This document shows, piece after piece, positions 1-64,000 of a stretch of 64,000 nucleotides of DNA. The notes under the pieces are model-generated. The model was not told the origin of the DNA. It did no database searches and saw only the letters and a list, made by a program, of their open reading frames with translations. Position numbers and translations under genes: made by a program. The stretch is taken from the NCBI GenBank assembly GCA_913020445.1, contig CAJWAR010000022.1, positions 1 to 64,000 on the forward strand. Direction: 5' to 3'. Position 1 is the first letter of the stretch. The number at the start of each line of letters is the position of its first letter. The stretch is from an uncultured Rhodospirillaceae bacterium (GTDB lineage: Bacteria; Pseudomonadota; Alphaproteobacteria; Rhodospirillales; UBA2165).

Positions 1-8
1 ACTTTCAT
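1..8 (-). CDS. Start of a gene running off the left edge
   Basis: Only the start codon and two bases of the second codon region lie in the window. On the minus strand an ATG at 8-6 is preceded by AAGGAGA (22-16) at a spacing of 7, an excellent Shine-Dalgarno arrangement. The product cannot be told. It is oriented like the aldo/keto reductase operon but separated from it by about 290 bases, so it may be a separate unit. Confidence 0.6.
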
Positions 9-297
9 TTTTTCGTCTCCTTGTTCGTTAGACCTCCCGGATAAATGTACCGGTATTGTAGTACTAGGTTAAATTTGTAACGTGAAATACGCTTCGCTGC
101 CATTTGTTTATTGTAATAAACAATAAAGTAGCCAATCTTATTTCACCATTAAGGCACGCCACAAATTAGTCTAAAATATGGCGATTCTGGCGACATTTAT
201 ACCCATCGTTTTGGTTCGCAACATTGACCAATGTCAAATTGTCCGCAGATTGAGCAAGTGCGAATATTAGATAATCTAAGGCGTTACGCTAACATCG
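9..297. other. Intergenic region upstream of the left-edge gene
   Basis: About 290 AT-rich bases between the left-edge minus-strand gene and the 3' end of the aldo/keto reductase gene. It presumably holds the promoter of the left-edge gene. I see no RNA gene or strong intrinsic terminator. A plus-strand frame at 231-422 runs into the aldo/keto reductase gene and has no coding features. Confidence 0.5.
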
Positions 298-1269
<972 letters not shown>

Positions 1270-1292
1270 TATTATAGTTCTCCAATTACCAT

Positions 1293-1634
1293 TTATTTTC
1301 TTGCCGGTACGTCCTGCGGTGCTTCTTCTCGATTGTTCCTGGTATAATCTCTCACAACTTCGGCGACCCGCAGCCGGTAGTCGTCAAACAATTCATTATA
1401 GCCTTTATCCTGAGCGCGCTGGTGTTTGGATTGCTCGCGCCACGCCGCAATCGCCGCTTCATCACGCCAGAATGAGAGCGACAGAATTTTGCCGTCATCG
1501 GTCAGGCTTTGAAATCGCTCGATGGAAATAAAGCCATCCATTTTCTCAAGGTCCTGGCGCAGCGCCGCCGCGATATCGAGATATTCGGCCTTGCCCTCTG
1601 GTTTTGGTTCTACTTCAAATATAACGGCAAACAT
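1293..1634 (-). CDS. ABM-type (antibiotic biosynthesis monooxygenase-like) protein
   Basis: A 113-residue protein of the dimeric alpha/beta-barrel fold. It begins with MFAVIFEVEPKPEGKAEY, and the FWRDEAAIAAWREQ stretch near 55-68 is the usual ABM core helix followed by a His/Gln-rich segment. Members act as cofactor-independent monooxygenases or heme/quinone-handling proteins, but many have no known reaction. It lies 8 bases after the amidohydrolase and 23 bases before the aldo/keto reductase on the same strand, so co-transcription is likely. GGGGA precedes the start. Confidence 0.8.
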   Translation of the reverse strand: MFAVIFEVEPKPEGKAEYLDIAAALRQDLEKMDGFISIERFQSLTDDGKILSLSFWRDEAAIAAWREQSKHQRAQDKGYNELFDDYRLRVAEVVRDYTRNNREEAPQDVPARK

Positions 1635-1642
1635 ATCATCCC

Positions 1643-2539
1643 CTAAAAGCCAAAAAGTTCAATGGCGTTGTCGACAAATATTTTTTGCTGAAGCGCCGCA
1701 TCAGATGTCCAGTCGAGCATGTGATCCAGTAAATCAGCATCATTGGGCATGACGCCATACGTTGCAACATGCGGCCAGTCGGTCCCCCAGATCAAGCGAT
1801 TAGGGTTGGCGTCGATCAGCGCTTGAGCAATCGGTGTCACGTCCAAATATGGCGTTTGGTCCATCGTCGTAATGCGGTAGGTGCCGGTCAGTTTGACCCA
1901 GCAATGACCGTCGCGCACAAGATTAAGAAAATCCTGAAAGCCCGGATGGTCAACACCTGCTGAGGACTTCATATAACCGAGATGCCCGACCGATATATCG
2001 ACCGGCAGTTTGCCGAGAGTTTCACGAATGTCGGGGAATTCATGAACATGGATTAGCAGTTCCAGATGCCAGTCTAAGGGCTTGAGCCGTTCGGCGAATT
2101 GGCAAAACTCGTCGATTGAGGCAAACGGCATGCCGCCTTTGTCGACCATATTGACGCGAATGCCCCGAATGCCTTGAGCGTGAAAGTCTTCGAGTTCCAG
2201 GTCTGTTACTTTAGGCCCAACGGCGACAACGCCACGGATGCGGTCGGGATGCTGGGCGATCGCATTCAGCATGGCTCGATTGTCAGTACCGTAGACGCTC
2301 GGTTGGGTCAGCACTAAGCGCTCAACGCCGAAGGCATCATGCAATTCCAGTAATTTATCGAGATCGGCCTGCCACGGTGTATAGCCACGATGGGGCGAAA
2401 GCGGGTAGGCGCTCTCCGGCCCGAACACATGGGCGTGGGTGTCGATGGTGCCCGCCGGCAATTTGATTTTGGGCTGTTTTAAATTGAGGTCAGGTGCTGG
2501 GCAAATGGGAATCTCAGGTTCGGGCATGTCAAAAACCAT
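1643..2539 (-). CDS. LigI-like amidohydrolase (2-pyrone-4,6-dicarboxylate hydrolase family)
   Basis: Amidohydrolase_2 / cog3618 TIM-barrel hydrolase, 298 residues. The visible active-site signature is His35 and His37 in DTHAHVFGP, His186 in VGHLGY and Asp254 in WGTDWPHV. LigI relatives open lactones such as 2-pyrone-4,6-dicarboxylate in protocatechuate or gallate meta-cleavage. The gene overlaps the upstream paralogue by 11 bases, so the two are translationally close. The start could be MVFDMPEP or, four codons later, MPEPEIP; neither has a strong ribosome site. The true substrate is unknown: the family also hydrolyses sugar lactones. Confidence 0.85.
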   Translation of the reverse strand: MVFDMPEPEIPICPAPDLNLKQPKIKLPAGTIDTHAHVFGPESAYPLSPHRGYTPWQADLDKLLELHDAFGVERLVLTQPSVYGTDNRAMLNAIAQHPDRIRGVVAVGPKVTDLELEDFHAQGIRGIRVNMVDKGGMPFASIDEFCQFAERLKPLDWHLELLIHVHEFPDIRETLGKLPVDISVGHLGYMKSSAGVDHPGFQDFLNLVRDGHCWVKLTGTYRITTMDQTPYLDVTPIAQALIDANPNRLIWGTDWPHVATYGVMPNDADLLDHMLDWTSDAALQQKIFVDNAIELFGF

Positions 2540-3368
2540 AAAGCTCGGCAGGATTGTCGACCAAAATTTTCTGTCGCAAGCTGTCGCTATCGACCCAATC
2601 CAACAACGTATCCATCAATACTGCATCATCCGGTCGCGGGTCGTGTCCTGGATGCGGCCAATTTGACGCCCACAGCATGCGCTCTGGAGCTGTTTTGACG
2701 AATGCTTTGGCCAGATCACCGACGTCATCATAGTTTGGCGGGCCATTTTTGGAGGTTTCGTAAGCTGCCGATAATTTAACCCAAGCGCCGTTTTCAACCA
2801 GGCCCAGCATCATCTGGAAAGTGTCATTCTCAACCGGCACCGGCTCCAGAAATTTGCCAACGTGATCAATCACCAGCGGGCAGGGCAGGCTCTTAACCAC
2901 ATCGATGTGGTCAGGTAATTCCCGGCCATCCAATTGCAGTTGGACATGCCAGCCAAAGTTTTGCGCCCGCGCGGCCATTTCCGGCAAAATTTCCCAAGGC
3001 ACCGCGCCGCCTGGCAGCATATGAAAGCGAACGCCACAAATGCCTTTGCGGGTGAGGTCTTCCAGCTCGCTATCGGCCACCGAGGTATCAACGGCGACAA
3101 CGCCGCGTGCGGCGTCGCCAATTTTTGCCATTGCTTCGAGGGTACAGGAATTATCAGTGCCATAGGATGTCGGCTGGACAACAATAACGCGTTGCAGGCC
3201 AAGCCGCTGCTGAACTTTTTGATAATCTTCGAGCTTGCCATCCGGCGGCGCCAACAGGGCGGTCGGCGCCATTGCATATTCCGGCTCGTAAATATGCATA
3301 TGGGTGTCTGTCGCCCCGGCGGGTACAGTTAGCCTCGGGCCCGGTTCTCCTTCATATTCATAGGTCAT
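2529..3368 (-). CDS. LigI-like amidohydrolase with Asn in place of the catalytic Asp
   Basis: Second cog3618 amidohydrolase, 279 residues, a diverged paralogue of the next gene (shared order DTHxHxxxP, QPTSYGTDN, GVVAVD, RGIRVNM/KGICGVRF, WPHP). His23 and His25 (DTHMHIYEP) and His169 (DHVG) are kept, but the end of strand 8 reads WASNWPHP, giving Asn236 where the paralogue has Asp254. In LigI this Asp is the general base, so activity may be altered, although some family members naturally carry Asn. The start codon abuts the stop of the BON gene with no gap. Confidence 0.82.
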   Translation of the reverse strand: MTYEYEGEPGPRLTVPAGATDTHMHIYEPEYAMAPTALLAPPDGKLEDYQKVQQRLGLQRVIVVQPTSYGTDNSCTLEAMAKIGDAARGVVAVDTSVADSELEDLTRKGICGVRFHMLPGGAVPWEILPEMAARAQNFGWHVQLQLDGRELPDHIDVVKSLPCPLVIDHVGKFLEPVPVENDTFQMMLGLVENGAWVKLSAAYETSKNGPPNYDDVGDLAKAFVKTAPERMLWASNWPHPGHDPRPDDAVLMDTLLDWVDSDSLRQKILVDNPAELYGF

Positions 3369-3986
3369 TTATTTCGGTTTTACCTTGGCAAGGTTTTTTA
3401 CCGAGAGAACATTCTTGATGCCACGCACGACCTTCGTCGCTTTTTCTTTTTCAGCCTGCGATAAGGCACGGCCAAACAGGAATACCCGGCCACCAACGGA
3501 GCGCCATCTGAAGTTTGTTACATTGACCGCTTTGGCATCAAGCAATAGAGCGTTGGTCTTGCTTTCAATGACGGTATCATCGACAAAGTTTTCGACGGCT
3601 CCCTTTTCTTTATCGATCGGTTTGATGACCAGTATTTCATTGTAGACTTTTTTTACGTTTTCGACTTCGCGGGTTAGTTTTTCAGCCTGCCTTTTTTGAT
3701 CTTTTGTTTTAACCGCTCCGGTAAGCATGACATCCTGTTCATAAACATCGGCACTTAGAGAGATGACATCCGTGCCCATTTTATCAATGACTTTGGCTGT
3801 AATCTCGGTCTTGATGCCGAGGTCCGTGGCGATGTCACCGGAGCTGCGATCTTCGGCAACAGCTTCAACGGCGCCTTTGATTATCGAAAGCGGATTTAGA
3901 TCAATCGCTTGGACAGTTTTAATGCCGCCAAGTACCAAAAAAACCGTTAAAAATCCTCTGAATAGAATAGAATTTACGAATAGCAT
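3369..3986 (-). CDS. Periplasmic protein with two BON domains
   Basis: 205 residues. An N-terminal signal peptide (hydrophobic core near 8-25, likely cleavage after VQA) indicates export. Two BON-like modules follow, near 62-122 (VMLTGAVKTKDQKRQAEKL) and 139-198 (VFLFGRALSQAEKEKA); BON domains bind phospholipid or peptidoglycan surfaces in envelope-stress proteins such as OsmY. An AAGGA site lies upstream. The last codon abuts the next gene, so they may share a transcript although the functions look unrelated. Confidence 0.85.
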   Translation of the reverse strand: MLFVNSILFRGFLTVFLVLGGIKTVQAIDLNPLSIIKGAVEAVAEDRSSGDIATDLGIKTEITAKVIDKMGTDVISLSADVYEQDVMLTGAVKTKDQKRQAEKLTREVENVKKVYNEILVIKPIDKEKGAVENFVDDTVIESKTNALLLDAKAVNVTNFRWRSVGGRVFLFGRALSQAEKEKATKVVRGIKNVLSVKNLAKVKPK

Positions 3987-4095
3987 CCTAGGGTAATCCT
4001 TTTTCGTGTTTAATTTAGATCGACACCATTATTTCATATTCTGGCATGAGTCAGCCAGCAATTTAGGGAAAAGTCGAGGTAAGATGATGCCGCAG

Positions 4096-6036
4096 TTAAA
4101 TGATACGCGAAGCAGGTATTTCAATACGTACAGTCGTGCCTTGGCCAATTGTGCTTTCGATATTTAATTTGCCGCCATGGGCTTCAACCAGCCCTTTGGT
4201 CAGAGGCAGGCCCAGTCCCGTACCATCTGTTGGGTTGTTATTATCGCTTCGAACTTGACCAAATTTTTGCAAAGCTGTGTCTAGCCCATCTTGATCCATG
4301 CCGATGCCCGTGTCTTTAATGATCAAAGTTAAATCACCCTCGTTCGTGATGTCGGAATTAATGGAAACCGTGCCACCGTTTTCGGTAAACTTGACGGCAT
4401 TCGACAGCAAGTTAACGACGATTTGTTTGAACCTCCGTTCATCCGCACAGATTATGGGAGCGGTATCGCCAATATTATCTTCAAGAATGATACCAGCATG
4501 TTTGGCGCGGTCTTTAACCATGCGAACTGCTGATTCAACAGTTTCCCGCAACTGAACGTTCGACTCTTTGAGTTCAAATTTCTCTGCTTCAATTGCTGAG
4601 ACATCCAAAATATCATTGATCAAATCAAGCAAATGCTGACCCGATTCATGAATATTCAGAACATATTCAGTTTGCTGTTGATTGGCCATTTCACCGAATA
4701 TTTTCTCATTTAAAACCTCGGAGAAACCGATAATTGCATTTAGCGGGGTGCGCAATTCATGGCTCATATTCGCTAAAAATTCCGATTTGGAGCGGTTTGC
4801 CGTTTCAGCTTGGATACGGGCTTGTTCAAGATCACTCTCACGTTGACGGGAAACAGTTACATCTTCGCTCAAAACAAAATACCCCGTGACCTTTCCGCTA
4901 ACATCACGATCCGGGATATAAGTGCTTTTACGGACATGAGTTTTACCCAATATTTCTATGGAAATATCGAAATCCACGCCTGGTACATTGCCTTCAAAAA
5001 CCTTATCAACATAAGGTTTAACATCTTGCCAAACATCATCACCCCAAAGCTCTTGAACTAATAATCCCGTTATTTCACTTCTTGGCCGATTAAAATCTTT
5101 TTCGTACTGGGCGTTTACAAAGCGATAGCGTAAACCCGCGTCAACGTAAGAAATTTGTGCTGGGATATTATCCGTAATGAGGCGCAGCATTTGCTCGCGT
5201 TCACGCAGCGTATCCTCAATAAATTTTCTTTCAGTTATTTGGTTTTGGAGTTCTCGGGTACGCTCTTCAACTCTAAGCTCCAATTCGTCATGAGCTAGTT
5301 TTAACTCCCCTTCCGCTTGCGCTCGCTTTACCTGATTGACCGCAATCGCCTCAACAAAACTGTTAATTGAGTTTGAAACCTCGCCGATTTCATCGATTTC
5401 GTGGCCGGCGGGAACCGGTATTGCCCTGCCTGATAAATTTTCGGGATCAGTATCGCGGACGAAATCCGCCAGTTGCAGGAGAGCTCGCGTCACAAAAATA
5501 TAAAAAATAATGACTAGAATTCCACCGAGGATCAAATTTCTAACAATGCCCGACGCCAGTACAAAAGTTGCGCGTTCATAAAAAGCTTCAAGCGCCTTAT
5601 CAAAATCGACTTTGACTTCAAGTACGCCAATCGCCTTTTTGTTATTGCTTGGTGACAATAAAATTTGACGATCAACGGCCGGTCGGGTGGAGAAATTTTC
5701 AGTCAGCCACATCGTTGAGCTTTTGCTCGCCGATCTGGTTTGTTCGGCAAGGATATCACCGCGTTCATCTTCAATCCGGACGGCAGTTATAAATTCGTGG
5801 ACAAATAGTCCTTTAACAATTTCCGTTGCCTGGATTTCATCCAGCCGAAGGGCGGCATTTATGGCATTAATTTTCGCTGCATCAAGAATTCTGAAAATTC
5901 GATCATTCGTGTGTTCGATCTCTTCATTTAAATCAGAGGCAACTTGAGCAAGGCCAAAGACAATACCCAACACAAATGTTGCGCCGACGCAGATGATCGC
6001 CAGTTTATATGATATTCTTTCCTTAAAGTGTGACAC
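4096..6036 (-). CDS. Membrane sensor histidine kinase (HAMP-PAS-HisKA-HATPase)
   Basis: 646-residue two-component sensor. TM1 is near 12-33, a periplasmic sensor near 34-155, TM2 near 160-188, then a HAMP-like segment, a coiled coil near 235-275 and a PAS domain near 280-395. The phospho-acceptor is His426 in FLANMSHELRTPLNA. The ATPase has the N box (FKQIVVNLLSNAVKF, 536-550), G1 (DTGIGM, 575-580) and G2 (GTGLGLPL, 605-612). Translation starts at a GTG with only a weak ribosome site. It is divergent from the FixJ-like regulator across a 340-base AT-rich gap and may be its partner, which is inference from position alone. Confidence 0.93.
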   Translation of the reverse strand: MSHFKERISYKLAIICVGATFVLGIVFGLAQVASDLNEEIEHTNDRIFRILDAAKINAINAALRLDEIQATEIVKGLFVHEFITAVRIEDERGDILAEQTRSASKSSTMWLTENFSTRPAVDRQILLSPSNNKKAIGVLEVKVDFDKALEAFYERATFVLASGIVRNLILGGILVIIFYIFVTRALLQLADFVRDTDPENLSGRAIPVPAGHEIDEIGEVSNSINSFVEAIAVNQVKRAQAEGELKLAHDELELRVEERTRELQNQITERKFIEDTLREREQMLRLITDNIPAQISYVDAGLRYRFVNAQYEKDFNRPRSEITGLLVQELWGDDVWQDVKPYVDKVFEGNVPGVDFDISIEILGKTHVRKSTYIPDRDVSGKVTGYFVLSEDVTVSRQRESDLEQARIQAETANRSKSEFLANMSHELRTPLNAIIGFSEVLNEKIFGEMANQQQTEYVLNIHESGQHLLDLINDILDVSAIEAEKFELKESNVQLRETVESAVRMVKDRAKHAGIILEDNIGDTAPIICADERRFKQIVVNLLSNAVKFTENGGTVSINSDITNEGDLTLIIKDTGIGMDQDGLDTALQKFGQVRSDNNNPTDGTGLGLPLTKGLVEAHGGKLNIESTIGQGTTVRIEIPASRII

Positions 6037-6376
6037 AGATGATTCTTTCAGCCAAGCTGGTCAACGTTATTCATTTATCAGATCACATCTCATTTCATAA
6101 CATATAAGTATATATGCACCTGATTACTATTAAAGTTTCAACTAAATTTTCGCGTTAGCTTATATTAATATGGCTTTCTTTAAAGGCGCACACTGTAATA
6201 AATGGAATTATTCTAATAAATGATGTGTACATTATATATTTGAAGGTCACTTAGTTACTAAAACAACGTTGATCTGCTGGCAAATATTGTCTGCTACGAT
6301 GGAAATTTATGATCTGCGCTTGCGAAAAACCTTGGAGTATTATCTATTCACAACCAAGATTATGGAGAAGTTGAGA
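6037..6376. other. Divergent intergenic region, kinase/regulator
   Basis: About 340 strongly AT-rich bases between the sensor kinase and the response regulator, reading outwards in both directions. It must hold promoters for both. An upstream extension of the regulator frame (from 6269) is open but looks non-coding. I see no stable hairpin, terminator or tRNA-like structure. Confidence 0.5.
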
Positions 6377-7039
6377 ATGACCGCTTCCAAAACGCCTTCC
6401 CGGTCGGTTTCCGAGGCTGAAACAGTAGCCAAAGTATGTGTCGTCGATGATGATGCAGCAGTGAGGGATTCGTTGGAATGGTTGATTGAATCGGTCAACT
6501 TGCCCGTTAAGACCTTTTCCAACGGTATGGAATTCCTCGACAGCAACGCGCCCTTTGAACCCGGGTGCGTTATCCTTGATATTCGTATGCCTGGATTAAG
6601 CGGCATTGATGTGTTTGAAGATTTGCAAGAGCGGGCGGCGACAATTCCTGTTATTTTTCTTACCGGGCATGGCGACGTTCATTTGGCGGTACGGGCGATG
6701 AAAGCCGGTGCTTTCGATTTTATCGAAAAACCATTCAACGACCAATTGCTATTAGATCTCGTGCAAAAAGCTATTCAACGCGATGAAGAGACAGCGGCAC
6801 TCCATGGCGAGCTTGGCGAAATCAAAATTCGGGTTGAGAATTTAACCAAGCGCGAGCGTCAGGTGCTTGATGGCGTTGTCGCTGGTGGTTCGAACAGATC
6901 AATCGCTGAAGAACTTAACTTGAGTGAAAAAACGATTGAGTTTCATCGCTCGAAAATGATGGAAAAAATGGCGGCTGACTCGCTGGCTCAACTCATTCAA
7001 ATGGTCACCACCTTAGATAAATCTGGCGGCTTAAATTGA
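6377..7039 (+). CDS. FixJ/TodT-type response regulator
   Basis: About 220 residues from the chosen ATG. Receiver domain: acidic pair in CVVDDDAAVRD, phospho-acceptor Asp68 in VILDIRMPG, then FLTGHGD and EKPF. The C-terminal LuxR-type HTH has LTKRERQVLDGV, SIAEELNLSEKTIEFHRS and KM. This is the order of FixJ, which activates transcription when phosphorylated. I chose 6377 because GGAGAAG (6364-6370) sits 6 bases upstream; the open frame extends to 6269 without coding character. Its targets are not evident. Confidence 0.92.
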   Translation: MTASKTPSRSVSEAETVAKVCVVDDDAAVRDSLEWLIESVNLPVKTFSNGMEFLDSNAPFEPGCVILDIRMPGLSGIDVFEDLQERAATIPVIFLTGHGDVHLAVRAMKAGAFDFIEKPFNDQLLLDLVQKAIQRDEETAALHGELGEIKIRVENLTKRERQVLDGVVAGGSNRSIAEELNLSEKTIEFHRSKMMEKMAADSLAQLIQMVTTLDKSGGLN

Positions 7040-7075
7040 TATTATTTGCGCCGTTTCAGCAAATTTGAATAAAAT

Positions 7076-8665
7076 CTACCACATGCCGATGCTAACGGGT
7101 TTGTTGGGATCAGTATTCAACGATCGGCGCGCTCTCATTTCCATTGCCTTATCATCGTAGGTTTTGCGGAATTTTCGTTTGCGTAGAGATTCAAACATGT
7201 GTTCGCGCAATTGGCCGCGGATTTCTTCATAGGCTGGGTCTTCGCCAAGATCTACCAATTCTTGGGGATCATTTTTGAGATCGAATAACTCCGGACGGAA
7301 AGCTTCGTGATGGATGTATTTCCAGTCTTCGGTTCTGACCATCGTACCGCGCGCTTCGCTCGGCGAAATACCAAATTCCCAATTGGCGAAACGGGCCGCA
7401 TATTCAGATTCGCTAATAACATAGCTCCGCCAGTCCTCAGGCTTTTCACCATTCAGCAAAGGCTTTAACGAGCGGCCTTCGATAATATGATCAGGAACTT
7501 CACCGCCGGCGGCTTCGATAAATGTTGGGACCAGGTCAATGGCTTCCATAAATCGCTCATCGATGGTGCCGCGGGTCGCATCAGAGGCTTCATCAGGATC
7601 GTAAACGATCATCGGTATACGGACACTTTCTTCATGGAACAGTTCTTTTTCCGCCATATAGTGATCACCGAGATAGTCGCCGTGATCTGAGGTGAAGACG
7701 ATCATGGTGTCGTCCATGCGGCCGTTTTCTTCGAGGAAGGCGAACAACCGGCCCATGTGATCATCAATTTGTTTAATCAATCCCATATAAGCGGGGATGA
7801 CATTATTGCGGACTTCATCGCGGGAAAAAGTCTGGCTGTCTGGCCGGTCCATAAAAAATCTGTAAACCGGATGTCCGTTCTCTAGTTCTTTCGGGTGTCG
7901 ATTGACCGGGATCATGTCGTTGTGGCCGTACATATTGTGATAAGGCGCCGGCGCAACATAAGGCCAATGCGGCTTGATATAGCTGAGATGGAGGCACCAG
8001 GGCTGATCACCGGTTTCGGTGATGAATTCCATCGCCCGATTGGTCATATAGGCAGTTTCGGAATGCTCTTCTTTGACCCTGGCCGGCAAATGATTGTTGC
8101 GAATGTGCCAGCCCGACAGGATTTCACCATTCGGCCCCTCATGCGAATTGGCGTAATCATGCCACGGGTTTTTACCTTCGTAGCCTTGTTCATTAAGGTA
8201 GCGATTATAAGCTAAATTTTCAGGTGCAAAGTCGGCATTGCCCCATAGACCATCATCCCGCTCATAAGGTTCAAAACCACACTCACTGGCGAAAACGCCA
8301 AATGGTTCATGCGGATCAACACCCAATCTTGCCATGCCGGCAACGTCTGCATTCATATGGGTCTTGCCAACCAAGGCGACACGATGTCCAAGCGGGCGAA
8401 GAAAATCGCCTATGGTTTGCTCACCTAGATTGAGCGGCACACCGTTCCAGGTTGCGCCATGAGTGAAGTTATAGCGCCCGGTGTAAAAGCTCATCCTTGA
8501 GCCACCGCAAATCGGCGCTTGGCAATAGGCTTTTGAGAACAGCACACCGCGGGCGGCGAGCGCATCGATGTTTGGTGTCTCGAGTCTAGGATGGCCCGTG
8601 CAGGACAAATAGTCCGCCCGCAATTGGTCGCACATGATGAATAGAATGTTTTTAACTTTGGCCAT
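7076..8665 (-). CDS. Sulfatase / phosphonate monoester hydrolase-like enzyme
   Basis: 529-residue alkaline-phosphatase-fold enzyme. It shows N-terminal metal-binding IMCDQLRADYL (Asp13), the nucleophile region APICGGSRMSF (Cys53), GKTHM near 101-105, HLSYIKPHWPY and the second metal site FTSDHGDYLGDH. Such enzymes hydrolyse sulfate or phosphonate esters after Cys is oxidised to formylglycine. The signature here is C-G-G-S-R, not the usual C-x-P-x-R: Pro is replaced by Gly. No signal peptide, so it is probably cytoplasmic. It ends tail-to-tail 36 bases from the regulator. Layout around GATWNGVPLN resembles the PMH/BetC branch; the substrate is unknown. Confidence 0.88.
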   Translation of the reverse strand: MAKVKNILFIMCDQLRADYLSCTGHPRLETPNIDALAARGVLFSKAYCQAPICGGSRMSFYTGRYNFTHGATWNGVPLNLGEQTIGDFLRPLGHRVALVGKTHMNADVAGMARLGVDPHEPFGVFASECGFEPYERDDGLWGNADFAPENLAYNRYLNEQGYEGKNPWHDYANSHEGPNGEILSGWHIRNNHLPARVKEEHSETAYMTNRAMEFITETGDQPWCLHLSYIKPHWPYVAPAPYHNMYGHNDMIPVNRHPKELENGHPVYRFFMDRPDSQTFSRDEVRNNVIPAYMGLIKQIDDHMGRLFAFLEENGRMDDTMIVFTSDHGDYLGDHYMAEKELFHEESVRIPMIVYDPDEASDATRGTIDERFMEAIDLVPTFIEAAGGEVPDHIIEGRSLKPLLNGEKPEDWRSYVISESEYAARFANWEFGISPSEARGTMVRTEDWKYIHHEAFRPELFDLKNDPQELVDLGEDPAYEEIRGQLREHMFESLRKRKFRKTYDDKAMEMRARRSLNTDPNKPVSIGMW

Positions 8666-8765
8666 TACAATAAATATCCTGAAATTTTTTTAATCGAGAC
8701 GCATTTCGCCCATTCAAATATTAGTGATGGACATCTAAGTAAAGACAGAAATTAGAAACTGGTGA

Positions 8766-9818
8766 TTAGGCGTTTCCGCGACGCTCCCGCCATAGGCCCA
8801 ATTTAGTCTGCACGACTTTGTCGGAAAAGCTGAATAATATCGCCTCATCATCCGCCTCAATGCGGTGAGGATACCAGCACGGTACGACAAATATATCTTG
8901 ATTTTGCCATTCCATCGTTTTGGCGTCATCACCTTCGCCGACAATAGTCCGCCCCGATCCTTCGATCACCGAATAAACGACGTTTTCAGTGGTTTGATAT
9001 TTTTCGGTTTTAAATCTTTTCGGCAACAATTGCAGGAAGGTCGACAGCGTCGCCATTGCCGGGCCGCCTGAGGTCGGGTCAATATATTCGAGTTTCAGCC
9101 CGTGATAGGGATCCCATTCGGATGATTTGCGAAGATTTTCGAGGGTTTCCCTCGATTTGGCGTAGGGGTAGCTGAAAATTGGCGAATTCAGATTTTCCAG
9201 GACCTCGCCAACCGGACGCATGTTGCTGCCGTAGCGGGCTAGACTGTCACCAGGTGGCGGGCCGGCCGGAAACTGCTCTTCCGCATAACGCTCAAGGAAT
9301 ACGGCGCCAATATTTCTGACGAGTGGCAAATCCAGCCCGTCCATCCAGACGACTGGTTCGCTGCCTTCGTTGCCGTGGTCGTGCCAAGTCCAGGACGGCG
9401 TGATGATAAAATCTCCAGGTTCCATAAAGGTCTTTTCACCGTTGACCGACGTGTAGCCACCCGAACCTTCAATAATAAATCGCAGAGCAGCGGGCGAATG
9501 GCGGTGCGCCGGGGCAACTTCGCCCGGCATAATTAGCTGCAGGCCGGCGAATAAGGATTCCGTAATAGAGCAATTTCCTTCCAGGGCCGGGTTTTCAAGC
9601 ATTAGGACCCGTCTTTCAGCTTCTGCCGTGGAGATTAAATTGGCCGAATGCAAAAGATCTTCGCGCAGTTCAGAATAATCCCAAAGATTGGCGACTGAAG
9701 TTATTACCGGCTCAGGGGTCACCAGATATTCTAAATTTTCCCACAGCGGCGCACAGCCGTGTCGACGGATTTTTTCATAGTATTCGCGACGATCTGCCGA
9801 GATTCCTGCAGTATCCAT
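8766..9818 (-). CDS. Bicupin dioxygenase, gentisate 1,2-dioxygenase-like
   Basis: 350 residues with two cupin modules. The N-terminal one shows the iron-binding His motif PAHRHSPAALRFIIEG, GDFIITPSWTWHDHGN and WMDGLDLP; the C-terminal one shows YSVIEGSGRTIV and DIFVVPCWYPHRIEAD. This is the arrangement of gentisate, salicylate and 1-hydroxy-2-naphthoate dioxygenases, Fe(II) enzymes that cleave the ring between carboxyl- and hydroxyl-bearing carbons. It is divergent from an MFS transporter 180 bases away, a common uptake/cleavage layout. Gentisate is the first guess; no maleylpyruvate isomerase or hydrolase adjoins it. Confidence 0.85.
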   Translation of the reverse strand: MDTAGISADRREYYEKIRRHGCAPLWENLEYLVTPEPVITSVANLWDYSELREDLLHSANLISTAEAERRVLMLENPALEGNCSITESLFAGLQLIMPGEVAPAHRHSPAALRFIIEGSGGYTSVNGEKTFMEPGDFIITPSWTWHDHGNEGSEPVVWMDGLDLPLVRNIGAVFLERYAEEQFPAGPPPGDSLARYGSNMRPVGEVLENLNSPIFSYPYAKSRETLENLRKSSEWDPYHGLKLEYIDPTSGGPAMATLSTFLQLLPKRFKTEKYQTTENVVYSVIEGSGRTIVGEGDDAKTMEWQNQDIFVVPCWYPHRIEADDEAILFSFSDKVVQTKLGLWRERRGNA

Positions 9819-9998
9819 TGAACTGGCCTTCCATATTCCCTTGGTATTTTATTGTTTGGTTATCTAACTAAAATCTATATCAGATCGAAGTGATATTAAA
9901 GCGCCGTCTTTGATAGGCTTGATCTCACTCAGTTTGTTCAGCCTACGGACTAAAATTCGGAGGTTGCAATCCGCCAGATTGACGCGACAATATTCACC

Positions 9999-11435
9999 AT
10001 GTCCTCGAACAAAATTTCCGATCAAGAATACGGCGAAGATCGGGCAACCTGGAAACGGGTGTTTAGCGGTAATTTGCTGATCTATTCAGTGATTATCAAT
10101 CTTGGTATTTTGCTGTTTGCTGTTGATACCTTCGTCATCACGACCATCATGCCGACGGTGATTAAAGATATCGGCGGCACTGAGCTCTATTCATGGCCGG
10201 TGATGATTTACATGGTGGGTGCGATTGCCGGCGCCGCCAGTGCTGGACCGGTGCGCGAAATATTTGGCCGGCGCAATGGCTATGTTATTGCTGGGCTGTT
10301 TTTCCTGATTGGTAATCTCGGCGCTGCCTATGCACCGAATATCGAAGTTCTGATTGCTTGGCGCCTGCTTCAGGGATTGGGCGGTGGCCTCATTATTTCA
10401 CAGTCTTATGGCTTGATCGGTGATATCTACCCGCCCGAACTGCGGACCAGAATTCTCTCGATAATTTCGACGACCTGGGGAGTGGCGACGGTGTTTGGCC
10501 CGGCTTTCGGTGGCATATTTGCCGAGTTTGGTTCGTGGCGCGGTGCGTTTTGGGCGATTGTGCCGTTGGCGCTGATCTTTTGCGGCATGGTTTGGCGCTA
10601 TATCGCGCATTCCACCAGTGAAGCTAAAATCGATAATTTTCCGATCACACGATTAATATTATTTGCGCTCGGAATATTGTGTGTCGGACTTACTTCACAA
10701 ACTGATAACAATGTATACCGTGTTGGCTTAATTATTTCGGCGATCGCGATGGTAACTTATGCGATGGTCCGCGATGCGCATTCCAGCAATCGCATGTTTC
10801 CTAAAAACACGCTTGTGCCGACAACATCTGTCGGCTCGTCTTTTTGGTTTCTGCTGTTTTTTACCTTTACGTTCATTGTCGCCATTCTTTACATGACATT
10901 GTACTTGCAGGTCCTGCACGATCAGACGCCAATCATTGCCGCCTATATCAGCGCCTTATTTTCTTTTACCTGGACCGTCGGGGCACTGTTGGTGGCGTCT
11001 TGGCGAGGACGGGCGGTTTATTTTGCTTTTATTGGCGGTGGCATTTTAATCGTGATGGGCGCGATTGGTCTGACCTTGTTTGCCGTTAACGGGCCGGTGA
11101 TATTAATTGGCGCCTCCTTAGCGGTGATGGGAATGGGGGTCGGCACCTCAAACAATCATGTGATCGCCCTGACCATAGAATGCGCTCAACCGGGCGAAGA
11201 AGCCTTGGTGGCCTCGTCGGTTCAGACCATGCGTACAATGGGCTTGGCATTCGGATCAGCCTTTGCGGGATTGATCGCCAATTCAGCCGGGCTTTCGGAA
11301 GGGGCTACCCCGGACATTGTGGCCCGCGCTGTTGATCTCCTGAACCAGGCCGGAATAGCGCTGGCGATGTTAACTTTATTGTCACTGATTATTTTTTACC
11401 ACTACTATAATCGCGACAAATCTAGTGATCAGTGA
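9999..11435 (+). CDS. MFS transporter, DHA2-like
   Basis: 478 residues, largely hydrophobic, with enough segments for about 14 membrane helices. DTFVITTIMPTVIKDIGG in the first helix and GRRNGYVIAG after helix 2 are the DHA2-type drug/proton antiporter motifs. The start ATG has no close ribosome site (CGGAGG lies about 35 bases upstream), so the exact start is uncertain. The last 7 bases overlap the convergent DUF1244 gene. Divergent pairing with the dioxygenase could mean aromatic-acid transport, but the family suggests efflux. Confidence 0.87.
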   Translation: MSSNKISDQEYGEDRATWKRVFSGNLLIYSVIINLGILLFAVDTFVITTIMPTVIKDIGGTELYSWPVMIYMVGAIAGAASAGPVREIFGRRNGYVIAGLFFLIGNLGAAYAPNIEVLIAWRLLQGLGGGLIISQSYGLIGDIYPPELRTRILSIISTTWGVATVFGPAFGGIFAEFGSWRGAFWAIVPLALIFCGMVWRYIAHSTSEAKIDNFPITRLILFALGILCVGLTSQTDNNVYRVGLIISAIAMVTYAMVRDAHSSNRMFPKNTLVPTTSVGSSFWFLLFFTFTFIVAILYMTLYLQVLHDQTPIIAAYISALFSFTWTVGALLVASWRGRAVYFAFIGGGILIVMGAIGLTLFAVNGPVILIGASLAVMGMGVGTSNNHVIALTIECAQPGEEALVASSVQTMRTMGLAFGSAFAGLIANSAGLSEGATPDIVARAVDLLNQAGIALAMLTLLSLIIFYHYYNRDKSSDQ

Positions 11436-11743
11436 CCACTGATTTTAGCGTGCAGCGGTTTGGTATCTTCAAATTTCTGCTGCTGTTCAGGTGACGCCTT
11501 CTCTTGATGTTTTTCTTTCCATTCATCATACGGCATGCCGTAGACGACTTTGCGGGCTTCATCATAATCCATCTCAACGCCGCGTTCATCGGCCGCCGCC
11601 ATATACCATTTTGATAAGCAATTACGGCAAAAGCCAGCAAGGTTCATGATGTCGATGTTTTGCGCATCGGTGCGTCTTTGCAGATGTTCAACAAGTCCGC
11701 GAAAGGCTGCCGCCTCAAGTTCTGTTCTGGTTTGATCATCCAT
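11429..11743 (-). CDS. DUF1244 protein
   Basis: 104 residues. The conserved DUF1244 core is obvious: AFRGLVEHLQRRTDAQNIDIMNLAGFCRNCLSKWY, with two cysteines in FCRNC, followed by a Glu/Lys-rich tail longer than usual. The fold is a small helical domain; the function is unknown, although the CxxC suggests metal or redox chemistry. It overlaps the MFS gene tail-to-tail by 7 bases. Confidence 0.9.
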   Translation of the reverse strand: MDDQTRTELEAAAFRGLVEHLQRRTDAQNIDIMNLAGFCRNCLSKWYMAAADERGVEMDYDEARKVVYGMPYDEWKEKHQEKASPEQQQKFEDTKPLHAKISGH

Positions 11744-12006
11744 TTTTAAGTTCCCTCAATATTTTTTATCCTGATACTTTATTTAACTCGTGTGGGGCGA
11801 TAAGCAAAGGTTTAGCGCTTAAAAAGTTATCCCGAATTATACATAAACTTCTAACAGTTTATTCACAGGTTATACGTCATATTGACCACAGCTTTTCATT
11901 TTAGAGTATTTGTGAGGAAGCCTTTGGTTATGTTAGATTAATCCAAAGTGTTAAAATAGAATACCGGGGTGGTTTTTTACTTAACCGACCATATTGGGAG
12001 CTTACC
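11744..12006. other. Intergenic region upstream of the repeat protein
   Basis: 263 AT-rich bases between the divergent DUF1244 and coiled-coil genes. GGGAG lies about 7 bases before the ATG at 12007. One DnaA-box-like nonamer (TTATTCACA, 11859-11867) is present. A pair of TTAA half-sites near 11939-11956 is 9 bases apart, not the 7 of a CtrA site. No clear terminator or RNA gene. Confidence 0.45.
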
Positions 12007-15000
12007 ATGGCGAAAAATGCGCCAGATAGTCCAGATCAAAATCCACCGATTGAAGTTGTGCACGATGCTGACAGCGCACCAGATAACGGCAAGCCAGAGA
12101 ACAAACATTCCGGCGTTCAGGATAAATATGAATGGGTAGAGGACAGTAAACCCAATCTCATCGATAGCTTGGTGGCGCCTGAATTTGTGCCGCCCTTTTA
12201 CGCGCGCTATCACTTATTGAGCGTCTTGGCGGCGCTCGCCACCATCGGCTGGCTCGCCGGTTCCGCAATGTTTGTTTTTAATAGCCTCGGTCTGGAAGAT
12301 TTGTCCCAGTTGCTGCCCCACGAGCTAGGTGGTCTCGCTGCCGGTATCGCGACGCCTATTGCTTTGATCTGGATCGTCGTCGCTTTTTTTGAGAAAACCA
12401 GAATCTACCAGGCAGAAACGCGGGCGCTGCGATGGCATTTGCAGCAACTTACCTATCCCGCAGACGGTGCTGAGACCCGCGTCGGTGAAATTACCGAGGC
12501 TTTGCGGTCGCAAACCCAGGCACTCACTAATGTATCCGAAAATGCGACCTTGCGGGCGGCGGAAGCTTCGGATCTCATCAAGCGCCAGACCTTAGCGCTA
12601 TCCGTGGCTTCGGAAGAAGCCAGCATAAAGGCCGATAGTGCAGGTGATAAATTGCGCCAGCAAGCCGAAGATTTGGTCTCGGCATCCGACCGCGCGATTG
12701 CCCGGGCACGGGAAGCCGGCAATGTACTGCATCACCAAAGTCACGATTTGATTAATGTGTCGCAGCAGGCATCCTCCCGCACCGAAGATATCACCAATAC
12801 CTTACAAAAAAGCGGTGAAGAGTTGATGCGGGTGGCAGAGGATTCTTCACGTAAGGCGCACGAGACCGCTGATATGTTTAGAGAACGTTCAGAAAGCTTG
12901 GCGGCGATCTCGGTTGAAGCGGCGGCGCGCGCCGAAAAGATGGGCAGCGATTTGACCACTAATGCGGAGGCATTGTCGGGGGCCACTGAATTGGCGGCAC
13001 AGCGGGTGGAATCGACGACAGAAAATTTGCGCGAACATACGCAAGACATGTCCCGCCGCTCTGACCAAATGACGGCTCAGGCCGACACGGTTGCCGGCAT
13101 GCTGGCCAATCAAGCTGAAAATCTCAATGAAGCAATCGAAAAGGCAACGGCTAAAACCTCGACAATCGTGGAAACGATTAATACCGAGTCTAAGAATTTG
13201 GGCACGACGACTGATCATGTGATGTCGCGGGTAAAAACTGCGAGTGCGGGCCTGGCCGATGACACCAAAGAATTGTTGGTCGCTGGCGCCAATGCGGCAG
13301 AGCAAGTTGATCAGACAGCGATCCAGTATCGTAAACATATCACTGAGTTGGAAGAAACCACTGATCGTGCGTCGGCGCGGGCCCGAGTAGTAGGTTCGCA
13401 GATCGCGGAAGTTAAAGACAATCTGGAGCAAGCTGCCGGAAGCGCAATGGACCAGATCACGGAAGTTTCGCAAACTCTTGAAACTAAAACCGCGGAATTG
13501 TCAGCCAATTCAGAAAAAGCTGTTGGTGAAATTGACGAAGTCGGGGATGCGTTGCAGAAGAAATCAGATCACATGGTCCGCCTCAGCGATTTAGTCGTCC
13601 TGCGATTGGGCAATACGGCAGAGGCAATACGAAAACGTGCCGAAGAGTTGTCGGATACCTCGAAGGAAGTGAATTCACAGATTGATGTGACGACGGAACG
13701 GCTGCATCAGGCGAAATTGGAGCTTAAAGAGGCTTCTGACAACAGCGTCGGTAATGTCGACCGCGTCGCTGCAGCAATGCGCCGTGATCTTCAGGAACTG
13801 ACCCTGGTGGTGGACAATGTCGGAGAAGCTAACAGCGACTATAGTGAGCGGCTGAAAATATTAACCACGGAATCTGATGAAGCGACAACTACAATCCAAC
13901 AACTTAGCGAAAAAATTGGCGATCAAATTAGAGAACTATCAGTCGCCTCAGGAGGTGCCGGGGAAAATATTATCGAAGTCGGCAACAAGCTCGCCGATCA
14001 AACGCGTTTGCTGAACGATGCTTCAGATGCCGCGGTTGAAAAAGTTGCGGAGGTTGGCACGGCGCTGCGCGAGGAGACCTCTAACGTCAGTGATTCATCT
14101 GCCAAAGCAAGCGAACGTTTGCGTTCGATCGGAATTGTGCTTGATCGCCGTGCAATCGAGCTGACGAATGCGGCAGATAATGCCACGGAAAAAGTAAATA
14201 ACGTTGCTGAAATTCTGCGCCAGAAAGCGGTCGATTTATCGAACTCATCCGGCAAAGCGGTTGGCGATATTAACGTCGCTGGTGAAACCATGGAGCATCG
14301 CTCCGAAGAGGTGACGCATGCCGCTGATCGCGCCGCCCGTCTATTGGGCTTGGTCACCGATGCCCTGCGTCAGCAATCAAAGGATCTCAGCCGGACCACG
14401 GATAGCGCGGCAGATCAGATCGAGAATGTTGGTGAGAAATTGCATCAGCGTTCCCGCGAGCTGACCGATATCACCGATGATGCGGTGACGCGGATGGATG
14501 AGACTTGGGAAACGCTTGAGGACCGGGCAGATAGAATGCGCGTCGTCTCGACCGATCTGATTGGTCAGGTGAGCGAGGCTGCGGAGGCTTTGCATGATCG
14601 TTCCAAGGAATTAGCCTCGGCTTCCGAAAGTGCGGTGTCTGATGTTGGCTCGGTTGGCGACACGTTATTGCAGCAATCCCTTGAAGCGGCGACGGCAGCC
14701 GATGAAGCAGCTAATCGCTTGACCAGGATTGCCGAGGATCTGAGCGAGGATTTTGTCGAAATTAAAGATAGCTCGGTTGATACTGAAGAGCGGCTCAATC
14801 GTATGGGGGCGAATTTCCGCCAGCGGGCCGAGGAATTCGCGCAGGCCGCGACGGAGTCAAACACTCACGTCCAGGCCTTTGCTGATGCGCTACTAGAACG
14901 CAGCTCGGAACTTACCGGTGCATCGGACGAAGCGACGGCCAAGGTTGAAGCGGTCGGTGGTGCCTTGCAGGAACGCTCCCGCGAAGTCGCTTTGGCGGTC

Positions 15001-16197
15001 GACCGGGCGGCTAAATTATTGTCGGCGGTGACGTCTGGTTTGCAGCGTCATTCCGATGAGCTTCACGCAACCTCGGACCGGGCGGTTGAGAAATCTCAGG
15101 ATTTGAATGACAATTTGAAATCCGGGGCGGCGGAAATGTCGCGTCTGGCTGAGCAAAGTTCGGAGCGCTTGGAAGAGACCAGCAATGCCGTTCGCCAGCG
15201 CCTTGATGATTTAACGGTCTCCTCGGACCGCGCCATCGCCAGGCTTGAAGGGGCAGCGGACCTCGTCAATGTCCGGGGTGATCATATGTCTGAATCTGCG
15301 CGCATTGCTACAGAGGCGGCATTGACGGCCGGTAAGGCGATGCAGGAAACCGCGCAAACGACATCGGAAGCGGCGGATCAAAATCTCAACAAACTTAAAA
15401 CCATCAGTGATGCGCTGCGCCGCCAAACTCAGGATGTCAGTGAAGCTTCAGACCGCCTGTCCCAGAAAATGGGCGGGTCGGGGGCGGAACTGCGTCAACA
15501 ACTGGAAGACCTCACCAAAACGTTCAATGAGGCTCTCAGCGGCATAAACGCGGTTGGTGAAAATGTCGCCAAACGAGCTGATGAAGCCGCCGATGTGTCT
15601 AACCGGGCAATCTCCAGCATGGAGACTTGGGGTCAGACGATAAAACGTGGCACGGATGATTTGACGGCGGCATCAAGTCAAATGTCGGAAGATACCAAAC
15701 AAGCCAGCGACAGCGTAAAACAACAAACCGCTGATCTATCCAAGACGTCAAAACAGGCGGCGGAGATCACCGAGGCGCTTAAGGATTTAGCTAAAAAATC
15801 CGGCCATGAAGATTTCTTACGGCGGATGGCGCTGGTCTCTGAGGGGCTTGAATCGGTTGCCATTGACATTAATCGTATCATGGAAACCCGGATCACCGAA
15901 GATGATTGGAAGCGTTACAACCGCGGTGAGAAAAGTGTCTTCCTGCGGAAAATTCTCGGTATGCGCAATCGCGCTAAACTCGCCAAGATCAATCAACTCT
16001 ATCGCCAAGATTCAAATTTCCGCGATTATGTTTCACGTTATTTAACTCAGTTTGACGAGTTAATTGAAAGTGCCAAGCGGAGCGGCCAGGAAGGCGCGCT
16101 CGGTGCCGGCTTTATGACATCCGATGCCGGTAAAGTTTATATGGTGCTGCAGTCTGCGTTGGCGCGGGAAAATGGCAGCGACGAGCCGGAAGCTTAA
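12007..16197 (+). CDS. Giant membrane-anchored coiled-coil repeat protein (GPR/RgsE-like architecture)
   Basis: 1396 residues. Layout: acidic cytoplasmic tail 1-66; TM helices near 68-95 and 107-131; a pseudo-repeat 141-165; 44 tandem repeats 166-1261; a 135-residue non-repeat C-terminal domain (DFLRRMALVSEGLE, TEDDWKRYNRGEKSVFLRK, DYVSRYLTQFDELIE). Forty-three repeats are exactly 25 residues; one (616-636) is 21. Within a repeat, core residues fall at 1, 5, 8, 12, 15, 19 and 22. The array has no Pro and no Cys. Two TM segments plus a huge helical region resembles the Agrobacterium growth-pole-ring protein and Sinorhizobium RgsE, over 2000 residues long, which organise polar growth. Homology is inferred from architecture. 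It ends 4 bases from convergent DUF4202. Confidence 0.9.
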   Translation: MAKNAPDSPDQNPPIEVVHDADSAPDNGKPENKHSGVQDKYEWVEDSKPNLIDSLVAPEFVPPFYARYHLLSVLAALATIGWLAGSAMFVFNSLGLEDLSQLLPHELGGLAAGIATPIALIWIVVAFFEKTRIYQAETRALRWHLQQLTYPADGAETRVGEITEALRSQTQALTNVSENATLRAAEASDLIKRQTLALSVASEEASIKADSAGDKLRQQAEDLVSASDRAIARAREAGNVLHHQSHDLINVSQQASSRTEDITNTLQKSGEELMRVAEDSSRKAHETADMFRERSESLAAISVEAAARAEKMGSDLTTNAEALSGATELAAQRVESTTENLREHTQDMSRRSDQMTAQADTVAGMLANQAENLNEAIEKATAKTSTIVETINTESKNLGTTTDHVMSRVKTASAGLADDTKELLVAGANAAEQVDQTAIQYRKHITELEETTDRASARARVVGSQIAEVKDNLEQAAGSAMDQITEVSQTLETKTAELSANSEKAVGEIDEVGDALQKKSDHMVRLSDLVVLRLGNTAEAIRKRAEELSDTSKEVNSQIDVTTERLHQAKLELKEASDNSVGNVDRVAAAMRRDLQELTLVVDNVGEANSDYSERLKILTTESDEATTTIQQLSEKIGDQIRELSVASGGAGENIIEVGNKLADQTRLLNDASDAAVEKVAEVGTALREETSNVSDSSAKASERLRSIGIVLDRRAIELTNAADNATEKVNNVAEILRQKAVDLSNSSGKAVGDINVAGETMEHRSEEVTHAADRAARLLGLVTDALRQQSKDLSRTTDSAADQIENVGEKLHQRSRELTDITDDAVTRMDETWETLEDRADRMRVVSTDLIGQVSEAAEALHDRSKELASASESAVSDVGSVGDTLLQQSLEAATAADEAANRLTRIAEDLSEDFVEIKDSSVDTEERLNRMGANFRQRAEEFAQAATESNTHVQAFADALLERSSELTGASDEATAKVEAVGGALQERSREVALAVDRAAKLLSAVTSGLQRHSDELHATSDRAVEKSQDLNDNLKSGAAEMSRLAEQSSERLEETSNAVRQRLDDLTVSSDRAIARLEGAADLVNVRGDHMSESARIATEAALTAGKAMQETAQTTSEAADQNLNKLKTISDALRRQTQDVSEASDRLSQKMGGSGAELRQQLEDLTKTFNEALSGINAVGENVAKRADEAADVSNRAISSMETWGQTIKRGTDDLTAASSQMSEDTKQASDSVKQQTADLSKTSKQAAEITEALKDLAKKSGHEDFLRRMALVSEGLESVAIDINRIMETRITEDDWKRYNRGEKSVFLRKILGMRNRAKLAKINQLYRQDSNFRDYVSRYLTQFDELIESAKRSGQEGALGAGFMTSDAGKVYMVLQSALARENGSDEPEA
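12502..15789 (+). repeat. Array of 44 in-frame 75-bp coding repeats
   Basis: Tandem repeats covering codons 166-1261. The period is 75 bases, except for one 63-base unit at 13852-13914. At the nucleotide level the units are clearly diverged; only the protein pattern is kept: hydrophobic at 1, small at 5, Leu/Met/Val at 8, Ser/Thr at 12, Ala/Ser at 15, Val/Ile/Leu at 19, Val/Ile/Ala at 22. The sum of unit lengths plus termini equals the full 1396 residues, so the register is exact. Confidence 0.93.
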
Positions 16198-16201
16198 TAA
16201 A

Positions 16202-16783
16202 TCAATCCGCGAGGGCCTTGTTGATCAGCGCCAGTTCCTCTTCTGATAAATCCAGCGTCAGCGCTATCTCATGACCGCGCGGCGTCATTTTTGCCCACGT
16301 CTTTTGAATAATGCCGATCATCTTTGCTTCATCATGCTTGCGGGAAAAATCCAAGAAGTAATTTTCCAGAAATACCAGACAAATGACATCTTCCAAGATT
16401 TGGGCTTGAGGGTCGGATCGCAGTTTTCTTCTCAATAGAAGTTGACGGGTTTTCTCGATTTCGTCGTCACCATAACCGCAGTCTGCCATAATTGCGGCTG
16501 CCTTTTCCGCATGAATGCGATAGAGCGTGGTACGCCACAGATGGTAACCTTTTTTTCCTTCGTCATAATCTGTGCGCGGAAGTTCCCAGCGCTGAATATG
16601 CTGGGCGCGGGCAGCGATTTTTAATGGCTCATCCGCTTCGGGTGCAACCTTTTCCATCCAGGCGCTCATGCGCTGGCCGTAAAGGAGTTCCTTAGGGTAG
16701 CTTTCACCCTCAAATTCTTCGCTATTAGGGTCGCGTGAGTTGGCGGCGTCAATTTTCGTGATCGCGTCATCAAATTGGGACAT
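16202..16783 (-). CDS. DUF4202 protein
   Basis: 193 residues, all helical, with DUF4202 features: AAIxxIDAANSxDPN at the N-terminus, LLYGQRMSAWMEKVAPEADEPLKIAARAQHIQRWELPR (His83-type HIQRW), then YHLWRTTLYRIHAEKA and LEDVICLVFLENYF. The spaced His and Asp residues recall HD-like metal helices, but the reaction is unknown. In many proteobacteria it stands near sulfur or nitrogen genes; here it is convergent with the repeat protein, 4 bases apart, and divergent from the TPR gene. The ribosome site is weak. Confidence 0.87.
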   Translation of the reverse strand: MSQFDDAITKIDAANSRDPNSEEFEGESYPKELLYGQRMSAWMEKVAPEADEPLKIAARAQHIQRWELPRTDYDEGKKGYHLWRTTLYRIHAEKAAAIMADCGYGDDEIEKTRQLLLRRKLRSDPQAQILEDVICLVFLENYFLDFSRKHDEAKMIGIIQKTWAKMTPRGHEIALTLDLSEEELALINKALAD

Positions 16784-16878
16784 TTTTAAAAACCAATCCT
16801 CAAACAGTTAGCATTCATTATAAGATAAGGCATAATAGGGGTTCTGGAAAACACCCTGCGACTATTTCAAGAGAAATA

Positions 16879-18486
16879 ATGAATTCATCCGATCACATTG
16901 CAGCCGCGACCAAGCTCATTCAAGCGGGTAATTTTGATGAAGCAGAGGCGCTTCTTGCGGGTGCTGATGACGCGCCAGCTCAACAGCTCCTCGGCGTGAT
17001 TTGCTTTCAGACCAATCGAATGACAGAGGCCATTACCTATTTTGAGCGGGCAACGCGTGATCTCGCGGATGATGGCTATCTGCAGAATAATCTTGGTCAG
17101 GCTTATCGCGCAATGGGTGACCATGACGCCGCGATCAAAGTTTTCGGGAGAGCCGCCGAACTGCAGGTGGAGTTTGCCGACCCGCTTAACTATCTTGGTC
17201 AGTTGCAGCGCGAGCAGGGCAACGCGGCTTTGGCAGAGCAATCTTTTAATGAGGCGATCAACCGGCGTCCTGGCTATGCCGAAGCGCATTTTAATCTGGG
17301 TGTGTTATTGCAGGATGACGCGCGTCCAACCGAGGCGCAGGAACAATATGAATTGGCGCTCCACGCCAGCCCGAACCACGTCCAAGCCTACAATAATTTA
17401 GGCACGGTGTTGGATGAACTCGGTGATCATCAAGCCGCTGAGCAATGCTATTTAAACGGGCTTGAACTATCGCCTGAGACGCCGGAGCTTCTGGTCAGTC
17501 TCGGCTCCTGCCGCCGGGTGCAGGGGCGTTATGAAGAGGCGCTTGAGGTTTTTGAAAAAGCCAGCAATATCGCGCCGGATTTTATCGAAGCGCGATGGAA
17601 TCTCGGTTTCCTGCAATTGGCGCTGGGTAATTGTGCTGAGGGTTGGGCAAATTACCGCTATCGCCACAGTGTTGATCGCAAGGTCCATCCGATACTGCAA
17701 GACCGCTTGCCGGAAGATCTTGAGGGTCGCGTGATTGAGCTTGCTGCCGAGCAAGGGCTGGGCGATGAGATTTACTTTTTGCGCTTTGCCCAGGAGTTGG
17801 TGGCGCGTGGCGCTAGCATCACTTTCCAACCGGACCCTAAGCTTAATTCGCTGATCCGGCGGATGGCGGATATTACCGTTGGTGAGGTTGGTAAGGATGC
17901 GTTTTCGATCGCCGATCTGCCCTATTTACTTGGGAGTAAAGACGCTCTCCCAAGTATTAAAATTCCGCCCGATGAAGCGGTGCTGGCGGAGATGCAGGCG
18001 CGCCTGGCGGCGGCAGGACCGGCGCCCTATTTCGGCGTGACGTACCGGGCCGGTGCGGCGGGCAAGGATACGTTGATCAAAAACGCGCCGCTCGATGGTA
18101 TTGGCGATGCCCTGCGCGGCACCTCGGCAACCATCATTGATGTGCAGCGACTGCCAACGCAAGAGGAGCAAAGTCAATTGGCAGCGACGGTGGGCCGCGA
18201 GGTTGCTGATTTCTCAGAGATCAATGATGATCTGGAACAAGCTCTGGCGCTGATGTCCTTGCTTGATGATTATGTCGGGGTCAGCAATACCAACATGCAT
18301 CTCCGCGCCGCCGCCGGAAAGCCAGCCCGGGTATTGGTGACCCATCCCGGTGAATACCGCTGGCTGGTTGACGGTGACCGCTCACCCTGGTTCCCGGATT
18401 TTGATCTTTACAGGCAGAAGCCGGGCGGTTCTTGGGAGGGGGCTTTCGCCAAACTCGCATCTGATATAAAAGCAGCACATGAGTGA
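16879..18486 (+). CDS. TPR protein with GT9-like C-terminal domain
   Basis: 535 residues. Roughly the first 270 are tandem TPR motifs (for example FERATRDLADDGYLQNNLGQ, AEAHFNLGVLLQDD, QAYNNLGTVLDELGD). The rest begins with GNCAEGWANYRYRH and ELAAEQGLGDEIYFLRFAQEL, the hallmark of TPR proteins fused to a glycosyltransferase-9-like domain, ending with SNTNMHLRAAAGKPARVLV, where the nucleotide-sugar site usually lies. AAGAGA precedes the start. It overlaps the next TPR-glycosyltransferase gene by 8 bases, so the two are translationally coupled and probably modify the same substrate. Confidence 0.87.
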   Translation: MNSSDHIAAATKLIQAGNFDEAEALLAGADDAPAQQLLGVICFQTNRMTEAITYFERATRDLADDGYLQNNLGQAYRAMGDHDAAIKVFGRAAELQVEFADPLNYLGQLQREQGNAALAEQSFNEAINRRPGYAEAHFNLGVLLQDDARPTEAQEQYELALHASPNHVQAYNNLGTVLDELGDHQAAEQCYLNGLELSPETPELLVSLGSCRRVQGRYEEALEVFEKASNIAPDFIEARWNLGFLQLALGNCAEGWANYRYRHSVDRKVHPILQDRLPEDLEGRVIELAAEQGLGDEIYFLRFAQELVARGASITFQPDPKLNSLIRRMADITVGEVGKDAFSIADLPYLLGSKDALPSIKIPPDEAVLAEMQARLAAAGPAPYFGVTYRAGAAGKDTLIKNAPLDGIGDALRGTSATIIDVQRLPTQEEQSQLAATVGREVADFSEINDDLEQALALMSLLDDYVGVSNTNMHLRAAAGKPARVLVTHPGEYRWLVDGDRSPWFPDFDLYRQKPGGSWEGAFAKLASDIKAAHE

Positions 18487-20341
18487 GGAACTGCATCATC
18501 AGGGGATCGCTGCTTTCCAGGAAGGCCGGCTGGATGAGGCAATAGATTTGCTCGGCCAGGCCATCGCAGAGGAGGGGGCAGCCGCGGAAATATTCGCCAA
18601 TCTCGGCGTGATTAATCGCGCGGCAGGTAATCTGGACGCCGCCCGCGATCATTTGAAAATGGCGGTCGAGCATGCATCCAGTAATGCTGATTTTCATTAT
18701 AATCTGGCCCTGGTTTATGGCGATTTGACCGAGCTTGAACTGGCCCAAAAACACTATGAGTTGGCGCTCAGCATTCGTCCCGGTATGGCGCCAGCACTTA
18801 ATAATCTCGGCAATATTTTGAAAGAGCAGAAAGATTTTACGCGCGCTGTCGAGTGTTACCATCAGGCGATCGAAGCAGATGAAAGCTATATGCCGGCTCA
18901 TAAAAACTTGGCGGACGCCTTTGAAACATCGGGCTTTGCCGAGGCGGCGCACGAAGCCTACACGACAGCCATTAATTTGCGACCCGATCCTGGTGCGCGC
19001 ATTCGCGACGCTCTGCTGCTGCCGGTCTTCCCGGATTCAAACGATCATATTTTAGAGTTGCGGACTGGGCTCGAAAGCAAACTGGATGAATTATTAAATG
19101 ATGATCTTAGTATTGAAGACCCGTTGCGCGAAGTCGGCGCAACCAATTTTTTGCTCGCCTATCATGGGCTCGATGATAAAGCGATCCAGCAAAAAATCGC
19201 GCGCCTTTATGTTGGCGCTTGCCCAACGTTATCTTATGAGGCGCCGCACGCCCAGGATTGGATGGCTGGGCTGGAAGGGGGCGCGCCCCGCATCGGTTTC
19301 GTATCGTCGTTTTTTCACGAGCATACCATTGCCAAGCTGAACCACGGATTGATGGCGGGCCTGCCGAAATCCCGGTTTGAAGTGCAGGTCTTTTCGTTTT
19401 CGGAAGTTGAGGATTCTTGGGCGGCGAAGTTTCAGGAATTTGGGACTAACTTTGTACCATTGCCGAAAGAATTAGATGCAGCGCGCGAAATCATCGCCAA
19501 AGCCGAGCTTGATATTTTGTATTTCACCGATATCGGCATGGAACCTTTAAGCTATTTCTTAGGCTTTGCCCGCTTGGCACCGGTGCAATGCGTCACTTGG
19601 GGGCATCCGGTGACGACCGGGCTGCCTAACATCGACTATTTTATCTCCGGCGATCTCACCGAAACCAGAGACGCGGCACCATCTTATAGCGAAAAGCTCA
19701 TACGTCTTGATGGGTTTTCAACCTGTGTCGCCAAGCCGGACGAGATCGACCAATTGCCGCCACGCGAAACAGGGCCGGGCCAACGCATTGTCTGTCCGCA
19801 ATCGCTATTTAAATATCATCCGGATTTTGACACTCTACTCGGCGGCATATTACGCGCCTTGCCCGACGCCGAAATTCAACTGATTGACGGCAGTCATCCT
19901 GCGTGGTCGGAATTGCTGCAAATGCGCCTGCTCACCTCATTATCTGATGTTAGCGATCGCCTTCAGATATTACCGCGGCTTAACCGGGAGGCCTTTGCGG
20001 CGCTATTGCGGGCAGCAGATGTTATTCTCGATACACCGCATTTTTGCGGCGGTATGACGACCTATCAGGCGCTTGCGGCTGGCACGCCGGTGGTAACGCT
20101 GCCCGGGGATTTTATGCGGGGCCGCTTGAGTTTGGGTCTCTATCGTCAAATGCAAATGACCGACTGTGTAGCCGTAAGCGCCGAAGACTATGTCGAGATC
20201 ACCAAGCGCCTCTGCACAGACACATCCTTTGCCGCTTCTGTGCGCGAACAAATCCAAGCCGGCCAGGACCGTATCTTTAACAACCGTTCTGCCATCGATC
20301 GCCACGCGAAGTTTTTTGAAAAGGTTATGTTTGAAGGGTAG
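18479..20341 (+). CDS. TPR protein with O-GlcNAc-transferase-like catalytic domain (GT41)
   Basis: 620 residues. TPR units occupy about 1-165 (AEIFANLGVINRAAGN, ADFHYNLALVYGDL, PALNNLGNILKEQKDF). The region from about 265 is an OGT/SPINDLY-type GT-B domain: IGFVSSFFHEHTIAKLNHGL (the H559-like region), VQCVTWGHPVTTGLPNIDYF, CPQSLFKYHPDF, ILPRLNREAF, DTPHFCGGMTTYQALAAGTPVVTLPG. Eukaryotic OGT adds GlcNAc and SPY fucose to Ser/Thr; bacterial forms commonly glycosylate surface proteins or act in glycan assembly. It starts inside the previous gene and ends 14 bases from the convergent methyltransferase. Confidence 0.9.
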   Translation: MSEELHHQGIAAFQEGRLDEAIDLLGQAIAEEGAAAEIFANLGVINRAAGNLDAARDHLKMAVEHASSNADFHYNLALVYGDLTELELAQKHYELALSIRPGMAPALNNLGNILKEQKDFTRAVECYHQAIEADESYMPAHKNLADAFETSGFAEAAHEAYTTAINLRPDPGARIRDALLLPVFPDSNDHILELRTGLESKLDELLNDDLSIEDPLREVGATNFLLAYHGLDDKAIQQKIARLYVGACPTLSYEAPHAQDWMAGLEGGAPRIGFVSSFFHEHTIAKLNHGLMAGLPKSRFEVQVFSFSEVEDSWAAKFQEFGTNFVPLPKELDAAREIIAKAELDILYFTDIGMEPLSYFLGFARLAPVQCVTWGHPVTTGLPNIDYFISGDLTETRDAAPSYSEKLIRLDGFSTCVAKPDEIDQLPPRETGPGQRIVCPQSLFKYHPDFDTLLGGILRALPDAEIQLIDGSHPAWSELLQMRLLTSLSDVSDRLQILPRLNREAFAALLRAADVILDTPHFCGGMTTYQALAAGTPVVTLPGDFMRGRLSLGLYRQMQMTDCVAVSAEDYVEITKRLCTDTSFAASVREQIQAGQDRIFNNRSAIDRHAKFFEKVMFEG

Positions 20342-20355
20342 GCAGTCTCAAATGT

Positions 20356-21162
20356 TCATTCGATATCCGGATAATGTGGCGGGAATTTTACTGCTTCACC
20401 CGTCAAATCGATTGGCTTCCAATTTGAATGAGATTTTTGCATATACCAGGTTGCGCCATATTTTGAAACCTTACCCAATGTTTTCCATACCGCGCCGGTA
20501 ACACCGGGATGGAAATTCAGCCCCGTTTTAGAATCTTGAGCAAATTGCTGTTTCGAGTTGATCGCCTCCTCTAAAGCGTTAACATCGACTTCATCTGCTT
20601 GCAGGGATAGATCATCACCGCAGAGAATACCATCTTGCTCCAACATTTCTGACGCAATCAGGATATCGCGGGTAACCGATTCATATGCGTGGTCCCCATC
20701 GATATAAATAACATTAAATTTTTGCCTGGGAATATTCTGCTGAAATTCTTCAATACCAGTTTTATGATGCGTAATTGACGGGCCAAATTCAGCGTATTTA
20801 ACATTGGCCAAAAAAATCTCATAGATTTGAGCCAGGTAGGCTGTCGTGTACTGACTGTTCTCCGGAGCCATTGCGTTACCTTTAATCTCGTCCCAGGGAT
20901 CAAGGCACATGACGCCGCCGGCACGGTCAAATAAAGTCTCGGCGCACCACGCCCAGGTCAAGGCGGAAGCGCCGGCGAAGGAGCCGATTTCCAGGCAACT
21001 CAATGAATTATGGGTGGTCTTTGCTAGAAAACCCGCCAAGGCGTAAAGGACCCCGTGACTTTCCTTGATACCACGGAACAACTCGCCATTTTCCCCGAAA
21101 TAAGGGGTTTGATTTTTACCGATATAGTCGAGGCATTTTTCGGCGATTTCGTGGTCCGACAT
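20356..21162 (-). CDS. Class I SAM-dependent methyltransferase (Methyltransf_24 type)
   Basis: About 268 residues. Motif I is LEIGSFAGASALTWAW; the acidic motif and post-motifs are YIDGDHAYESVTRDI and LEQDGILCGDDL. CLDPWDEI marks the second strand. Such enzymes often O-methylate sugars or natural products. The open frame reaches 21174, but GAGAAGA sits just upstream of the second ATG (21162), which I prefer. It lies between the glycosyltransferases and a carbamoyltransferase, so sugar methylation is plausible. A 28-base palindrome separates it from the carbamoyltransferase gene. Confidence 0.85.
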   Translation of the reverse strand: MSDHEIAEKCLDYIGKNQTPYFGENGELFRGIKESHGVLYALAGFLAKTTHNSLSCLEIGSFAGASALTWAWCAETLFDRAGGVMCLDPWDEIKGNAMAPENSQYTTAYLAQIYEIFLANVKYAEFGPSITHHKTGIEEFQQNIPRQKFNVIYIDGDHAYESVTRDILIASEMLEQDGILCGDDLSLQADEVDVNALEEAINSKQQFAQDSKTGLNFHPGVTGAVWKTLGKVSKYGATWYMQKSHSNWKPIDLTGEAVKFPPHYPDIE

Positions 21163-21187
21163 TTTTCTTCTCATTAAAAAAGTAATT

Positions 21188-21230
21188 TAATAAAGCGACC
21201 CGGGTCGCTTTATTACAATGTTAACCTTTT
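21188..21230. repeat. Dispersed palindrome, family A, copy 1
   Basis: A perfect 28-base palindrome (half-site TAATAAAGCGACCC, 21188-21215) followed by the asymmetric tail CAATGTTAACCTTTT (21216-21230). A second copy at 59395-59437 matches at 39 of 43 positions, tail included. The tail supplies the carbamoyltransferase stop codon (minus strand, 21223-21221) and its last codons. As RNA the palindrome would fold into a 12-13 bp hairpin and could end transcription either way. Confidence 0.8.
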
Positions 21231-23044
21231 GGTGTGGATTCCTTCGCCTTCAAATCCTCCGCCAATCTTACATAAACTTCAACATCGCAGAAGCGCTCGA
21301 TCAAATTGGTGTAGTCTTTATCAACGCGGGCGGTTGTGGTTGCGAGGTTTTGCGCCGAGGTGAGGGCAGGGGTGTTCTCCGTCCGCTCAACCAATTGCCC
21401 TTCGATATAAAGCGCATCAAGGCCGGTGCGGAGCAAACAACTCGCGGCATCGTCATAGGTTTCGACAATCGGTTCGTCCCGATCATTGAATGACGTATTG
21501 GTCAGCACGGCGCAGCCGGTGAGATTACCAAAGGCCTCGATCAATTCGTAATAGTCTTTGTTTTGTTCCTGGTTGACCGTTTGGACCCGGCACGAGCCAT
21601 CTGCATGGGTCACCACCGGGACCTGATCGCGCTCGCCTTCTTTGACAGTTCCGGCGACGACCATGAAGGGGCTTTTGGCCGGCGACTGGAAAAAGTCTGG
21701 AATATTGTCTTCCAGGCACGACGGCGCAAAGGGGCGGAATCCCTCCCGGTGTTTGATCTCAGCATTGAGCCGGTCTTTCATATCAGCCGGCCGGGGATCA
21801 GCAAGAATGCTGCGATTGCCAAGGGCACGCGGGCCATATTCGGAGCCGCCGGCGACGCGGCCGATAATTTTGCCATCGACCAGCAGCTGGGCAATATCTT
21901 GAACGGAAGCCTTGGCGGATTTTAACTGCCATTTGTCTAATACGGCAGGCAGAGTAGCCGGATCATTCGGAGTGCCGAGATAAGCATCCGACATGTGATG
22001 ACGAAGTTCGCCGCCATTGGCATAATAGCCGTAAAGTGCACAGCCGAGCGGCAGGCCTTCATCGGAAGCGGCCGGTTGAATATAAACTTCATCAAACAGG
22101 CCGCTTTCAATCAGCTTTTTGTTGATGATGCAATTGAGCGCCGCGCCGCCGGCAAGACAGAGTTTTTTACTGTGTATTTTTTTGCGCGCCAGCCAAACGA
22201 GATATTGAATATCAGTTTCGAGCGTTTCCTGTGCTTGGCGGGCCAGACTGACCCAGGGATTGGCGATAAGCTTGTCGCTATCTTCTCCCTCAAAAGTCGG
22301 CACATCCGCCATGCCGAAAACGGTTTTGTCGTGATTGATGATGAAATCCTCGAAGCGATCCGGATCAACATCAACAAGCGGCTCAAACGGCACCTGATCG
22401 CCATAGCCCGCAAGCGCCATGGTTTGACCGGCGCCAAAAATATCGTAGCCCAGATGCTCCGAGACTTTATCGTAGAAAAACGATGAATTGACGAAATGAT
22501 CGCGGCGCTCAGCAAGTTTTTCGCCGTTTAGGTAGGTATCGCCGAGATAACCGATGCGGTCGATTATGTTCAAGTCCAAGCCTTGGCCATGATAGATGCC
22601 GGTGCCGCCCTCGGCGATCAAAATGGCTGCCTCATCAAAGGGTGAGACGAAATAGGCACTCGCTGCGTGCGCATCAATATGATTGATCCACCGCACTTTA
22701 GTTGAATCGTATTTGATGCTTTGCTCGACCAGATAGTTCCAGCGGTGGTTGTCATCATAGCGCGGATGGTGTCGCTTGAGGGCATTTTCGTAGCCGAACT
22801 GAGAGCCTTTCTCGGGCCAGGTTTCCATATGGCGGTCGATGCAGATCAGATCAACATCGTCCAGGCTTTCGAGGCCTAAAGCGTTGAGACAATAAGCAAT
22901 CGACATCAATGGATAGGCAAATGAATGCTTGCGCCGATTGAGGCGCGCTTCGGCTATGGCATGAATTTTTAAGGCGCCGCCTTGATCAGAGATAATGGCA
23001 GCGCCGGTATCATGGCTATAACATTTAAGGCCTAAAACTATCAT
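21221..23044 (-). CDS. Carbamoyltransferase of the NodU/TobZ family
   Basis: 607 residues, normal for the two-domain family. The Kae1-like N-terminal domain starts MIVLGLKCYSHDTGAAII and has His122 and His126 (NHIDAHAASAYF); CLAGGAALNC is at 296-305 and the YrdC-like C-terminal signature GPRALGNRSILADPR at 404-418. Family members use carbamoyl phosphate and ATP to carbamoylate sugars or antibiotics (NodU on Nod factor, TobZ on tobramycin). The usual DGxGE after the His motif reads IAEGGTGIYHG here. Its neighbours suggest a sugar acceptor. The last codons lie in a dispersed palindrome. Confidence 0.9.
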   Translation of the reverse strand: MIVLGLKCYSHDTGAAIISDQGGALKIHAIAEARLNRRKHSFAYPLMSIAYCLNALGLESLDDVDLICIDRHMETWPEKGSQFGYENALKRHHPRYDDNHRWNYLVEQSIKYDSTKVRWINHIDAHAASAYFVSPFDEAAILIAEGGTGIYHGQGLDLNIIDRIGYLGDTYLNGEKLAERRDHFVNSSFFYDKVSEHLGYDIFGAGQTMALAGYGDQVPFEPLVDVDPDRFEDFIINHDKTVFGMADVPTFEGEDSDKLIANPWVSLARQAQETLETDIQYLVWLARKKIHSKKLCLAGGAALNCIINKKLIESGLFDEVYIQPAASDEGLPLGCALYGYYANGGELRHHMSDAYLGTPNDPATLPAVLDKWQLKSAKASVQDIAQLLVDGKIIGRVAGGSEYGPRALGNRSILADPRPADMKDRLNAEIKHREGFRPFAPSCLEDNIPDFFQSPAKSPFMVVAGTVKEGERDQVPVVTHADGSCRVQTVNQEQNKDYYELIEAFGNLTGCAVLTNTSFNDRDEPIVETYDDAASCLLRTGLDALYIEGQLVERTENTPALTSAQNLATTTARVDKDYTNLIERFCDVEVYVRLAEDLKAKESTPKG

Positions 23045-23108
23045 TCTGGTTCTATCGTGCTAACTTAAGACTATTGGCATAATCAAATATGTATGAGACA
23101 AGACCGCT

Positions 23109-24176
23109 ATGAATACGACAAGCTTTAATTCCATGGTGAGAGCAACAGATAACACCAATAAAATCATCGCTTCGTGGCTTTTTGTGTTGTGCGGCATGGT
23201 CTTTATTATGGTCATCTTGGGCGGTTTGACGCGGCTCACCCATTCGGGCCTGTCGATGGTTGATTGGCGCCCCGTTACGGGCTGGTTGCCGCCGCTGAAC
23301 CCAGATGAATGGCAGGCGGTGTTTGATCTTTACAAAGAATCGCCGGAGTTCAAAAAAGTTAATGCCGACATGACGGTTGAGGGATTTAAGTCGATTTTCT
23401 GGCTTGAGTTTACTCATCGCTTGTGGGGGCGGAGTATGGGCGTCGTCTTTTTCCTGCCCTTCGTATTTTTCCTGCTTAAAGGCTGGGTGACTAGTCCGCT
23501 GGTACCTCGTCTCGTTTTGATCTTTATTCTTGGCGGCCTGCAGGGCGTCCTCGGCTGGTACATGGTGAAAAGTGGTTTGGTCGATAATCCCGATGTCAGT
23601 CAATACCGCCTCACTGCCCATTTTTCCGCCGCTGTTATTATCTATGGTTACATGTTTTGGGTTGCTTTATCGTTAATGAAATCACCCTATGCGGCCGTTT
23701 TACATGCCCCGGCGATGCTGACCAGGGTAACGGTCTTCAGTGCTTTTTGGATTTTTATCACCATGATGTCAGGCGGTTTTGTCGCCGGTCTTGATGCCGG
23801 ACTGACTTACAACACGTTTCCCTTGATGGATGGTAAAATCGTGCCGAGTGGTTTGGCAACCTTGTCGCCCTGGTATCTCAATATGTTTGAGAATATTACC
23901 ACCGTGCAATTCGATCACCGGATTTTAGCAGAATTGACTTTGGTCTTGATTATTGGACTTTGGCTGGCCGCCCGCAAATGTGATCTGCCGTGGGCGGCGC
24001 TTCAGGCCTTTCACGCTTTACTGATTATGACACTGGTGCAAGTGACCCTCGGTATCACAACATTATTGTATGTCGTACCGGTTTCCGTCGCCGCTCTTCA
24101 TCAAGCGGGCGCTCTACTCCTGTTCACATTTGCTCTCTGGGCCGCACATGCTCTGGTCGGAAAATCATATCACTAG
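23109..24176 (+). CDS. ctaA: Heme A synthase (COX15/CtaA)
   Basis: 355 residues, about eight TM helices. It oxidises the C8 methyl of heme O to make heme A for aa3-type cytochrome oxidase in the inner membrane. Conserved pieces: GGLTRLTHSGLSMVDWRPVTG near 40-60, EFTHRLWGRSMG, LTAHFSAAVIIYG, VAGLDAGLTYNTFPLMDG, QFDHRILAEL and ALHQAGALLLF, with the paired histidines that bind heme. This longer form with no Cys pair is the alphaproteobacterial/mitochondrial type 2. It stands alone, without cox genes. Divergent from the carbamoyltransferase. Confidence 0.95.
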   Translation: MNTTSFNSMVRATDNTNKIIASWLFVLCGMVFIMVILGGLTRLTHSGLSMVDWRPVTGWLPPLNPDEWQAVFDLYKESPEFKKVNADMTVEGFKSIFWLEFTHRLWGRSMGVVFFLPFVFFLLKGWVTSPLVPRLVLIFILGGLQGVLGWYMVKSGLVDNPDVSQYRLTAHFSAAVIIYGYMFWVALSLMKSPYAAVLHAPAMLTRVTVFSAFWIFITMMSGGFVAGLDAGLTYNTFPLMDGKIVPSGLATLSPWYLNMFENITTVQFDHRILAELTLVLIIGLWLAARKCDLPWAALQAFHALLIMTLVQVTLGITTLLYVVPVSVAALHQAGALLLFTFALWAAHALVGKSYH

Positions 24177-24264
24177 CGCCAAAGAGTAATTGGGTAATTG
24201 TGGTATTCTACCTATATACTCAGTTAGCTTTCTTATGATCGAGGATCAATTGTTTGGGTTTAGC

Positions 24265-25017
24265 ATGATTAAATCGCTCCGACTTTTTCCGCTGGTTTTT
24301 ATCCTGATCTGGATGAACCCTGTTCGTTCTGCTGAAGAAGTGAATAACCGTATTAATATCGGGATACTCGGTCTCACACCGTATGGATTTAAAACGAAAG
24401 ATGGCAGAGACGCTGGATACATCTTCGATATCACCGGCGAAATCAGAAAAACGGTCAAGTTTCCCGGTTTCGATGAAATACTGCCGGTTAAACGTCTCCT
24501 TCGAGAACTCAATACCGGCAGGCTAGACTGTTCGATTATGGCGCGCGGGCCCATTACTGAGAAGTCCTTTGAAATGCTCGCACCGATCGGCAAGGAAGTC
24601 GAAGGTGTGGTTGTGCCCAGAGCGGGCGTGAAATTAGCAACCTATGACGACTTGAAAAAATTGTCTATCGCGGTACCGGATGGGATCAATATTGATGCCC
24701 AGTTTGATAAGGATACCTCGATGCATAAATTTACCTCTAATGGCTACCGCCAAAGCACTTTGTTGCTTAAAAATGGTCGCGTGGATGCGATGTATGGTGC
24801 TTGGGACAGTTATTTATTCAATATGCGTCAAGTTGGTTTGAAGCGCCGGGACATTGGTGAACGTTATGTCTTTACTAAAAGTTCAATGTGGCTGATGTGC
24901 CGCCGTGACTATGATAATAATGTGGTCAAAAGACGTCTGATTGAAGTCACCAACGAGTTACGTGATCGCAAGGTTTTTAAGAAGATAATTTCCCGTTATC
25001 TCGGCGAGTACGAATAG
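24265..25017 (+). CDS. Periplasmic solute-binding protein (SBP_bac_3 type)
   Basis: About 250 residues from the chosen ATG, with a cleavable signal peptide (hydrophobic core LRLFPLVFILIWM, cleavage after VRSA). The mature part has the type 3 binding-protein pattern: IGILGLTPYGFKTKDGRDAGYIFDITGEI, DCSIMARGPITEKSFEML, KLSIAVPDGINIDAQF and VDAMYGAWDSYLF. It carries no GGDEF or kinase and has no transporter genes alongside, so it may be an orphan sensor-type binding protein; the ligand is unknown. The open frame continues upstream to 24190, but those codons precede the signal peptide. Confidence 0.82.
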   Translation: MIKSLRLFPLVFILIWMNPVRSAEEVNNRINIGILGLTPYGFKTKDGRDAGYIFDITGEIRKTVKFPGFDEILPVKRLLRELNTGRLDCSIMARGPITEKSFEMLAPIGKEVEGVVVPRAGVKLATYDDLKKLSIAVPDGINIDAQFDKDTSMHKFTSNGYRQSTLLLKNGRVDAMYGAWDSYLFNMRQVGLKRRDIGERYVFTKSSMWLMCRRDYDNNVVKRRLIEVTNELRDRKVFKKIISRYLGEYE

Positions 25018-25259
25018 AAAAGACTTGAAAACTGTTCACGATTTTCCTTGTTTCATATATTTAATAATAAGTTCTGCCACTCTATGATAAATTGGAGCGA
25101 GTTTGATTTTGCCTGGTTACTTCTGTGGAGCGATCCGCAAAAGACGGTTTTTCAGTTCGATGAGTTGTGTAAAGAATGTTAATTTTATATATATAATAGT
25201 AGTTTACATTATGAATAAGCTGCTGAAAATCATATGTGGTCAAATCGGAGAACTGTTAA

Positions 25260-26198
25260 ATGTCGAATGAAGACGACAAATTTCGCCTTGTAACGCGAAG
25301 TGATTTTGATGGATTGGTTTGCGCCGTTCTGCTGCGTGAACTCGATGTTATAAATGATATTAAGTTTGTCCACCCGAAAGATGTGCAGGATGGCCTGGTG
25401 TTATTGAGCGATACCGATATCACTGCCAATTTGCCATTCGATGACCGGGTCCAACGCGCCTTTGACCATCACCATAGCGAAATGGTTCGCCTGGAAACCC
25501 TTCCCGCTAATTACGTGAATACACCCAACGCACCTTCGGCGGCGCGGGTTATTTATGATTATTATGGTGGTAAAGATGCCTTTCCAAGAATTGCCGATGA
25601 ATTGATGGAGGCCGTCGACAAAGGGGATTCAGCGCAATTTTCCATGGATGAAGTGATGACGCCGACAAATTGGGCGATGCTCAATTTTGTTATGGATTCA
25701 CGAACCGGTTTGGGACGGTTTAGAGACTTCCGAATTTCAAACTATGATTTGATGATGGCGTTGATTGATTATTGCCGCGATCATTCCATTGAGGAAATTC
25801 TTGAGCTGGCTGATGTTAAGGAACGCGTTGATCTTTATCTCGACCATAAAGATAAATTTGTTGAACAGATCCGAAATTGTTCGAGCGTTCATGATAATTT
25901 GGTTGTTTTGGATTTACGCAATGAAGAAACCATATATGCCGGCAATCGGTTTATGATCTATGCCTTGTTCCCGGAAACCAACATATCCATTCATGCAATT
26001 TGGGGCCTCGATAAACTCAACACGGTATATGCTGTCGGCAAATCGATTTTCAATAAAACGTCCAAAACCAATATCGGTGAGCTGGTGTTAAAATATGGCG
26101 GTGGCGGTCACGAGGCAGCCGGCACGTGTCAGGTTGATAGCGATGATAGCGAGCGGATATTAAAAGAATTGGTTGCTCAGATTAACGCAGACGGTTAA
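25260..26198 (+). CDS. DHH-superfamily phosphoesterase
   Basis: 312 residues. The first metal motif reads VTRSDFDGLVCAVLL, the DHH-like triad is RAFDHHHSEM, and the C-terminal DHHA1 signature is KYGGGGHEAAGTCQV. Relatives are exopolyphosphatases, nanoRNases and cyclic-dinucleotide phosphodiesterases; the usual first-motif His is Ser-Asp here, which is typical of the subgroup often labelled exopolyphosphatase. Substrate not decided. GGAGAA precedes the start at good spacing. About 240 AT-rich bases separate it from the binding protein and carry nothing I recognise. Confidence 0.85.
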   Translation: MSNEDDKFRLVTRSDFDGLVCAVLLRELDVINDIKFVHPKDVQDGLVLLSDTDITANLPFDDRVQRAFDHHHSEMVRLETLPANYVNTPNAPSAARVIYDYYGGKDAFPRIADELMEAVDKGDSAQFSMDEVMTPTNWAMLNFVMDSRTGLGRFRDFRISNYDLMMALIDYCRDHSIEEILELADVKERVDLYLDHKDKFVEQIRNCSSVHDNLVVLDLRNEETIYAGNRFMIYALFPETNISIHAIWGLDKLNTVYAVGKSIFNKTSKTNIGELVLKYGGGGHEAAGTCQVDSDDSERILKELVAQINADG

Positions 26199-26263
26199 AT
26201 CTAAACCGATATCCCAAAAATGACCCCCGCTGAATGGATGACATTTATGAGTCCTAACCTTAA

Positions 26264-27751
26264 ATGAAAAAGAACTGGATACCGCGCCCACTGGCCATTG
26301 TGCTGATTGTTGTTGCGCTCTTTGCCGGATTATCAAATTCACTGACCGGGTGTTCTGGTACGCCAAAAGCTCGGGTTTTTGGTGGTTTTAAAAATCCGTT
26401 CGCACGGGTTCAGGAAAACACACCCGACTATCAGCGTTTTAAGAAAATTTACAGTGAAGTAGCGGCTAAGGATGGATTCCAAGCGCAACAATTGCGGCAT
26501 TTTTCTGATGCTTTTCACCGGGTGCGTGGCGAGTATGTACATATTTTGGAAGACAAGATACTCATCGACGCGGCGATAAAAGGCGTGCAGAAAATTGAAG
26601 GTGCGCGCGGTTCAATCCCGTCAACTAAGGTCATTGAAGCGGCGCTCGATGCGATGATTACATCGCTTGATCCGCATTCCAGTTATATGAACCCTGAGGA
26701 GTATCGTGATTCGCAAGTTGTCACCAGCGGCGAGTTTGGTGGCTTGGGGATCGAGATTAAATTAACTGATGGGTTAATAGAAATCATCTCACCGATGGTC
26801 GATACGCCGGCCTATCGGGCAGGCTTGAAGCCGGGCGATTTTATCACCCATGTCGAGGGCGATCCGGTTAAAAAAATGACCCTGGGCGATGCCGTTCATC
26901 GTTTGCGCGGCAAGCCTGGAAGTGATGTTCACATTACCATTCGACGTGAGGGCGCCGGCAGCTTCCCGGTTACCATCACGCGCGCGATCATCAAGGTTCA
27001 ACCGGTCAAGTGGCGGGTTGAAGGCAATATCGGTGTTGTTCAAGTTACGCATTTTAATTTGCGCTCTGAAGACGCGCTGGAAGATGCCATCGACAGTATT
27101 CGCGCTCAACTTGGCTCGCAGCTGCAAGGTCTGGTCGTGGATCTGCGCAACAATCCCGGCGGGCTGCTTAATCAGTCCGTGGCGATCGCAGATGCGTTCA
27201 TAAATCATGGCAAAATCGTTTCAGTCCGGGACCGTGCCGGTGAAGTGCGGGGCTTCGATGCCCATCTCGGGGATATCGCCGGTGGCTTGCCGATTGTCGT
27301 ATTAATAAATCGCGGTTCCGCTTCAGCTTCGGAAATTGTCGCCGGTGCTTTGCAGGATCATCGCCGCGCCACGGTTATGGGTGCACGGTCTTTTGGCAAA
27401 GGTTCGGTTCAGACGATTGCGCCGCTTGATTGGGATGGCGCCTTGCGCTTAACCACCGCGCTTTACTACTTACCGTCGGGTCGCACCATCCAAGGTTCGG
27501 GCGTCGATCCCGATCTCAACGTCATCAGTAAAACAGGTGATAACGGCAAGCGTGAATCTGATTTGCCGAACGCCTTGAAAACTGCAGGCCAGGCCGGTGA
27601 AGTTCTTGCCGGTCGCCAGATACAAGAAGACAGTTGCCCGCTAGCCGGCAAAGACAAGAAAGATAAATTGCTGGGCTGTGCCGTTATGTTTTTGCGTTCC
27701 GGCTCGCAAGCAAACTTTATAGCGCTGATGAACGCGCGTAAGAGCCTTTAA
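26264..27751 (+). CDS. ctpA: C-terminal processing protease, S41A family, probable lipoprotein
   Basis: 495 residues. Export signal near 8-27 ends in a lipobox-like LTGC (Cys30), so the enzyme may be lipid-anchored. PDZ domain about 155-235 (GGLGIEIKLTDGLIEI, AGLKPGDFITHVEG). Catalytic region: LVVDLRNNPGG (292-300), Ser352 in NRGSASASEI and Lys379 in SFGKGSVQT, forming the Ser-Lys dyad. CtpA proteases trim periplasmic proteins or murein hydrolase partners. It is followed after 11 bases by a GST gene. The ribosome site is weak. Confidence 0.93.
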   Translation: MKKNWIPRPLAIVLIVVALFAGLSNSLTGCSGTPKARVFGGFKNPFARVQENTPDYQRFKKIYSEVAAKDGFQAQQLRHFSDAFHRVRGEYVHILEDKILIDAAIKGVQKIEGARGSIPSTKVIEAALDAMITSLDPHSSYMNPEEYRDSQVVTSGEFGGLGIEIKLTDGLIEIISPMVDTPAYRAGLKPGDFITHVEGDPVKKMTLGDAVHRLRGKPGSDVHITIRREGAGSFPVTITRAIIKVQPVKWRVEGNIGVVQVTHFNLRSEDALEDAIDSIRAQLGSQLQGLVVDLRNNPGGLLNQSVAIADAFINHGKIVSVRDRAGEVRGFDAHLGDIAGGLPIVVLINRGSASASEIVAGALQDHRRATVMGARSFGKGSVQTIAPLDWDGALRLTTALYYLPSGRTIQGSGVDPDLNVISKTGDNGKRESDLPNALKTAGQAGEVLAGRQIQEDSCPLAGKDKKDKLLGCAVMFLRSGSQANFIALMNARKSL

Positions 27752-27762
27752 CCCAGTCACAA

Positions 27763-28524
27763 ATGCTCGAGCTTTATCACAGCGGTCTGACAACCTGCTC
27801 TAAGCAAATAAGGCTTTGTCTGCGGGAGAAAGGGTTGGACTATAAGAGCAATTACGTCGAGCTCTGGAATTACGAAAATCTCAATAAGGACTATCTGCAG
27901 TTAAATGAAGTCGGTGTCGTGCCGACGCTGGTGCATGATGGCGTGCCGATCCGCAACTCTTTCGTCATTGCCGAATATATCGAAGATGTTTTTCCCGATC
28001 CGCCGCTTATGCCGTCGAGCGCGTTGGCGCGCGCCAAGATGCGGCTCTGGACCTGGACCGCCGATGATCTTCACCTGTCGGCGACGGCGGTAACCTATAA
28101 CGCTTTTTTACAAGACATGGTCGACGAGTTAGGCGAGGAAGATAAGCAGATCATGCTGGCGGCGACGCCGGTGCCGGACCGCCGGGCGCGCTGGCAAAAA
28201 CTCGCCGATGGCGGTATTGATCAGCGGGAGCTCGACGCCGCGTTAGCAAAAATTCAATGGGGGTTTGAGCGTTTCGATGAAGCAATAGATGCTGGCCCCT
28301 GGGTATGCGGCGAAGAATATTCCTTGGCTGACATTATGATGCTGAGCATCGTTGATCGGGTGCGTGAGTTGGCGCCCGAAATTGTCGTACCGGCGGTCTG
28401 TCCCCGCATTGTCGATTGGCGCGAACGTATGATGGCCCGTCCGGCTGTTGAGTATGTTTACACGCCGGGAACAGAGGAAACGCCAAAACGTCCCGACGGA
28501 AAGTCGATCTCCGGCATTACCTAA
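27763..28524 (+). CDS. Glutathione S-transferase family protein
   Basis: 253 residues. Thioredoxin-fold N-terminus MLELYHSGLTTCSKQIRLCLREKGLDY with Ser/Cys near 9-13, and the glutathione-binding NEVGVVPTLVHDG and IRNSFVIAEYIED. The helical C-terminal domain has FDEAIDAGPWVCGEEYSLADIMMLSIVDRV, the usual GST folding motif. Role probably in conjugation or dehalogenation/isomerisation; the substrate is unknown. It follows the protease by 11 bases but is functionally separate. A short hairpin without a T run (around 28524-28540) lies just after the stop. Confidence 0.9.
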   Translation: MLELYHSGLTTCSKQIRLCLREKGLDYKSNYVELWNYENLNKDYLQLNEVGVVPTLVHDGVPIRNSFVIAEYIEDVFPDPPLMPSSALARAKMRLWTWTADDLHLSATAVTYNAFLQDMVDELGEEDKQIMLAATPVPDRRARWQKLADGGIDQRELDAALAKIQWGFERFDEAIDAGPWVCGEEYSLADIMMLSIVDRVRELAPEIVVPAVCPRIVDWRERMMARPAVEYVYTPGTEETPKRPDGKSISGIT

Positions 28525-28634
28525 TTCCGGTCTGCGGAATTCTCCCCACATAAAAGAGCTGAAATGGTTGCAGTCCCGCCATTTTTTTACGAAATTAAAC
28601 AAGTTAAATAAATTGATTAAATTAGGAGGTCGCA

Positions 28635-30272
28635 GTGGCCGAGATGAAAGGTGCGGAAGCACTTACACAATCCATCAAACAGTATGGTATCGATACTATT
28701 TTCACCGTGCCGGGTGTCCAACTCGATAATTTGTTTGATGTACTGTATGACCATCAAGACGACATCCGTATTATTCATACCCGCCACGAGCAAGCGACGG
28801 CCTATATGGCCTATGGCTATGCCCGCTCGACCGGTAAAGTCGGCACTAATTTGGTTGTGCCCGGTCCCGGGTTGATGAATGCCGGGGCGGGCCTGCTGAC
28901 CGCGCACGCGTGTAACACACCGGTGTTGTGTATTGCCGGCCAAATCCCGTCTCCATTTATCGATAAAGGGACCGGCTTATTGCATGAGCTGGCCGATCAG
29001 CCGGGTGCTGTCGCCGGCGCAACGAAGTGGCAGGGCCGGGCGAACACACCGGGCGAAGCTCCCGGCGTCATTCGCGATGCCTTTATTCAAATGAATACCG
29101 GCCGCCGCCAACCGGTGCTGTTTGAGATGGCGCCGGATACCATGGGGCAGGTTGGTGACGTCGATTTGCTGGATACGATTACCGATTTCTCTGAATTTGA
29201 AGTTGAACCTGATCCGGATTTGCTTGAGCAAGCGGCTGCACTTTTGGGCAATGCGGAGAACCCGGCGATCTTTACCGGCGGTGGCGTCTTTGGCGCCGAA
29301 GAAGCGCTATTGGCGCTGGCCGAAGAAATCCAGGCCCCCGTTATTATGTCGCAGAACGGTCAAGGCGCTGTCGATCAGCGTCACTATCTCGGTCAAAATC
29401 AAATGGCCGGCCTGGAAATGTGGAAGGACATCGATGTCGTTCTCGCTGTTGGCACGAAGTTCCAGGCGCCGATGAACATGTGGCGTAAGCAGGGTGACAA
29501 AAAACTTATTCGTATTGATACCGACCCCCGGCCGAATGATCCCTGGCAGGCCGATATTCAAATAACCGCGCCAGCCAATAAATCTCTGGCCGGATTGTAT
29601 GATCGCGCTGCCCGCCACAATCGTAAAAGAGAATCACGGGAAGATGAGCTTAACGTATTGAAAGCGGCAGCAACCAAAAAGATCAATCAAGGCCGGCCCC
29701 AGGCTGATTTTGGCCAGGTCATCCGCAACGTGCTGCCGGATGATGGCATAGCCTGCTTTGGCGTGACACAGATGGGCTTCTATTCCTGGTTTGGCTTCCC
29801 GACCTATCATCCGGGTGGCAACATTCAGCCCGGCTATCAAGGCACGCTTGGCTATTCCTTCCCGACCGGGTTAGGGGCGCAAGTCGGTAATCCGGATAAA
29901 AAAGTTGTCGCCATAACCGGTGATGGCGGCTTTATGTTCAATGTTCAGGAACTGGCCACCGCTGTCTTGCACAATATTCCGTTGGTAGTCGTGTTGTTTA
30001 ATGACAACACCTTTGGCAATGTGAAGCGGAACCAGAAGACAGACTATAATGAGCGCTATATTGCGTGCGATCTCTTAAACCCAGACTTTATGAAACTCGC
30101 CGATAGTTTTGGTCTGATGGGGCTGCGGGTCGATTCTCCAGAAGGCCTGCAAGGCGCGATGGAAAAAGCCTTTGCCGAAGATGGACCGGTGCTGATCGAA
30201 GTTGAAGTTGGCCCGATGGAATCCCTGTGGCAGTATATGCCCTTAAAACGCGCCAAGGATGATGAACAATAG
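28635..30272 (+). CDS. ThDP-dependent enzyme, acetolactate-synthase-like
   Basis: 545 residues of the ThDP (POX/ALS) superfamily. The activating Glu is Glu52 in RHEQATAYMAYGYAR; the ThDP-Mg motif begins GDG at 429-431 and ends FNDN at 455-458. The middle domain has NGQGAVDQRHYLGQ and VVLAVGTKF. Starts at GTG 28635 with AGGAGGT (28624-28630) upstream. Members decarboxylate 2-oxo acids (acetolactate, glyoxylate, benzoylformate, oxalyl-CoA). It stands alone, with no ilvN-like small subunit, which argues against isoleucine/valine synthesis. A catabolic function is more likely. Confidence 0.9.
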   Translation: MAEMKGAEALTQSIKQYGIDTIFTVPGVQLDNLFDVLYDHQDDIRIIHTRHEQATAYMAYGYARSTGKVGTNLVVPGPGLMNAGAGLLTAHACNTPVLCIAGQIPSPFIDKGTGLLHELADQPGAVAGATKWQGRANTPGEAPGVIRDAFIQMNTGRRQPVLFEMAPDTMGQVGDVDLLDTITDFSEFEVEPDPDLLEQAAALLGNAENPAIFTGGGVFGAEEALLALAEEIQAPVIMSQNGQGAVDQRHYLGQNQMAGLEMWKDIDVVLAVGTKFQAPMNMWRKQGDKKLIRIDTDPRPNDPWQADIQITAPANKSLAGLYDRAARHNRKRESREDELNVLKAAATKKINQGRPQADFGQVIRNVLPDDGIACFGVTQMGFYSWFGFPTYHPGGNIQPGYQGTLGYSFPTGLGAQVGNPDKKVVAITGDGGFMFNVQELATAVLHNIPLVVVLFNDNTFGNVKRNQKTDYNERYIACDLLNPDFMKLADSFGLMGLRVDSPEGLQGAMEKAFAEDGPVLIEVEVGPMESLWQYMPLKRAKDDEQ

Positions 30273-30291
30273 TGGGTAAATTTGATGGGTA

Positions 30292-31197
30292 ATGCCCGAA
30301 TTTAGGAACCTATCAGCCAATTTGCAGGGAATGGCTTTCATGTTGCTGTCGTCGGCATTTGCTGCCGGCATGCATGCGACTGTCAAATTTGTTGCCTTCG
30401 ATATTCACCCCTTTGAGATTTTTTTCCTGCGCCAAACCATTGCCTTGGTTGTGCTTGCACCAATATTTTTGAAGATCGGGTTGGCCGCTTTAAAAACCGA
30501 ACGGCTTGGTACCCATGCGGTGCGGGGTATTTTCATGACTGCCGGCGGCATGACCTGGTTTTGGGCGCTTAGTTTGGTGCCGTTGGCAAAAGTGACGGCG
30601 CTCAATTTGTCTGCTGTCTTGTTTACGGTTCTTGGCGCTATTATTTTTCTCAAGGAATCGTCGGAGTGGAAACGCTGGATTGCCTTGATATTCGGCTTTG
30701 CCGGCGTCGTCGTTATTGTGCGACCGGGTTATGAAATTATTTCCTTTGGCGTTATCCTGGTCATCACAACGCGATTTTTTCCGGCCGGCGCGCGTATTCT
30801 CTCTAAAATATTGTCACGCACAGATCGCACCCCAACCATCGTTGTTTATGGTGCGGTGATGATGTCGATACTTTCAGCCGTGCCGGCAGCCCTGGTGTGG
30901 ACGCAACCAAATTTGGAGCAACTTGGGTTCATCACTTTTATTGCCATCATGGGAACTCTATCGCAACTTTCGATGATCAAGGCGTACAAAATTGGCGACA
31001 TGGGCGCGGTGGAGCCGCTTCATTTTGTCCGCTTGTTATGGGCGGCGCTTTTCGGCTTTATCTTATTTGGCGAGATTCCGGAATTGTGGGTTTGGATCGG
31101 CGCAACGATGGTTATTTTGGCGGTGACCTATCTAGCCCATGGCGAAGCCAACAAAAAGAATCCTGAACTCGAACAGTCGGGCGCAACATCCAACTAG
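30292..31197 (+). CDS. DMT/EamA-family transporter
   Basis: 301 residues with about ten TM helices and two EamA halves, joined near residue 145. The first half contains FVAFDIHPFEIFFLRQTIALVVLAP and LNLSAVLFTVLGAIIFLKE, the second TFIAIMGTLSQLSMIKAYKIGDMGAVEPLHFVRLLWAALFGFILFGE. These are typical S-adenosylmethionine- or metabolite-exporter features. It starts 20 bases after the ThDP gene, so probably the same transcript. The stop codon TAG is the first part of a 25-bp inverted repeat. Confidence 0.9.
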   Translation: MPEFRNLSANLQGMAFMLLSSAFAAGMHATVKFVAFDIHPFEIFFLRQTIALVVLAPIFLKIGLAALKTERLGTHAVRGIFMTAGGMTWFWALSLVPLAKVTALNLSAVLFTVLGAIIFLKESSEWKRWIALIFGFAGVVVIVRPGYEIISFGVILVITTRFFPAGARILSKILSRTDRTPTIVVYGAVMMSILSAVPAALVWTQPNLEQLGFITFIAIMGTLSQLSMIKAYKIGDMGAVEPLHFVRLLWAALFGFILFGEIPELWVWIGATMVILAVTYLAHGEANKKNPELEQSGATSN

Positions 31198-31263
31198 CTA
31201 TTTCGGTGACAGTTTACTTTTAAAGAATGACCCTGCAAAAAAGTAAACTGTCACCGAAATAGC
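31197..31263. repeat. REP-like hairpin element, family B, copy 1
   Basis: Perfect 25-bp inverted repeat: left arm 31197-31221 (begins GCTATTTCGGTGACAG), loop 31222-31238 of 17 bases, right arm 31239-31263. The inner core GGTGACAGTTTACTT matches the family consensus of the second element at 37854 (GGKGACASNWTACTT). It overlaps the G of the DMT stop. No T run follows, so termination is possible but it looks rather like a palindromic mobile repeat. Confidence 0.85.
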
Positions 31264-31343
31264 ATTGAAGCCTGGCTGGAAATTTGGCAAAAGACAGCTC
31301 AAATAATTTAAACATATAACAACTCTCTCGGAGGAACTCAGCG

Positions 31344-32201
31344 GTGCGTGTAATATCTTATTCTCATAACGGAACAGATGGCCTCGGCGTCATGGTCGAT
31401 GATAAGGGCTTTGTGGCGCTGGCAGGAGCTGCTGCCGAATTGCCGGCGACGATGATGGGGCTTTTGAATGTCGATGATTGGCAAGGCAAAGTGGCCGCCG
31501 CTGTTGATGGCAAGGCCGCTGATCTCTCCATCGGCGACGTTCGGTTGTTACCGCTGATTTCTGATACGCCGGTGCTGTGGTGTATTGGCGTAAACTACAA
31601 GGAGCACCAGGATGAAACCGGCCGTGGCGCGCAGGAAGAGCCGATGTTCTTCATCCGCACCAATCATGGATTGATCGGCGCCTATGATCCGATCATCCGG
31701 CCTAATTGTTCGGATATGCTGGATTTTGAAGGCGAGCTCGCTGTTATAATCGGCAAAGGTGGCCGCCATATCTCTAAAGAAAAAGCCCATGAGCATATTG
31801 CCGGCTACTCGATCTTTAATGACGGCACCATCCGCGATTGGCAGCGCCACACCATTCAGTTCTGCCCTGGTAAAAACTTTGAAGGCACTGGGCCCTTTGG
31901 TCCGTGGCTGATGACGCCGGATGAGTTCGGTGATCCGTATGCTCAGGAATTGACCACGCGGTTGAACGGTGAGCAGGTCCAGCACACTAGTATTGCTGAT
32001 ATGGACCACAAAATTGATAAACAGATTGAATACCTCTCAACCGTCCACACCTTGCGTCCGGGGGATGTTATTAGCACCGGCACACCAGGTGGCGTGGGCT
32101 CCAGGCGCGAACCACCGCTTTGGATGAAACCGGGCGACACGGTTTCGGTTGAAATCACCGGCCTCGGCATCATTGAAAACAAAATTGAACAAGAAAGCTG
32201 A
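31344..32201 (+). CDS. Fumarylacetoacetate hydrolase family protein
   Basis: 285 residues. GVNYKEHQDETGR near 83-95, the metal-site stretch MLDFEGELAVIIGKGGR, GYSIFNDGTIRDWQ and GKNFEGTGPFGPWL (lysine and metal region), then STGTPGGVGSRREPPLWMKPGD. These features define FAH/HpaG-type hydrolases and decarboxylases, which cleave or decarboxylate 3-oxo acids in aromatic catabolism. Starts at GTG 31344 with GGAGGAA (31330-31336) at suitable spacing. It is 104 bases upstream of selA and on the same strand but probably a separate transcript. Confidence 0.9.
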   Translation: MRVISYSHNGTDGLGVMVDDKGFVALAGAAAELPATMMGLLNVDDWQGKVAAAVDGKAADLSIGDVRLLPLISDTPVLWCIGVNYKEHQDETGRGAQEEPMFFIRTNHGLIGAYDPIIRPNCSDMLDFEGELAVIIGKGGRHISKEKAHEHIAGYSIFNDGTIRDWQRHTIQFCPGKNFEGTGPFGPWLMTPDEFGDPYAQELTTRLNGEQVQHTSIADMDHKIDKQIEYLSTVHTLRPGDVISTGTPGGVGSRREPPLWMKPGDTVSVEITGLGIIENKIEQES

Positions 32202-32213
32202 TCCAGAGTCTAA

Positions 32214-32292
32214 ATTTAGTGAGAGTTACCGTCAGGTATCTTGACGGGCCTCATTTGGAAACATAGCTTAGGCTCTCCGTCACTAAATGAGG
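32214..32292 (+). promoter_or_regulatory. Candidate structured leader of selAB with SECIS-like hairpin
   Basis: The RNA can fold as a three-way junction: P1 9 bp (32214-32222 with 32280-32288), P2 6 bp (32229-32234 with 32242-32247, 7-base loop GGTATCT), P3 4 bp (32248-32251 with 32270-32273). An 8-bp alternative helix, 32249-32256 (CCTCATTT) with 32285-32292 (AAATGAGG), excludes P1 and P3 and would hide GAGG, the only ribosome-site-like bases before selA. P2's loop opens with GG, as bacterial SECIS loops do. E. coli selAB carries a SECIS-like leader bound by SelB. Function is inferred. Confidence 0.4.
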
Positions 32293-32305
32293 ACCGTGTG
32301 TTCAT

Positions 32306-33718
32306 ATGCCTGACGATCAAAAATCTCTCCATTCCAAAGTGCCTTCCGTAGATTCCATTCTGCGGCTTGAGCCCAGCATTGTGTTAATTGAGCGCTATGG
32401 GCGAGCTCTCGTGACGGACGCCATTCGCGCGGTTATTGCTAATATCCGCAGCCAAATCAGTGAGCTTGGTGAGCAGGCATTGCCGCTGCTCAAAGAGGCT
32501 TCGATTATCGAACAGCTGGATCAATACTTGGACCGGGCGACGCAGCCTTCGTTGCGTGCGGTGTATAATCTGACCGGCACGGTTTTGCATACCAATCTTG
32601 GCCGCGCCGTGTTGGCCGAAGAAGCGATTGAGGCAATGGTCAAAGTCGCTAAGGGGGCCTCCAATCTGGAATATGAAATCGACAGCGGTAAGCGCGGTGA
32701 TCGGGACAGCCATTTGGACGAACTGCTCTGCAAACTCACCAGCGCGGAAGCGGCAACCGTCGTCAACAATAATGCAGCCGCCGTATTGCTCGTGCTTAAC
32801 ACGTTGGGGCAGCGCAAAGAAGTACCGGTCTCCCGCGGTGAGTTGATTGAGATCGGCGGGGCCTTTCGCATCCCCGATATCATGAAGCGCGCCGGCTGCA
32901 AGCTGGTTGAGATCGGCACCACCAATCGCACTCATTTGAAAGACTATGCCGAGGCCATCAGCGGCAAAACGGCGTGTCTGATGAAAGTCCATACCAGCAA
33001 TTACACGGTGCAGGGCTTTACCAAGGAAGTGACGGCCCAAGAATTGTCGGCCCTCGCGCGGGATCGCAATCTGCCGCTGATCGAAGATTTGGGCAGCGGC
33101 ACATTGATCGATCTGTCCCAGTTTGGCTTACCTCATGAGCCAACAGCCCAGGAAGCGATCACCGGCGGGGTCGATGTGGTGACATTCAGTGGCGATAAAT
33201 TGTTGGGCGGTCCGCAGGCCGGGCTGATCGTCGGGCGCCAAGATCTCATTGCTAAAATCAAGAAGAACCCGATGAAACGCGCCATGCGGCTGGATAAAGT
33301 GACGATTGCGGCACTGACGGCGACCTTGCAGCTTTATCTTGATCCCGACAGTTTGGCGGAGCGGGTGCCGACCATTCGCATGTTGTCGCGCCCGGTTGAG
33401 GATATCCAAAAAGTGGCGGAGCGCGTGCAGAGCCCTCTCGCTGCGGCCGTTGGTGATGGATTTGCGGTCTCGATTATCGATTGCCAGAGCCAGATCGGCA
33501 GCGGCTCGTTACCGGTCGAACGCTTGCCGAGCAAAGCTTTGGCCGTTGGCACCACCAAAGGTAAGCCGGGTGGTAAGTTGCAAAAACTGGCAGACGCCTT
33601 CCGGGCTTTGCCGACACCAGTGATTGGCCGCATTCAGGATGATGCTTTTCTGCTCGATCTGCGCTGCCTCGAAGATGCCGCTGGATTTACCGCGCAACTA
33701 GGTGATCTAAAACTATGA
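32306..33718 (+). CDS. selA: L-seryl-tRNA(Sec) selenium transferase
   Basis: 470 residues, full length for SelA, a cytoplasmic PLP enzyme that turns Ser-tRNA(Sec) into Sec-tRNA(Sec) using selenophosphate. Seen: NLTGTVLHTNLGRA (89-101), GKRGDRDSHLDELLCKLT (128-145), the PLP lysine Lys298 in TFSGDKLLGGPQAGLIVG, and IEDLGSGTLIDL. N-terminal helical domain 1-80 binds tRNA. The stop overlaps the selB start by four bases (ATGA). A possible regulatory leader lies upstream. The ATG is 13 bases from the only GAGG, so translation may be weak or controlled. Confidence 0.97.
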   Translation: MPDDQKSLHSKVPSVDSILRLEPSIVLIERYGRALVTDAIRAVIANIRSQISELGEQALPLLKEASIIEQLDQYLDRATQPSLRAVYNLTGTVLHTNLGRAVLAEEAIEAMVKVAKGASNLEYEIDSGKRGDRDSHLDELLCKLTSAEAATVVNNNAAAVLLVLNTLGQRKEVPVSRGELIEIGGAFRIPDIMKRAGCKLVEIGTTNRTHLKDYAEAISGKTACLMKVHTSNYTVQGFTKEVTAQELSALARDRNLPLIEDLGSGTLIDLSQFGLPHEPTAQEAITGGVDVVTFSGDKLLGGPQAGLIVGRQDLIAKIKKNPMKRAMRLDKVTIAALTATLQLYLDPDSLAERVPTIRMLSRPVEDIQKVAERVQSPLAAAVGDGFAVSIIDCQSQIGSGSLPVERLPSKALAVGTTKGKPGGKLQKLADAFRALPTPVIGRIQDDAFLLDLRCLEDAAGFTAQLGDLKL

Positions 33719-35640
33719 TCATAGCGACGGCAGGTCATATTGATCACGGCAAGACCTCTCTTGTTCAGGCGCTAACCGGTGTTGATACCGACCGGCTGCC
33801 GGAAGAGAAAAAGCGCGGCATGTCAATCGATCTCGGCTTTGCCTATCAGCCAATCGCCAATGGCAAAACGCTCGGTTTTGTAGACGTGCCGGGCCACGAA
33901 CGATTTATCCGCAATATGCTGGCCGGCGTTACGGGCATCGATTATGCCATGCTGATCATCGCCGCCGATGATGGCCCGATGCCGCAAACAATCGAACATC
34001 TGGCTATTCTTGATTTGCTGGGGGTCTCGGAAGGGATCGTTGCGCTGACCAAGATCGACCGGGTAGAGCCCGAGCGTCTCGCTGAAGTTAAGGGCGAGAT
34101 TGAAAATGTTCTCGCCAGCACCTGTCTCGAAGGGTCGGATATCCTGCCGGTCTCGGCCATCACTGGTGACGGTGTTGAGGATGTGCGCGATCACCTTGAA
34201 GCGATGTCGGAATTGTTGGGTGATCGTGAGGTTAAAGGAAATTTCCGCCTCGCCATTGATCGCTGCTTTACCGTACCGGGGGCAGGGCTGGTGGTCACCG
34301 GTGGCGTGTTCTCAGGGAAAGTCACCGTTGGCGATCAGTTGATCCTGTCACCGCAAGGCACAACGGTGCGTGTGCGGGGTATTCATGCGCAAAATAAAGC
34401 ATCTGAAACCGGCGTGGTCGGTCAACGCTGTGCCGTTAATATCACCGGCGGTGACCTTAATAAGGCCGATGTTCATCGCGGCGGCTGGCTGCTGGCTGAA
34501 AAGGTGCATAATCCGGTGCCGCGCTTTGATGCTCGTCTTAATGTTTTGGCGAGTGAAAACCGGCCGCTCAAACACTGGACGCCGGTTCATGTTCATTTAG
34601 GCGCCGCCGAAGTGCCGGGCCGGGTTGCCGTGCTTGAAGAAAAATCGATCGCGCCGGGTGAAAGTGGTCTCGTGCAGGTTGTGCTGGATCGCCGGATTGG
34701 CGCACTTAGAGGAGATGGCTTTATTATTCGTGATCAACCGGCGCAGCGCACTATTGCCGGCGGGCGAATTCTTGATCCTTTTGGACCAGCACGCGGCCGG
34801 GCCAAGCCAGAACGCATTGCCTTTTTGGAGGCCATGGCCAAGCCTGACGCTGATGCAGCGCTCGCACAATTATTGGTGCAATCTCCATTGGGCGTTGACC
34901 TTAAGAATTTCTCGACTGCCTGGAACTTGACGCCGGAAGATCAGTCAGCGCTCTGGGATGCTGCCGAGATGGTCAAAGTCGGGCCGGAGGAAAATCCCAT
35001 CGGGCTGTCGCCTGAGCATTTTGAGGAGCTCGGTGCAACGACCATTGAAGTGATGCGGGATTGGCACGGCAAAAATCCAGATCGTCCCGGTCCGGGCGTT
35101 GATGCGCTCCGCCGGATGCTGCCGAACCGGGTGCCGCTACCGGTGTTTGAGGGCGTGCTCACAAGTTTGGTTGCTGACAAAAAAATTATGCATCTCGGCG
35201 CCAGTTATTGCCTGGCGGGGTTCGAGCCGAAACTCGCCAGCAAAGATGCCGCGATGTGGAAGCGGGTGATGCCGGTCCTCGAAAACGGCTATACCAAGCC
35301 ACCGGTGGTGCATGCGCTGGCCGAAGAATTGTCCCTCGATCACCGCACGCTGGAGAAATTTCTGGTGCGTAGCGCCAAATTGGGTCTGGTGTGTCAGGTT
35401 GCTAAAAATCGCTTTCTGTTGCCGGAAGCCGTGCTTGAGCTTGGTGATATTGTCGAAGCCCTCGGCGCAAATGAAAATACTTTCGGGGTGGTGGAATTCC
35501 GTGATCGCAGTAATATTGGCCGTAATCTGGCGATTGAAATTTTAGAGTTCTTTGATAAATCCGGCTTTACCTGGCGCACTGGCGATGTGCGTAAAGTCTT
35601 AAAACCGGTAGCTGAGGTGTTCGGCGAACTGGCCGAGTAG
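33715..35640 (+). CDS. selB: Selenocysteine-specific elongation factor
   Basis: 641 residues. GTPase domain: AGHIDHGKT (6-14), the Thr/Gly switch region EKKRGMSIDLGFAY, DVPGHERF and ALTKID; EF-Tu-like domains 2-3 then follow (VPGAGLVVTGGVFSG, IHAQNKASE). From about 380 come the winged-helix repeats that recognise the SECIS hairpin in mRNA, ending GFTWRTGDVRKVLKPVAE. SelB delivers Sec-tRNA(Sec) at in-frame UGA. It is translationally coupled to selA. The matching tRNA gene lies 20 kb to the right. Confidence 0.97.
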   Translation: MIIATAGHIDHGKTSLVQALTGVDTDRLPEEKKRGMSIDLGFAYQPIANGKTLGFVDVPGHERFIRNMLAGVTGIDYAMLIIAADDGPMPQTIEHLAILDLLGVSEGIVALTKIDRVEPERLAEVKGEIENVLASTCLEGSDILPVSAITGDGVEDVRDHLEAMSELLGDREVKGNFRLAIDRCFTVPGAGLVVTGGVFSGKVTVGDQLILSPQGTTVRVRGIHAQNKASETGVVGQRCAVNITGGDLNKADVHRGGWLLAEKVHNPVPRFDARLNVLASENRPLKHWTPVHVHLGAAEVPGRVAVLEEKSIAPGESGLVQVVLDRRIGALRGDGFIIRDQPAQRTIAGGRILDPFGPARGRAKPERIAFLEAMAKPDADAALAQLLVQSPLGVDLKNFSTAWNLTPEDQSALWDAAEMVKVGPEENPIGLSPEHFEELGATTIEVMRDWHGKNPDRPGPGVDALRRMLPNRVPLPVFEGVLTSLVADKKIMHLGASYCLAGFEPKLASKDAAMWKRVMPVLENGYTKPPVVHALAEELSLDHRTLEKFLVRSAKLGLVCQVAKNRFLLPEAVLELGDIVEALGANENTFGVVEFRDRSNIGRNLAIEILEFFDKSGFTWRTGDVRKVLKPVAEVFGELAE

Positions 35641-35645
35641 GGGAC

Positions 35646-36785
35646 ATGGCAAAACTTCACATTCAGGGCTGGCGCTTTATCAATCATTCTTATGCTTTGG
35701 TGAACCAGCATCAAATTTTGGCCATGCTGCGCCGCGGCGATATTGAAATCTCTTTCGAAGAATTGCCGCTCTATGATCCGAGCTGGCAGCAATCGAAGAC
35801 AGGGTTCGACCCGGTTGCGCTGCAACAGCTTGATGCGCTTTCAAATAACGGCACCAATGCAGATGCGGCTCTCCGTTATTGGTTCCCTTATGACTTTGCC
35901 CAATCGGATGACATCCCCACTTTTGTTTTCGGCACGTCGGAGTTTAGTGCGCTTAGTTCCGATCAAGTCAAAGGTGAACAAAATTTAACGGAAGCCTTAG
36001 CCGGTAACGATACGCAAATCCTCACCCCCTCCACTTGGTCCAAAAAGGGCTTTATTAATTCAGGTGTCGACGGTAGCCGTGTTCATGTAGTGCCCCATGG
36101 TGTCGATACCAGCATTTTCCACCCCGATCCGAATATTGACCGGCCAGGGATGCGTCAGAAGCTTGGGGCAGGGGATGACAATTTCCTGTTCCTGAATATC
36201 GGCGCGATGACGACCAATAAAGGGATTGAACAGCTCCTGGCCGCCTTCGCCCGCCATCGTCAGAGTCATCCAAACGCGCAGCTGATATTGAAGGGCCAGG
36301 ATAATCTTTATGGCTCTGGCGGTAAGTTAAACAAAAGACTGGTCGCGGTGGCTGAAGCAGAAGGCGTTGCGCCCGATATTATTCTCGAAGGTTTGCGTTA
36401 TATCGGTGATGATTTTGCACCGGAAAAAATGGCCGATCTTTACCGCGTGGTGGATGCCTATGTGTCGCCCTATCTTGCGGAAGGCTTTAACCTGCCGGTC
36501 TTGGAAGCGATTGCGAGCGGTCTGCCGGTGATTTGCACGGCCGGTGGTCCGACCGATGATTTCTGCGGCGACCAATTTAGCCTGAAGATCGATAGTAAGC
36601 TGGCAGATTATTCTCAAGGACGGCAGTTTCTGTCACCTGACATTGATCATCTGCTAACATTGATGGAACGCGTGCAGGCTGATGAAGCGTTCCGCCAGCA
36701 AGCGGCCAGTGCCGGCCCGGCTTGGGCACAAAAGAAATTTACCTGGGATATTGTCGTCGACCGCCTAATTTCTGTTATTCTCTAA
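35646..36785 (+). CDS. Glycosyltransferase, GT4-like
   Basis: 379 residues. N-terminal region (residues 1-130) carries a rather loose Rossmann half, followed by VVPHGVDTSIFHPDPN, FLFLNIGAMTTNKGIEQLLAAFARH, ADLYRVVDAYVSPYLAEGFNLPVLEAIASGLPVICT, the GT-B/GT4 nucleotide-sugar site with its conserved E-x7-E-like Glu pair. Transfers a sugar to an unknown acceptor. It begins 5 bases after selB, with GGGGA before the ATG, so it is the third gene of the selA-selB transcript. No functional tie between glycosylation and selenocysteine is known to me. Confidence 0.88.
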   Translation: MAKLHIQGWRFINHSYALVNQHQILAMLRRGDIEISFEELPLYDPSWQQSKTGFDPVALQQLDALSNNGTNADAALRYWFPYDFAQSDDIPTFVFGTSEFSALSSDQVKGEQNLTEALAGNDTQILTPSTWSKKGFINSGVDGSRVHVVPHGVDTSIFHPDPNIDRPGMRQKLGAGDDNFLFLNIGAMTTNKGIEQLLAAFARHRQSHPNAQLILKGQDNLYGSGGKLNKRLVAVAEAEGVAPDIILEGLRYIGDDFAPEKMADLYRVVDAYVSPYLAEGFNLPVLEAIASGLPVICTAGGPTDDFCGDQFSLKIDSKLADYSQGRQFLSPDIDHLLTLMERVQADEAFRQQAASAGPAWAQKKFTWDIVVDRLISVIL

Positions 36786-36814
36786 ATAGTCAAAAAATTA
36801 CAGGGAGTGAGTTC

Positions 36815-37495
36815 ATGGGTAGAATACATGACAAAGTATATCCCGGTGAAACTGACGAATACCGGGAAGCACGGGACAATTTGCTGGTAGCCGAAATGGC
36901 GTTGCGCAAACAGGCCGAAGCCGTGGCTGAAATGCGGCGTGGGCTGCCGGCCGGCGGTGCAGTTACGCAAGACTACGAATTTAAAGAATGCGCTACTGGT
37001 AAACCGACTAGACTGTCCGACCTATTTGCTGACGGCAAAGATAGCCTCGTTATATACAGCTTTATGTACGGGCCAAATGCGGAAAACGCCTGCCCGATGT
37101 GCACCTGCTTGTTAGACAGTCTTGATGGTATTTCACCGCATGTTGCCGATCAGACGAATCTAGCTGTCGTTGCTAAATCACCGGCAAAGAAAGTTCAAGC
37201 CTGGGCAGACGACCGGGGCTGGCAGAACCTCCGGCTGCTGTCGTCGCATGGGAACAGCTATAACGAGGATTACTTTGCCGAAGATAGCGAAGGCGATCAG
37301 TGGCCCTGCATCAATGTGTTTGTGAAATCTGGCGAGGCTATTCATCATTCGTGGGGCGCTGAGTTATTTTTTGCCCCCAATGAAGAAGGTATGCATCCGC
37401 GTCATGCTGATGCGATATGGCCGTTGTGGAATATATTTGATTTAACGCCGGAAGGACGACCGGCGGATTGGTTCCCCAAACTCTCTTACGATTGA
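36815..37495 (+). CDS. DUF899 thioredoxin-like protein
   Basis: 226 residues from the chosen ATG (GGGAG lies upstream). Features of DUF899: [56 protein letters not shown] and the cysteine cluster [15 protein letters not shown] near 86-100. The fold is thioredoxin-like; a redox or antioxidant role is guessed. No in-frame TGA, so it is not itself a selenoprotein. Downstream of the selA-selB-glycosyltransferase transcript and just before YnfA; a co-transcript is possible. The frame open upstream to 36722 overlaps the glycosyltransferase gene. Confidence 0.85.
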
Positions 37496-37508
37496 TCGGA
37501 GTTACACG

Positions 37509-37850
37509 ATGACAGTATTCATGACGGCGTTGATTTATGTTGGTGCGGCGGTGGCGGAAATCGCGGGCAGTTTCGCTTTCTGGGCATGGCTGCGGTTGGA
37601 TAAGTCGGTGCTCTGGGTGCTGCCGGGTATTGTCGCTTTAATCATATTTGCTGCCCTGCTAACCCGCATCGATGCCGCTTTTGCCGGGCGTACTTACGCG
37701 GCTTACGGCGGCGTTTACATTATGGCGTCGCTTGCCTGGCTGTGGTGGATCGAAGGCATGCTGCCCGACCGCTGGGATTTGATCGGTGGTGCGATCTGCC
37801 TGATCGGCGCCGCAGTTATTATTTTTGGCCCGCGCGGAGCCGTGGCCTAA
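37509..37850 (+). CDS. YnfA family (UPF0060) membrane protein
   Basis: 113 residues, four TM helices. The family pattern is clear: [64 protein letters not shown] and AVIIFGPRG. Small-multidrug-resistance-like fold; transport function in many bacteria is unproven. GGAG precedes the ATG at good spacing. It is 13 bases after the DUF899 gene. A palindromic repeat follows the stop. Confidence 0.93.
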
Positions 37851-37853
37851 TTC

Positions 37854-37929
37854 TTAATTAAGGGGACACGATACTTAATTAACATCAATTCACAACTTTC
37901 TTAATTAAGTATCGTGTCCCCTTAATTAA
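37854..37929. repeat. REP-like hairpin element, family B, copy 2
   Basis: Perfect 29-bp inverted repeat: left arm 37854-37882 (TTAATTAAGGGGACAC...), loop 37883-37900 of 18 bases, right arm 37901-37929. Its core GGGGACACGATACTT aligns with GGTGACAGTTTACTT of the element at 31197. Arm ends are AT palindromes (TTAATTAA). It sits between convergent YnfA and the FeS/NrfD gene and could also end transcription from both sides, although there is no T run. Confidence 0.85.
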
Positions 37930-37945
37930 CTAAATAGAAGTGAGC

Positions 37946-39544
37946 TTATACCTTAACCGGAGCTGCAAACTTGCCTGAACCACGCTGCGGGAATTTAGCC
38001 AGCGCATAGCCCTGTTGATGGCAGGCCCGGGTGATCACCACAGCTTTCCACAATACCCCACCGGCAATTGTCAAAAAGCCGGCGATATCGGCCACCCAAA
38101 CCGGCGCCTCACTATTGGCCAGCAAAACGACAAATAAAATCAACGGCAGCAAATGGCCAATCAGATGCAGCTTCGGTGTAATTACGCCGAGAATGCGCCG
38201 GTCAATCGGACCGATACCCCAGGCTTTGGCATTGCCAATATAGCGCCGCCACAGATAAGCGTTAACCAGCACCAGTAAGGCACCCAACACTGGCACGGCA
38301 ACTGGAGACGGCAATTGCTCACCCCATTGTGAAAAGATCAGCGTCAGCACAGCGGCGCCTTCCAATAATCCAGTGGCGACCAGCATCATCGGCATTTGAG
38401 CAACCCGCCAAGTTGGAATGCCTTTGCCGGCATGCAAAATCCGGCCCTGGCAATAAAGGAAGCCAAGGGCACCAAGGGCGGTAATGCCATGGAATAAGGG
38501 ACTAGGCTGGAAGAAATCAGCGAAAACACCTAAATAAAACACACCAACCGCATAGATCTCGCGCGACATCCAGGACGTTTGCGGTCGCAGGATGGCAAAT
38601 GCGGCGCGTAATTTGCGGCCAATCTTAAGCCAAACAAAGAATAAGCCAACGGCCATGATAACGCCCGCGCCGATATTAATATTGACCAAAGCCTGATCTT
38701 CAAAGTTTAGGAAGAAGCTCAGGAAATAGGCCATAACGACGGTGCCGGAGCCGATGCCGCCCATGATAAAGTTCATCGCCGCCCGCATATCCCAGAAGGT
38801 TTGGCGCTGACCAACCAAGGCGTGTTCTGGATCAGATAACGCTTCATCATCAAATTCATCTTCGATGGGCGCGCGGCTCGGCACAGCAGGCGTCTCGACC
38901 AGATATTTAATCTGGGGGTCGGTACCCAACTCAGGATGCATTTGGAAATTATCCCGTTCGCTTACCAATCGGGAGACCTCGCTTGTCGGATCATTGAAGT
39001 CGCCGAACTGAATGGCGGCGGAAATGCAAGACGCTGCGCAAGCAGGCGTCACTTCGGGATCAACGCCCGGTTTTAGTCCGGCGGCCAATCCATCATCTAC
39101 CCGGTCGATGCAAAACGTGCATTTCTGGGCAACGCCAAAGCGATCTTTATGGGCGACGGTTTCTTCCTGGATGGTCTGCTCGCCGTAATAATATTCCTGT
39201 TTATGAACGATAGTCCGAGCTTGATAGGGGCATGCAACAGCGCAGGAGGCGCAACCGATGCAGCGATCATAGTTCATGGTAACCAACCCGTCTTCACGCT
39301 GTTTGGTGGCGCCGGTGGGGCAGACGGGAACGCAGGGCGGCTCGTTGCAATGTTGGCAGCCAACCACCATGAAAAGACGCTCCACATCGGGGAATTTGCC
39401 CGATTCAACATCCAATACTTTGCGCCATTGTACGCCGGGTACGGTGTCATTGGCGTGTTTGCAGGCGATGGTGCAAGTTTGACAGCCGACGCAACGGTTA
39501 ATATCGACGGTCATGCCCCATCGTTTTTTAGCTAATTCGTTCAC
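37946..39544 (-). CDS. Fused FeS (DmsB-like) and NrfD/DmsC-like membrane subunit
   Basis: 532 residues. Residues 1-200 form a four-cluster ferredoxin: CVGCQTCTIAC, CQHCNEPPCVPVCPTGA, CIGCASCAVACP, CTFC...CAASC. Residues from about 250 are eight or so TM helices like DmsC/NrfD (for example YAVGVFYLGVFADFF, GGVLWKAVVITRACHQQGYALAKFP). Normally these are two proteins (DmsB and DmsC, or SoeB and SoeC). Here they are one chain. It transfers electrons between the molybdenum subunit and quinone. Gene starts 4 bases inside the upstream gene's end. The operon order is thioesterase, Mo subunit, this subunit. Confidence 0.9.
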   Translation of the reverse strand: MNELAKKRWGMTVDINRCVGCQTCTIACKHANDTVPGVQWRKVLDVESGKFPDVERLFMVVGCQHCNEPPCVPVCPTGATKQREDGLVTMNYDRCIGCASCAVACPYQARTIVHKQEYYYGEQTIQEETVAHKDRFGVAQKCTFCIDRVDDGLAAGLKPGVDPEVTPACAASCISAAIQFGDFNDPTSEVSRLVSERDNFQMHPELGTDPQIKYLVETPAVPSRAPIEDEFDDEALSDPEHALVGQRQTFWDMRAAMNFIMGGIGSGTVVMAYFLSFFLNFEDQALVNINIGAGVIMAVGLFFVWLKIGRKLRAAFAILRPQTSWMSREIYAVGVFYLGVFADFFQPSPLFHGITALGALGFLYCQGRILHAGKGIPTWRVAQMPMMLVATGLLEGAAVLTLIFSQWGEQLPSPVAVPVLGALLVLVNAYLWRRYIGNAKAWGIGPIDRRILGVITPKLHLIGHLLPLILFVVLLANSEAPVWVADIAGFLTIAGGVLWKAVVITRACHQQGYALAKFPQRGSGKFAAPVKV

Positions 39545-42306
39545 GCTACTTTCCGACCCTCAACCCGCTTGGGGCCGGAGCCCTTGGTTATCTTGATCCG
39601 CGCATAATCTGCGCCACTGCCCGTTGAATCCGTCAGTTTGACCGACAATGACGTCAGAGAATTGAGGCTGGCGAGTTTGAGGTCTTTGGCGAAAGGTGTT
39701 TTCCAATGATCAAATTGGCCGATCATCAATAGTACATCAGGCCGAATACCTTCGCGGAGAACGGCATAGCCATTGGTCTGGCCGGTGATGGATTCCAGAT
39801 TGACGGGATCGCCTTCTTCAATACCCATCTCCCGGGCTTTGGTGGCGTTGATTACGACGCCTTTATGGCCGGTGATGTTTTGCGCCACTTCATTGATGAT
39901 CGGGATGCCAACATTGGAGCCCCAGGAATATTGCATGGAGCGGGATGTCAGGCCGATAAAGGGATAATCGTTAGGATCGCCGCCATTTTCTTTGATATGC
40001 TCCGACCAAATATCGGGAAAAGGTTCATAGGTCGGCATGGGTTCGTATTCTTTTAGCTGCTCGTCCCACCATTCGACGCCGATTTCATGGAGACGATTGG
40101 CCAGTTGAGTGCCATGGCGCAGGATACGTTCCTGATAGGGGAGTTCAAACCGGATGCCGTTTTCTTTTAAGTGGGGATAGAGGAACCACTTCTCTTCCGG
40201 ATAGGGTTTCATCATGAAACCGTTTTCCTTGAACCAATCGAGGTCATGGATATCTTTACCGTCAGAAAGCCCATGGCTGGCGGCTAAGGCGGACTGTTCC
40301 CATATTTCCTCGCAGCTGTTAATCCGGTCTTCGTCAACGGAGTAGTTGTATTGGCCCGTCCGCAATCTGACGCCGTGAGCGCCCTTGTTGATGGCGATAT
40401 TATACTCCTTTAACAAACCGGAACGTTTGGCGATTTCCGTCGTGATATCTGTCATATCCATGCTATCGACGACCTTGTCGCCTATAGGTTGACGAATGGC
40501 ATAGCCTTCGGCTTTCCAAAAATTCTCGATGAATTTGGTGCTGCCCAGCTGAATTATTTGCAGGCTTTCCAAATCCGTATTGTCCGGCAGGAGGATATCC
40601 GCCATATGATTGGTTTCGTCGGGCGTATAAGCGAAGCAGACGGTGAAGGGGAATTCAGCGACCCGTTTGGCTACCTCCGGCGCCTGCCAGGACGAGATCG
40701 CCGGATTGGTTTTGTAACAGAACCAAAGATCCGGCTTGGTCGGTTTGGGCCAATTTTTCGGCGGCTCTTTTTGGAACAGCCAGGGCAAATGGGCCGGGCC
40801 CAAGGCAGCCGACCAGGGGGAATCGCCCACTAACGGCACCAGCGTTTTATAGGCGTTTCTGATATGGGGGTCCTTGGCCCAACCTTCCTTGGTGGTTTCG
40901 TTGAAGGGGAACTTCATAAAGCCATCGTTGTTTCTGGTCGCTGATTTGCTTCTGTCATCGGCGGGTCTATTAAGTTTGACATTGGTTCCCAAGGTGCCGC
41001 CCGGAACTTCGAGTGCGCCCACCAGAGTCAGCAACATGGTGCGTGCCCAGCAGCAATGATAGGCGCCCCAGCCGTTATTGACGGTTTTACCCAGCACCAC
41101 GGCGACCGGGCGGAAGGGCATGGTCTTGCCCTCGATTTCTATGGTTTGACCAATTTCGGCAGCGGCCAGAAATTCGTCGGCAACTTTGCGGATGCGTTCG
41201 GCCGGCACATCGCATTCCTCGGCGGCCCAGTCGGGCGTATAAGGAGCCATATGATCCAGCATTTTCTGAAACGCCGGCTGAACTTCCACGGCATCATGAT
41301 TCCATTCCTGACCATCAGGGCCGATCTCAAGACCGGAGCATTGATAGCCGCCCTCCATGGCGGGATTGGCGACATTTAAATCAAAGGCTTTTGCTTTATT
41401 GTCCGCTAAATCAAAAATAAGTGGTTTGCGGGAACTCGAGTCCCTCAGGAAATAGCCGTTCGGCCCAACTAGATAAGGAGAATTGGTGTCCTGGGTCAGC
41501 CGTTCCACGTCGCAGACTTCGCGCCAATTGCGGCCGATAATCATATGGTTGATCAAACCGAACAGAAAGGCGGCGTCGGTCTTGGGCTTGATCGGCAGCC
41601 ATTCACCGGACAACGCGCCGGTAATGGATAAATGGGGTTCGACTTGCACCCGCTTCATACCGCGGACCCGCGCGTCAGCGTGGCGTCTGATGCCGGCGAC
41701 GCCGCTGGAAGCGTCGCCATTATCGCCACAGGAGATGACGTAATTCACCCGCGGCGTATCGGGAGAAACAATAAAAGCCCGGTGCCAAAGCTCGCCATAG
41801 AGATGTTCCGAATGGGTGCATTTGACGCCCTGACCAGCGCCAAAACCCAAATCAACTTGTTTAAGGGCGCCCAGCAGAGCCGGAAAGGTGCCCATATATT
41901 GGGTCGGTGTGCCGCCGCCGCCGAAACTGGCGGCAATGCGTGGGTAGCCGGATTCATCGGTCATCCCCGTTTCACGAATTTCCTTAATTTTGCCACCGAT
42001 CGTATCCAGCGCCTCATCCCAGGAAATTGGCACAAAACCCGGGTCCTGATCCCGGCCTTTGAGGGGATTGGTCCGCTTCATCGGTTGCTTGATCCGATGG
42101 GGATTATAGGTCTTTTGGATCAGGCCATAGGCTCTGACACAAACCCTGCCGCAACCGGGATGCTTATCGCTGATAGCGTAGTTGGACTCAACCCGAGTGG
42201 CCACGCCATTTTCTACCTCGACCTTTAAAAGATCGGGGCCGGCAACACATTGATAGCAGAACGTAGGGACTGATTTCTTATCAGTCTTTTTAGTAGATTG
42301 ATCCAT
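39541..42306 (-). CDS. Molybdopterin oxidoreductase catalytic subunit (DMSO reductase family)
   Basis: 921 residues. Starts MDQSTKKTDKK with no twin-arginine signal, suggesting the cytoplasmic side. Four cysteines, C17 and C20 (CYQC) and C52 and C56 (CGRVC), could bind a cluster; the spacing is unlike the usual CxxCxxxC. The family body follows (ISWDEALDTIGGKI, GFGAGQGVKCTHSEH, SCGDNGDASSGV) with a molybdopterin-dinucleotide C-terminal domain. No selenocysteine: no in-frame TGA. Non-exported members with membrane partners include sulfite-oxidising SoeABC and phenylacetyl-CoA:acceptor oxidoreductase PadBCD. The neighbouring CoA thioesterase favours the latter. Start and stop overlaps tie it to the fused subunit. 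Confidence 0.85.
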   Translation of the reverse strand: MDQSTKKTDKKSVPTFCYQCVAGPDLLKVEVENGVATRVESNYAISDKHPGCGRVCVRAYGLIQKTYNPHRIKQPMKRTNPLKGRDQDPGFVPISWDEALDTIGGKIKEIRETGMTDESGYPRIAASFGGGGTPTQYMGTFPALLGALKQVDLGFGAGQGVKCTHSEHLYGELWHRAFIVSPDTPRVNYVISCGDNGDASSGVAGIRRHADARVRGMKRVQVEPHLSITGALSGEWLPIKPKTDAAFLFGLINHMIIGRNWREVCDVERLTQDTNSPYLVGPNGYFLRDSSSRKPLIFDLADNKAKAFDLNVANPAMEGGYQCSGLEIGPDGQEWNHDAVEVQPAFQKMLDHMAPYTPDWAAEECDVPAERIRKVADEFLAAAEIGQTIEIEGKTMPFRPVAVVLGKTVNNGWGAYHCCWARTMLLTLVGALEVPGGTLGTNVKLNRPADDRSKSATRNNDGFMKFPFNETTKEGWAKDPHIRNAYKTLVPLVGDSPWSAALGPAHLPWLFQKEPPKNWPKPTKPDLWFCYKTNPAISSWQAPEVAKRVAEFPFTVCFAYTPDETNHMADILLPDNTDLESLQIIQLGSTKFIENFWKAEGYAIRQPIGDKVVDSMDMTDITTEIAKRSGLLKEYNIAINKGAHGVRLRTGQYNYSVDEDRINSCEEIWEQSALAASHGLSDGKDIHDLDWFKENGFMMKPYPEEKWFLYPHLKENGIRFELPYQERILRHGTQLANRLHEIGVEWWDEQLKEYEPMPTYEPFPDIWSEHIKENGGDPNDYPFIGLTSRSMQYSWGSNVGIPIINEVAQNITGHKGVVINATKAREMGIEEGDPVNLESITGQTNGYAVLREGIRPDVLLMIGQFDHWKTPFAKDLKLASLNSLTSLSVKLTDSTGSGADYARIKITKGSGPKRVEGRKVA

Positions 42307-42336
42307 TAGAGCAATCTCTCCTATTTCTAACGCGTC

Positions 42337-42744
42337 TTAGAGAGCTTCGATTTGGGCCCGTTTGGCTTCAAGGCGTTCGAAGGTTTTTTGTTTATCAACA
42401 ACAAAGCGATTGTGCAGGCCTTTGCCAACGTCTTCCAGGGAATCTTTGACATGCGCTGACATCGAAATGGCGCGACCGTTCACTTCTTCAACGGTGATTG
42501 TTACTTCTATGCTGTCGCCTTCGACGGTGGCCGCCATGTGGTCAACAGACACATGGGTGCCGACGGTGTCCTCATCGTCATCCAAATGCTCGATCAACCA
42601 ATTGCGGGCGACGTATTCAATATCGAGCACCATTGAAGGTGTCGCGTAGACCCGTCCTTCGTCACCCATAAAGGCGATGGTGCGGTCACGGTCTACCAAG
42701 ATTTTTGCCGTCGTTGAGATGCCGGCTACTAAACTGTCTTTCAT
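42337..42744 (-). CDS. FlK-like hot-dog thioesterase
   Basis: 135 residues from the chosen ATG; hot-dog fold similar to fluoroacetyl-CoA thioesterase FlK. Signature: TVGTHVSVDHMAATVEGDSIEVTITVEEVNGR, with Thr-His-Asp-His pattern, and FVVDKQKTFERLEAKRAQ. Hydrolyses a small acyl-CoA. AGGAG precedes the chosen ATG at 42744, better than the frame's first ATG (42771). It is the first gene of the molybdenum operon, 31 bases before the Mo subunit. Acyl-CoA chemistry is therefore likely in this operon. Confidence 0.82.
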   Translation of the reverse strand: MKDSLVAGISTTAKILVDRDRTIAFMGDEGRVYATPSMVLDIEYVARNWLIEHLDDDEDTVGTHVSVDHMAATVEGDSIEVTITVEEVNGRAISMSAHVKDSLEDVGKGLHNRFVVDKQKTFERLEAKRAQIEAL

Positions 42745-42771
42745 TAAAATTCTCCTAAATGATGTTTGCAT

Positions 42772-43022
42772 TGTACCAGCCTTTGCCGGTCAATCAATGT
42801 TCGATTACCGAACAATATTGCCATATGGAATTAAAGTGCGAATTGACGCCGGTTAAATTGGTCTGATTTGCCAGCTAATCGAGTTCAAAGGATTCAAACT
42901 TTCAAATTCCCCCAAAATTTAATAACACTAAAAAAAAGTTATTTTATTTCTATTTACAAATAAAAAATATAGATTATATTATTAGAACAATACATTGATG
43001 TTTTATAGGTTGATGAGATTTC
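42772..43022. other. Divergent AT-rich region upstream of cysH
   Basis: About 250 bases between the minus-strand thioesterase and plus-strand cysH. The cysH-proximal half is extremely AT-rich. It presumably holds both promoters. No strong hairpin, no recognisable riboswitch; a CysB-like site cannot be judged by eye. Confidence 0.45.
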
Positions 43023-43757
43023 ATGCACACTCAAGAAGTTCAAAATATACCGCAATCAAATCAGTTTGCCGATCATGTGGTTGAACGCTATGGAGGACTC
43101 TACGATATTGAGCTACTGCGGGCGGTTGTCGACGATGGTGCCTTCGGCGAGATTGGTGCAGTTTCGTCATTTGGTGCTGATTCAGCGCTTTTGCTGGCAA
43201 TGATCGCCGAGATTGATGCCTCAATACCGGTTATTTTTCTAGACACCGGTAAGCATTTCCCGGAAACCACCGATTATGTTCAAAGCCTGAGTCAGCAGCT
43301 GGGTCTGGAAAACATTCATTATCGCCGGCCAGATTTAGCTGAGGTTAAAATCCATGACACGATTGGTGATCTTTGGGAATCTTCCGTTGATGCTTGCTGT
43401 GATCTAAGAAAAGTAAGGCCGCTCGAAAAAGCGCTGCAAGGGTTTGACAGTTGGATCAGCGGGCGCAAGCGTTTCCACGGTGCCGACCGGTCAGGACTTC
43501 AATCGGTCGAGTGGACGGATGGGCGTTATAAAATCAATCCGCTTGCCCATTGGACCGCCGATCAAATTCGCCATGAATTTGAAGCCCGCGATCTGCCGCA
43601 GCATCCTCTGGTTGCCCAAGGCTTTCCATCAATCGGTTGCGCGCCTTGCACGCGTGCAGTCTCACCGGGCGATGATGTTCGTTCTGGGCGCTGGGCTGAT
43701 CTTGATAAAACAGAATGCGGTATTCACTCTGAGCCATGGATGGGCGCAGATATCTAA
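43023..43757 (+). CDS. cysH: Assimilatory adenylyl-sulfate (APS/PAPS) reductase
   Basis: 244 residues. Reduces activated sulfate to sulfite with thioredoxin. SSFGADSALLL (49-58) is the nucleotide loop. Cys125-Cys126 and Cys206-x2-Cys209 form the [4Fe-4S] cluster, and Cys232 in ECGIH is the catalytic residue. The cluster-bearing CC/CxxC form is the APS type, as found in Rhizobium and Pseudomonas, which bypasses PAPS; the fused CysC downstream may then serve other sulfation. The start lies at 43023 with a poor ribosome site. It heads cysH-cysD-cysNC. Confidence 0.95.
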   Translation: MHTQEVQNIPQSNQFADHVVERYGGLYDIELLRAVVDDGAFGEIGAVSSFGADSALLLAMIAEIDASIPVIFLDTGKHFPETTDYVQSLSQQLGLENIHYRRPDLAEVKIHDTIGDLWESSVDACCDLRKVRPLEKALQGFDSWISGRKRFHGADRSGLQSVEWTDGRYKINPLAHWTADQIRHEFEARDLPQHPLVAQGFPSIGCAPCTRAVSPGDDVRSGRWADLDKTECGIHSEPWMGADI

Positions 43758-43774
43758 AATCAATTCCGTTCGCT

Positions 43775-43808
43775 ATAAATATTCATATAAATATTCATAT
43801 AAATATTC
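43775..43808. repeat. Short tandem repeat between cysH and cysD
   Basis: Unit ATAAATATTCAT repeated twice plus ten bases of a third copy. The 154-base gap between cysH and cysD is AT-rich and otherwise empty. Tandem same-strand spacing of 12 bases could bind a regulator in phase, or may simply be slippage. Confidence 0.8.
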
Positions 43809-43911
43809 TGGCACACCTTATATCTTTCTTAATGAGAGATTGCCTAGATTGCGGCCAATGGATGTAATAGTGTGCGCAAAATGAGACGCTTTATTGAAAG
43901 TATAATTTTTT

Positions 43912-44811
43912 ATGTCGTTAACTAATCTGGCAAAGCTTGAAGCCGAAAGCATTCATATTTTCCGCGAAGTTGTCGCTGAATGCGAAAATCCGGTGCTGCT
44001 TTATTCGATCGGCAAAGATAGTGCTGTGTTGTTGCGCTTGGCGATGAAGGCGTTTCATCCGTCGAAGCTGCCGTTTCCGGTTTTGCATGTTGATACGACC
44101 TGGAAATTCAAGGAGATGATCGAGTTCCGCGACAAAATGGTGGCAGAGCTGAATTTAAATTTAATTGTCCATACCAACAAAGAAGGCGTGGAGCAGGATA
44201 TTGGTCCGTTCAGTCATGGCTCAGCTGTCCACACCGATGTGATGAAGACCCAAGCGCTAAAGCAGGCGCTCGATAAATATAAATTCGATGCCGCTTTTGG
44301 CGGCGCCCGCCGGGATGAAGAAAAAAGCCGGTCAAAAGAACGCATGTTTTCCTTTCGCAGTGAGAGCCATCGCTGGGACCCCAAAAATCAGCGTCCGGAA
44401 ATGTGGTCAATTTATAATGGCCGCATAAACAAGGGCGAAAGCATCCGCGTGTTTCCGCTCTCGAATTGGACCGAGGCGGATATCTGGCAATATATCTATC
44501 AGGAAGATATCCCGATTGTGCCGCTTTATTTTGCTGCTGATCGGCCGGTAGTTGAACGCGACGGTATTTTGATCATGGTTGATGATGATCGCATGCCATT
44601 GGAGTCTGGTGAAAAACCGGAATTAAAACGCGTGCGGTTTCGTACTCTTGGCTGCTACCCGCTCACCGGAGCGATTGAATCAGAGGCTGATTCTTTGCCG
44701 GATATTATCCAGGAAACGATTTTGACCAAGACATCTGAGCGCCAAGGGCGGGTGATCGATCAGGACAGCACGGCGTCGATGGAGAAGAAAAAACTTGAGG
44801 GCTATTTCTGA
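43912..44811 (+). CDS. cysD: Sulfate adenylyltransferase subunit 2
   Basis: 299 residues. PP-loop SIGKDS (32-37), [35 protein letters not shown] and [11 protein letters not shown] are classical. With CysN it forms the GTP-driven ATP sulfurylase making APS. Near-normal length. It shares one base with the start of cysNC (TGATG), so stoichiometry is coupled. Little ribosome-site signal before the ATG. Confidence 0.96.
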
Positions 44812-46739
44812 TGGCCAACGAAATACTTTCCACAGAAGTGGCCAATTATGATCTCGATCAATTTATCAAGACCCAGGAGGAAAAAAGCCTGTTGCGCTTC
44901 CTTACCTGCGGCAGTGTCGATGATGGTAAATCAACGCTGATTGGACGATTGCTCTTTGATTCTCAGCAAATCTATGATGATCAATTAGCAAGTTTGGAAG
45001 CTGACAGTAAGAAAATTGGCACCCAGGGCAGCGATATCGATTTCGCGCTGCTGGTGGATGGTTTATCTGCAGAGCGTGAACAAGGCATTACCATCGATGT
45101 CGCCTATCGCTTTTTTTCCACCGAGACCCGAAAATATATCGTCGCCGATACGCCCGGCCACGAGCAATATACCCGTAATATGGCAACCGGCGCCTCGACC
45201 GCTGATCTCGCCATAATCTTGATTGATGCCCGCAAAGGGGTGCTGACGCAAACCCGACGCCACAGTTATATTGTTTCGCTGTTAGGGGTGAAAAACGTCA
45301 TCCTCGCGATCAACAAAATGGATTTGGTTGATTACGCCCAAGATGTTTTTGAGAACATTGAGGCAGACTACCGGTCATTTGCCGACAGTATCGGCCTCAC
45401 CGATATTTGCGCCATTCCAATCTCCGCTCTCGCGGGCGATAACATATTTGCCGCCGGCGGTAAGACAGATTGGTATCAAGGCCCGACACTAATGCAGCAA
45501 TTGGAGACGGTTGAAGTTTCTGCGGATGAAACTGCAGCCGCCTTTAGATTTCCGGTGCAGTGGGTCAATCGGCCCAATCTCGATTTTAGAGGATTTTCCG
45601 GCACCATCATGAGTGGGCAAATTGCGCCGGGCGATGCAATCGCAGCTTTGCCATCCGGCAATACCAGCACGGTCAAACGCATTAGCACCTTTGATGGCGA
45701 TCTCGATCAGGCTATCGCCGGTCAGGCAGTGACACTTGTTCTCGAAGACGAAATAGACATTTCCCGCGGTGATGTGATTGCTGCGGCAAATGATCGGCCG
45801 GAAGTCACGGATCAATTTATGGCCCATTTGTTATGGATGGCTGACCAGCCGATGCTGCCCAGCCGGCCCTATCTTTTAAAGACTGCCAATAAAACCGTAT
45901 CGGCGACTATCACCGCCCTCAAACATAAAATTGATGTCAACACGCTAGCCCATGATGCCGGAACTTCTCTCGATCTCAACGAATTGGGGGTGTGCAACCT
46001 GTCCCTGGGTGAGCCGATTGCCTTTGACGCCTATTCGGCCAACAAATCGATGGGTTCTTTTATTCTGATTGACGGCCTGACCAATGATACGGTTGGCATG
46101 GGCATGATTGATTTCGGCTTGCGCCGTGCCGAAAACATTCATTGGCAGCCGATCAATATTAATAAAAGCGCCCGCGCTCGTATTAAGAGCCAAACACCTG
46201 CCGTGCTCTGGTTTACCGGCCTGTCTGGTTCCGGCAAATCCACCATCGCTAATATTGTCGAGCAGCGCCTTTATGCCCAGCGCAATCATACGATTATTCT
46301 CGATGGCGATAACGTGCGCCACGGCCTCAACAAGGATCTGGGCTTTACCGACACCGACCGGGTTGAAAATATCCGCCGTATCGCCGAGACCTCAAAGCTG
46401 ATGGTTGATGCCGGTCTGATGGTTCTTGTTTCCTTTATTTCTCCGTTCAGGGCCGAACGGCGGATGGCACGCGATCTGATGGAGGAAGGCGAGTTTGTTG
46501 AAATTTTTATCGATGCATCGATTGAGTTGTGCGCCAGCCGCGACCCAAAAGGCCTCTACGAAAAAGCACAGAAAGGTGAGATCAAAAACTTCACTGGTAT
46601 TGACTCGCCTTACGAAAATCCGGAACTGGCTGATATTACAATTGATACCGCGAACGTGACGCCCGATAAGGCAGCTGATCAAATCATGCTCTATTTAGAA
46701 GAAAATGGGTATCTGTCTGAGCTGGATTACCAGATTTAG
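44811..46739 (+). CDS. cysNC: Bifunctional sulfate adenylyltransferase subunit 1 / APS kinase
   Basis: 642 residues, a CysN-CysC fusion. CysN (about 1-430): GTPase loop GSVDDGKST (34-42), RGITIDVAYRFF-like switch, DTPGHEQYTRNMATGAS and INKMD. CysC (about 450-642): P-loop GLSGSGKST, ILDGDNVRHGLNKDLGF, RAERRMARDLM and DPKGLYEKAQKG. Makes APS and then PAPS. Fusion is common in Alphaproteobacteria. As CysH is of the APS type, PAPS made here may go to sulfotransfer, as NodQ does. Confidence 0.96.
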   Translation: MANEILSTEVANYDLDQFIKTQEEKSLLRFLTCGSVDDGKSTLIGRLLFDSQQIYDDQLASLEADSKKIGTQGSDIDFALLVDGLSAEREQGITIDVAYRFFSTETRKYIVADTPGHEQYTRNMATGASTADLAIILIDARKGVLTQTRRHSYIVSLLGVKNVILAINKMDLVDYAQDVFENIEADYRSFADSIGLTDICAIPISALAGDNIFAAGGKTDWYQGPTLMQQLETVEVSADETAAAFRFPVQWVNRPNLDFRGFSGTIMSGQIAPGDAIAALPSGNTSTVKRISTFDGDLDQAIAGQAVTLVLEDEIDISRGDVIAAANDRPEVTDQFMAHLLWMADQPMLPSRPYLLKTANKTVSATITALKHKIDVNTLAHDAGTSLDLNELGVCNLSLGEPIAFDAYSANKSMGSFILIDGLTNDTVGMGMIDFGLRRAENIHWQPININKSARARIKSQTPAVLWFTGLSGSGKSTIANIVEQRLYAQRNHTIILDGDNVRHGLNKDLGFTDTDRVENIRRIAETSKLMVDAGLMVLVSFISPFRAERRMARDLMEEGEFVEIFIDASIELCASRDPKGLYEKAQKGEIKNFTGIDSPYENPELADITIDTANVTPDKAADQIMLYLEENGYLSELDYQI

Positions 46740-46886
46740 CCGAAATTCCAGGCAATACTTTATTCTGCAAATTGTCATCCGAATTTGATTTCCGGTTAAT
46801 GGTCATCTAATGTTATCGTAATTTCGTGACTGAACTCCTATACTAAGAGTGTTATTTTATAAAATCTTCGAATGCGGGATAATTAA

Positions 46887-47117
46887 ATGACTAAAGAATA
46901 TGAAATAGAGTTTCGAACTCTAATCCCACGCTACGGCATCCACACAATTGAGGCTAAAAACAAAAAAGATGCCTTACGCCAAGCGAAAGAACTATTGGCC
47001 CAGCGGAAATTCGATTCGATTTTTAATCTGGAGGTTGGGGGCGATGACTTAGTGGGTGGAATATACGTGTCTTGTGATGATGATGATATGTCATTTGATG
47101 TTCATATCAAAAAATAG
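46887..47117 (+). CDS. Small protein of unknown function
   Basis: 76 residues (MTKEYEIEFRTLIP start). Not recognised. The composition is normal coding: Lys/Arg/Asp-rich, alternating strand and helix (HTIEAKNKKDALRQAKEL), an acidic CDDDDMSFD near the end. Possible ferredoxin-like small alpha/beta fold. GGGAT lies upstream of the ATG. It stands apart between cysNC and the convergent acyl-CoA dehydrogenase, with 147 empty bases to its left. Confidence 0.6.
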   Translation: MTKEYEIEFRTLIPRYGIHTIEAKNKKDALRQAKELLAQRKFDSIFNLEVGGDDLVGGIYVSCDDDDMSFDVHIKK

Positions 47118-47143
47118 ACAGCCGATCAGATTTAACGCACACT

Positions 47144-48295
47144 TTACTCAGCGTCTTTAAGTAGTTCCCGGGCGATGACCAGCTGCTGAATTTGAGTCGT
47201 GCCTTCGTAGATTCTAAACAAGCGGACGTCGCGGTAGAGGCGTTCAATCGGGTATTCTGAAATATAGCCCGCCCCGCCGAAGATTTGCACCGCTCGATCA
47301 GCTACTTTGCCGACCATTTCGGTGGCAAACATTTTGCAGCAAGCCGCTTCAAGCGTAATATTTTCACCTGCCTCCTTTTTCTTGGCAGCATCAAAGACCA
47401 TGGTGCGGGCGGCGTAGGATTCCGCTTTGGAATCGGCCAGCATCGCCTGGATCAGCTGAAATTCGGCAATCGCTTTGCCGAACTGTTTGCGCTCAGAAGC
47501 GTAAGCGATGCATTCCTTGATCAGCCTTTCAGCAATGCCGACACTAACAGCAGAAATATGGAGCCGCCCACGGTCGAGCACCTTCATCGCCGTCTTAAAG
47601 CCAACGCCGGCAATGCCACCGATAATATTTGCCGCCGGCACCCGGCAGTCTTCGAGAATGACATCGGCGGTTTTAGCGCCTTGCTGGCCCATCTTTTTGT
47701 CCGGCGGGCCGACGCTGAGGCCCGGGCTGTTGCGTTCAACAATAAAAGCCGAAATACCCTTGGCGCCCGGCGTATCCGGATCGGTGCGCGCCATCAGGGT
47801 GAAAATATCCGCCGACGGGGAATTGGTGATAAACCGTTTGGTGCCGTTCAGCACATAATGATCACCCTCTAATCTGGCGCAGGTTTTTAAGGAACCTGCA
47901 TCAGAACCCGCTTCCGGTTCGGTGAGCGCGAAGGAAGAAATCATCTCACCGGTTGCCAGTTTCGGCAGGTAATGCGCTTTCTGCTCAGTCGTGCCATCCA
48001 TGACGATGCCTTGGCTGCCAATACCGATATTGGTGCCAAAGACCGAGCGAAAGGCTGGTGTGGTGCCGCCTAATTTTATGGCAACTTCGATTTCCTCTGT
48101 CATCGTCAGGCCGAGGCCGCCATATTCTTCTGGGATTGTCAGGCCGAATAAGCCGAGCTCTTTCATTTCAGTGATGACATCCGCTGGGACCTGATCTTCT
48201 TCAGCAACTTGAGCTTCGAGCGGCACCAGGCGCTCGGCAACAAATCGTTCGACCGTATCTAACAGAATACTGAAAGTTTCTGTATCAAGCGCCAT
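47144..48295 (-). CDS. Acyl-CoA dehydrogenase
   Basis: 383 residues, standard length. FAD-dependent alpha,beta-dehydrogenation of an acyl-CoA. Seen: FALTEPEAGSDAGSL (FAD/substrate loop), MARTDP, GLSVGPPDKKMGQQGAKTADVILED, QIFGGAGYISEYPIERLYRD and the catalytic base Glu364 in YEGTTQIQQ. Last gene of a six-gene minus-strand operon with molybdenum hydroxylase subunits, CoA ligase and thioesterase. The chain-length specificity is unknown. Electron transfer flavoprotein genes are not in the window. Confidence 0.95.
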   Translation of the reverse strand: MALDTETFSILLDTVERFVAERLVPLEAQVAEEDQVPADVITEMKELGLFGLTIPEEYGGLGLTMTEEIEVAIKLGGTTPAFRSVFGTNIGIGSQGIVMDGTTEQKAHYLPKLATGEMISSFALTEPEAGSDAGSLKTCARLEGDHYVLNGTKRFITNSPSADIFTLMARTDPDTPGAKGISAFIVERNSPGLSVGPPDKKMGQQGAKTADVILEDCRVPAANIIGGIAGVGFKTAMKVLDRGRLHISAVSVGIAERLIKECIAYASERKQFGKAIAEFQLIQAMLADSKAESYAARTMVFDAAKKKEAGENITLEAACCKMFATEMVGKVADRAVQIFGGAGYISEYPIERLYRDVRLFRIYEGTTQIQQLVIARELLKDAE

Positions 48296-48301
48296 GGCAG
48301 A

Positions 48302-48790
48302 CTATTTATTCAGCGACGGTATTGTCATGGTCCGGCCAACTTGTTCCGGGACCGGCATGTCTTTGTGGGCCTCCCACATCAGCGCGAGTTTTTCCATCGG
48401 GCCTTCGGTGAAGGGCACGACTTTCCGGATCGAAAGATCGACGTGAACTGCCAGTTGTTCCTGGGTCGCCATCTGATAGCCTTCGGTGGCGTGATACATG
48501 GTGTGGAAATAATGCAGCCGTTTTTCATCATAGCCCAGCAGCTGACTGGTCACTTTGACACTGTCACCCAAGCTGCCTTCGCGCTGATAACCGATGTGAC
48601 ATTCAACCGCAAAGGTCGAAAGACCCGTCGCCTCTTTATAGGGTTCACCCAGGCCGCAGAGCGGATAAAAAATGTCAACGGCATTGTCAAAAATGAGAGT
48701 GTAATAAGCGACGTTGAGGTGGCCATTATAATCGACCCAGGCTTCTTGGACCGGCTCCTGATGGCGGGATATGGGAGCTTCTAGTGTCAT
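48302..48790 (-). CDS. 4HBT-type thioesterase
   Basis: 162 residues, hot-dog fold. WVDYNGHLNVAYYTLIFDNAVDIFY near 19-42 is the classic substrate and Asp/Asn motif; HIGYQREGSLGDSVKVTSQLL follows. Hydrolyses a CoA thioester, perhaps to release CoA from a dead-end product of the operon. GGAG precedes the ATG. It is 6 bases before the acyl-CoA dehydrogenase gene. Confidence 0.85.
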   Translation of the reverse strand: MTLEAPISRHQEPVQEAWVDYNGHLNVAYYTLIFDNAVDIFYPLCGLGEPYKEATGLSTFAVECHIGYQREGSLGDSVKVTSQLLGYDEKRLHYFHTMYHATEGYQMATQEQLAVHVDLSIRKVVPFTEGPMEKLALMWEAHKDMPVPEQVGRTMTIPSLNK

Positions 48791-48814
48791 TGTGGTATCT
48801 CCAATAAAATAAAT

Positions 48815-50392
48815 CTAGTTAGCTTGTTCCCGCAATCTGAACCGTTGAATTTTACCGGTTGCGGTTTTGGGCAATTCCTCGACGAAGTTGATCCAGCGCG
48901 GATATTTATAGTGGGCCATACCGGCTTTGCAGTGGGCCCGCAATTCTTCTTCGGTTTTCGGTCCGGCATCATCGTGGTTGTTCAAAATGATATGGGCTTC
49001 AGGTTTAATCAGGCCATCCGGATCAGCACGGCCGACCACGGCGACTTCCAGAACTTTATCGTGTTCAATGAGGCAGCCCTCAATCTCGGTCGGTGAACAC
49101 CAGAGGCCACCCACTTTGAGCATATCATCGCCACGCCCGCCATTGACGTAATAACCCTCTTCGTCCTGATAATACATGTCGCCGGTGTTGAGCCAGCCTT
49201 CGGGCAGCATGGTAGCAGCAGTTTTTTCCGGATACTTCCAATACTCCATCGACGTTGAGCCACCCCTGACATGCAGGGTGCCAATCTCGCCTTGCTCCAC
49301 TGCGTTGCCATCCTCATCGACAATGCGAACTTCATAGCGACCAACAACATTTCCGGAAGTGCCCGGCTTATAATCCGCTGGCGTGTTGCCGACAAAGATG
49401 TGAAGCGCTTCGGTTGAGCCTAAGCCATCAACGATCAGCGTGCCGGTCTTTTCCTGCCATCTTAACAGCACATCGCCGGGTAGGGCTTCCCCAGCGGACA
49501 CACATTGGCGAATGGAGCTGGTATCGGGCATGGCTTTATCCATCGCATGGAGCTGCTGGGCATAAAGCGTCGGCACGCCAAAAAACAGCGTTGGCCGGAA
49601 CTTTTCGATCATTTCAAAGGTCATTGCCGGGGTTACTTTTTGATCACTGAGGGCGATTGTCCCACCAACCCAAAGCGGGAAGGTCAGGGCATTGCCAAAG
49701 CCGTAGGAGTGAAACATTTTGCTGACTGAAAAGCAGATATCATTTTCATTAATGCCGATGACATCGACGCCGGCGCATTGGCTGGTATAGACCATTGAGC
49801 GATGCGGATGGACGACGCCTTTCGGATTTCCCGTCGAGCCGGATGAATAGAGCCAAAAACAAATGGTATCTTCCGTCGTGGCGGCAGGCTCAAGATCGGC
49901 CGAAGCGTCTGTCATCTGAGTGCTCAGCTCGTCAGTCATCAGCGTATATTTTGGTAATTCATCAACAAGGCCTAACGCCTCATTGATGGTGTCAGTGAAT
50001 TCGGGACTAAAGAGGAGGGCGGTGCATTCTGAATTCTCGATCAGATATTTATAATCCGCTACCCGCATCATGGTGTTGACCGGCACCGGCACGACGCCGG
50101 CCTTAATCGCGCCGAAAAAAGCATAGACAAATTCAGGGCAATCTTTCACCACCATCAGCACGCGTTGAGCAGGCTTGACGCCGATTGAAAGCAACGCATT
50201 CCCGGCCCGATTAACCCGCTCAGAGAGCTCACCATAAGTGACTTTTTCGTCCTCAGTCGTGATCGCAACTTTGTCGGCTCTGCCTTCATCAAGATGGCGG
50301 TCAATAAAGGGGACGGCAACGTTAAAAACCGGCGAAAAACGGATCGCTGCCGGGGTTTCGGAATCATCGAGTATGACGGTGTTATCCTTCAT
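48815..50392 (-). CDS. Benzoate-CoA ligase family enzyme
   Basis: 525-residue ANL acyl-CoA ligase. Motifs: LYSSGSTGNPKGVVHPH (A3), DGLGSTEALHIF (A5), NTGDMYYQDEEGYYVNGGRGDDMLKVGG (A7-A8) and the catalytic lysine in PKTATGKIQR (A10). The SSGSTGNPKG form and the GSTE pattern are typical of benzoate- and hydroxybenzoate-CoA ligases. It activates an aromatic acid to CoA for the operon's hydroxylase and dehydrogenase. GGGAAA precedes the ATG. Confidence 0.92.
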   Translation of the reverse strand: MKDNTVILDDSETPAAIRFSPVFNVAVPFIDRHLDEGRADKVAITTEDEKVTYGELSERVNRAGNALLSIGVKPAQRVLMVVKDCPEFVYAFFGAIKAGVVPVPVNTMMRVADYKYLIENSECTALLFSPEFTDTINEALGLVDELPKYTLMTDELSTQMTDASADLEPAATTEDTICFWLYSSGSTGNPKGVVHPHRSMVYTSQCAGVDVIGINENDICFSVSKMFHSYGFGNALTFPLWVGGTIALSDQKVTPAMTFEMIEKFRPTLFFGVPTLYAQQLHAMDKAMPDTSSIRQCVSAGEALPGDVLLRWQEKTGTLIVDGLGSTEALHIFVGNTPADYKPGTSGNVVGRYEVRIVDEDGNAVEQGEIGTLHVRGGSTSMEYWKYPEKTAATMLPEGWLNTGDMYYQDEEGYYVNGGRGDDMLKVGGLWCSPTEIEGCLIEHDKVLEVAVVGRADPDGLIKPEAHIILNNHDDAGPKTEEELRAHCKAGMAHYKYPRWINFVEELPKTATGKIQRFRLREQAN

Positions 50393-50416
50393 GACTGTTT
50401 CCCATATTCTAAAAAA

Positions 50417-50905
50417 TCATCGAGTTTCAACAACGTCTTGGATGGCTTTTACCATGCCGGTATAGCCGGTACAGCGGCAGATATGCCCGCTCAGCATTTC
50501 CCGGATTTCGTCTTCGTTTGGCTTGGGATTAATTTCAAGGAAAGCCTCAACCGACATCAAAATGCCCGGGGTGCAGTAACCGCATTGCAAGCCGTGATGC
50601 TTGCGAAAGGCTATTTGGAGATCACTGAGCTCACCGTTTTCATCCGCCAGACTTTCGACCGTATCAACGGCCCGGCCTTCGACCTGAACGGCAAAAGTCA
50701 GGCACGACCGTACAGCTTTGCCATCGATTTGCACGGTGCAGGAACCACAGACGCCATGCTCGCAGGAGACATGCACGCCCATCAGGGCCATTTCCTGACG
50801 CAGAAAATCGCTCAGTAAGGTGCGTGGCTCGGTATATCCGCTGACCGCTTTGCCGTTCAGGGTAAAGTTGATTTTATGTTTGGTTTCTTGGTTTAGCTGC
50901 GGCAT
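50417..50905 (-). CDS. Molybdenum hydroxylase [2Fe-2S] subunit
   Basis: 162 residues, the small subunit of a xanthine-oxidase-family enzyme. Plant-ferredoxin cluster CEHGVCGSCTVQIDGKAVRSC (48-68) and helical cluster CGYCTPGILM ... GHICRCTGYTG, both with four cysteines. Carries electrons between the molybdenum and FAD subunits. It overlaps the FAD gene by 13 bases and has GGAGG before its ATG. Confidence 0.95.
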   Translation of the reverse strand: MPQLNQETKHKINFTLNGKAVSGYTEPRTLLSDFLRQEMALMGVHVSCEHGVCGSCTVQIDGKAVRSCLTFAVQVEGRAVDTVESLADENGELSDLQIAFRKHHGLQCGYCTPGILMSVEAFLEINPKPNEDEIREMLSGHICRCTGYTGMVKAIQDVVETR

Positions 50906-51720
50906 TTTCTGGCCTCCTCAATTACGCGACGGCCAACTCGGCGCACCATTTGGCGGCGGTATTTAGCGGAAGCATGTATATCTTCGTTATCGCCCAATTC
51001 CCAAGCAAGAGCATTAAGAGCATCATCTATATCGCTATCGGCGAGACCATCCCAGTCCCTAACTTCCGGCTTTCCGGCAACGCCGCCAACGCCAATACGG
51101 ATGTTTTCACCGTCGGCAATCACCGCAATAGCGACAATGGCAAAATCACCCTGCCGTCTGGTGATCTCTTCAAAAGCATGTCCAGCGCTCGGATTTTGCT
51201 TTGGCAGGCGAACCGAGGTTAGCAGTTCGTCGTCTTCCCGGGCTGTCGCCAGCATGCCGGTTTGGAACTCAGATGCGGCTAGAACCCGCTCGCCGCGGTT
51301 GGATTTCAGCACCGCTTCGCCGCCCAATATGGCAAAACACAAAGGCTGCTCGGAGCTTGGATCGGAATGGGCGATGCTGCCGCAAAATGTTCCCTTGGCC
51401 CGGGTTTGAAAATGGCCGACATTGGGTAAGGCATCGACCAGCAGGGATAGATGCTCATTGACATCGGCGGCGGCGATCACTTTGGCTTGCGTAACCGCGG
51501 CAGAAATTTCGACGCTGTTACCGTTCGTTTTGATCTCTTTAAGCTCGTCGAGACCGGAGATATCAATCAGATAGGCCGGTTCAACCAGGCGAAAGTTCAT
51601 CATCGCGATCAGTGATTGCCCACCGGCCAAAATGCGCGCGTTTTCACCGTGTTCAGCCAAACAGCTCAGCACATGATCGACAGATTCGGCGCGGACGTAA
51701 TTAAAATTATTTGGTTTCAT
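50893..51720 (-). CDS. Molybdenum hydroxylase FAD subunit (CoxM-like)
   Basis: 275 residues. FAD loop ARILAGGQSLIAMMNFRLVEP near 28-48, and TFCGSIAHSDPSSEQPL (TIGG-like second loop) near 111-127. No 4Fe-4S insertion as in 4-hydroxybenzoyl-CoA reductase HcrB. Binds between the hydroxylase and the external acceptor. It shares one base (TGATG) with the Mo subunit's stop. Confidence 0.93.
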   Translation of the reverse strand: MKPNNFNYVRAESVDHVLSCLAEHGENARILAGGQSLIAMMNFRLVEPAYLIDISGLDELKEIKTNGNSVEISAAVTQAKVIAAADVNEHLSLLVDALPNVGHFQTRAKGTFCGSIAHSDPSSEQPLCFAILGGEAVLKSNRGERVLAASEFQTGMLATAREDDELLTSVRLPKQNPSAGHAFEEITRRQGDFAIVAIAVIADGENIRIGVGGVAGKPEVRDWDGLADSDIDDALNALAWELGDNEDIHASAKYRRQMVRRVGRRVIEEARKCRS

Positions 51721-54701
51721 CAGCCGGCCCCCAGGAATTTAAGCAGTCGAGACCACCAAGACCCTGCTGCATCGCCAGCATTGGCATCACCACCTTCGAT
51801 CTGAGCAATCAGGCGTTTGAAGAACTGATCAACCAGGACCCGCGAGGCACCATCCAGCATGCGACCGCCAATGGCTGCTACCTTACCTGTGATTTCAACT
51901 TCGTAATCGTAATCAACGCGCGTGCCGCCATCCACTGCAGTCAAGGTTACACGACCTCCTCCAGAAGACGAACCTAACGGACCGGTCATGCCACCACCCA
52001 AAATAACTGAGTCGGGTGGGTGAAGATCGCTTAATTTAACATGCGCTTGGAAACGGCCTTTGACGGCACCGACACCAATCGAAATATCCGCAGTGTAACT
52101 ATTCTCACCGACCAGATCCAATTCGTGACACCCCGGAATAACGGCGGCCAATTTAACCGGGTCGAGAAGGGTATCCCACACTTCTGTTGGCGGCACCGGT
52201 ACAATTGCCTGTCCGCTACCAGATAAGCCGCGGCCGGATTTAGGCTTAGATGTGGCTGGTTTAGCGTCAGCTATACTTTTAGGAGCCGCTGGTTCGTCGT
52301 CATCAATCAGCGACATTAGTTTCGATGGGCTCAGCGGCAGCTGTAAATCCCTGATACCAATGGCATCGGATACCGCATTGGCGACACAAACCGGCGTGCT
52401 CATGACATTACCTTCACCGATCCCCTTGGCGCCGAGCGGGGTAAAAGGCTCCGGCGTTACCATATGAAGAATCTGCGGCTCCGGTACTTCGGGTGCGGTT
52501 GGGCAGAGATAATCGGCGAAGGTGCCGGACAGAAAACTGCCATCTTCGCTATAGACAAATTCCTCGCTCAAAGCGATGCCGAGCCCCCAGCCAAAGGCGC
52601 CATAAACCTGACCATCGGCCAGCAGCGGATTCAAGATATTGCCGGAATCATGCATCGTCACATATTTATCGATGCGTACCTCGCCGGTAACTTTGTCAAC
52701 TTCGAGACCACAAATATCAAAAACAAAACCATAGGTCAGTGAGGTATTGATCTGGTCCTTATCGTTCGGCGGTTCCAACTCGGGGGGTGACCAGGTTGCG
52801 GTTTCGGTGATGCCGGGCGCCATATCGGCCGGCAATTCACCGGGCGACCAGTGGGTCGTGCCGGCAACCCGGCTGAAGCGCAGGGTGTTTTCAGGATTGC
52901 CTTTGGCAAAGACCTGACCACCGGCAAATTCAACGTCTTCGGCCGGCACGTTCAAGGTCTGCGCGGCGATATCGGCGAGTTTCGCCCGCACCCGTTTGGC
53001 CGCCATTTGCGCCGAGACCACGGTTGAAGATGAGAACCGGCTGGAATAATTACCGGTCGCTATCGACCACGGGTCGCGCTGGGTATCCCGTTCCATATTG
53101 ACGATGATGTCTTCGGGCGTCAGGCCCATTTCATCGGCAACGATTTGGGCCAGAACCGTGGCGTGGCCTTGACCTTGGGGGATGCTGTCTGCCGTCACGC
53201 TAACCGTACCGAGAGGATCAATGTTGACTGTCGCAATGGCGACATTGCCGCCTTTGGGGCCGGCTTTTTTACGTTCCTCGACCGTATTGATGGTGCTGAG
53301 ATAGCCCATATTGGACTGTGCCGGCTCAACAACCGCGGCATAGCCGATACCGTAGAGCTTACCTTCAGCCCGCATGTCATCCCGGTGTTTTTTAAGCTCG
53401 GCCAGTTTGCCTTCGTTCTCGCTTATTTCGAGCGCCTGCTGATAATCGCCGGAACCGATTAAAGCACCGGCAGCAGCGCGGTAGGGAAAGGCGTCTGCCG
53501 GAATAAGATTTTTCTTGATGACATCAAGAGGATCCAGGCCGAGTTCAACGGCGATTGTATGGATCAGGCGTTCGAGCCCGTAATAAATCTGCGGCCCGCC
53601 AAAGCCACGCACCATGCCGGAGGGCGTCTTGTTGGTCATCACCAGATTATTGATGATCGTCATGTTCGGCACGTCATAGGCGCCGGTCATAATGCCGTGC
53701 TGGCGATAGAGCGGTCCCGGCATCGGCGGCCGGAGATAAGCGCCGTAATCATCCCATTGCTCAAAATGCAGACCAATGATTTTGCCGTCATTCATCACCG
53801 CGGCTTTGGCTTCAATGACCCGGTTGGGGGCGGCGATGGCAGCGGTTAAATGCTCCAGCCGGTCCTCAACCCATTTGATCGGCCGGCCAACTTTACGCGA
53901 TGCCACACACATCAAGACGACGTAGGGAAAGATCGCCTGTTTAACGCCAAAACCGCCGCCGGAATAAGCCGGCGACCGCATGCGTAATTGTGAGCCCTTA
54001 CACCTGAGCGCTTTCGACATCACGGGGTGAACCGTAAACGGGCCTTGGAAGTTCGAGAGGATATCGTAGCTTTCTTCGCCCGGCAGGTAATTGGCGACGA
54101 CGACAAAACCCTCGAGCGGCGTCTGAGAATTGCGCGGATAGTCGATGGTGTTTTCAATAATCCGATCAGCCTCGGCAAAGGCTTTTTCCGGCTCGCCGTA
54201 GGAAAAATCGCGGCGCGAAACGACATTGGTGCCGGCGGCGGGATGCACCAGCACAGCGTCTTCCTGAGCCGCATCCATGGTGCCAATAATGGCTTCGATG
54301 GGATTATATTTAACCTCAATGTGGTCGAGCGCGTCTTCCGCCAAATAGCGATCGTCGGCAATAACGACAGCGACTGCTTCGCCGACAAAGCGCACCCGGT
54401 CAACCGCCAGGCTCCACTGATCCAGTGGTACTCTGAGGACAATCAGAAATGGCTCGGTCAGTTCTTTGATATCCTGACCGGTTAAAACTGCATGAACACC
54501 AGGCTGCTTCTCGGCTGCAGCAACATCAATCGAGGTAATTTCAGCATGAGCGTGGGGAGAGCGTAAGATAGCCGCGTGCAAAGTGCCGACCGGAACCGGA
54601 ATGTCATCGGTGTAGGCGGCAGCACCCCGCAGCAAAGTTGCGTCTTCAATCCGTTCAATCGGTTGGCCGAGATATTTTAGGGGCGATGATGTTTCGGTCA
54701 T
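51720..54701 (-). CDS. Molybdenum hydroxylase large subunit fused to a CoxG-like domain
   Basis: 993 residues. About 1-790 is the XDH/CoxL-type molybdenum-cofactor subunit: RIEDATLLRGAAAYTDD, PAYSGGGFGVK, GMVRGFGGPQIYYGLER and the catalytic Glu in GAKGIGEGNVMSTPV. It lacks the AYxCSFR loop of CO dehydrogenase. After a linker rich in Ala/Lys/Pro, about 815-970 is a CoxG/SRPBCC domain (GSGQAIVPVPPTEVWDTLLDP, VIPGCHELDLVG). CoxG is normally a separate protein that helps anchor or mature the enzyme; here it is on the chain. Probably hydroxylates an aromatic or N-heterocyclic substrate. Confidence 0.92.
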   Translation of the reverse strand: MTETSSPLKYLGQPIERIEDATLLRGAAAYTDDIPVPVGTLHAAILRSPHAHAEITSIDVAAAEKQPGVHAVLTGQDIKELTEPFLIVLRVPLDQWSLAVDRVRFVGEAVAVVIADDRYLAEDALDHIEVKYNPIEAIIGTMDAAQEDAVLVHPAAGTNVVSRRDFSYGEPEKAFAEADRIIENTIDYPRNSQTPLEGFVVVANYLPGEESYDILSNFQGPFTVHPVMSKALRCKGSQLRMRSPAYSGGGFGVKQAIFPYVVLMCVASRKVGRPIKWVEDRLEHLTAAIAAPNRVIEAKAAVMNDGKIIGLHFEQWDDYGAYLRPPMPGPLYRQHGIMTGAYDVPNMTIINNLVMTNKTPSGMVRGFGGPQIYYGLERLIHTIAVELGLDPLDVIKKNLIPADAFPYRAAAGALIGSGDYQQALEISENEGKLAELKKHRDDMRAEGKLYGIGYAAVVEPAQSNMGYLSTINTVEERKKAGPKGGNVAIATVNIDPLGTVSVTADSIPQGQGHATVLAQIVADEMGLTPEDIIVNMERDTQRDPWSIATGNYSSRFSSSTVVSAQMAAKRVRAKLADIAAQTLNVPAEDVEFAGGQVFAKGNPENTLRFSRVAGTTHWSPGELPADMAPGITETATWSPPELEPPNDKDQINTSLTYGFVFDICGLEVDKVTGEVRIDKYVTMHDSGNILNPLLADGQVYGAFGWGLGIALSEEFVYSEDGSFLSGTFADYLCPTAPEVPEPQILHMVTPEPFTPLGAKGIGEGNVMSTPVCVANAVSDAIGIRDLQLPLSPSKLMSLIDDDEPAAPKSIADAKPATSKPKSGRGLSGSGQAIVPVPPTEVWDTLLDPVKLAAVIPGCHELDLVGENSYTADISIGVGAVKGRFQAHVKLSDLHPPDSVILGGGMTGPLGSSSGGGRVTLTAVDGGTRVDYDYEVEITGKVAAIGGRMLDGASRVLVDQFFKRLIAQIEGGDANAGDAAGSWWSRLLKFLGAG

Positions 54702-54843
54702 ATATTTGTTTCCGCGTGAAAATCCGGTTTTGGTTGGGGGTACTTTAGCAGGGGAGAATTGATTGGTCTAACAGGTAAAACTGACGTTTTAATCACCTAA
54801 TATTATGAATGCGTTTCTATTAGTTTGATGATCTGCGCAGAAC
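54702..54843. other. Promoter region of the molybdenum hydroxylase operon
   Basis: 142 bases upstream of the minus-strand six-gene operon, AT-rich next to the DoxX remnant stop codon. GGAAA lies before the large-subunit ATG. No clear inverted repeat for a regulator. Confidence 0.4.
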
Positions 54844-55170
54844 TTACCTGACCAATCCATTCATCTCAACAATCAGCAGTAAAACCGCAATTACGGCGAA
54901 ATTGGTAAAAATTCCGACGACCATATGAACACGTCGAAAGGGATTGTCTTTAATCTTCCACCAACGGAGAAAAATTACGCTGGCAACAAGTGTAAAGCCA
55001 ATAAGGATCAAAGCACCAATCCCTGCATAATAATCAAACAATACCAGTAAACTGCCGAGCCATTGTGACGCCAGGCCGATCGGCAGGGCGATTTCCGGCA
55101 TGGGCACGCCAAAACTCCGCATTTCCTCATGAACATCCGCCCGGCGGAAAAAATTAATACCACAAGTGGC
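54844..55170 (-). pseudogene. DoxX-family membrane protein, 5' end lost
   Basis: The intact frame from the ATG at 55122 gives 92 residues with three TM helices: MRSFGVPMPEIALPIGLASQW, DYYAGIGALILIGFTLVAS, FRRVHMVVGIFTNFAV. DoxX proteins usually have about 130 residues and four helices. Reading upstream in frame gives the normal GINFFRRADVHEE segment (55161-55123), then a TGA (55173-55171) and no start codon; the first helix is missing. So the 5' third seems deleted, with the break about 120 bases from tRNA-Sec. A short start at 55122 cannot be excluded. Confidence 0.65.
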
Positions 55171-55296
55171 TCAGTTATAAGGGGGCAGGACAGGTGATTA
55201 ACCTCTCTAATCCGGTGCCAAAATCGTGATGGTTCTCATTTAGTACCTACTTGCAAAACCTCAGAAACCTAGTAAAACCGCCCCTGTAAATGGTGA

Positions 55297-55391
55297 GGAG
55301 GGGAAGCAGTCCCGGTGGGCTGGCCGGTCTTCAAAACCGGTGAAGGGCGTCAGACGCTCTTAGTAGGTTCGACTCCTACTCTCTTCCGCCA
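55297..55391 (+). tRNA. selC: Selenocysteine tRNA, anticodon TCA
   Basis: 95 bases including an encoded CCA (55389-55391), the E. coli length. The acceptor stem is the Sec-type 8 bp: GGAGGGGA (55297-55304) with TCTCTTCC (55380-55387), two G-U pairs. The D stem is long. The anticodon stem CCGGT/ACCGG (55324-55340) holds loop CTTCAAA with TCA at 55331-55333. A long variable arm and the T loop GTTCGACT follow. It lets SelA make Sec-tRNA and SelB read UGA. It is 20 kb from selA-selB. Confidence 0.97.
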
Positions 55392-55414
55392 ACTCTTCCG
55401 ATGATAGCAATCAA

Positions 55415-56332
55415 TCAGGCAATTTGCTGTTCTTGAGCGGAAGGGTCATCTGTGGACTGGGTTTTGGTCAGCCCGGCGGTCACGGCATCACTCAAGGGCT
55501 GGAGTTTCTTAACATCTGACAGATTTATTTCACCATCTGCCGTCAGCAGTGATTTGACGGTGCGATAGAACGTCACGCATAAATCCCGGATGTCTGCCTG
55601 TGTGTCCTTGACCGCATGAAAGCGCGTGTGTTTAAGCATTTCGAGTAATTGATCAAGATTCTCAACCGTCGTGCTATCGACTTTTTTGGCGTCGAGATCG
55701 GGGACAATCAAAGCAACAAGCCGTTCAATATCGGCGGCCAGTTGATTTAAGCGTTGCTGGTTGACCGCCTTGTTCGTTTCCCGAATTTTTTGCCGGTGAT
55801 CCGATTTTCGCAAATTATCGACGGCGGTTGATTTGAGAGAATTGGGCACTTCAAACGCCGGTATTTTACTTTCCCGATTTGCATCTTTATGGCGGTTTGG
55901 TCCCAGATAATCGCCGGTAACGACAAAAGGCTGGCGCTCGTAGACGATTTTTTCAATCCGCTCCGAAATCTGCTGGGCTGAAAATGGTTTGGCGACAAAG
56001 AAATCAAAGCCGGCATTAATAACTTTGTGGATTAAATCCGGTTGCGGATTCCAGGCCATTCCCACCACCGGGAGATAGGGGTCATCGCCAAATCGCTTAT
56101 TGCGAATACTAAAAATTAACTCGCAGGCATCCTGATCCTCAAAATCCACATCGGTTATCACCAGATCCGGTAAATCCTTCAGATTGATGGCATCAACCAG
56201 TAAATCTAACGAACCCGTGGCCTGAACTGTCCTAAAGCCTTTCGAGAAAAGGACCGTCTTGAGGCTCTGTCTGATCCCCTTATCCTGGGCAATCACATAA
56301 ACTTTTGCCTTATGGAAATTTGCGTTTTTCAT
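55415..56332 (-). CDS. Response regulator with degenerate receiver
   Basis: 305 residues from the preferred ATG; the frame runs further up to 56452 with no receiver-like sequence. Receiver near 8-130: VYVIAQDKG, phospho-Asp region LVITDVDFEDQDACELIFSI, FFVAKPF. The first acidic pair is reduced to one Asp (AQD) and the usual Thr/Ser is replaced (VGMAW), so phosphorylation may be altered. C-terminal 200 residues are helical and polar with no recognised output domain (ADIERLVALIVPDL, LLEMLKHTRFHAVKDTQAD). It may bind other signalling proteins. Starts 3' of tRNA-Sec on the opposite strand. Confidence 0.78.
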   Translation of the reverse strand: MKNANFHKAKVYVIAQDKGIRQSLKTVLFSKGFRTVQATGSLDLLVDAINLKDLPDLVITDVDFEDQDACELIFSIRNKRFGDDPYLPVVGMAWNPQPDLIHKVINAGFDFFVAKPFSAQQISERIEKIVYERQPFVVTGDYLGPNRHKDANRESKIPAFEVPNSLKSTAVDNLRKSDHRQKIRETNKAVNQQRLNQLAADIERLVALIVPDLDAKKVDSTTVENLDQLLEMLKHTRFHAVKDTQADIRDLCVTFYRTVKSLLTADGEINLSDVKKLQPLSDAVTAGLTKTQSTDDPSAQEQQIA

Positions 56333-56532
56333 GATCAATTTGTGCTGGTCGAATTTCCAAATACCGCTGGTTCTTCGACAAATTATTGTGCTTCGAATAA
56401 CCTTCCTGAACCGACATCGGGCGTCAATAATTTTTGTCGAATTTTTCCCCATATGTCGGTTTATACGTAGAGCATTTTATGAGCATTTGGAATTGCAGAT
56501 CAAGGTAAAAACACAAAAAAATTTCCAGGTAA

Positions 56533-56769
56533 TCAAACCTGCCAAAACGGTTTTTCGATTTCCGCCAGCACCTGTGAGCTGGTGATATTTACATCCCGGA
56601 GCAAGCGGTCATCCAGTTCAGCCAGCGCTTTGCGTTGCCGCGCCCGCAGGTACCAGAGCGAAATCAGGGCGCCAAAGCGCAAAAAATTGTCGCTAAGAGG
56701 TGGCGCAGCGTGATCACGTGCCGGGTTTGATTGATCTGAGAAATATTTGGTCATTTGCATAACATTCAC
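56533..56769 (-). CDS. DUF1127 small protein
   Basis: 78 residues. The typical DUF1127 tail: LISLWYLRARQRKALAELDDRLLRDVNITSSQVLAEIEKPFW. The N-terminal 30 residues are variable. In Alphaproteobacteria such arginine-rich small proteins act in phosphate, RNA or stress regulation. It is divergent from the LysR gene by about 120 AT-rich bases. Confidence 0.88.
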   Translation of the reverse strand: MNVMQMTKYFSDQSNPARDHAAPPLSDNFLRFGALISLWYLRARQRKALAELDDRLLRDVNITSSQVLAEIEKPFWQV

Positions 56770-56891
56770 CTTACTATCTTTAATAATGGGAAAGTAGAAT
56801 TTTCTTTAATTTGTTGAAAGTAAGCGAAAAATAGGCTAATTTAGTCTCTTCTGACAAAGCATATAATTTCAGATAGGCATTAGTTTTTCTC

Positions 56892-57824
56892 ATGTTTAAT
56901 CGCCTGCCACCCCTGAATGCCCTGCGTGCCTTTGAGGCTGCGGCGCGCCATCTCAGCTTCACCAAAGGAGCCGAAGAATTAAACGTGACCCAGGGTGCGG
57001 TCAGTCATCAGGTCAAGGGCTTGGAGGATCAATTGGGTCTCAAGCTATTTCTGAGACGCCATCAAGGACTTGTTCTTACCGAAGCGGGGCAGTCGTGCCA
57101 GCACTTTGTGCGCGACGCTTTTGATACGCTAAACTCCGGCTTTGATGCAATGCTGACGAAAGATGATGTCGGCGTCCTGACCGTCAGCGTCTCGCCCAAT
57201 TTTGCCACCAAATGGCTGGTGCCCCGAATCGGTAAATTTGCCGAAGCCTTTCCGGATATTGACTTGCGCATAAGTTCCCAGCTGCGCCATGTCGATCTCC
57301 ACCGTGAAGACGTCGATGTGGCGGTGCGTCACGGCGAGGATGAGTGGCCCGATCTTGATGCCGTTTGCCTGATGGCGGAGACGCTGTTTCCGGTTTGCAG
57401 CCCGGCACTGATGGCCGGCAAGTATCCGCTTAGCAAAATAAAAAATTTGGTTCATCACACCTTGCTGCATCTGGATCAACGCGAGGATTGGCGCAAATGG
57501 GTGGATGCCGCTGGTATTAAAGGGCTGGATTTGTCCAAAGGTGCGGTTTTCAACCAGACCAGTCTGGCGCTGGATGCTGCCGCCAGTGGCCAAGGTGTGG
57601 CGCTCGGTCGAAGCGCCTTAGCGGCGCCGGATTTGCTGGCGGGACGTTTGGTTCGGCCGTTTGAATTCTCTCTCCCGGTGGCTTACGCCTATTACATTGT
57701 TTGTCCCAAACCGACCGCCGACCGGCCCAAGATCAAAGTCTTCAGAGAGTGGTTGATAAGTGAAGCTAAAGCCGATGAAGCCGGCATGAAAGCGCTCGGT
57801 ATATTTGCTCCAATTTCTCAGTGA
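56892..57824 (+). CDS. LysR-family regulator, GcvA-like
   Basis: 310 residues. N-terminal winged HTH: LPPLNALRAFEAAARHLSFTKGAEELNVTQGAVSHQVKGLEDQLG, followed by LFLRRHQGLVLTEAG; the AAARHLSFTKAAEELxVTQ wording is the GcvA branch. The C-terminal domain binds an unknown inducer. It is followed 67 bases later by a dienelactone hydrolase and crotonase, so those may be its targets; divergent DUF1127 shares the promoter region. Confidence 0.93.
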   Translation: MFNRLPPLNALRAFEAAARHLSFTKGAEELNVTQGAVSHQVKGLEDQLGLKLFLRRHQGLVLTEAGQSCQHFVRDAFDTLNSGFDAMLTKDDVGVLTVSVSPNFATKWLVPRIGKFAEAFPDIDLRISSQLRHVDLHREDVDVAVRHGEDEWPDLDAVCLMAETLFPVCSPALMAGKYPLSKIKNLVHHTLLHLDQREDWRKWVDAAGIKGLDLSKGAVFNQTSLALDAAASGQGVALGRSALAAPDLLAGRLVRPFEFSLPVAYAYYIVCPKPTADRPKIKVFREWLISEAKADEAGMKALGIFAPISQ

Positions 57825-57897
57825 AGTGGGTGAAATTGCTTTATCATTTTTCATTTTGTAACATGGTCGGGAAATCGACGATTAATGGGAAATGATA

Positions 57898-58587
57898 ATG
57901 GGACAGGATATCGGTGTCTCCTATAAGGGCGGTAATTTACCCGCCTATTTTGCCGAGCCATCCTCCGGCAGCGGTGTTGGCGTGGTAATTGTCACTGCCA
58001 TATTCGGTGTTGATGACGATACTAAAAAAATAGTCGATGACCTCGCTGCGAAAGGTGTTCCAGCGATCGCCCCCAATATGTTTTGGCAAGACGAGGAATC
58101 CGGCGTCATTGCAGTATCTCCGGAAGGCTCAGAGCGTGGCAGGGAACGTGCGGCACGCGTTGGGCGGGATGATGGCAACGCTTATATCGGCGCCTGTATC
58201 GACGATCTCAGATCGCGCGAAACCTGCAATGGAAAAGTGACGGTTATGGGATTTTGTTTTGGCGGCTCCTATGTCGTGCAAGCGGCGGCACGTTTCGACG
58301 TAGCTGGTGGGATCTCGTTTCACGGTTCTTTCGTCGAAAATTTTCTGGGTGAGATGACCGATGTGAGTTGTCCGCTGGCGTTTCACTATGGCGATAATGA
58401 CGCGGTTGCGCCGATGGCAGCCATCGAACAGATTCAAGCTGCTTGCGAAAACCGCGAAAATGCCGAAGTGTATGTTTATCCCGGCGGCCAGCACGGCTAT
58501 ATGTTTCCCAGCCGGGGCGCCGGATATCTCGCTGAGGCGGCACAATTATCCTGGGACCGAACTTTCGAATTTCTCAATAAATTATAA
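57898..58587 (+). CDS. Dienelactone hydrolase family protein
   Basis: 229 residues from the preferred ATG; a frame start 6 bases earlier (57892) is less well spaced from GGGAA (57887-57891). Cys-His-Asp alpha/beta hydrolase: Cys120 in MGFCFGGSYV, Asp168 in HYGDNDAVAP and His199 in GGQHGYMF. DLH relatives open lactones in chlorocatechol and other ortho-cleavage routes, though many act on unrelated esters. It lies 19 bases before the crotonase gene. Confidence 0.88.
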   Translation: MGQDIGVSYKGGNLPAYFAEPSSGSGVGVVIVTAIFGVDDDTKKIVDDLAAKGVPAIAPNMFWQDEESGVIAVSPEGSERGRERAARVGRDDGNAYIGACIDDLRSRETCNGKVTVMGFCFGGSYVVQAAARFDVAGGISFHGSFVENFLGEMTDVSCPLAFHYGDNDAVAPMAAIEQIQAACENRENAEVYVYPGGQHGYMFPSRGAGYLAEAAQLSWDRTFEFLNKL

Positions 58588-58606
58588 GCAGAGATAGAAC
58601 ACATCC

Positions 58607-59392
58607 ATGACAGATAAAATTTTAAGCAAAGTAGAAGATGGTATCGGCTGGATCATCTACAATAATCCGGAGCGCCGGAATGCGGTCTCCCTGGCGATGG
58701 CGGAAAAAGTCGCTGAGGTGATCGAAAGCCACGGCATGGACGAAAATGTGCGGGTGGTCATTATCCGGGGGGAGGGCGGTAAATCCTTCGTTGCCGGCCA
58801 GGATATTTCCGAATTTGAAGAGCTGCGCTCGACGCCGGATGGCATGGCGCGTTACGAGGAAATCACCAACAGCATGTATCAAGGTGTGCGAAACTGTCCA
58901 AAACCCGTTATCGCCATGATCGAAGGCTATTGCATGGGCGGCGGCATGGCTTTGGCCTGCGCCTGTGATATCAGAATTTGCTCCGATAATTCTGTTTTTG
59001 CCATACCGGCCGGGCGTTTGGGGATCGCCTATCGGCCGAACTTCACCCGCTGGGTGGTGGAGGTTGTTGGCGCGTCGACAACCAAGGAAATTTTATTTAC
59101 CGCCCGGCGCTATGATGCCGCCGAGGCGTTGCAGCTCGGCCTCGTAAATCGGGTCACCAGCGTCGATGAGCTGGCCGGTTATGTCTTGGAATACGCTCAA
59201 ACAATTACCGAGAACGCACCGCTTTCCGTGCGCGCCACCAAGGCCATCGTCAATATTGTTGGTGATAGCCCGGGCGAATGGGATCGCGACAAGATGCAGG
59301 AATTTATCGATGCCTGCTCCAACAGTGAAGACTATATCGAAGGCCGCCGCGCCTATATGGAAAAACGCACACCCGAATTCAAAGGCAGGTAA
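58607..59392 (+). CDS. Crotonase / enoyl-CoA hydratase-like protein
   Basis: 261 residues. Oxyanion-hole motifs: GGKSFVAGQDISEFE, KPVIAMIEGYCMGGGMALACACDIR and AIPAGRLGIAYRP. At the two usual catalytic Glu positions (CELA and PEV-like) it carries Ala (GGMALAC, IPAGR), so water addition by the classical pair is not possible; other crotonases, such as decarboxylases or thioesterases, use different residues. Part of a two-gene unit with the dienelactone hydrolase. Confidence 0.88.
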   Translation: MTDKILSKVEDGIGWIIYNNPERRNAVSLAMAEKVAEVIESHGMDENVRVVIIRGEGGKSFVAGQDISEFEELRSTPDGMARYEEITNSMYQGVRNCPKPVIAMIEGYCMGGGMALACACDIRICSDNSVFAIPAGRLGIAYRPNFTRWVVEVVGASTTKEILFTARRYDAAEALQLGLVNRVTSVDELAGYVLEYAQTITENAPLSVRATKAIVNIVGDSPGEWDRDKMQEFIDACSNSEDYIEGRRAYMEKRTPEFKGR

Positions 59393-59394
59393 TG

Positions 59395-59437
59395 TAGTAA
59401 AGCGACCCGGGTCGACTTATTACAATGTTAACCATTT
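59395..59437. repeat. Dispersed palindrome, family A, copy 2
   Basis: Imperfect palindrome TAGTAAAGCGACCC / GGGTCGACTTATTA (59395-59422) plus tail CAATGTTAACCATTT. Matches the copy at 21188 in 39 of 43 bases. It starts 2 bases after the crotonase stop. Its inner 10-bp part can form a hairpin. Confidence 0.8.
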
Positions 59438-59552
59438 AGCGTTCGCGCAGTGCCGTGTCGCCGGCATTTAAAAAAGCTAGGTTGGGTGCTGGAAGGTTAA
59501 GTCGATGGTACCGGATCAACCGAGTGACCGGGAATAAAAATACTAAATATAG

Positions 59553-59735
59553 CTAGTGGTGGGAAGTTTGGCCGGCCGACATTTGGCCAACCAAACGGCT
59601 GGCATCACGCAAGGTCGATTGAGCGAGAACATGAAGTTCATGACGTTCCACGCCTTCGCATTCTTCGGCGCGCGATATTAGGCTTTCAGCCCATTGCAGT
59701 TGTTCGGATAGATAGTGCTGCCAATTGAATTTCAT
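59553..59735 (-). CDS. Small uncharacterised protein
   Basis: 60 residues. Not recognised. It has an AAGGA ribosome site 8 bases before the ATG (CTGAAGGACTGAAAT), a helical body with Glu/Leu heptads (HYLSEQLQWAESLISRAEECEGVERHELHVLAQ) and a His-rich end. It stands alone between the crotonase and a long AT-rich gap. Good ribosome spacing is the main reason for listing it. Confidence 0.45.
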   Translation of the reverse strand: MKFNWQHYLSEQLQWAESLISRAEECEGVERHELHVLAQSTLRDASRLVGQMSAGQTSHH

Positions 59736-60144
59736 ATTTCAGTCCTTCAGATTGCAGATTCCCAGTGCTTTGAGGGTAACTCGGGTAGAATATTAGATCA
59801 ACTAGGAGACTCCCTAGTTTTGATCAAATATATTCAAATTCGATAAACAGCAAATTTTCTTCATTATATTTCCCTAATGTTGCAAATAATTTCTGTATGT
59901 AAAATATTGGTAAATAAGCGTTTTTTCCATTTAAATTCCACAATTGAATTACCATCTAGTGAAATTCCATAACCCGGTATGTTGGTTAAACTTTTCGTGA
60001 ACTGACTGGCTCGAAATACTCAGCCGAGAAAGGCAAAAAAATAGCTAAAAATCAAATTTAGTGCATGTGTTGCGTCTACTGGTTGAGGCCGCATTGTCAA
60101 TGAAGAAGTGCCTTCAATAGCGGCAGAATAAGAAAGCTAATATT
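59736..60144. other. AT-rich gap; possible small-RNA locus
   Basis: About 400 bases without a convincing gene on either strand. Its right part (around 60060-60144) leads into a plus-strand intrinsic terminator with no plus-strand gene upstream nearer than 59392. A short hairpin TGAAG/CTTCA (60100-60115) lies in it. A promoter is not obvious. Confidence 0.4.
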
Positions 60145-60180
60145 GGGCCAGCCGGCGTAATTCTCGCTGGCCCTTTTTTT
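60145..60180 (+). terminator. Strong plus-strand intrinsic terminator
   Basis: GGGCCAGC (60145-60152), loop of 13, GCTGGCCC (60166-60173), then seven T (60174-60180). Read on the minus strand, the same hairpin is not followed by a T run, so it points to plus-strand transcription. There is no plus-strand gene close by: it could end a small RNA. Confidence 0.8.
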
Positions 60181-60185
60181 GCCTT

Positions 60186-61784
60186 TTAATAGCCGATGGC
60201 GCAGCCGTCTTTGCGTGGGTCCGAAGCGCCCCGTAACACGCCGTTCTCCCAATCGATCCAAACGGCCTGAGCACCTCCGACGGGACGGGCTGGAATATAG
60301 GTTTCATGACCCATAGCTTCCAATTCTGCCCGGATATTTTCTGGCAGGCTGCCTTCAACCTGCAACCGGTCTTCCGGATCGTCGACATCGGGAAATACGC
60401 GCGTGAAATCGATGGCTTCCTGCAAATCCATATCCCATTCGAGCAGATTGGTTAGTAAATGAGCATGGCCGCAGGCCTGATATTGTCCGCCCATGACGCC
60501 AAACGACATTTGCGCCTTGCCGTCCTTCATCAACATGCCGGGAATGATGGTGTGCAACGGACGTTTGTGCGGCGCAATGCAATTTGGATGACTTGGATCG
60601 AGTGAAAAGCTCTTGCCGCGGTTATGCAGGACGACGCCACTTTTTGGTGCTACCCGAGCGCTGCCAAAAAGATAAAAGTTCGTATTAATAATGCTTACTG
60701 CATTACGGTCTTTATCGACGATCGTCAAATAAACCGTGTCTTTATGGTTGGCGAGTTCTGACGGCGGCATGGCTCCCATCCGTTTTGAGCGGTCGATTAG
60801 GTCGCGTTGGCGGGAGGCATGTTCTTCCGACAACCAGCGTTCTACAGGGATATCTGAGTTGTCCGGGTCAGCCAATACAGCGTCGCGATCCCGGTAGGCG
60901 AGACGGGCAGCTTCAATCTCGATATGCAAGCGCTCGGTTGAAAGAGGGTCAAGCTGATCCAAACCCATGCCACCCAATATGTTGAGCATCTCAAGGGCAA
61001 CGATGCCTTGGCCGTTCGGCGGGCATTCCCAAACTTCATAGCCTTTGTAATCAGTTTTGATCGGCGTCACGAATTCACCCGAGAAATTGGCAAAATCCTC
61101 CATCGTTTGAAGTCCGCCCAGGCCTTGCAGGAAGCCGACGATATCTTCAGCGACCCAGCCTTCATAGAATCCATTTCTCCCGTTTTCGGCGATGTGCTCA
61201 AGAGTTTTCGCCAGCAGTGGAAGCGTGACGAGCGAGCCGATGTCAGGCACTTTTCCTTCGGGGTAATACTGTGAGGCGCCGGTTGGATCTTTGCATAAAA
61301 TATCCTGCAACAGTGTCCAGTCCAAGTGACTGCGGTGGTGCATCGGATAGCCATTATGGGCAAACCGAATGGCTGGTTGAAGCATCTCGCCTAAAGATTT
61401 GGTGCCATACGCTTCGATCAATTGGGACCAGCCATCGATAGATCCTGGGATGGTGACAGAATGGGGGCTATCGCGTCCGATCTCGGTAATACCTTGATCA
61501 GCATACCAATCTGGCGTCGCTGCTGCGGGCGCTCTACCTGATCCGTTAAAGCCCACGATATCGCCATCATGCGGTTTGTAGAGGCAGAACATATCACCGC
61601 CGATACCAGTAGACTGCGGTTCGACCACACATTGAGTTGCAACTGCGGCTATCGCTGCATCCATGGCATTACCGCCTGACATAAGCGTTTGGATGGCCGT
61701 AATTGTTGAGAGCGGATGGGATGTTGCCGCCATGCCATTCGTCGAATGCACAGTTGAGCGGCCGGGGTGGTAGAGTGAACGCAT
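60186..61784 (-). CDS. Gamma-glutamyltransferase family protein
   Basis: 532 residues, Ntn-hydrolase. N-terminal half shows QPSTGIGGDMFCLY-like (VEPQSTGIGGDMF) and FNGSGRAP; the self-cleavage/catalytic threonine is Thr350 in KDTVYLTIVDKDRNAVSI, followed by NFYLFGSARVAPKSGVVLHNRG. No signal peptide, so it is probably cytoplasmic, unlike true GGT. Relatives include amidohydrolases such as cephalosporin acylases. AGGGAAA precedes the ATG. Divergent from the SDR gene. Substrate unknown. Confidence 0.92.
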   Translation of the reverse strand: MRSLYHPGRSTVHSTNGMAATSHPLSTITAIQTLMSGGNAMDAAIAAVATQCVVEPQSTGIGGDMFCLYKPHDGDIVGFNGSGRAPAAATPDWYADQGITEIGRDSPHSVTIPGSIDGWSQLIEAYGTKSLGEMLQPAIRFAHNGYPMHHRSHLDWTLLQDILCKDPTGASQYYPEGKVPDIGSLVTLPLLAKTLEHIAENGRNGFYEGWVAEDIVGFLQGLGGLQTMEDFANFSGEFVTPIKTDYKGYEVWECPPNGQGIVALEMLNILGGMGLDQLDPLSTERLHIEIEAARLAYRDRDAVLADPDNSDIPVERWLSEEHASRQRDLIDRSKRMGAMPPSELANHKDTVYLTIVDKDRNAVSIINTNFYLFGSARVAPKSGVVLHNRGKSFSLDPSHPNCIAPHKRPLHTIIPGMLMKDGKAQMSFGVMGGQYQACGHAHLLTNLLEWDMDLQEAIDFTRVFPDVDDPEDRLQVEGSLPENIRAELEAMGHETYIPARPVGGAQAVWIDWENGVLRGASDPRKDGCAIGY

Positions 61785-61906
61785 GTAATTATTTCCCTAA
61801 TCGAGGGGTGACGATTTTCTGAGTTTGTAAATTATTGCCGGCGACTTTATACAGGGAAGCGATAATGAACAAGCTCTAGGGCGGCAATTCAGAAAAGGAA
61901 AATTCG

Positions 61907-62692
61907 ATGGATCTGGGGATCAAAGGAAAGACGGCATTGGTGTTGGGGGCATCGCAAGGCATTGGCGCCGGTATCGCACGGGCGCTGGCCCAAGAAGGCT
62001 GCAATGTCATCGTCGGTGCGCGCCGGGAAGATGTATTGGCGGAACTTGTCGATGAGATTAAATCTGCCCATGGGGTAGAGGCGCAAAGCTATGCCATCGA
62101 CATGACCGATAAGGCAGGCGTCGCCGCGATGTGCGAAAAAATCTCGGGCGATTGGCAACCGGACATTCTTCTCAATAACGCCGGTGGGCCCCCTGGCGGA
62201 CATATCATCGGCGTTGAAGATGATGTTTGGGAAGCTGCCCTGCAAAGCCTGTTGATGAGTGTGATCAGGATTTCAGAAGCTGCCTTGGAGGCAATGATTG
62301 AACGGAAATGGGGGCGTATTCTAACGGTGACGTCATCCGGCGTCATCCAGCCGATTCCGACCATTCCGGTCTCGAACGTCGTGCGCTCGGGCATTGTGTC
62401 CTATTCCAAAACGCTGTCGAACGAAGTCGCCAAGCATGGCATCACGGTCAATACTATCATCCCGGGCCGCATTGATACGGAACGAACCAAAAATATGGAT
62501 GCCTTTGCCTCTGAGAAGCAGAGCATCAGCGTCGACGAAGTGCAGAAAAGATCATGGGCACAAATCCCGGCGGGCCGGTATGGTTCGGTTGAGGAATTCG
62601 CCGATGTCGCCGCCTTTTTGCTGAGCGAGCGGGCGAGCTATGTCACCGGCTCCCAAATCCGCATTGATGGTGGCACGATTAAAAACGTTTAA
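61907..62692 (+). CDS. SDR-family protein with non-canonical catalytic residues
   Basis: 261 residues. Rossmann signature GASQGIGAGIA (14-24), ILLNNAGGPPGG (87-98), Ser143 in VTSSGV. The usual YxxxK is replaced by Ser156 and Arg160 (PVSNVVRSGIVSYSK), yet PGRIDTER is normal. This S-N-x-x-R form occurs in a common SDR branch with a GGPP loop. AAGGAAA precedes the ATG. Its tail overlaps the convergent DMT gene by 4 bases. Confidence 0.88.
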   Translation: MDLGIKGKTALVLGASQGIGAGIARALAQEGCNVIVGARREDVLAELVDEIKSAHGVEAQSYAIDMTDKAGVAAMCEKISGDWQPDILLNNAGGPPGGHIIGVEDDVWEAALQSLLMSVIRISEAALEAMIERKWGRILTVTSSGVIQPIPTIPVSNVVRSGIVSYSKTLSNEVAKHGITVNTIIPGRIDTERTKNMDAFASEKQSISVDEVQKRSWAQIPAGRYGSVEEFADVAAFLLSERASYVTGSQIRIDGGTIKNV

Positions 62693-63531
62693 AGCCGCAT
62701 CAGCACGACACCTATGGTCACGACAACCGCCGCCGTGATCCGCCAGCGGCCGAGCGGTTCTTTGAGGAATATCGCGCCGATCAGGGCGGCAAAGATAACG
62801 CTGGTTTCCCTGAGAGCCGCCGCCGGTGCAATCGGCGCCAAAGTCATCGCCCAGACAAACAGCCAATAAGCGATCAAGGCCATCACACCGCAAGCGAGGC
62901 CGATCAGCCAATCCCTGGCGGTAAAGGCTCGAATTTTATCGCGTCGCAGATAGCCGATCAGCGGTACAAAGATCAACGCATCAATTGCCATCAGCCAAAT
63001 AATGTAGCCATGCGGCGTGCCGGCAAGCCGGGCGCCCAACCCATCGGTGATGGTATAGCCGGCAATGAAAATGCCGGTACCGATGGCGAGCAAAACGGGC
63101 CGCGCGGTGTGAAAGACAGAAATCGTCGTGCCGCGAAAAGCCAAGCTCGTGATGCCGATGATAACCACCAGGATACCCAACACCACTTGACCAGGTAAGT
63201 GTTCACCCAGCCAAAAGAAACTGATAATGGTGACAAGTAGCGGGCCCATGCCACGCGAGATCGGGTATATCTGACCAAGGTCGCCGTAGCGATAACTGGC
63301 GGCGAGAAATATCCGGTAGAAAATATGGAGTGCGATCGACGCTGCCAGAAACCCCCAGCTGGCTGGATCGGGTAGGGGGAAAAACGGCAATGCCAAAGCC
63401 GATGTGCCACCCATGCCGATGGTGATGATGACCCCGGTTGCGAGACCGCTGCCGCGCCCTTTATAGATTGCATTCCACCCGGCATGGAGCAGGGCGGCGA
63501 ATAAGACCATCGCTGTGACGGTTAGATCCAT
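62689..63531 (-). CDS. DMT/EamA-family transporter
   Basis: 280 residues from MDLTVTAMVLFAALLHAGWNAIYKG; the frame continues to a TTG at 63579 but this ATG fits the first helix. Ten TM helices with two EamA halves. YPISRGMGPLLVTIISFFWLGE and AAALRETSVIFAALIGAIFLKEPLG are typical. Metabolite exporter of unknown substrate. Convergent with the SDR gene with 4 shared bases. Confidence 0.9.
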   Translation of the reverse strand: MDLTVTAMVLFAALLHAGWNAIYKGRGSGLATGVIITIGMGGTSALALPFFPLPDPASWGFLAASIALHIFYRIFLAASYRYGDLGQIYPISRGMGPLLVTIISFFWLGEHLPGQVVLGILVVIIGITSLAFRGTTISVFHTARPVLLAIGTGIFIAGYTITDGLGARLAGTPHGYIIWLMAIDALIFVPLIGYLRRDKIRAFTARDWLIGLACGVMALIAYWLFVWAMTLAPIAPAAALRETSVIFAALIGAIFLKEPLGRWRITAAVVVTIGVVLMRL

Positions 63532-63668
63532 AAGTGAGAAAATATCAGGCGGTGCCGGGGCTGACAAACGAGAAGCCAATTTCGCATTTTTGTTAAAAAG
63601 ACTTGTTATGCTTGCTCTAAATTTGCTAGAGGACCGCCAGAAAAATTTTCATTGAAGGTCTTGAGAGC

Positions 63669-64000
63669 ATGAGCGAAACAAAAACTGCTAAGAAAACTGA
63701 GTCGAAAGCCAAGTCGTCTAAGGCTGATACTAAAGTTGAAGCCAAGACTGAAAAGAGCTCAACCGGCAGCACAAACAAATCTGCCTCGCAGACATCGATC
63801 AGTCATTTTTCCAGTGTGACGACGAAGGAATACCGTTCCGGCTGGGAGGATATTTTCGGTAAAAAGAAAAAAAGTAAAAAATCAAAATCGAGAAAAGCCA
63901 ATGGTGTTGATCTGCCGCTAATGCTCGACCTGACCGACGACGACATCAATGACGACCTTCGCGCGCTGCTTTATAAGGCGTTCCAGCGTCAAGCGCGCAA
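63669..64000 (+). CDS. Lysine-rich N-terminus, gene cut by the right edge
   Basis: 110 complete codons are visible and the gene continues. The first 50 residues are Lys/Ser/Thr-rich and disordered, with a KKKKSKKSKSRK basic block near 65-76. The rest (ITEYRSGWEDIFG-like TTKEYRSGWEDIFG, LPLMLDLTDDDINDDLRALLYKAFQRQARK) looks like the start of a globular domain. Not recognised. Divergent from the DMT gene. Possibly nucleic-acid binding from composition only. Confidence 0.7.
   Translation, partial: MSETKTAKKTESKAKSSKADTKVEAKTEKSSTGSTNKSASQTSISHFSSVTTKEYRSGWEDIFGKKKKSKKSKSRKANGVDLPLMLDLTDDDINDDLRALLYKAFQRQAR

Follow-up and report, generated by a model that had tools for sequence, protein, structure and literature searches.

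The closest described systems are RgsE of Sinorhizobium meliloti, GPR of Agrobacterium and TipN of Caulobacter, which organise other machinery at the cell pole or future pole. RgsE is found at the growing pole, has TolQ, RgsA and RgsS as interaction partners, and is the only one for which the cytoplasmic side has been verified (PMC7327166). GPR (Atu1348, 2115 aa) is 42% identical to RgsE (PMC7327166), and a growth-pole ring is known for GPR only. Removal of the last 10 residues of GPR results in a poorly working protein and removal of 221 residues in a non-functional one (PMC8262873), defects that fit an essential C-terminal domain. The Rhizobiales are without MreB, and the similarity of GPR to TipN has been mentioned (PMC8546619). 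Distant homologues of RgsE are also known from Rhodospirillales and Emcibacterales, without the other Rgs proteins, and a different role has been raised for these non-rhizobial homologues (PMC7327166).

In this work, a related gene is described from the window, a stretch of 64,000 nucleotides from an uncultured Rhodospirillaceae bacterium whose genome holds a single copy of it. Its product is probably (with a probability of roughly 0.6) a GPR/RgsE/TipN-family pole scaffold that is anchored in the membrane and consists of a fixed-reach rod and a C-terminal domain (CTD) that binds a partner. The features of the locus, together with the Hpt-domain genes of relatives discussed below, are collected in Table 1.

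Table 1. Features of the rod gene and its surroundings in the window, and Hpt-domain genes at other loci of the family
Feature	Position	Strand	Remarks
Whole gene, GPR/RgsE/TipN-family membrane-anchored coiled-coil protein	12007..16197	+	1396 aa, ATG to stop
Membrane helix 1	12199..12303	+	residues 65-99; hydropathy, AF2 helix, conserved positions
Membrane helix 2 and following helix	12316..12450	+	residues 104-148; conserved positions, AF2, alignable with RgsE
LLPHE motif			starts the helix of residues 104-148
LTYP hinge			residues 148-151, after the helix
44-repeat array	12502..15789	+	residues 166-1261 = 1096 residues; 43 x 25 + 1 x 21; best-scoring register
Sole 21-residue repeat	13777..13839	+	best fit at residues 591-611; units 16-18 score nearly equal
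CTD	15790..16194	+	residues 1262-1396; conserved core 1269-1387
DUF1244 neighbour, divergent	11429..11743	-	conserved beside the gene in Rhodospirillales relatives
DUF4202 neighbour, convergent	16202..16783	-	
Hpt-domain gene, L173	5087-5455		
Hpt-domain gene, L174	5713-6081		
Hpt-domain gene, L175	7649-7942		
Hpt-domain gene near the family gene			L081, L084, L085, L087, L187, L188, L195, L196, L199, L202

AlphaFold2 (residues 58-282, 41 sequences; mean pLDDT 86.9) predicts helices at residues 65-99 and 104-148, followed by a continuous helix at 153-281 (pLDDT about 90) that runs into the repeat array, within which (residues 166-1261) neither Pro nor Cys occurs. Repeat position 1 is Leu/Ile/Val, position 8 is Leu, position 15 is Ala, and positions 19 and 22 are Val/Leu/Ile/Ala; these five core positions are hydrophobic in 81-100% of cases, and Ser/Ala/Thr predominate at core positions 5 and 12. 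The core-position hydropathy of the array is 644 versus -96 +/- 24 for shuffled sequence, and the identity at lag 25 is 0.204 versus 0.082 +/- 0.008 after shuffling, with values of 0.20-0.21 at lags 25, 50, 75 and 100. Over residues 161-1250, the Fourier power is 143.6 at 25/7 (3.571), 0.2 at 3.5 and 0.4 at 3.667. Tandem repeats at the DNA level were not found across the array, indicating that the array is old. A rise of 0.15 nm per residue gives the array a length of about 164 nm as one continuous helix. For an extended helix of 1700 residues, 600 nm is given in PMC8262873; 0.15 nm per residue results in about 255 nm.

The original prediction had been made from the letters of this DNA, and its 44 back-to-back repeats over 1096 residues without Pro or Cys are borne out by the register fit. 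The two-helix anchor and C-terminal domain that it placed on either side of the array are agreed upon by hydropathy, AF2 and homology, and its continuous helix of about 160 nm is close to the length calculated here and in line with the unbroken AF2 helix. It had also proposed a unit of 25 residues, composed of three heptads and one stutter, and a check of the coiled-coil periodicity. The 25/7 period is the strongest by far and the unit holds for 43 repeats, but one repeat has 21 residues, with the four-residue stutter missing.

The CTD carries the motifs SxAIDIxR, WxRYxxGDxxxF, FRxYVxRYxxQF and SDxGKVYxLL and is matched by no Pfam model. A profile search of the PDB provided no relative (the best hit, PrsA at E=0.017, was judged to be chance), and Foldseek found no match in the PDB at E<0.001 for the CTD model, the confidence of which is modest (pLDDT 70.8). 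A CTD search matches 18/24 genomes of the host's own family and 106/289 sampled Alphaproteobacteria, and the CTD profile is present in 109 of these 289, nearly always as a single copy. Full-length members range from 364 to 2743 aa and have hydrophobic N-terminal helices, then a coil, and the CTD at the extreme end. Among the named relatives are MAGs of marine Rhodospirillaceae, the best of them at 97% in the CTD, as well as Kiloniella, Pelagibius, Hwanghaeella, Rhodovibrio and others, and the host of the window is accordingly a marine bacterium of Rhodospirillales type. The uncharacterised homologues (Kiloniella, Pelagibius, Rhodovibrio, Sphingomonas and others) have the same three parts, mostly with a period near 25/7, but their fixed coil lengths differ from that of the window protein. 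In one genome of the same order (G367; L191, L192, L193), three CTD proteins were observed; one has 743 aa, and the other two, each of 332 aa, match the CTD weakly.

Using tblastn with the CTD, a 'kinesin'-annotated gene of S. meliloti was found (L173 6073-12342, 2089 aa), adjoining the cytochrome bc1 genes. This gene was taken as RgsE because the length of RgsE is 2089 (PMC7327166). The CTD of the window protein is 32% identical to that of RgsE over 111 aa (E=2e-18). The CTD profile, from which RgsE had been left out, matches RgsE with 133.5 bits (E=1.7e-39). In the membrane region, BLASTP aligns segment 70-270 with RgsE (E=4e-5); the N-terminal regions of the two proteins align nearly without gaps, and the P and RV positions after the second membrane helix (TM2) are common to both. 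These matches confirm the homology of both termini to RgsE and rule out a convergent, unrelated coiled coil. The architecture of a two-helix N-terminal anchor, a long coil and a homologous CTD at the very end is shared with RgsE and, by published description, with GPR, in which the C-terminal region is also required for function. The 25-residue repeat that had been predicted as part of this shared architecture is not shared, as the best period of RgsE is 3.654 versus 3.571 in the window protein. The coil between the same anchors is also 1.6 times longer in RgsE (1782 versus 1136 residues), a Pro-rich stretch precedes its CTD, an Hpt gene is its divergent neighbour, and its host is an MreB-less polar grower. 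Coil periods of 3.65-3.66, near 11/3, were observed in RgsE and in the family genes of L081, L087 and L199, and the twist of the coil appears to have changed sense within one family. The claim that the protein lies outside the described rhizobial setting needs to be qualified, as distant RgsE homologues had been reported for the order (PMC7327166).

The relation to TipN was studied in Caulobacteraceae genomes located with the Caulobacter MreB sequence 4cze, which we take to be MreB of C. crescentus, as query. In two of three genomes tested, the CTD profile matches only this TipN type of gene, with one weak hit (E about 2e-6) in the C-terminal end of a coiled-coil protein that has two TM helices. 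The MreB of another genome, G481, is 100% identical to 4cze, and the CTD-bearing protein of G481 (L236) has 882 aa from its ATG. As this is the length of TipN (PMC13170164), L236 was taken as Caulobacter TipN. Its match to the CTD family profile (E=3e-11) is weak and lies mainly in the last 70 residues. TipN resembles the window protein in its two TM helices, its coil and, less surely, in a diverged CTD as the last 70-110 residues, but differs in its shorter coil, its long Pro-rich N-terminus and the weak CTD similarity. The GPR-TipN link was already known, and the shared CTD may be regarded as added, weak evidence from sequence for it.

The coil length, counted from the Pro after TM2 (P151) to a conserved Asp of the CTD (D1287), is 1136 residues in the window protein and exactly 1136 in 19 other genomes (counted per genome, second locus ids of the same genomes not being counted again). 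Of the 15 proteins analysed from the host's own family, 12 belong to this group, and its other seven members are more distant (L107, L112, L117, L123-L126). Within it, the ungapped coil identity to the window protein decreases from 90% to about 24%, and the complete proteins have between 1376 and 1440 residues owing to differences in their tails. The own-family set (L053-L066) spans several genera, and 11 of the 15 coil alignments are free of indels. The indels observed are a 15-residue deletion in L055, a 33-residue insertion and a 4-residue deletion in L059, and a 4-residue deletion at the same place in L064, again converting a 25-mer to a 21-mer. All 19 proteins tested, the window protein among them, carry the short repeat at unit 15-19. 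At 40-56% identity, the coil has about 0.3 indels per 1000 residues versus 2.5-5 gap openings per 1000 in neighbouring genes, a comparison that is indicative only, given the different aligners and small numbers, and given a value of 3.0 from blastp when the giant protein is aligned in full, with its tails and repeats. Other fixed lengths are 594 (seven Kiloniella-like entries), 598 (four Pelagibius/Denitrobaculum-like entries) and 846 (seven others), with a lower weight, as some of these entries are near-identical in sequence. Across clades, the coil varies between 361 and 2427 residues in length, with no quantisation into 25-residue steps (R=0.02).

The simplest reading is that the coil length is under selection. 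Another cause of the few indels could be that coiled coils tolerate them badly, but whole 25-residue units could then still come and go, and no such change occurs among the proteins with 1136 residues. More tentatively, and at odds clearly below even, the protein could be a molecular ruler or strut, in which selection would keep the residue number of the rod rather than its sequence, giving each clade a fixed reach (about 164 nm here), so that the partner of the CTD would be kept a defined distance away from the membrane anchor.

In the pole scaffold that we favour, the two-helix hairpin would anchor the protein in the inner membrane, and a short LTYP hinge would lead into one uninterrupted, cytoplasmic coiled-coil rod of 44 units and about 164 nm, with the CTD docking a partner at its far end. 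The Leu/Val/Ala stripe corresponds to that of a coiled coil whose left-handed twist is small (7 turns per 25 residues), and lateral pairing of at least two chains is therefore probable. By analogy with RgsE/GPR and TipN, the scaffold would most likely be located at the cell pole or future pole and organise other machinery. The steps that rest on data are the homology of both ends, the unbroken periodicity, the predicted helix and the conserved length, whereas oligomerisation, topology, polar location, clients and a functional role of the length are inferred. The occurrence of PopZ and MreB in the host also speaks for a pole scaffold. Against it are the missing Hpt neighbour, the lack of other Rgs proteins in non-rhizobial orders (PMC7327166), a coil twist unlike that of RgsE, the weak TipN CTD match and the modest confidence of the CTD model.

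The Hpt point concerns a small Hpt-domain gene that is seen immediately upstream of the family gene, in divergent orientation, in genomes of Sinorhizobium, Shinella and Sphingomonas and in several others. This suggests a phosphorelay link for the family, which is not mentioned in the cited RgsE/GPR/TipN papers. No Hpt gene is present near the window's rod gene, and the link was therefore left out of the function of the window protein. A conserved operon was also considered and rejected: DUF1244, DUF4202, a heme A synthase-like gene and others in relatives look like chromosomal context rather than a pathway, and the DUF1244 neighbour is probably functionally unlinked to the rod gene. Elsewhere in the window, a tRNA-SeC gene is predicted by ARAGORN (55296-55387), and a 993-aa ORF (51720-54701) encodes a molybdopterin-binding CO/xanthine dehydrogenase-type large subunit fused to a CoxG domain.

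A more specific role, as a TipN-like new-pole landmark that positions the flagellum and the chromosome-segregation machinery in an MreB-using cell, is possible but rather doubtful. It would fit the architecture and diverged CTD common to TipN and a host with both PopZ and a canonical MreB (G000:C16, 521.7 bits). Across the class, the family gene is associated with FliF (77/109 versus 86/180, OR 2.6, p=1.5e-4, not corrected for phylogeny), and in the host's own family all 13 FliF-positive genomes have the rod gene. However, FliF has no match in the window's genome (95% complete) or in the gene-bearing close relatives G019, G020 and G022, these genomes being incomplete. This disfavours a purely flagellar role and rules out a strict flagellar link, so that flagellum placement would not be the sole role; in addition, the CTD is far closer to RgsE than to TipN.

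It is unlikely that the protein is a polar growth organiser exactly as GPR/RgsE, forming a ring at the growing pole that directs peptidoglycan synthesis, even though both of its ends are homologous to RgsE and the C-terminus of GPR is essential (PMC8262873). MreB is present in the host and lacking in Rhizobiales (PMC8546619), indicating that a polar-growth role is not simply transferable, although an MreB-less host growing from one pole is a matter of context and no criterion of sequence; the other Rgs proteins are reported absent outside the Rhizobiales (PMC7327166), and the coil period differs from that of RgsE. An intermediate-filament-like or crescentin-like cytoskeletal rod setting the shape along the cell body would explain why the coiled coil is long and regular and has a single conserved break in phase. 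This is very improbable given the membrane hairpin and the terminal CTD homologous to polar proteins, and no filament-family match was found in Pfam or NCBIfam. The least credible alternative is an apolipoprotein-like amphipathic helix on membrane lipid, as proposed for GPR, since its one PF01442 match (32.5 bits) is far under the family cut-off of 90 and the power at 11/3 is 0.4 versus 143.6 at 25/7. The window protein thus has neither the 11/22-residue amphipathic repeat and above-cut-off score of Apolipoprotein A1/A4/E nor the multiple PF01442 matches that cover most of GPR/RgsE; such matches probably reflect coil composition rather than providing a true homology criterion.

For a pole scaffold of the GPR/RgsE/TipN kind, the fixed coil length is what is new here, whereas the Rhodospirillales homologues of RgsE (PMC7327166) and the GPR-TipN similarity (PMC8546619) were already known. 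One unnamed CTD links GPR/RgsE and, more weakly, TipN to many alphaproteobacterial proteins that lack annotation, and scaffolds of this kind are not confined to MreB-less polar growers. An exact length retained while coil identity is as low as about 24-30% is a signature, and an unusual one, of a rod that encodes length; if pole scaffolds measure distance, the gain or loss of whole repeats should shift a measurable spacing.
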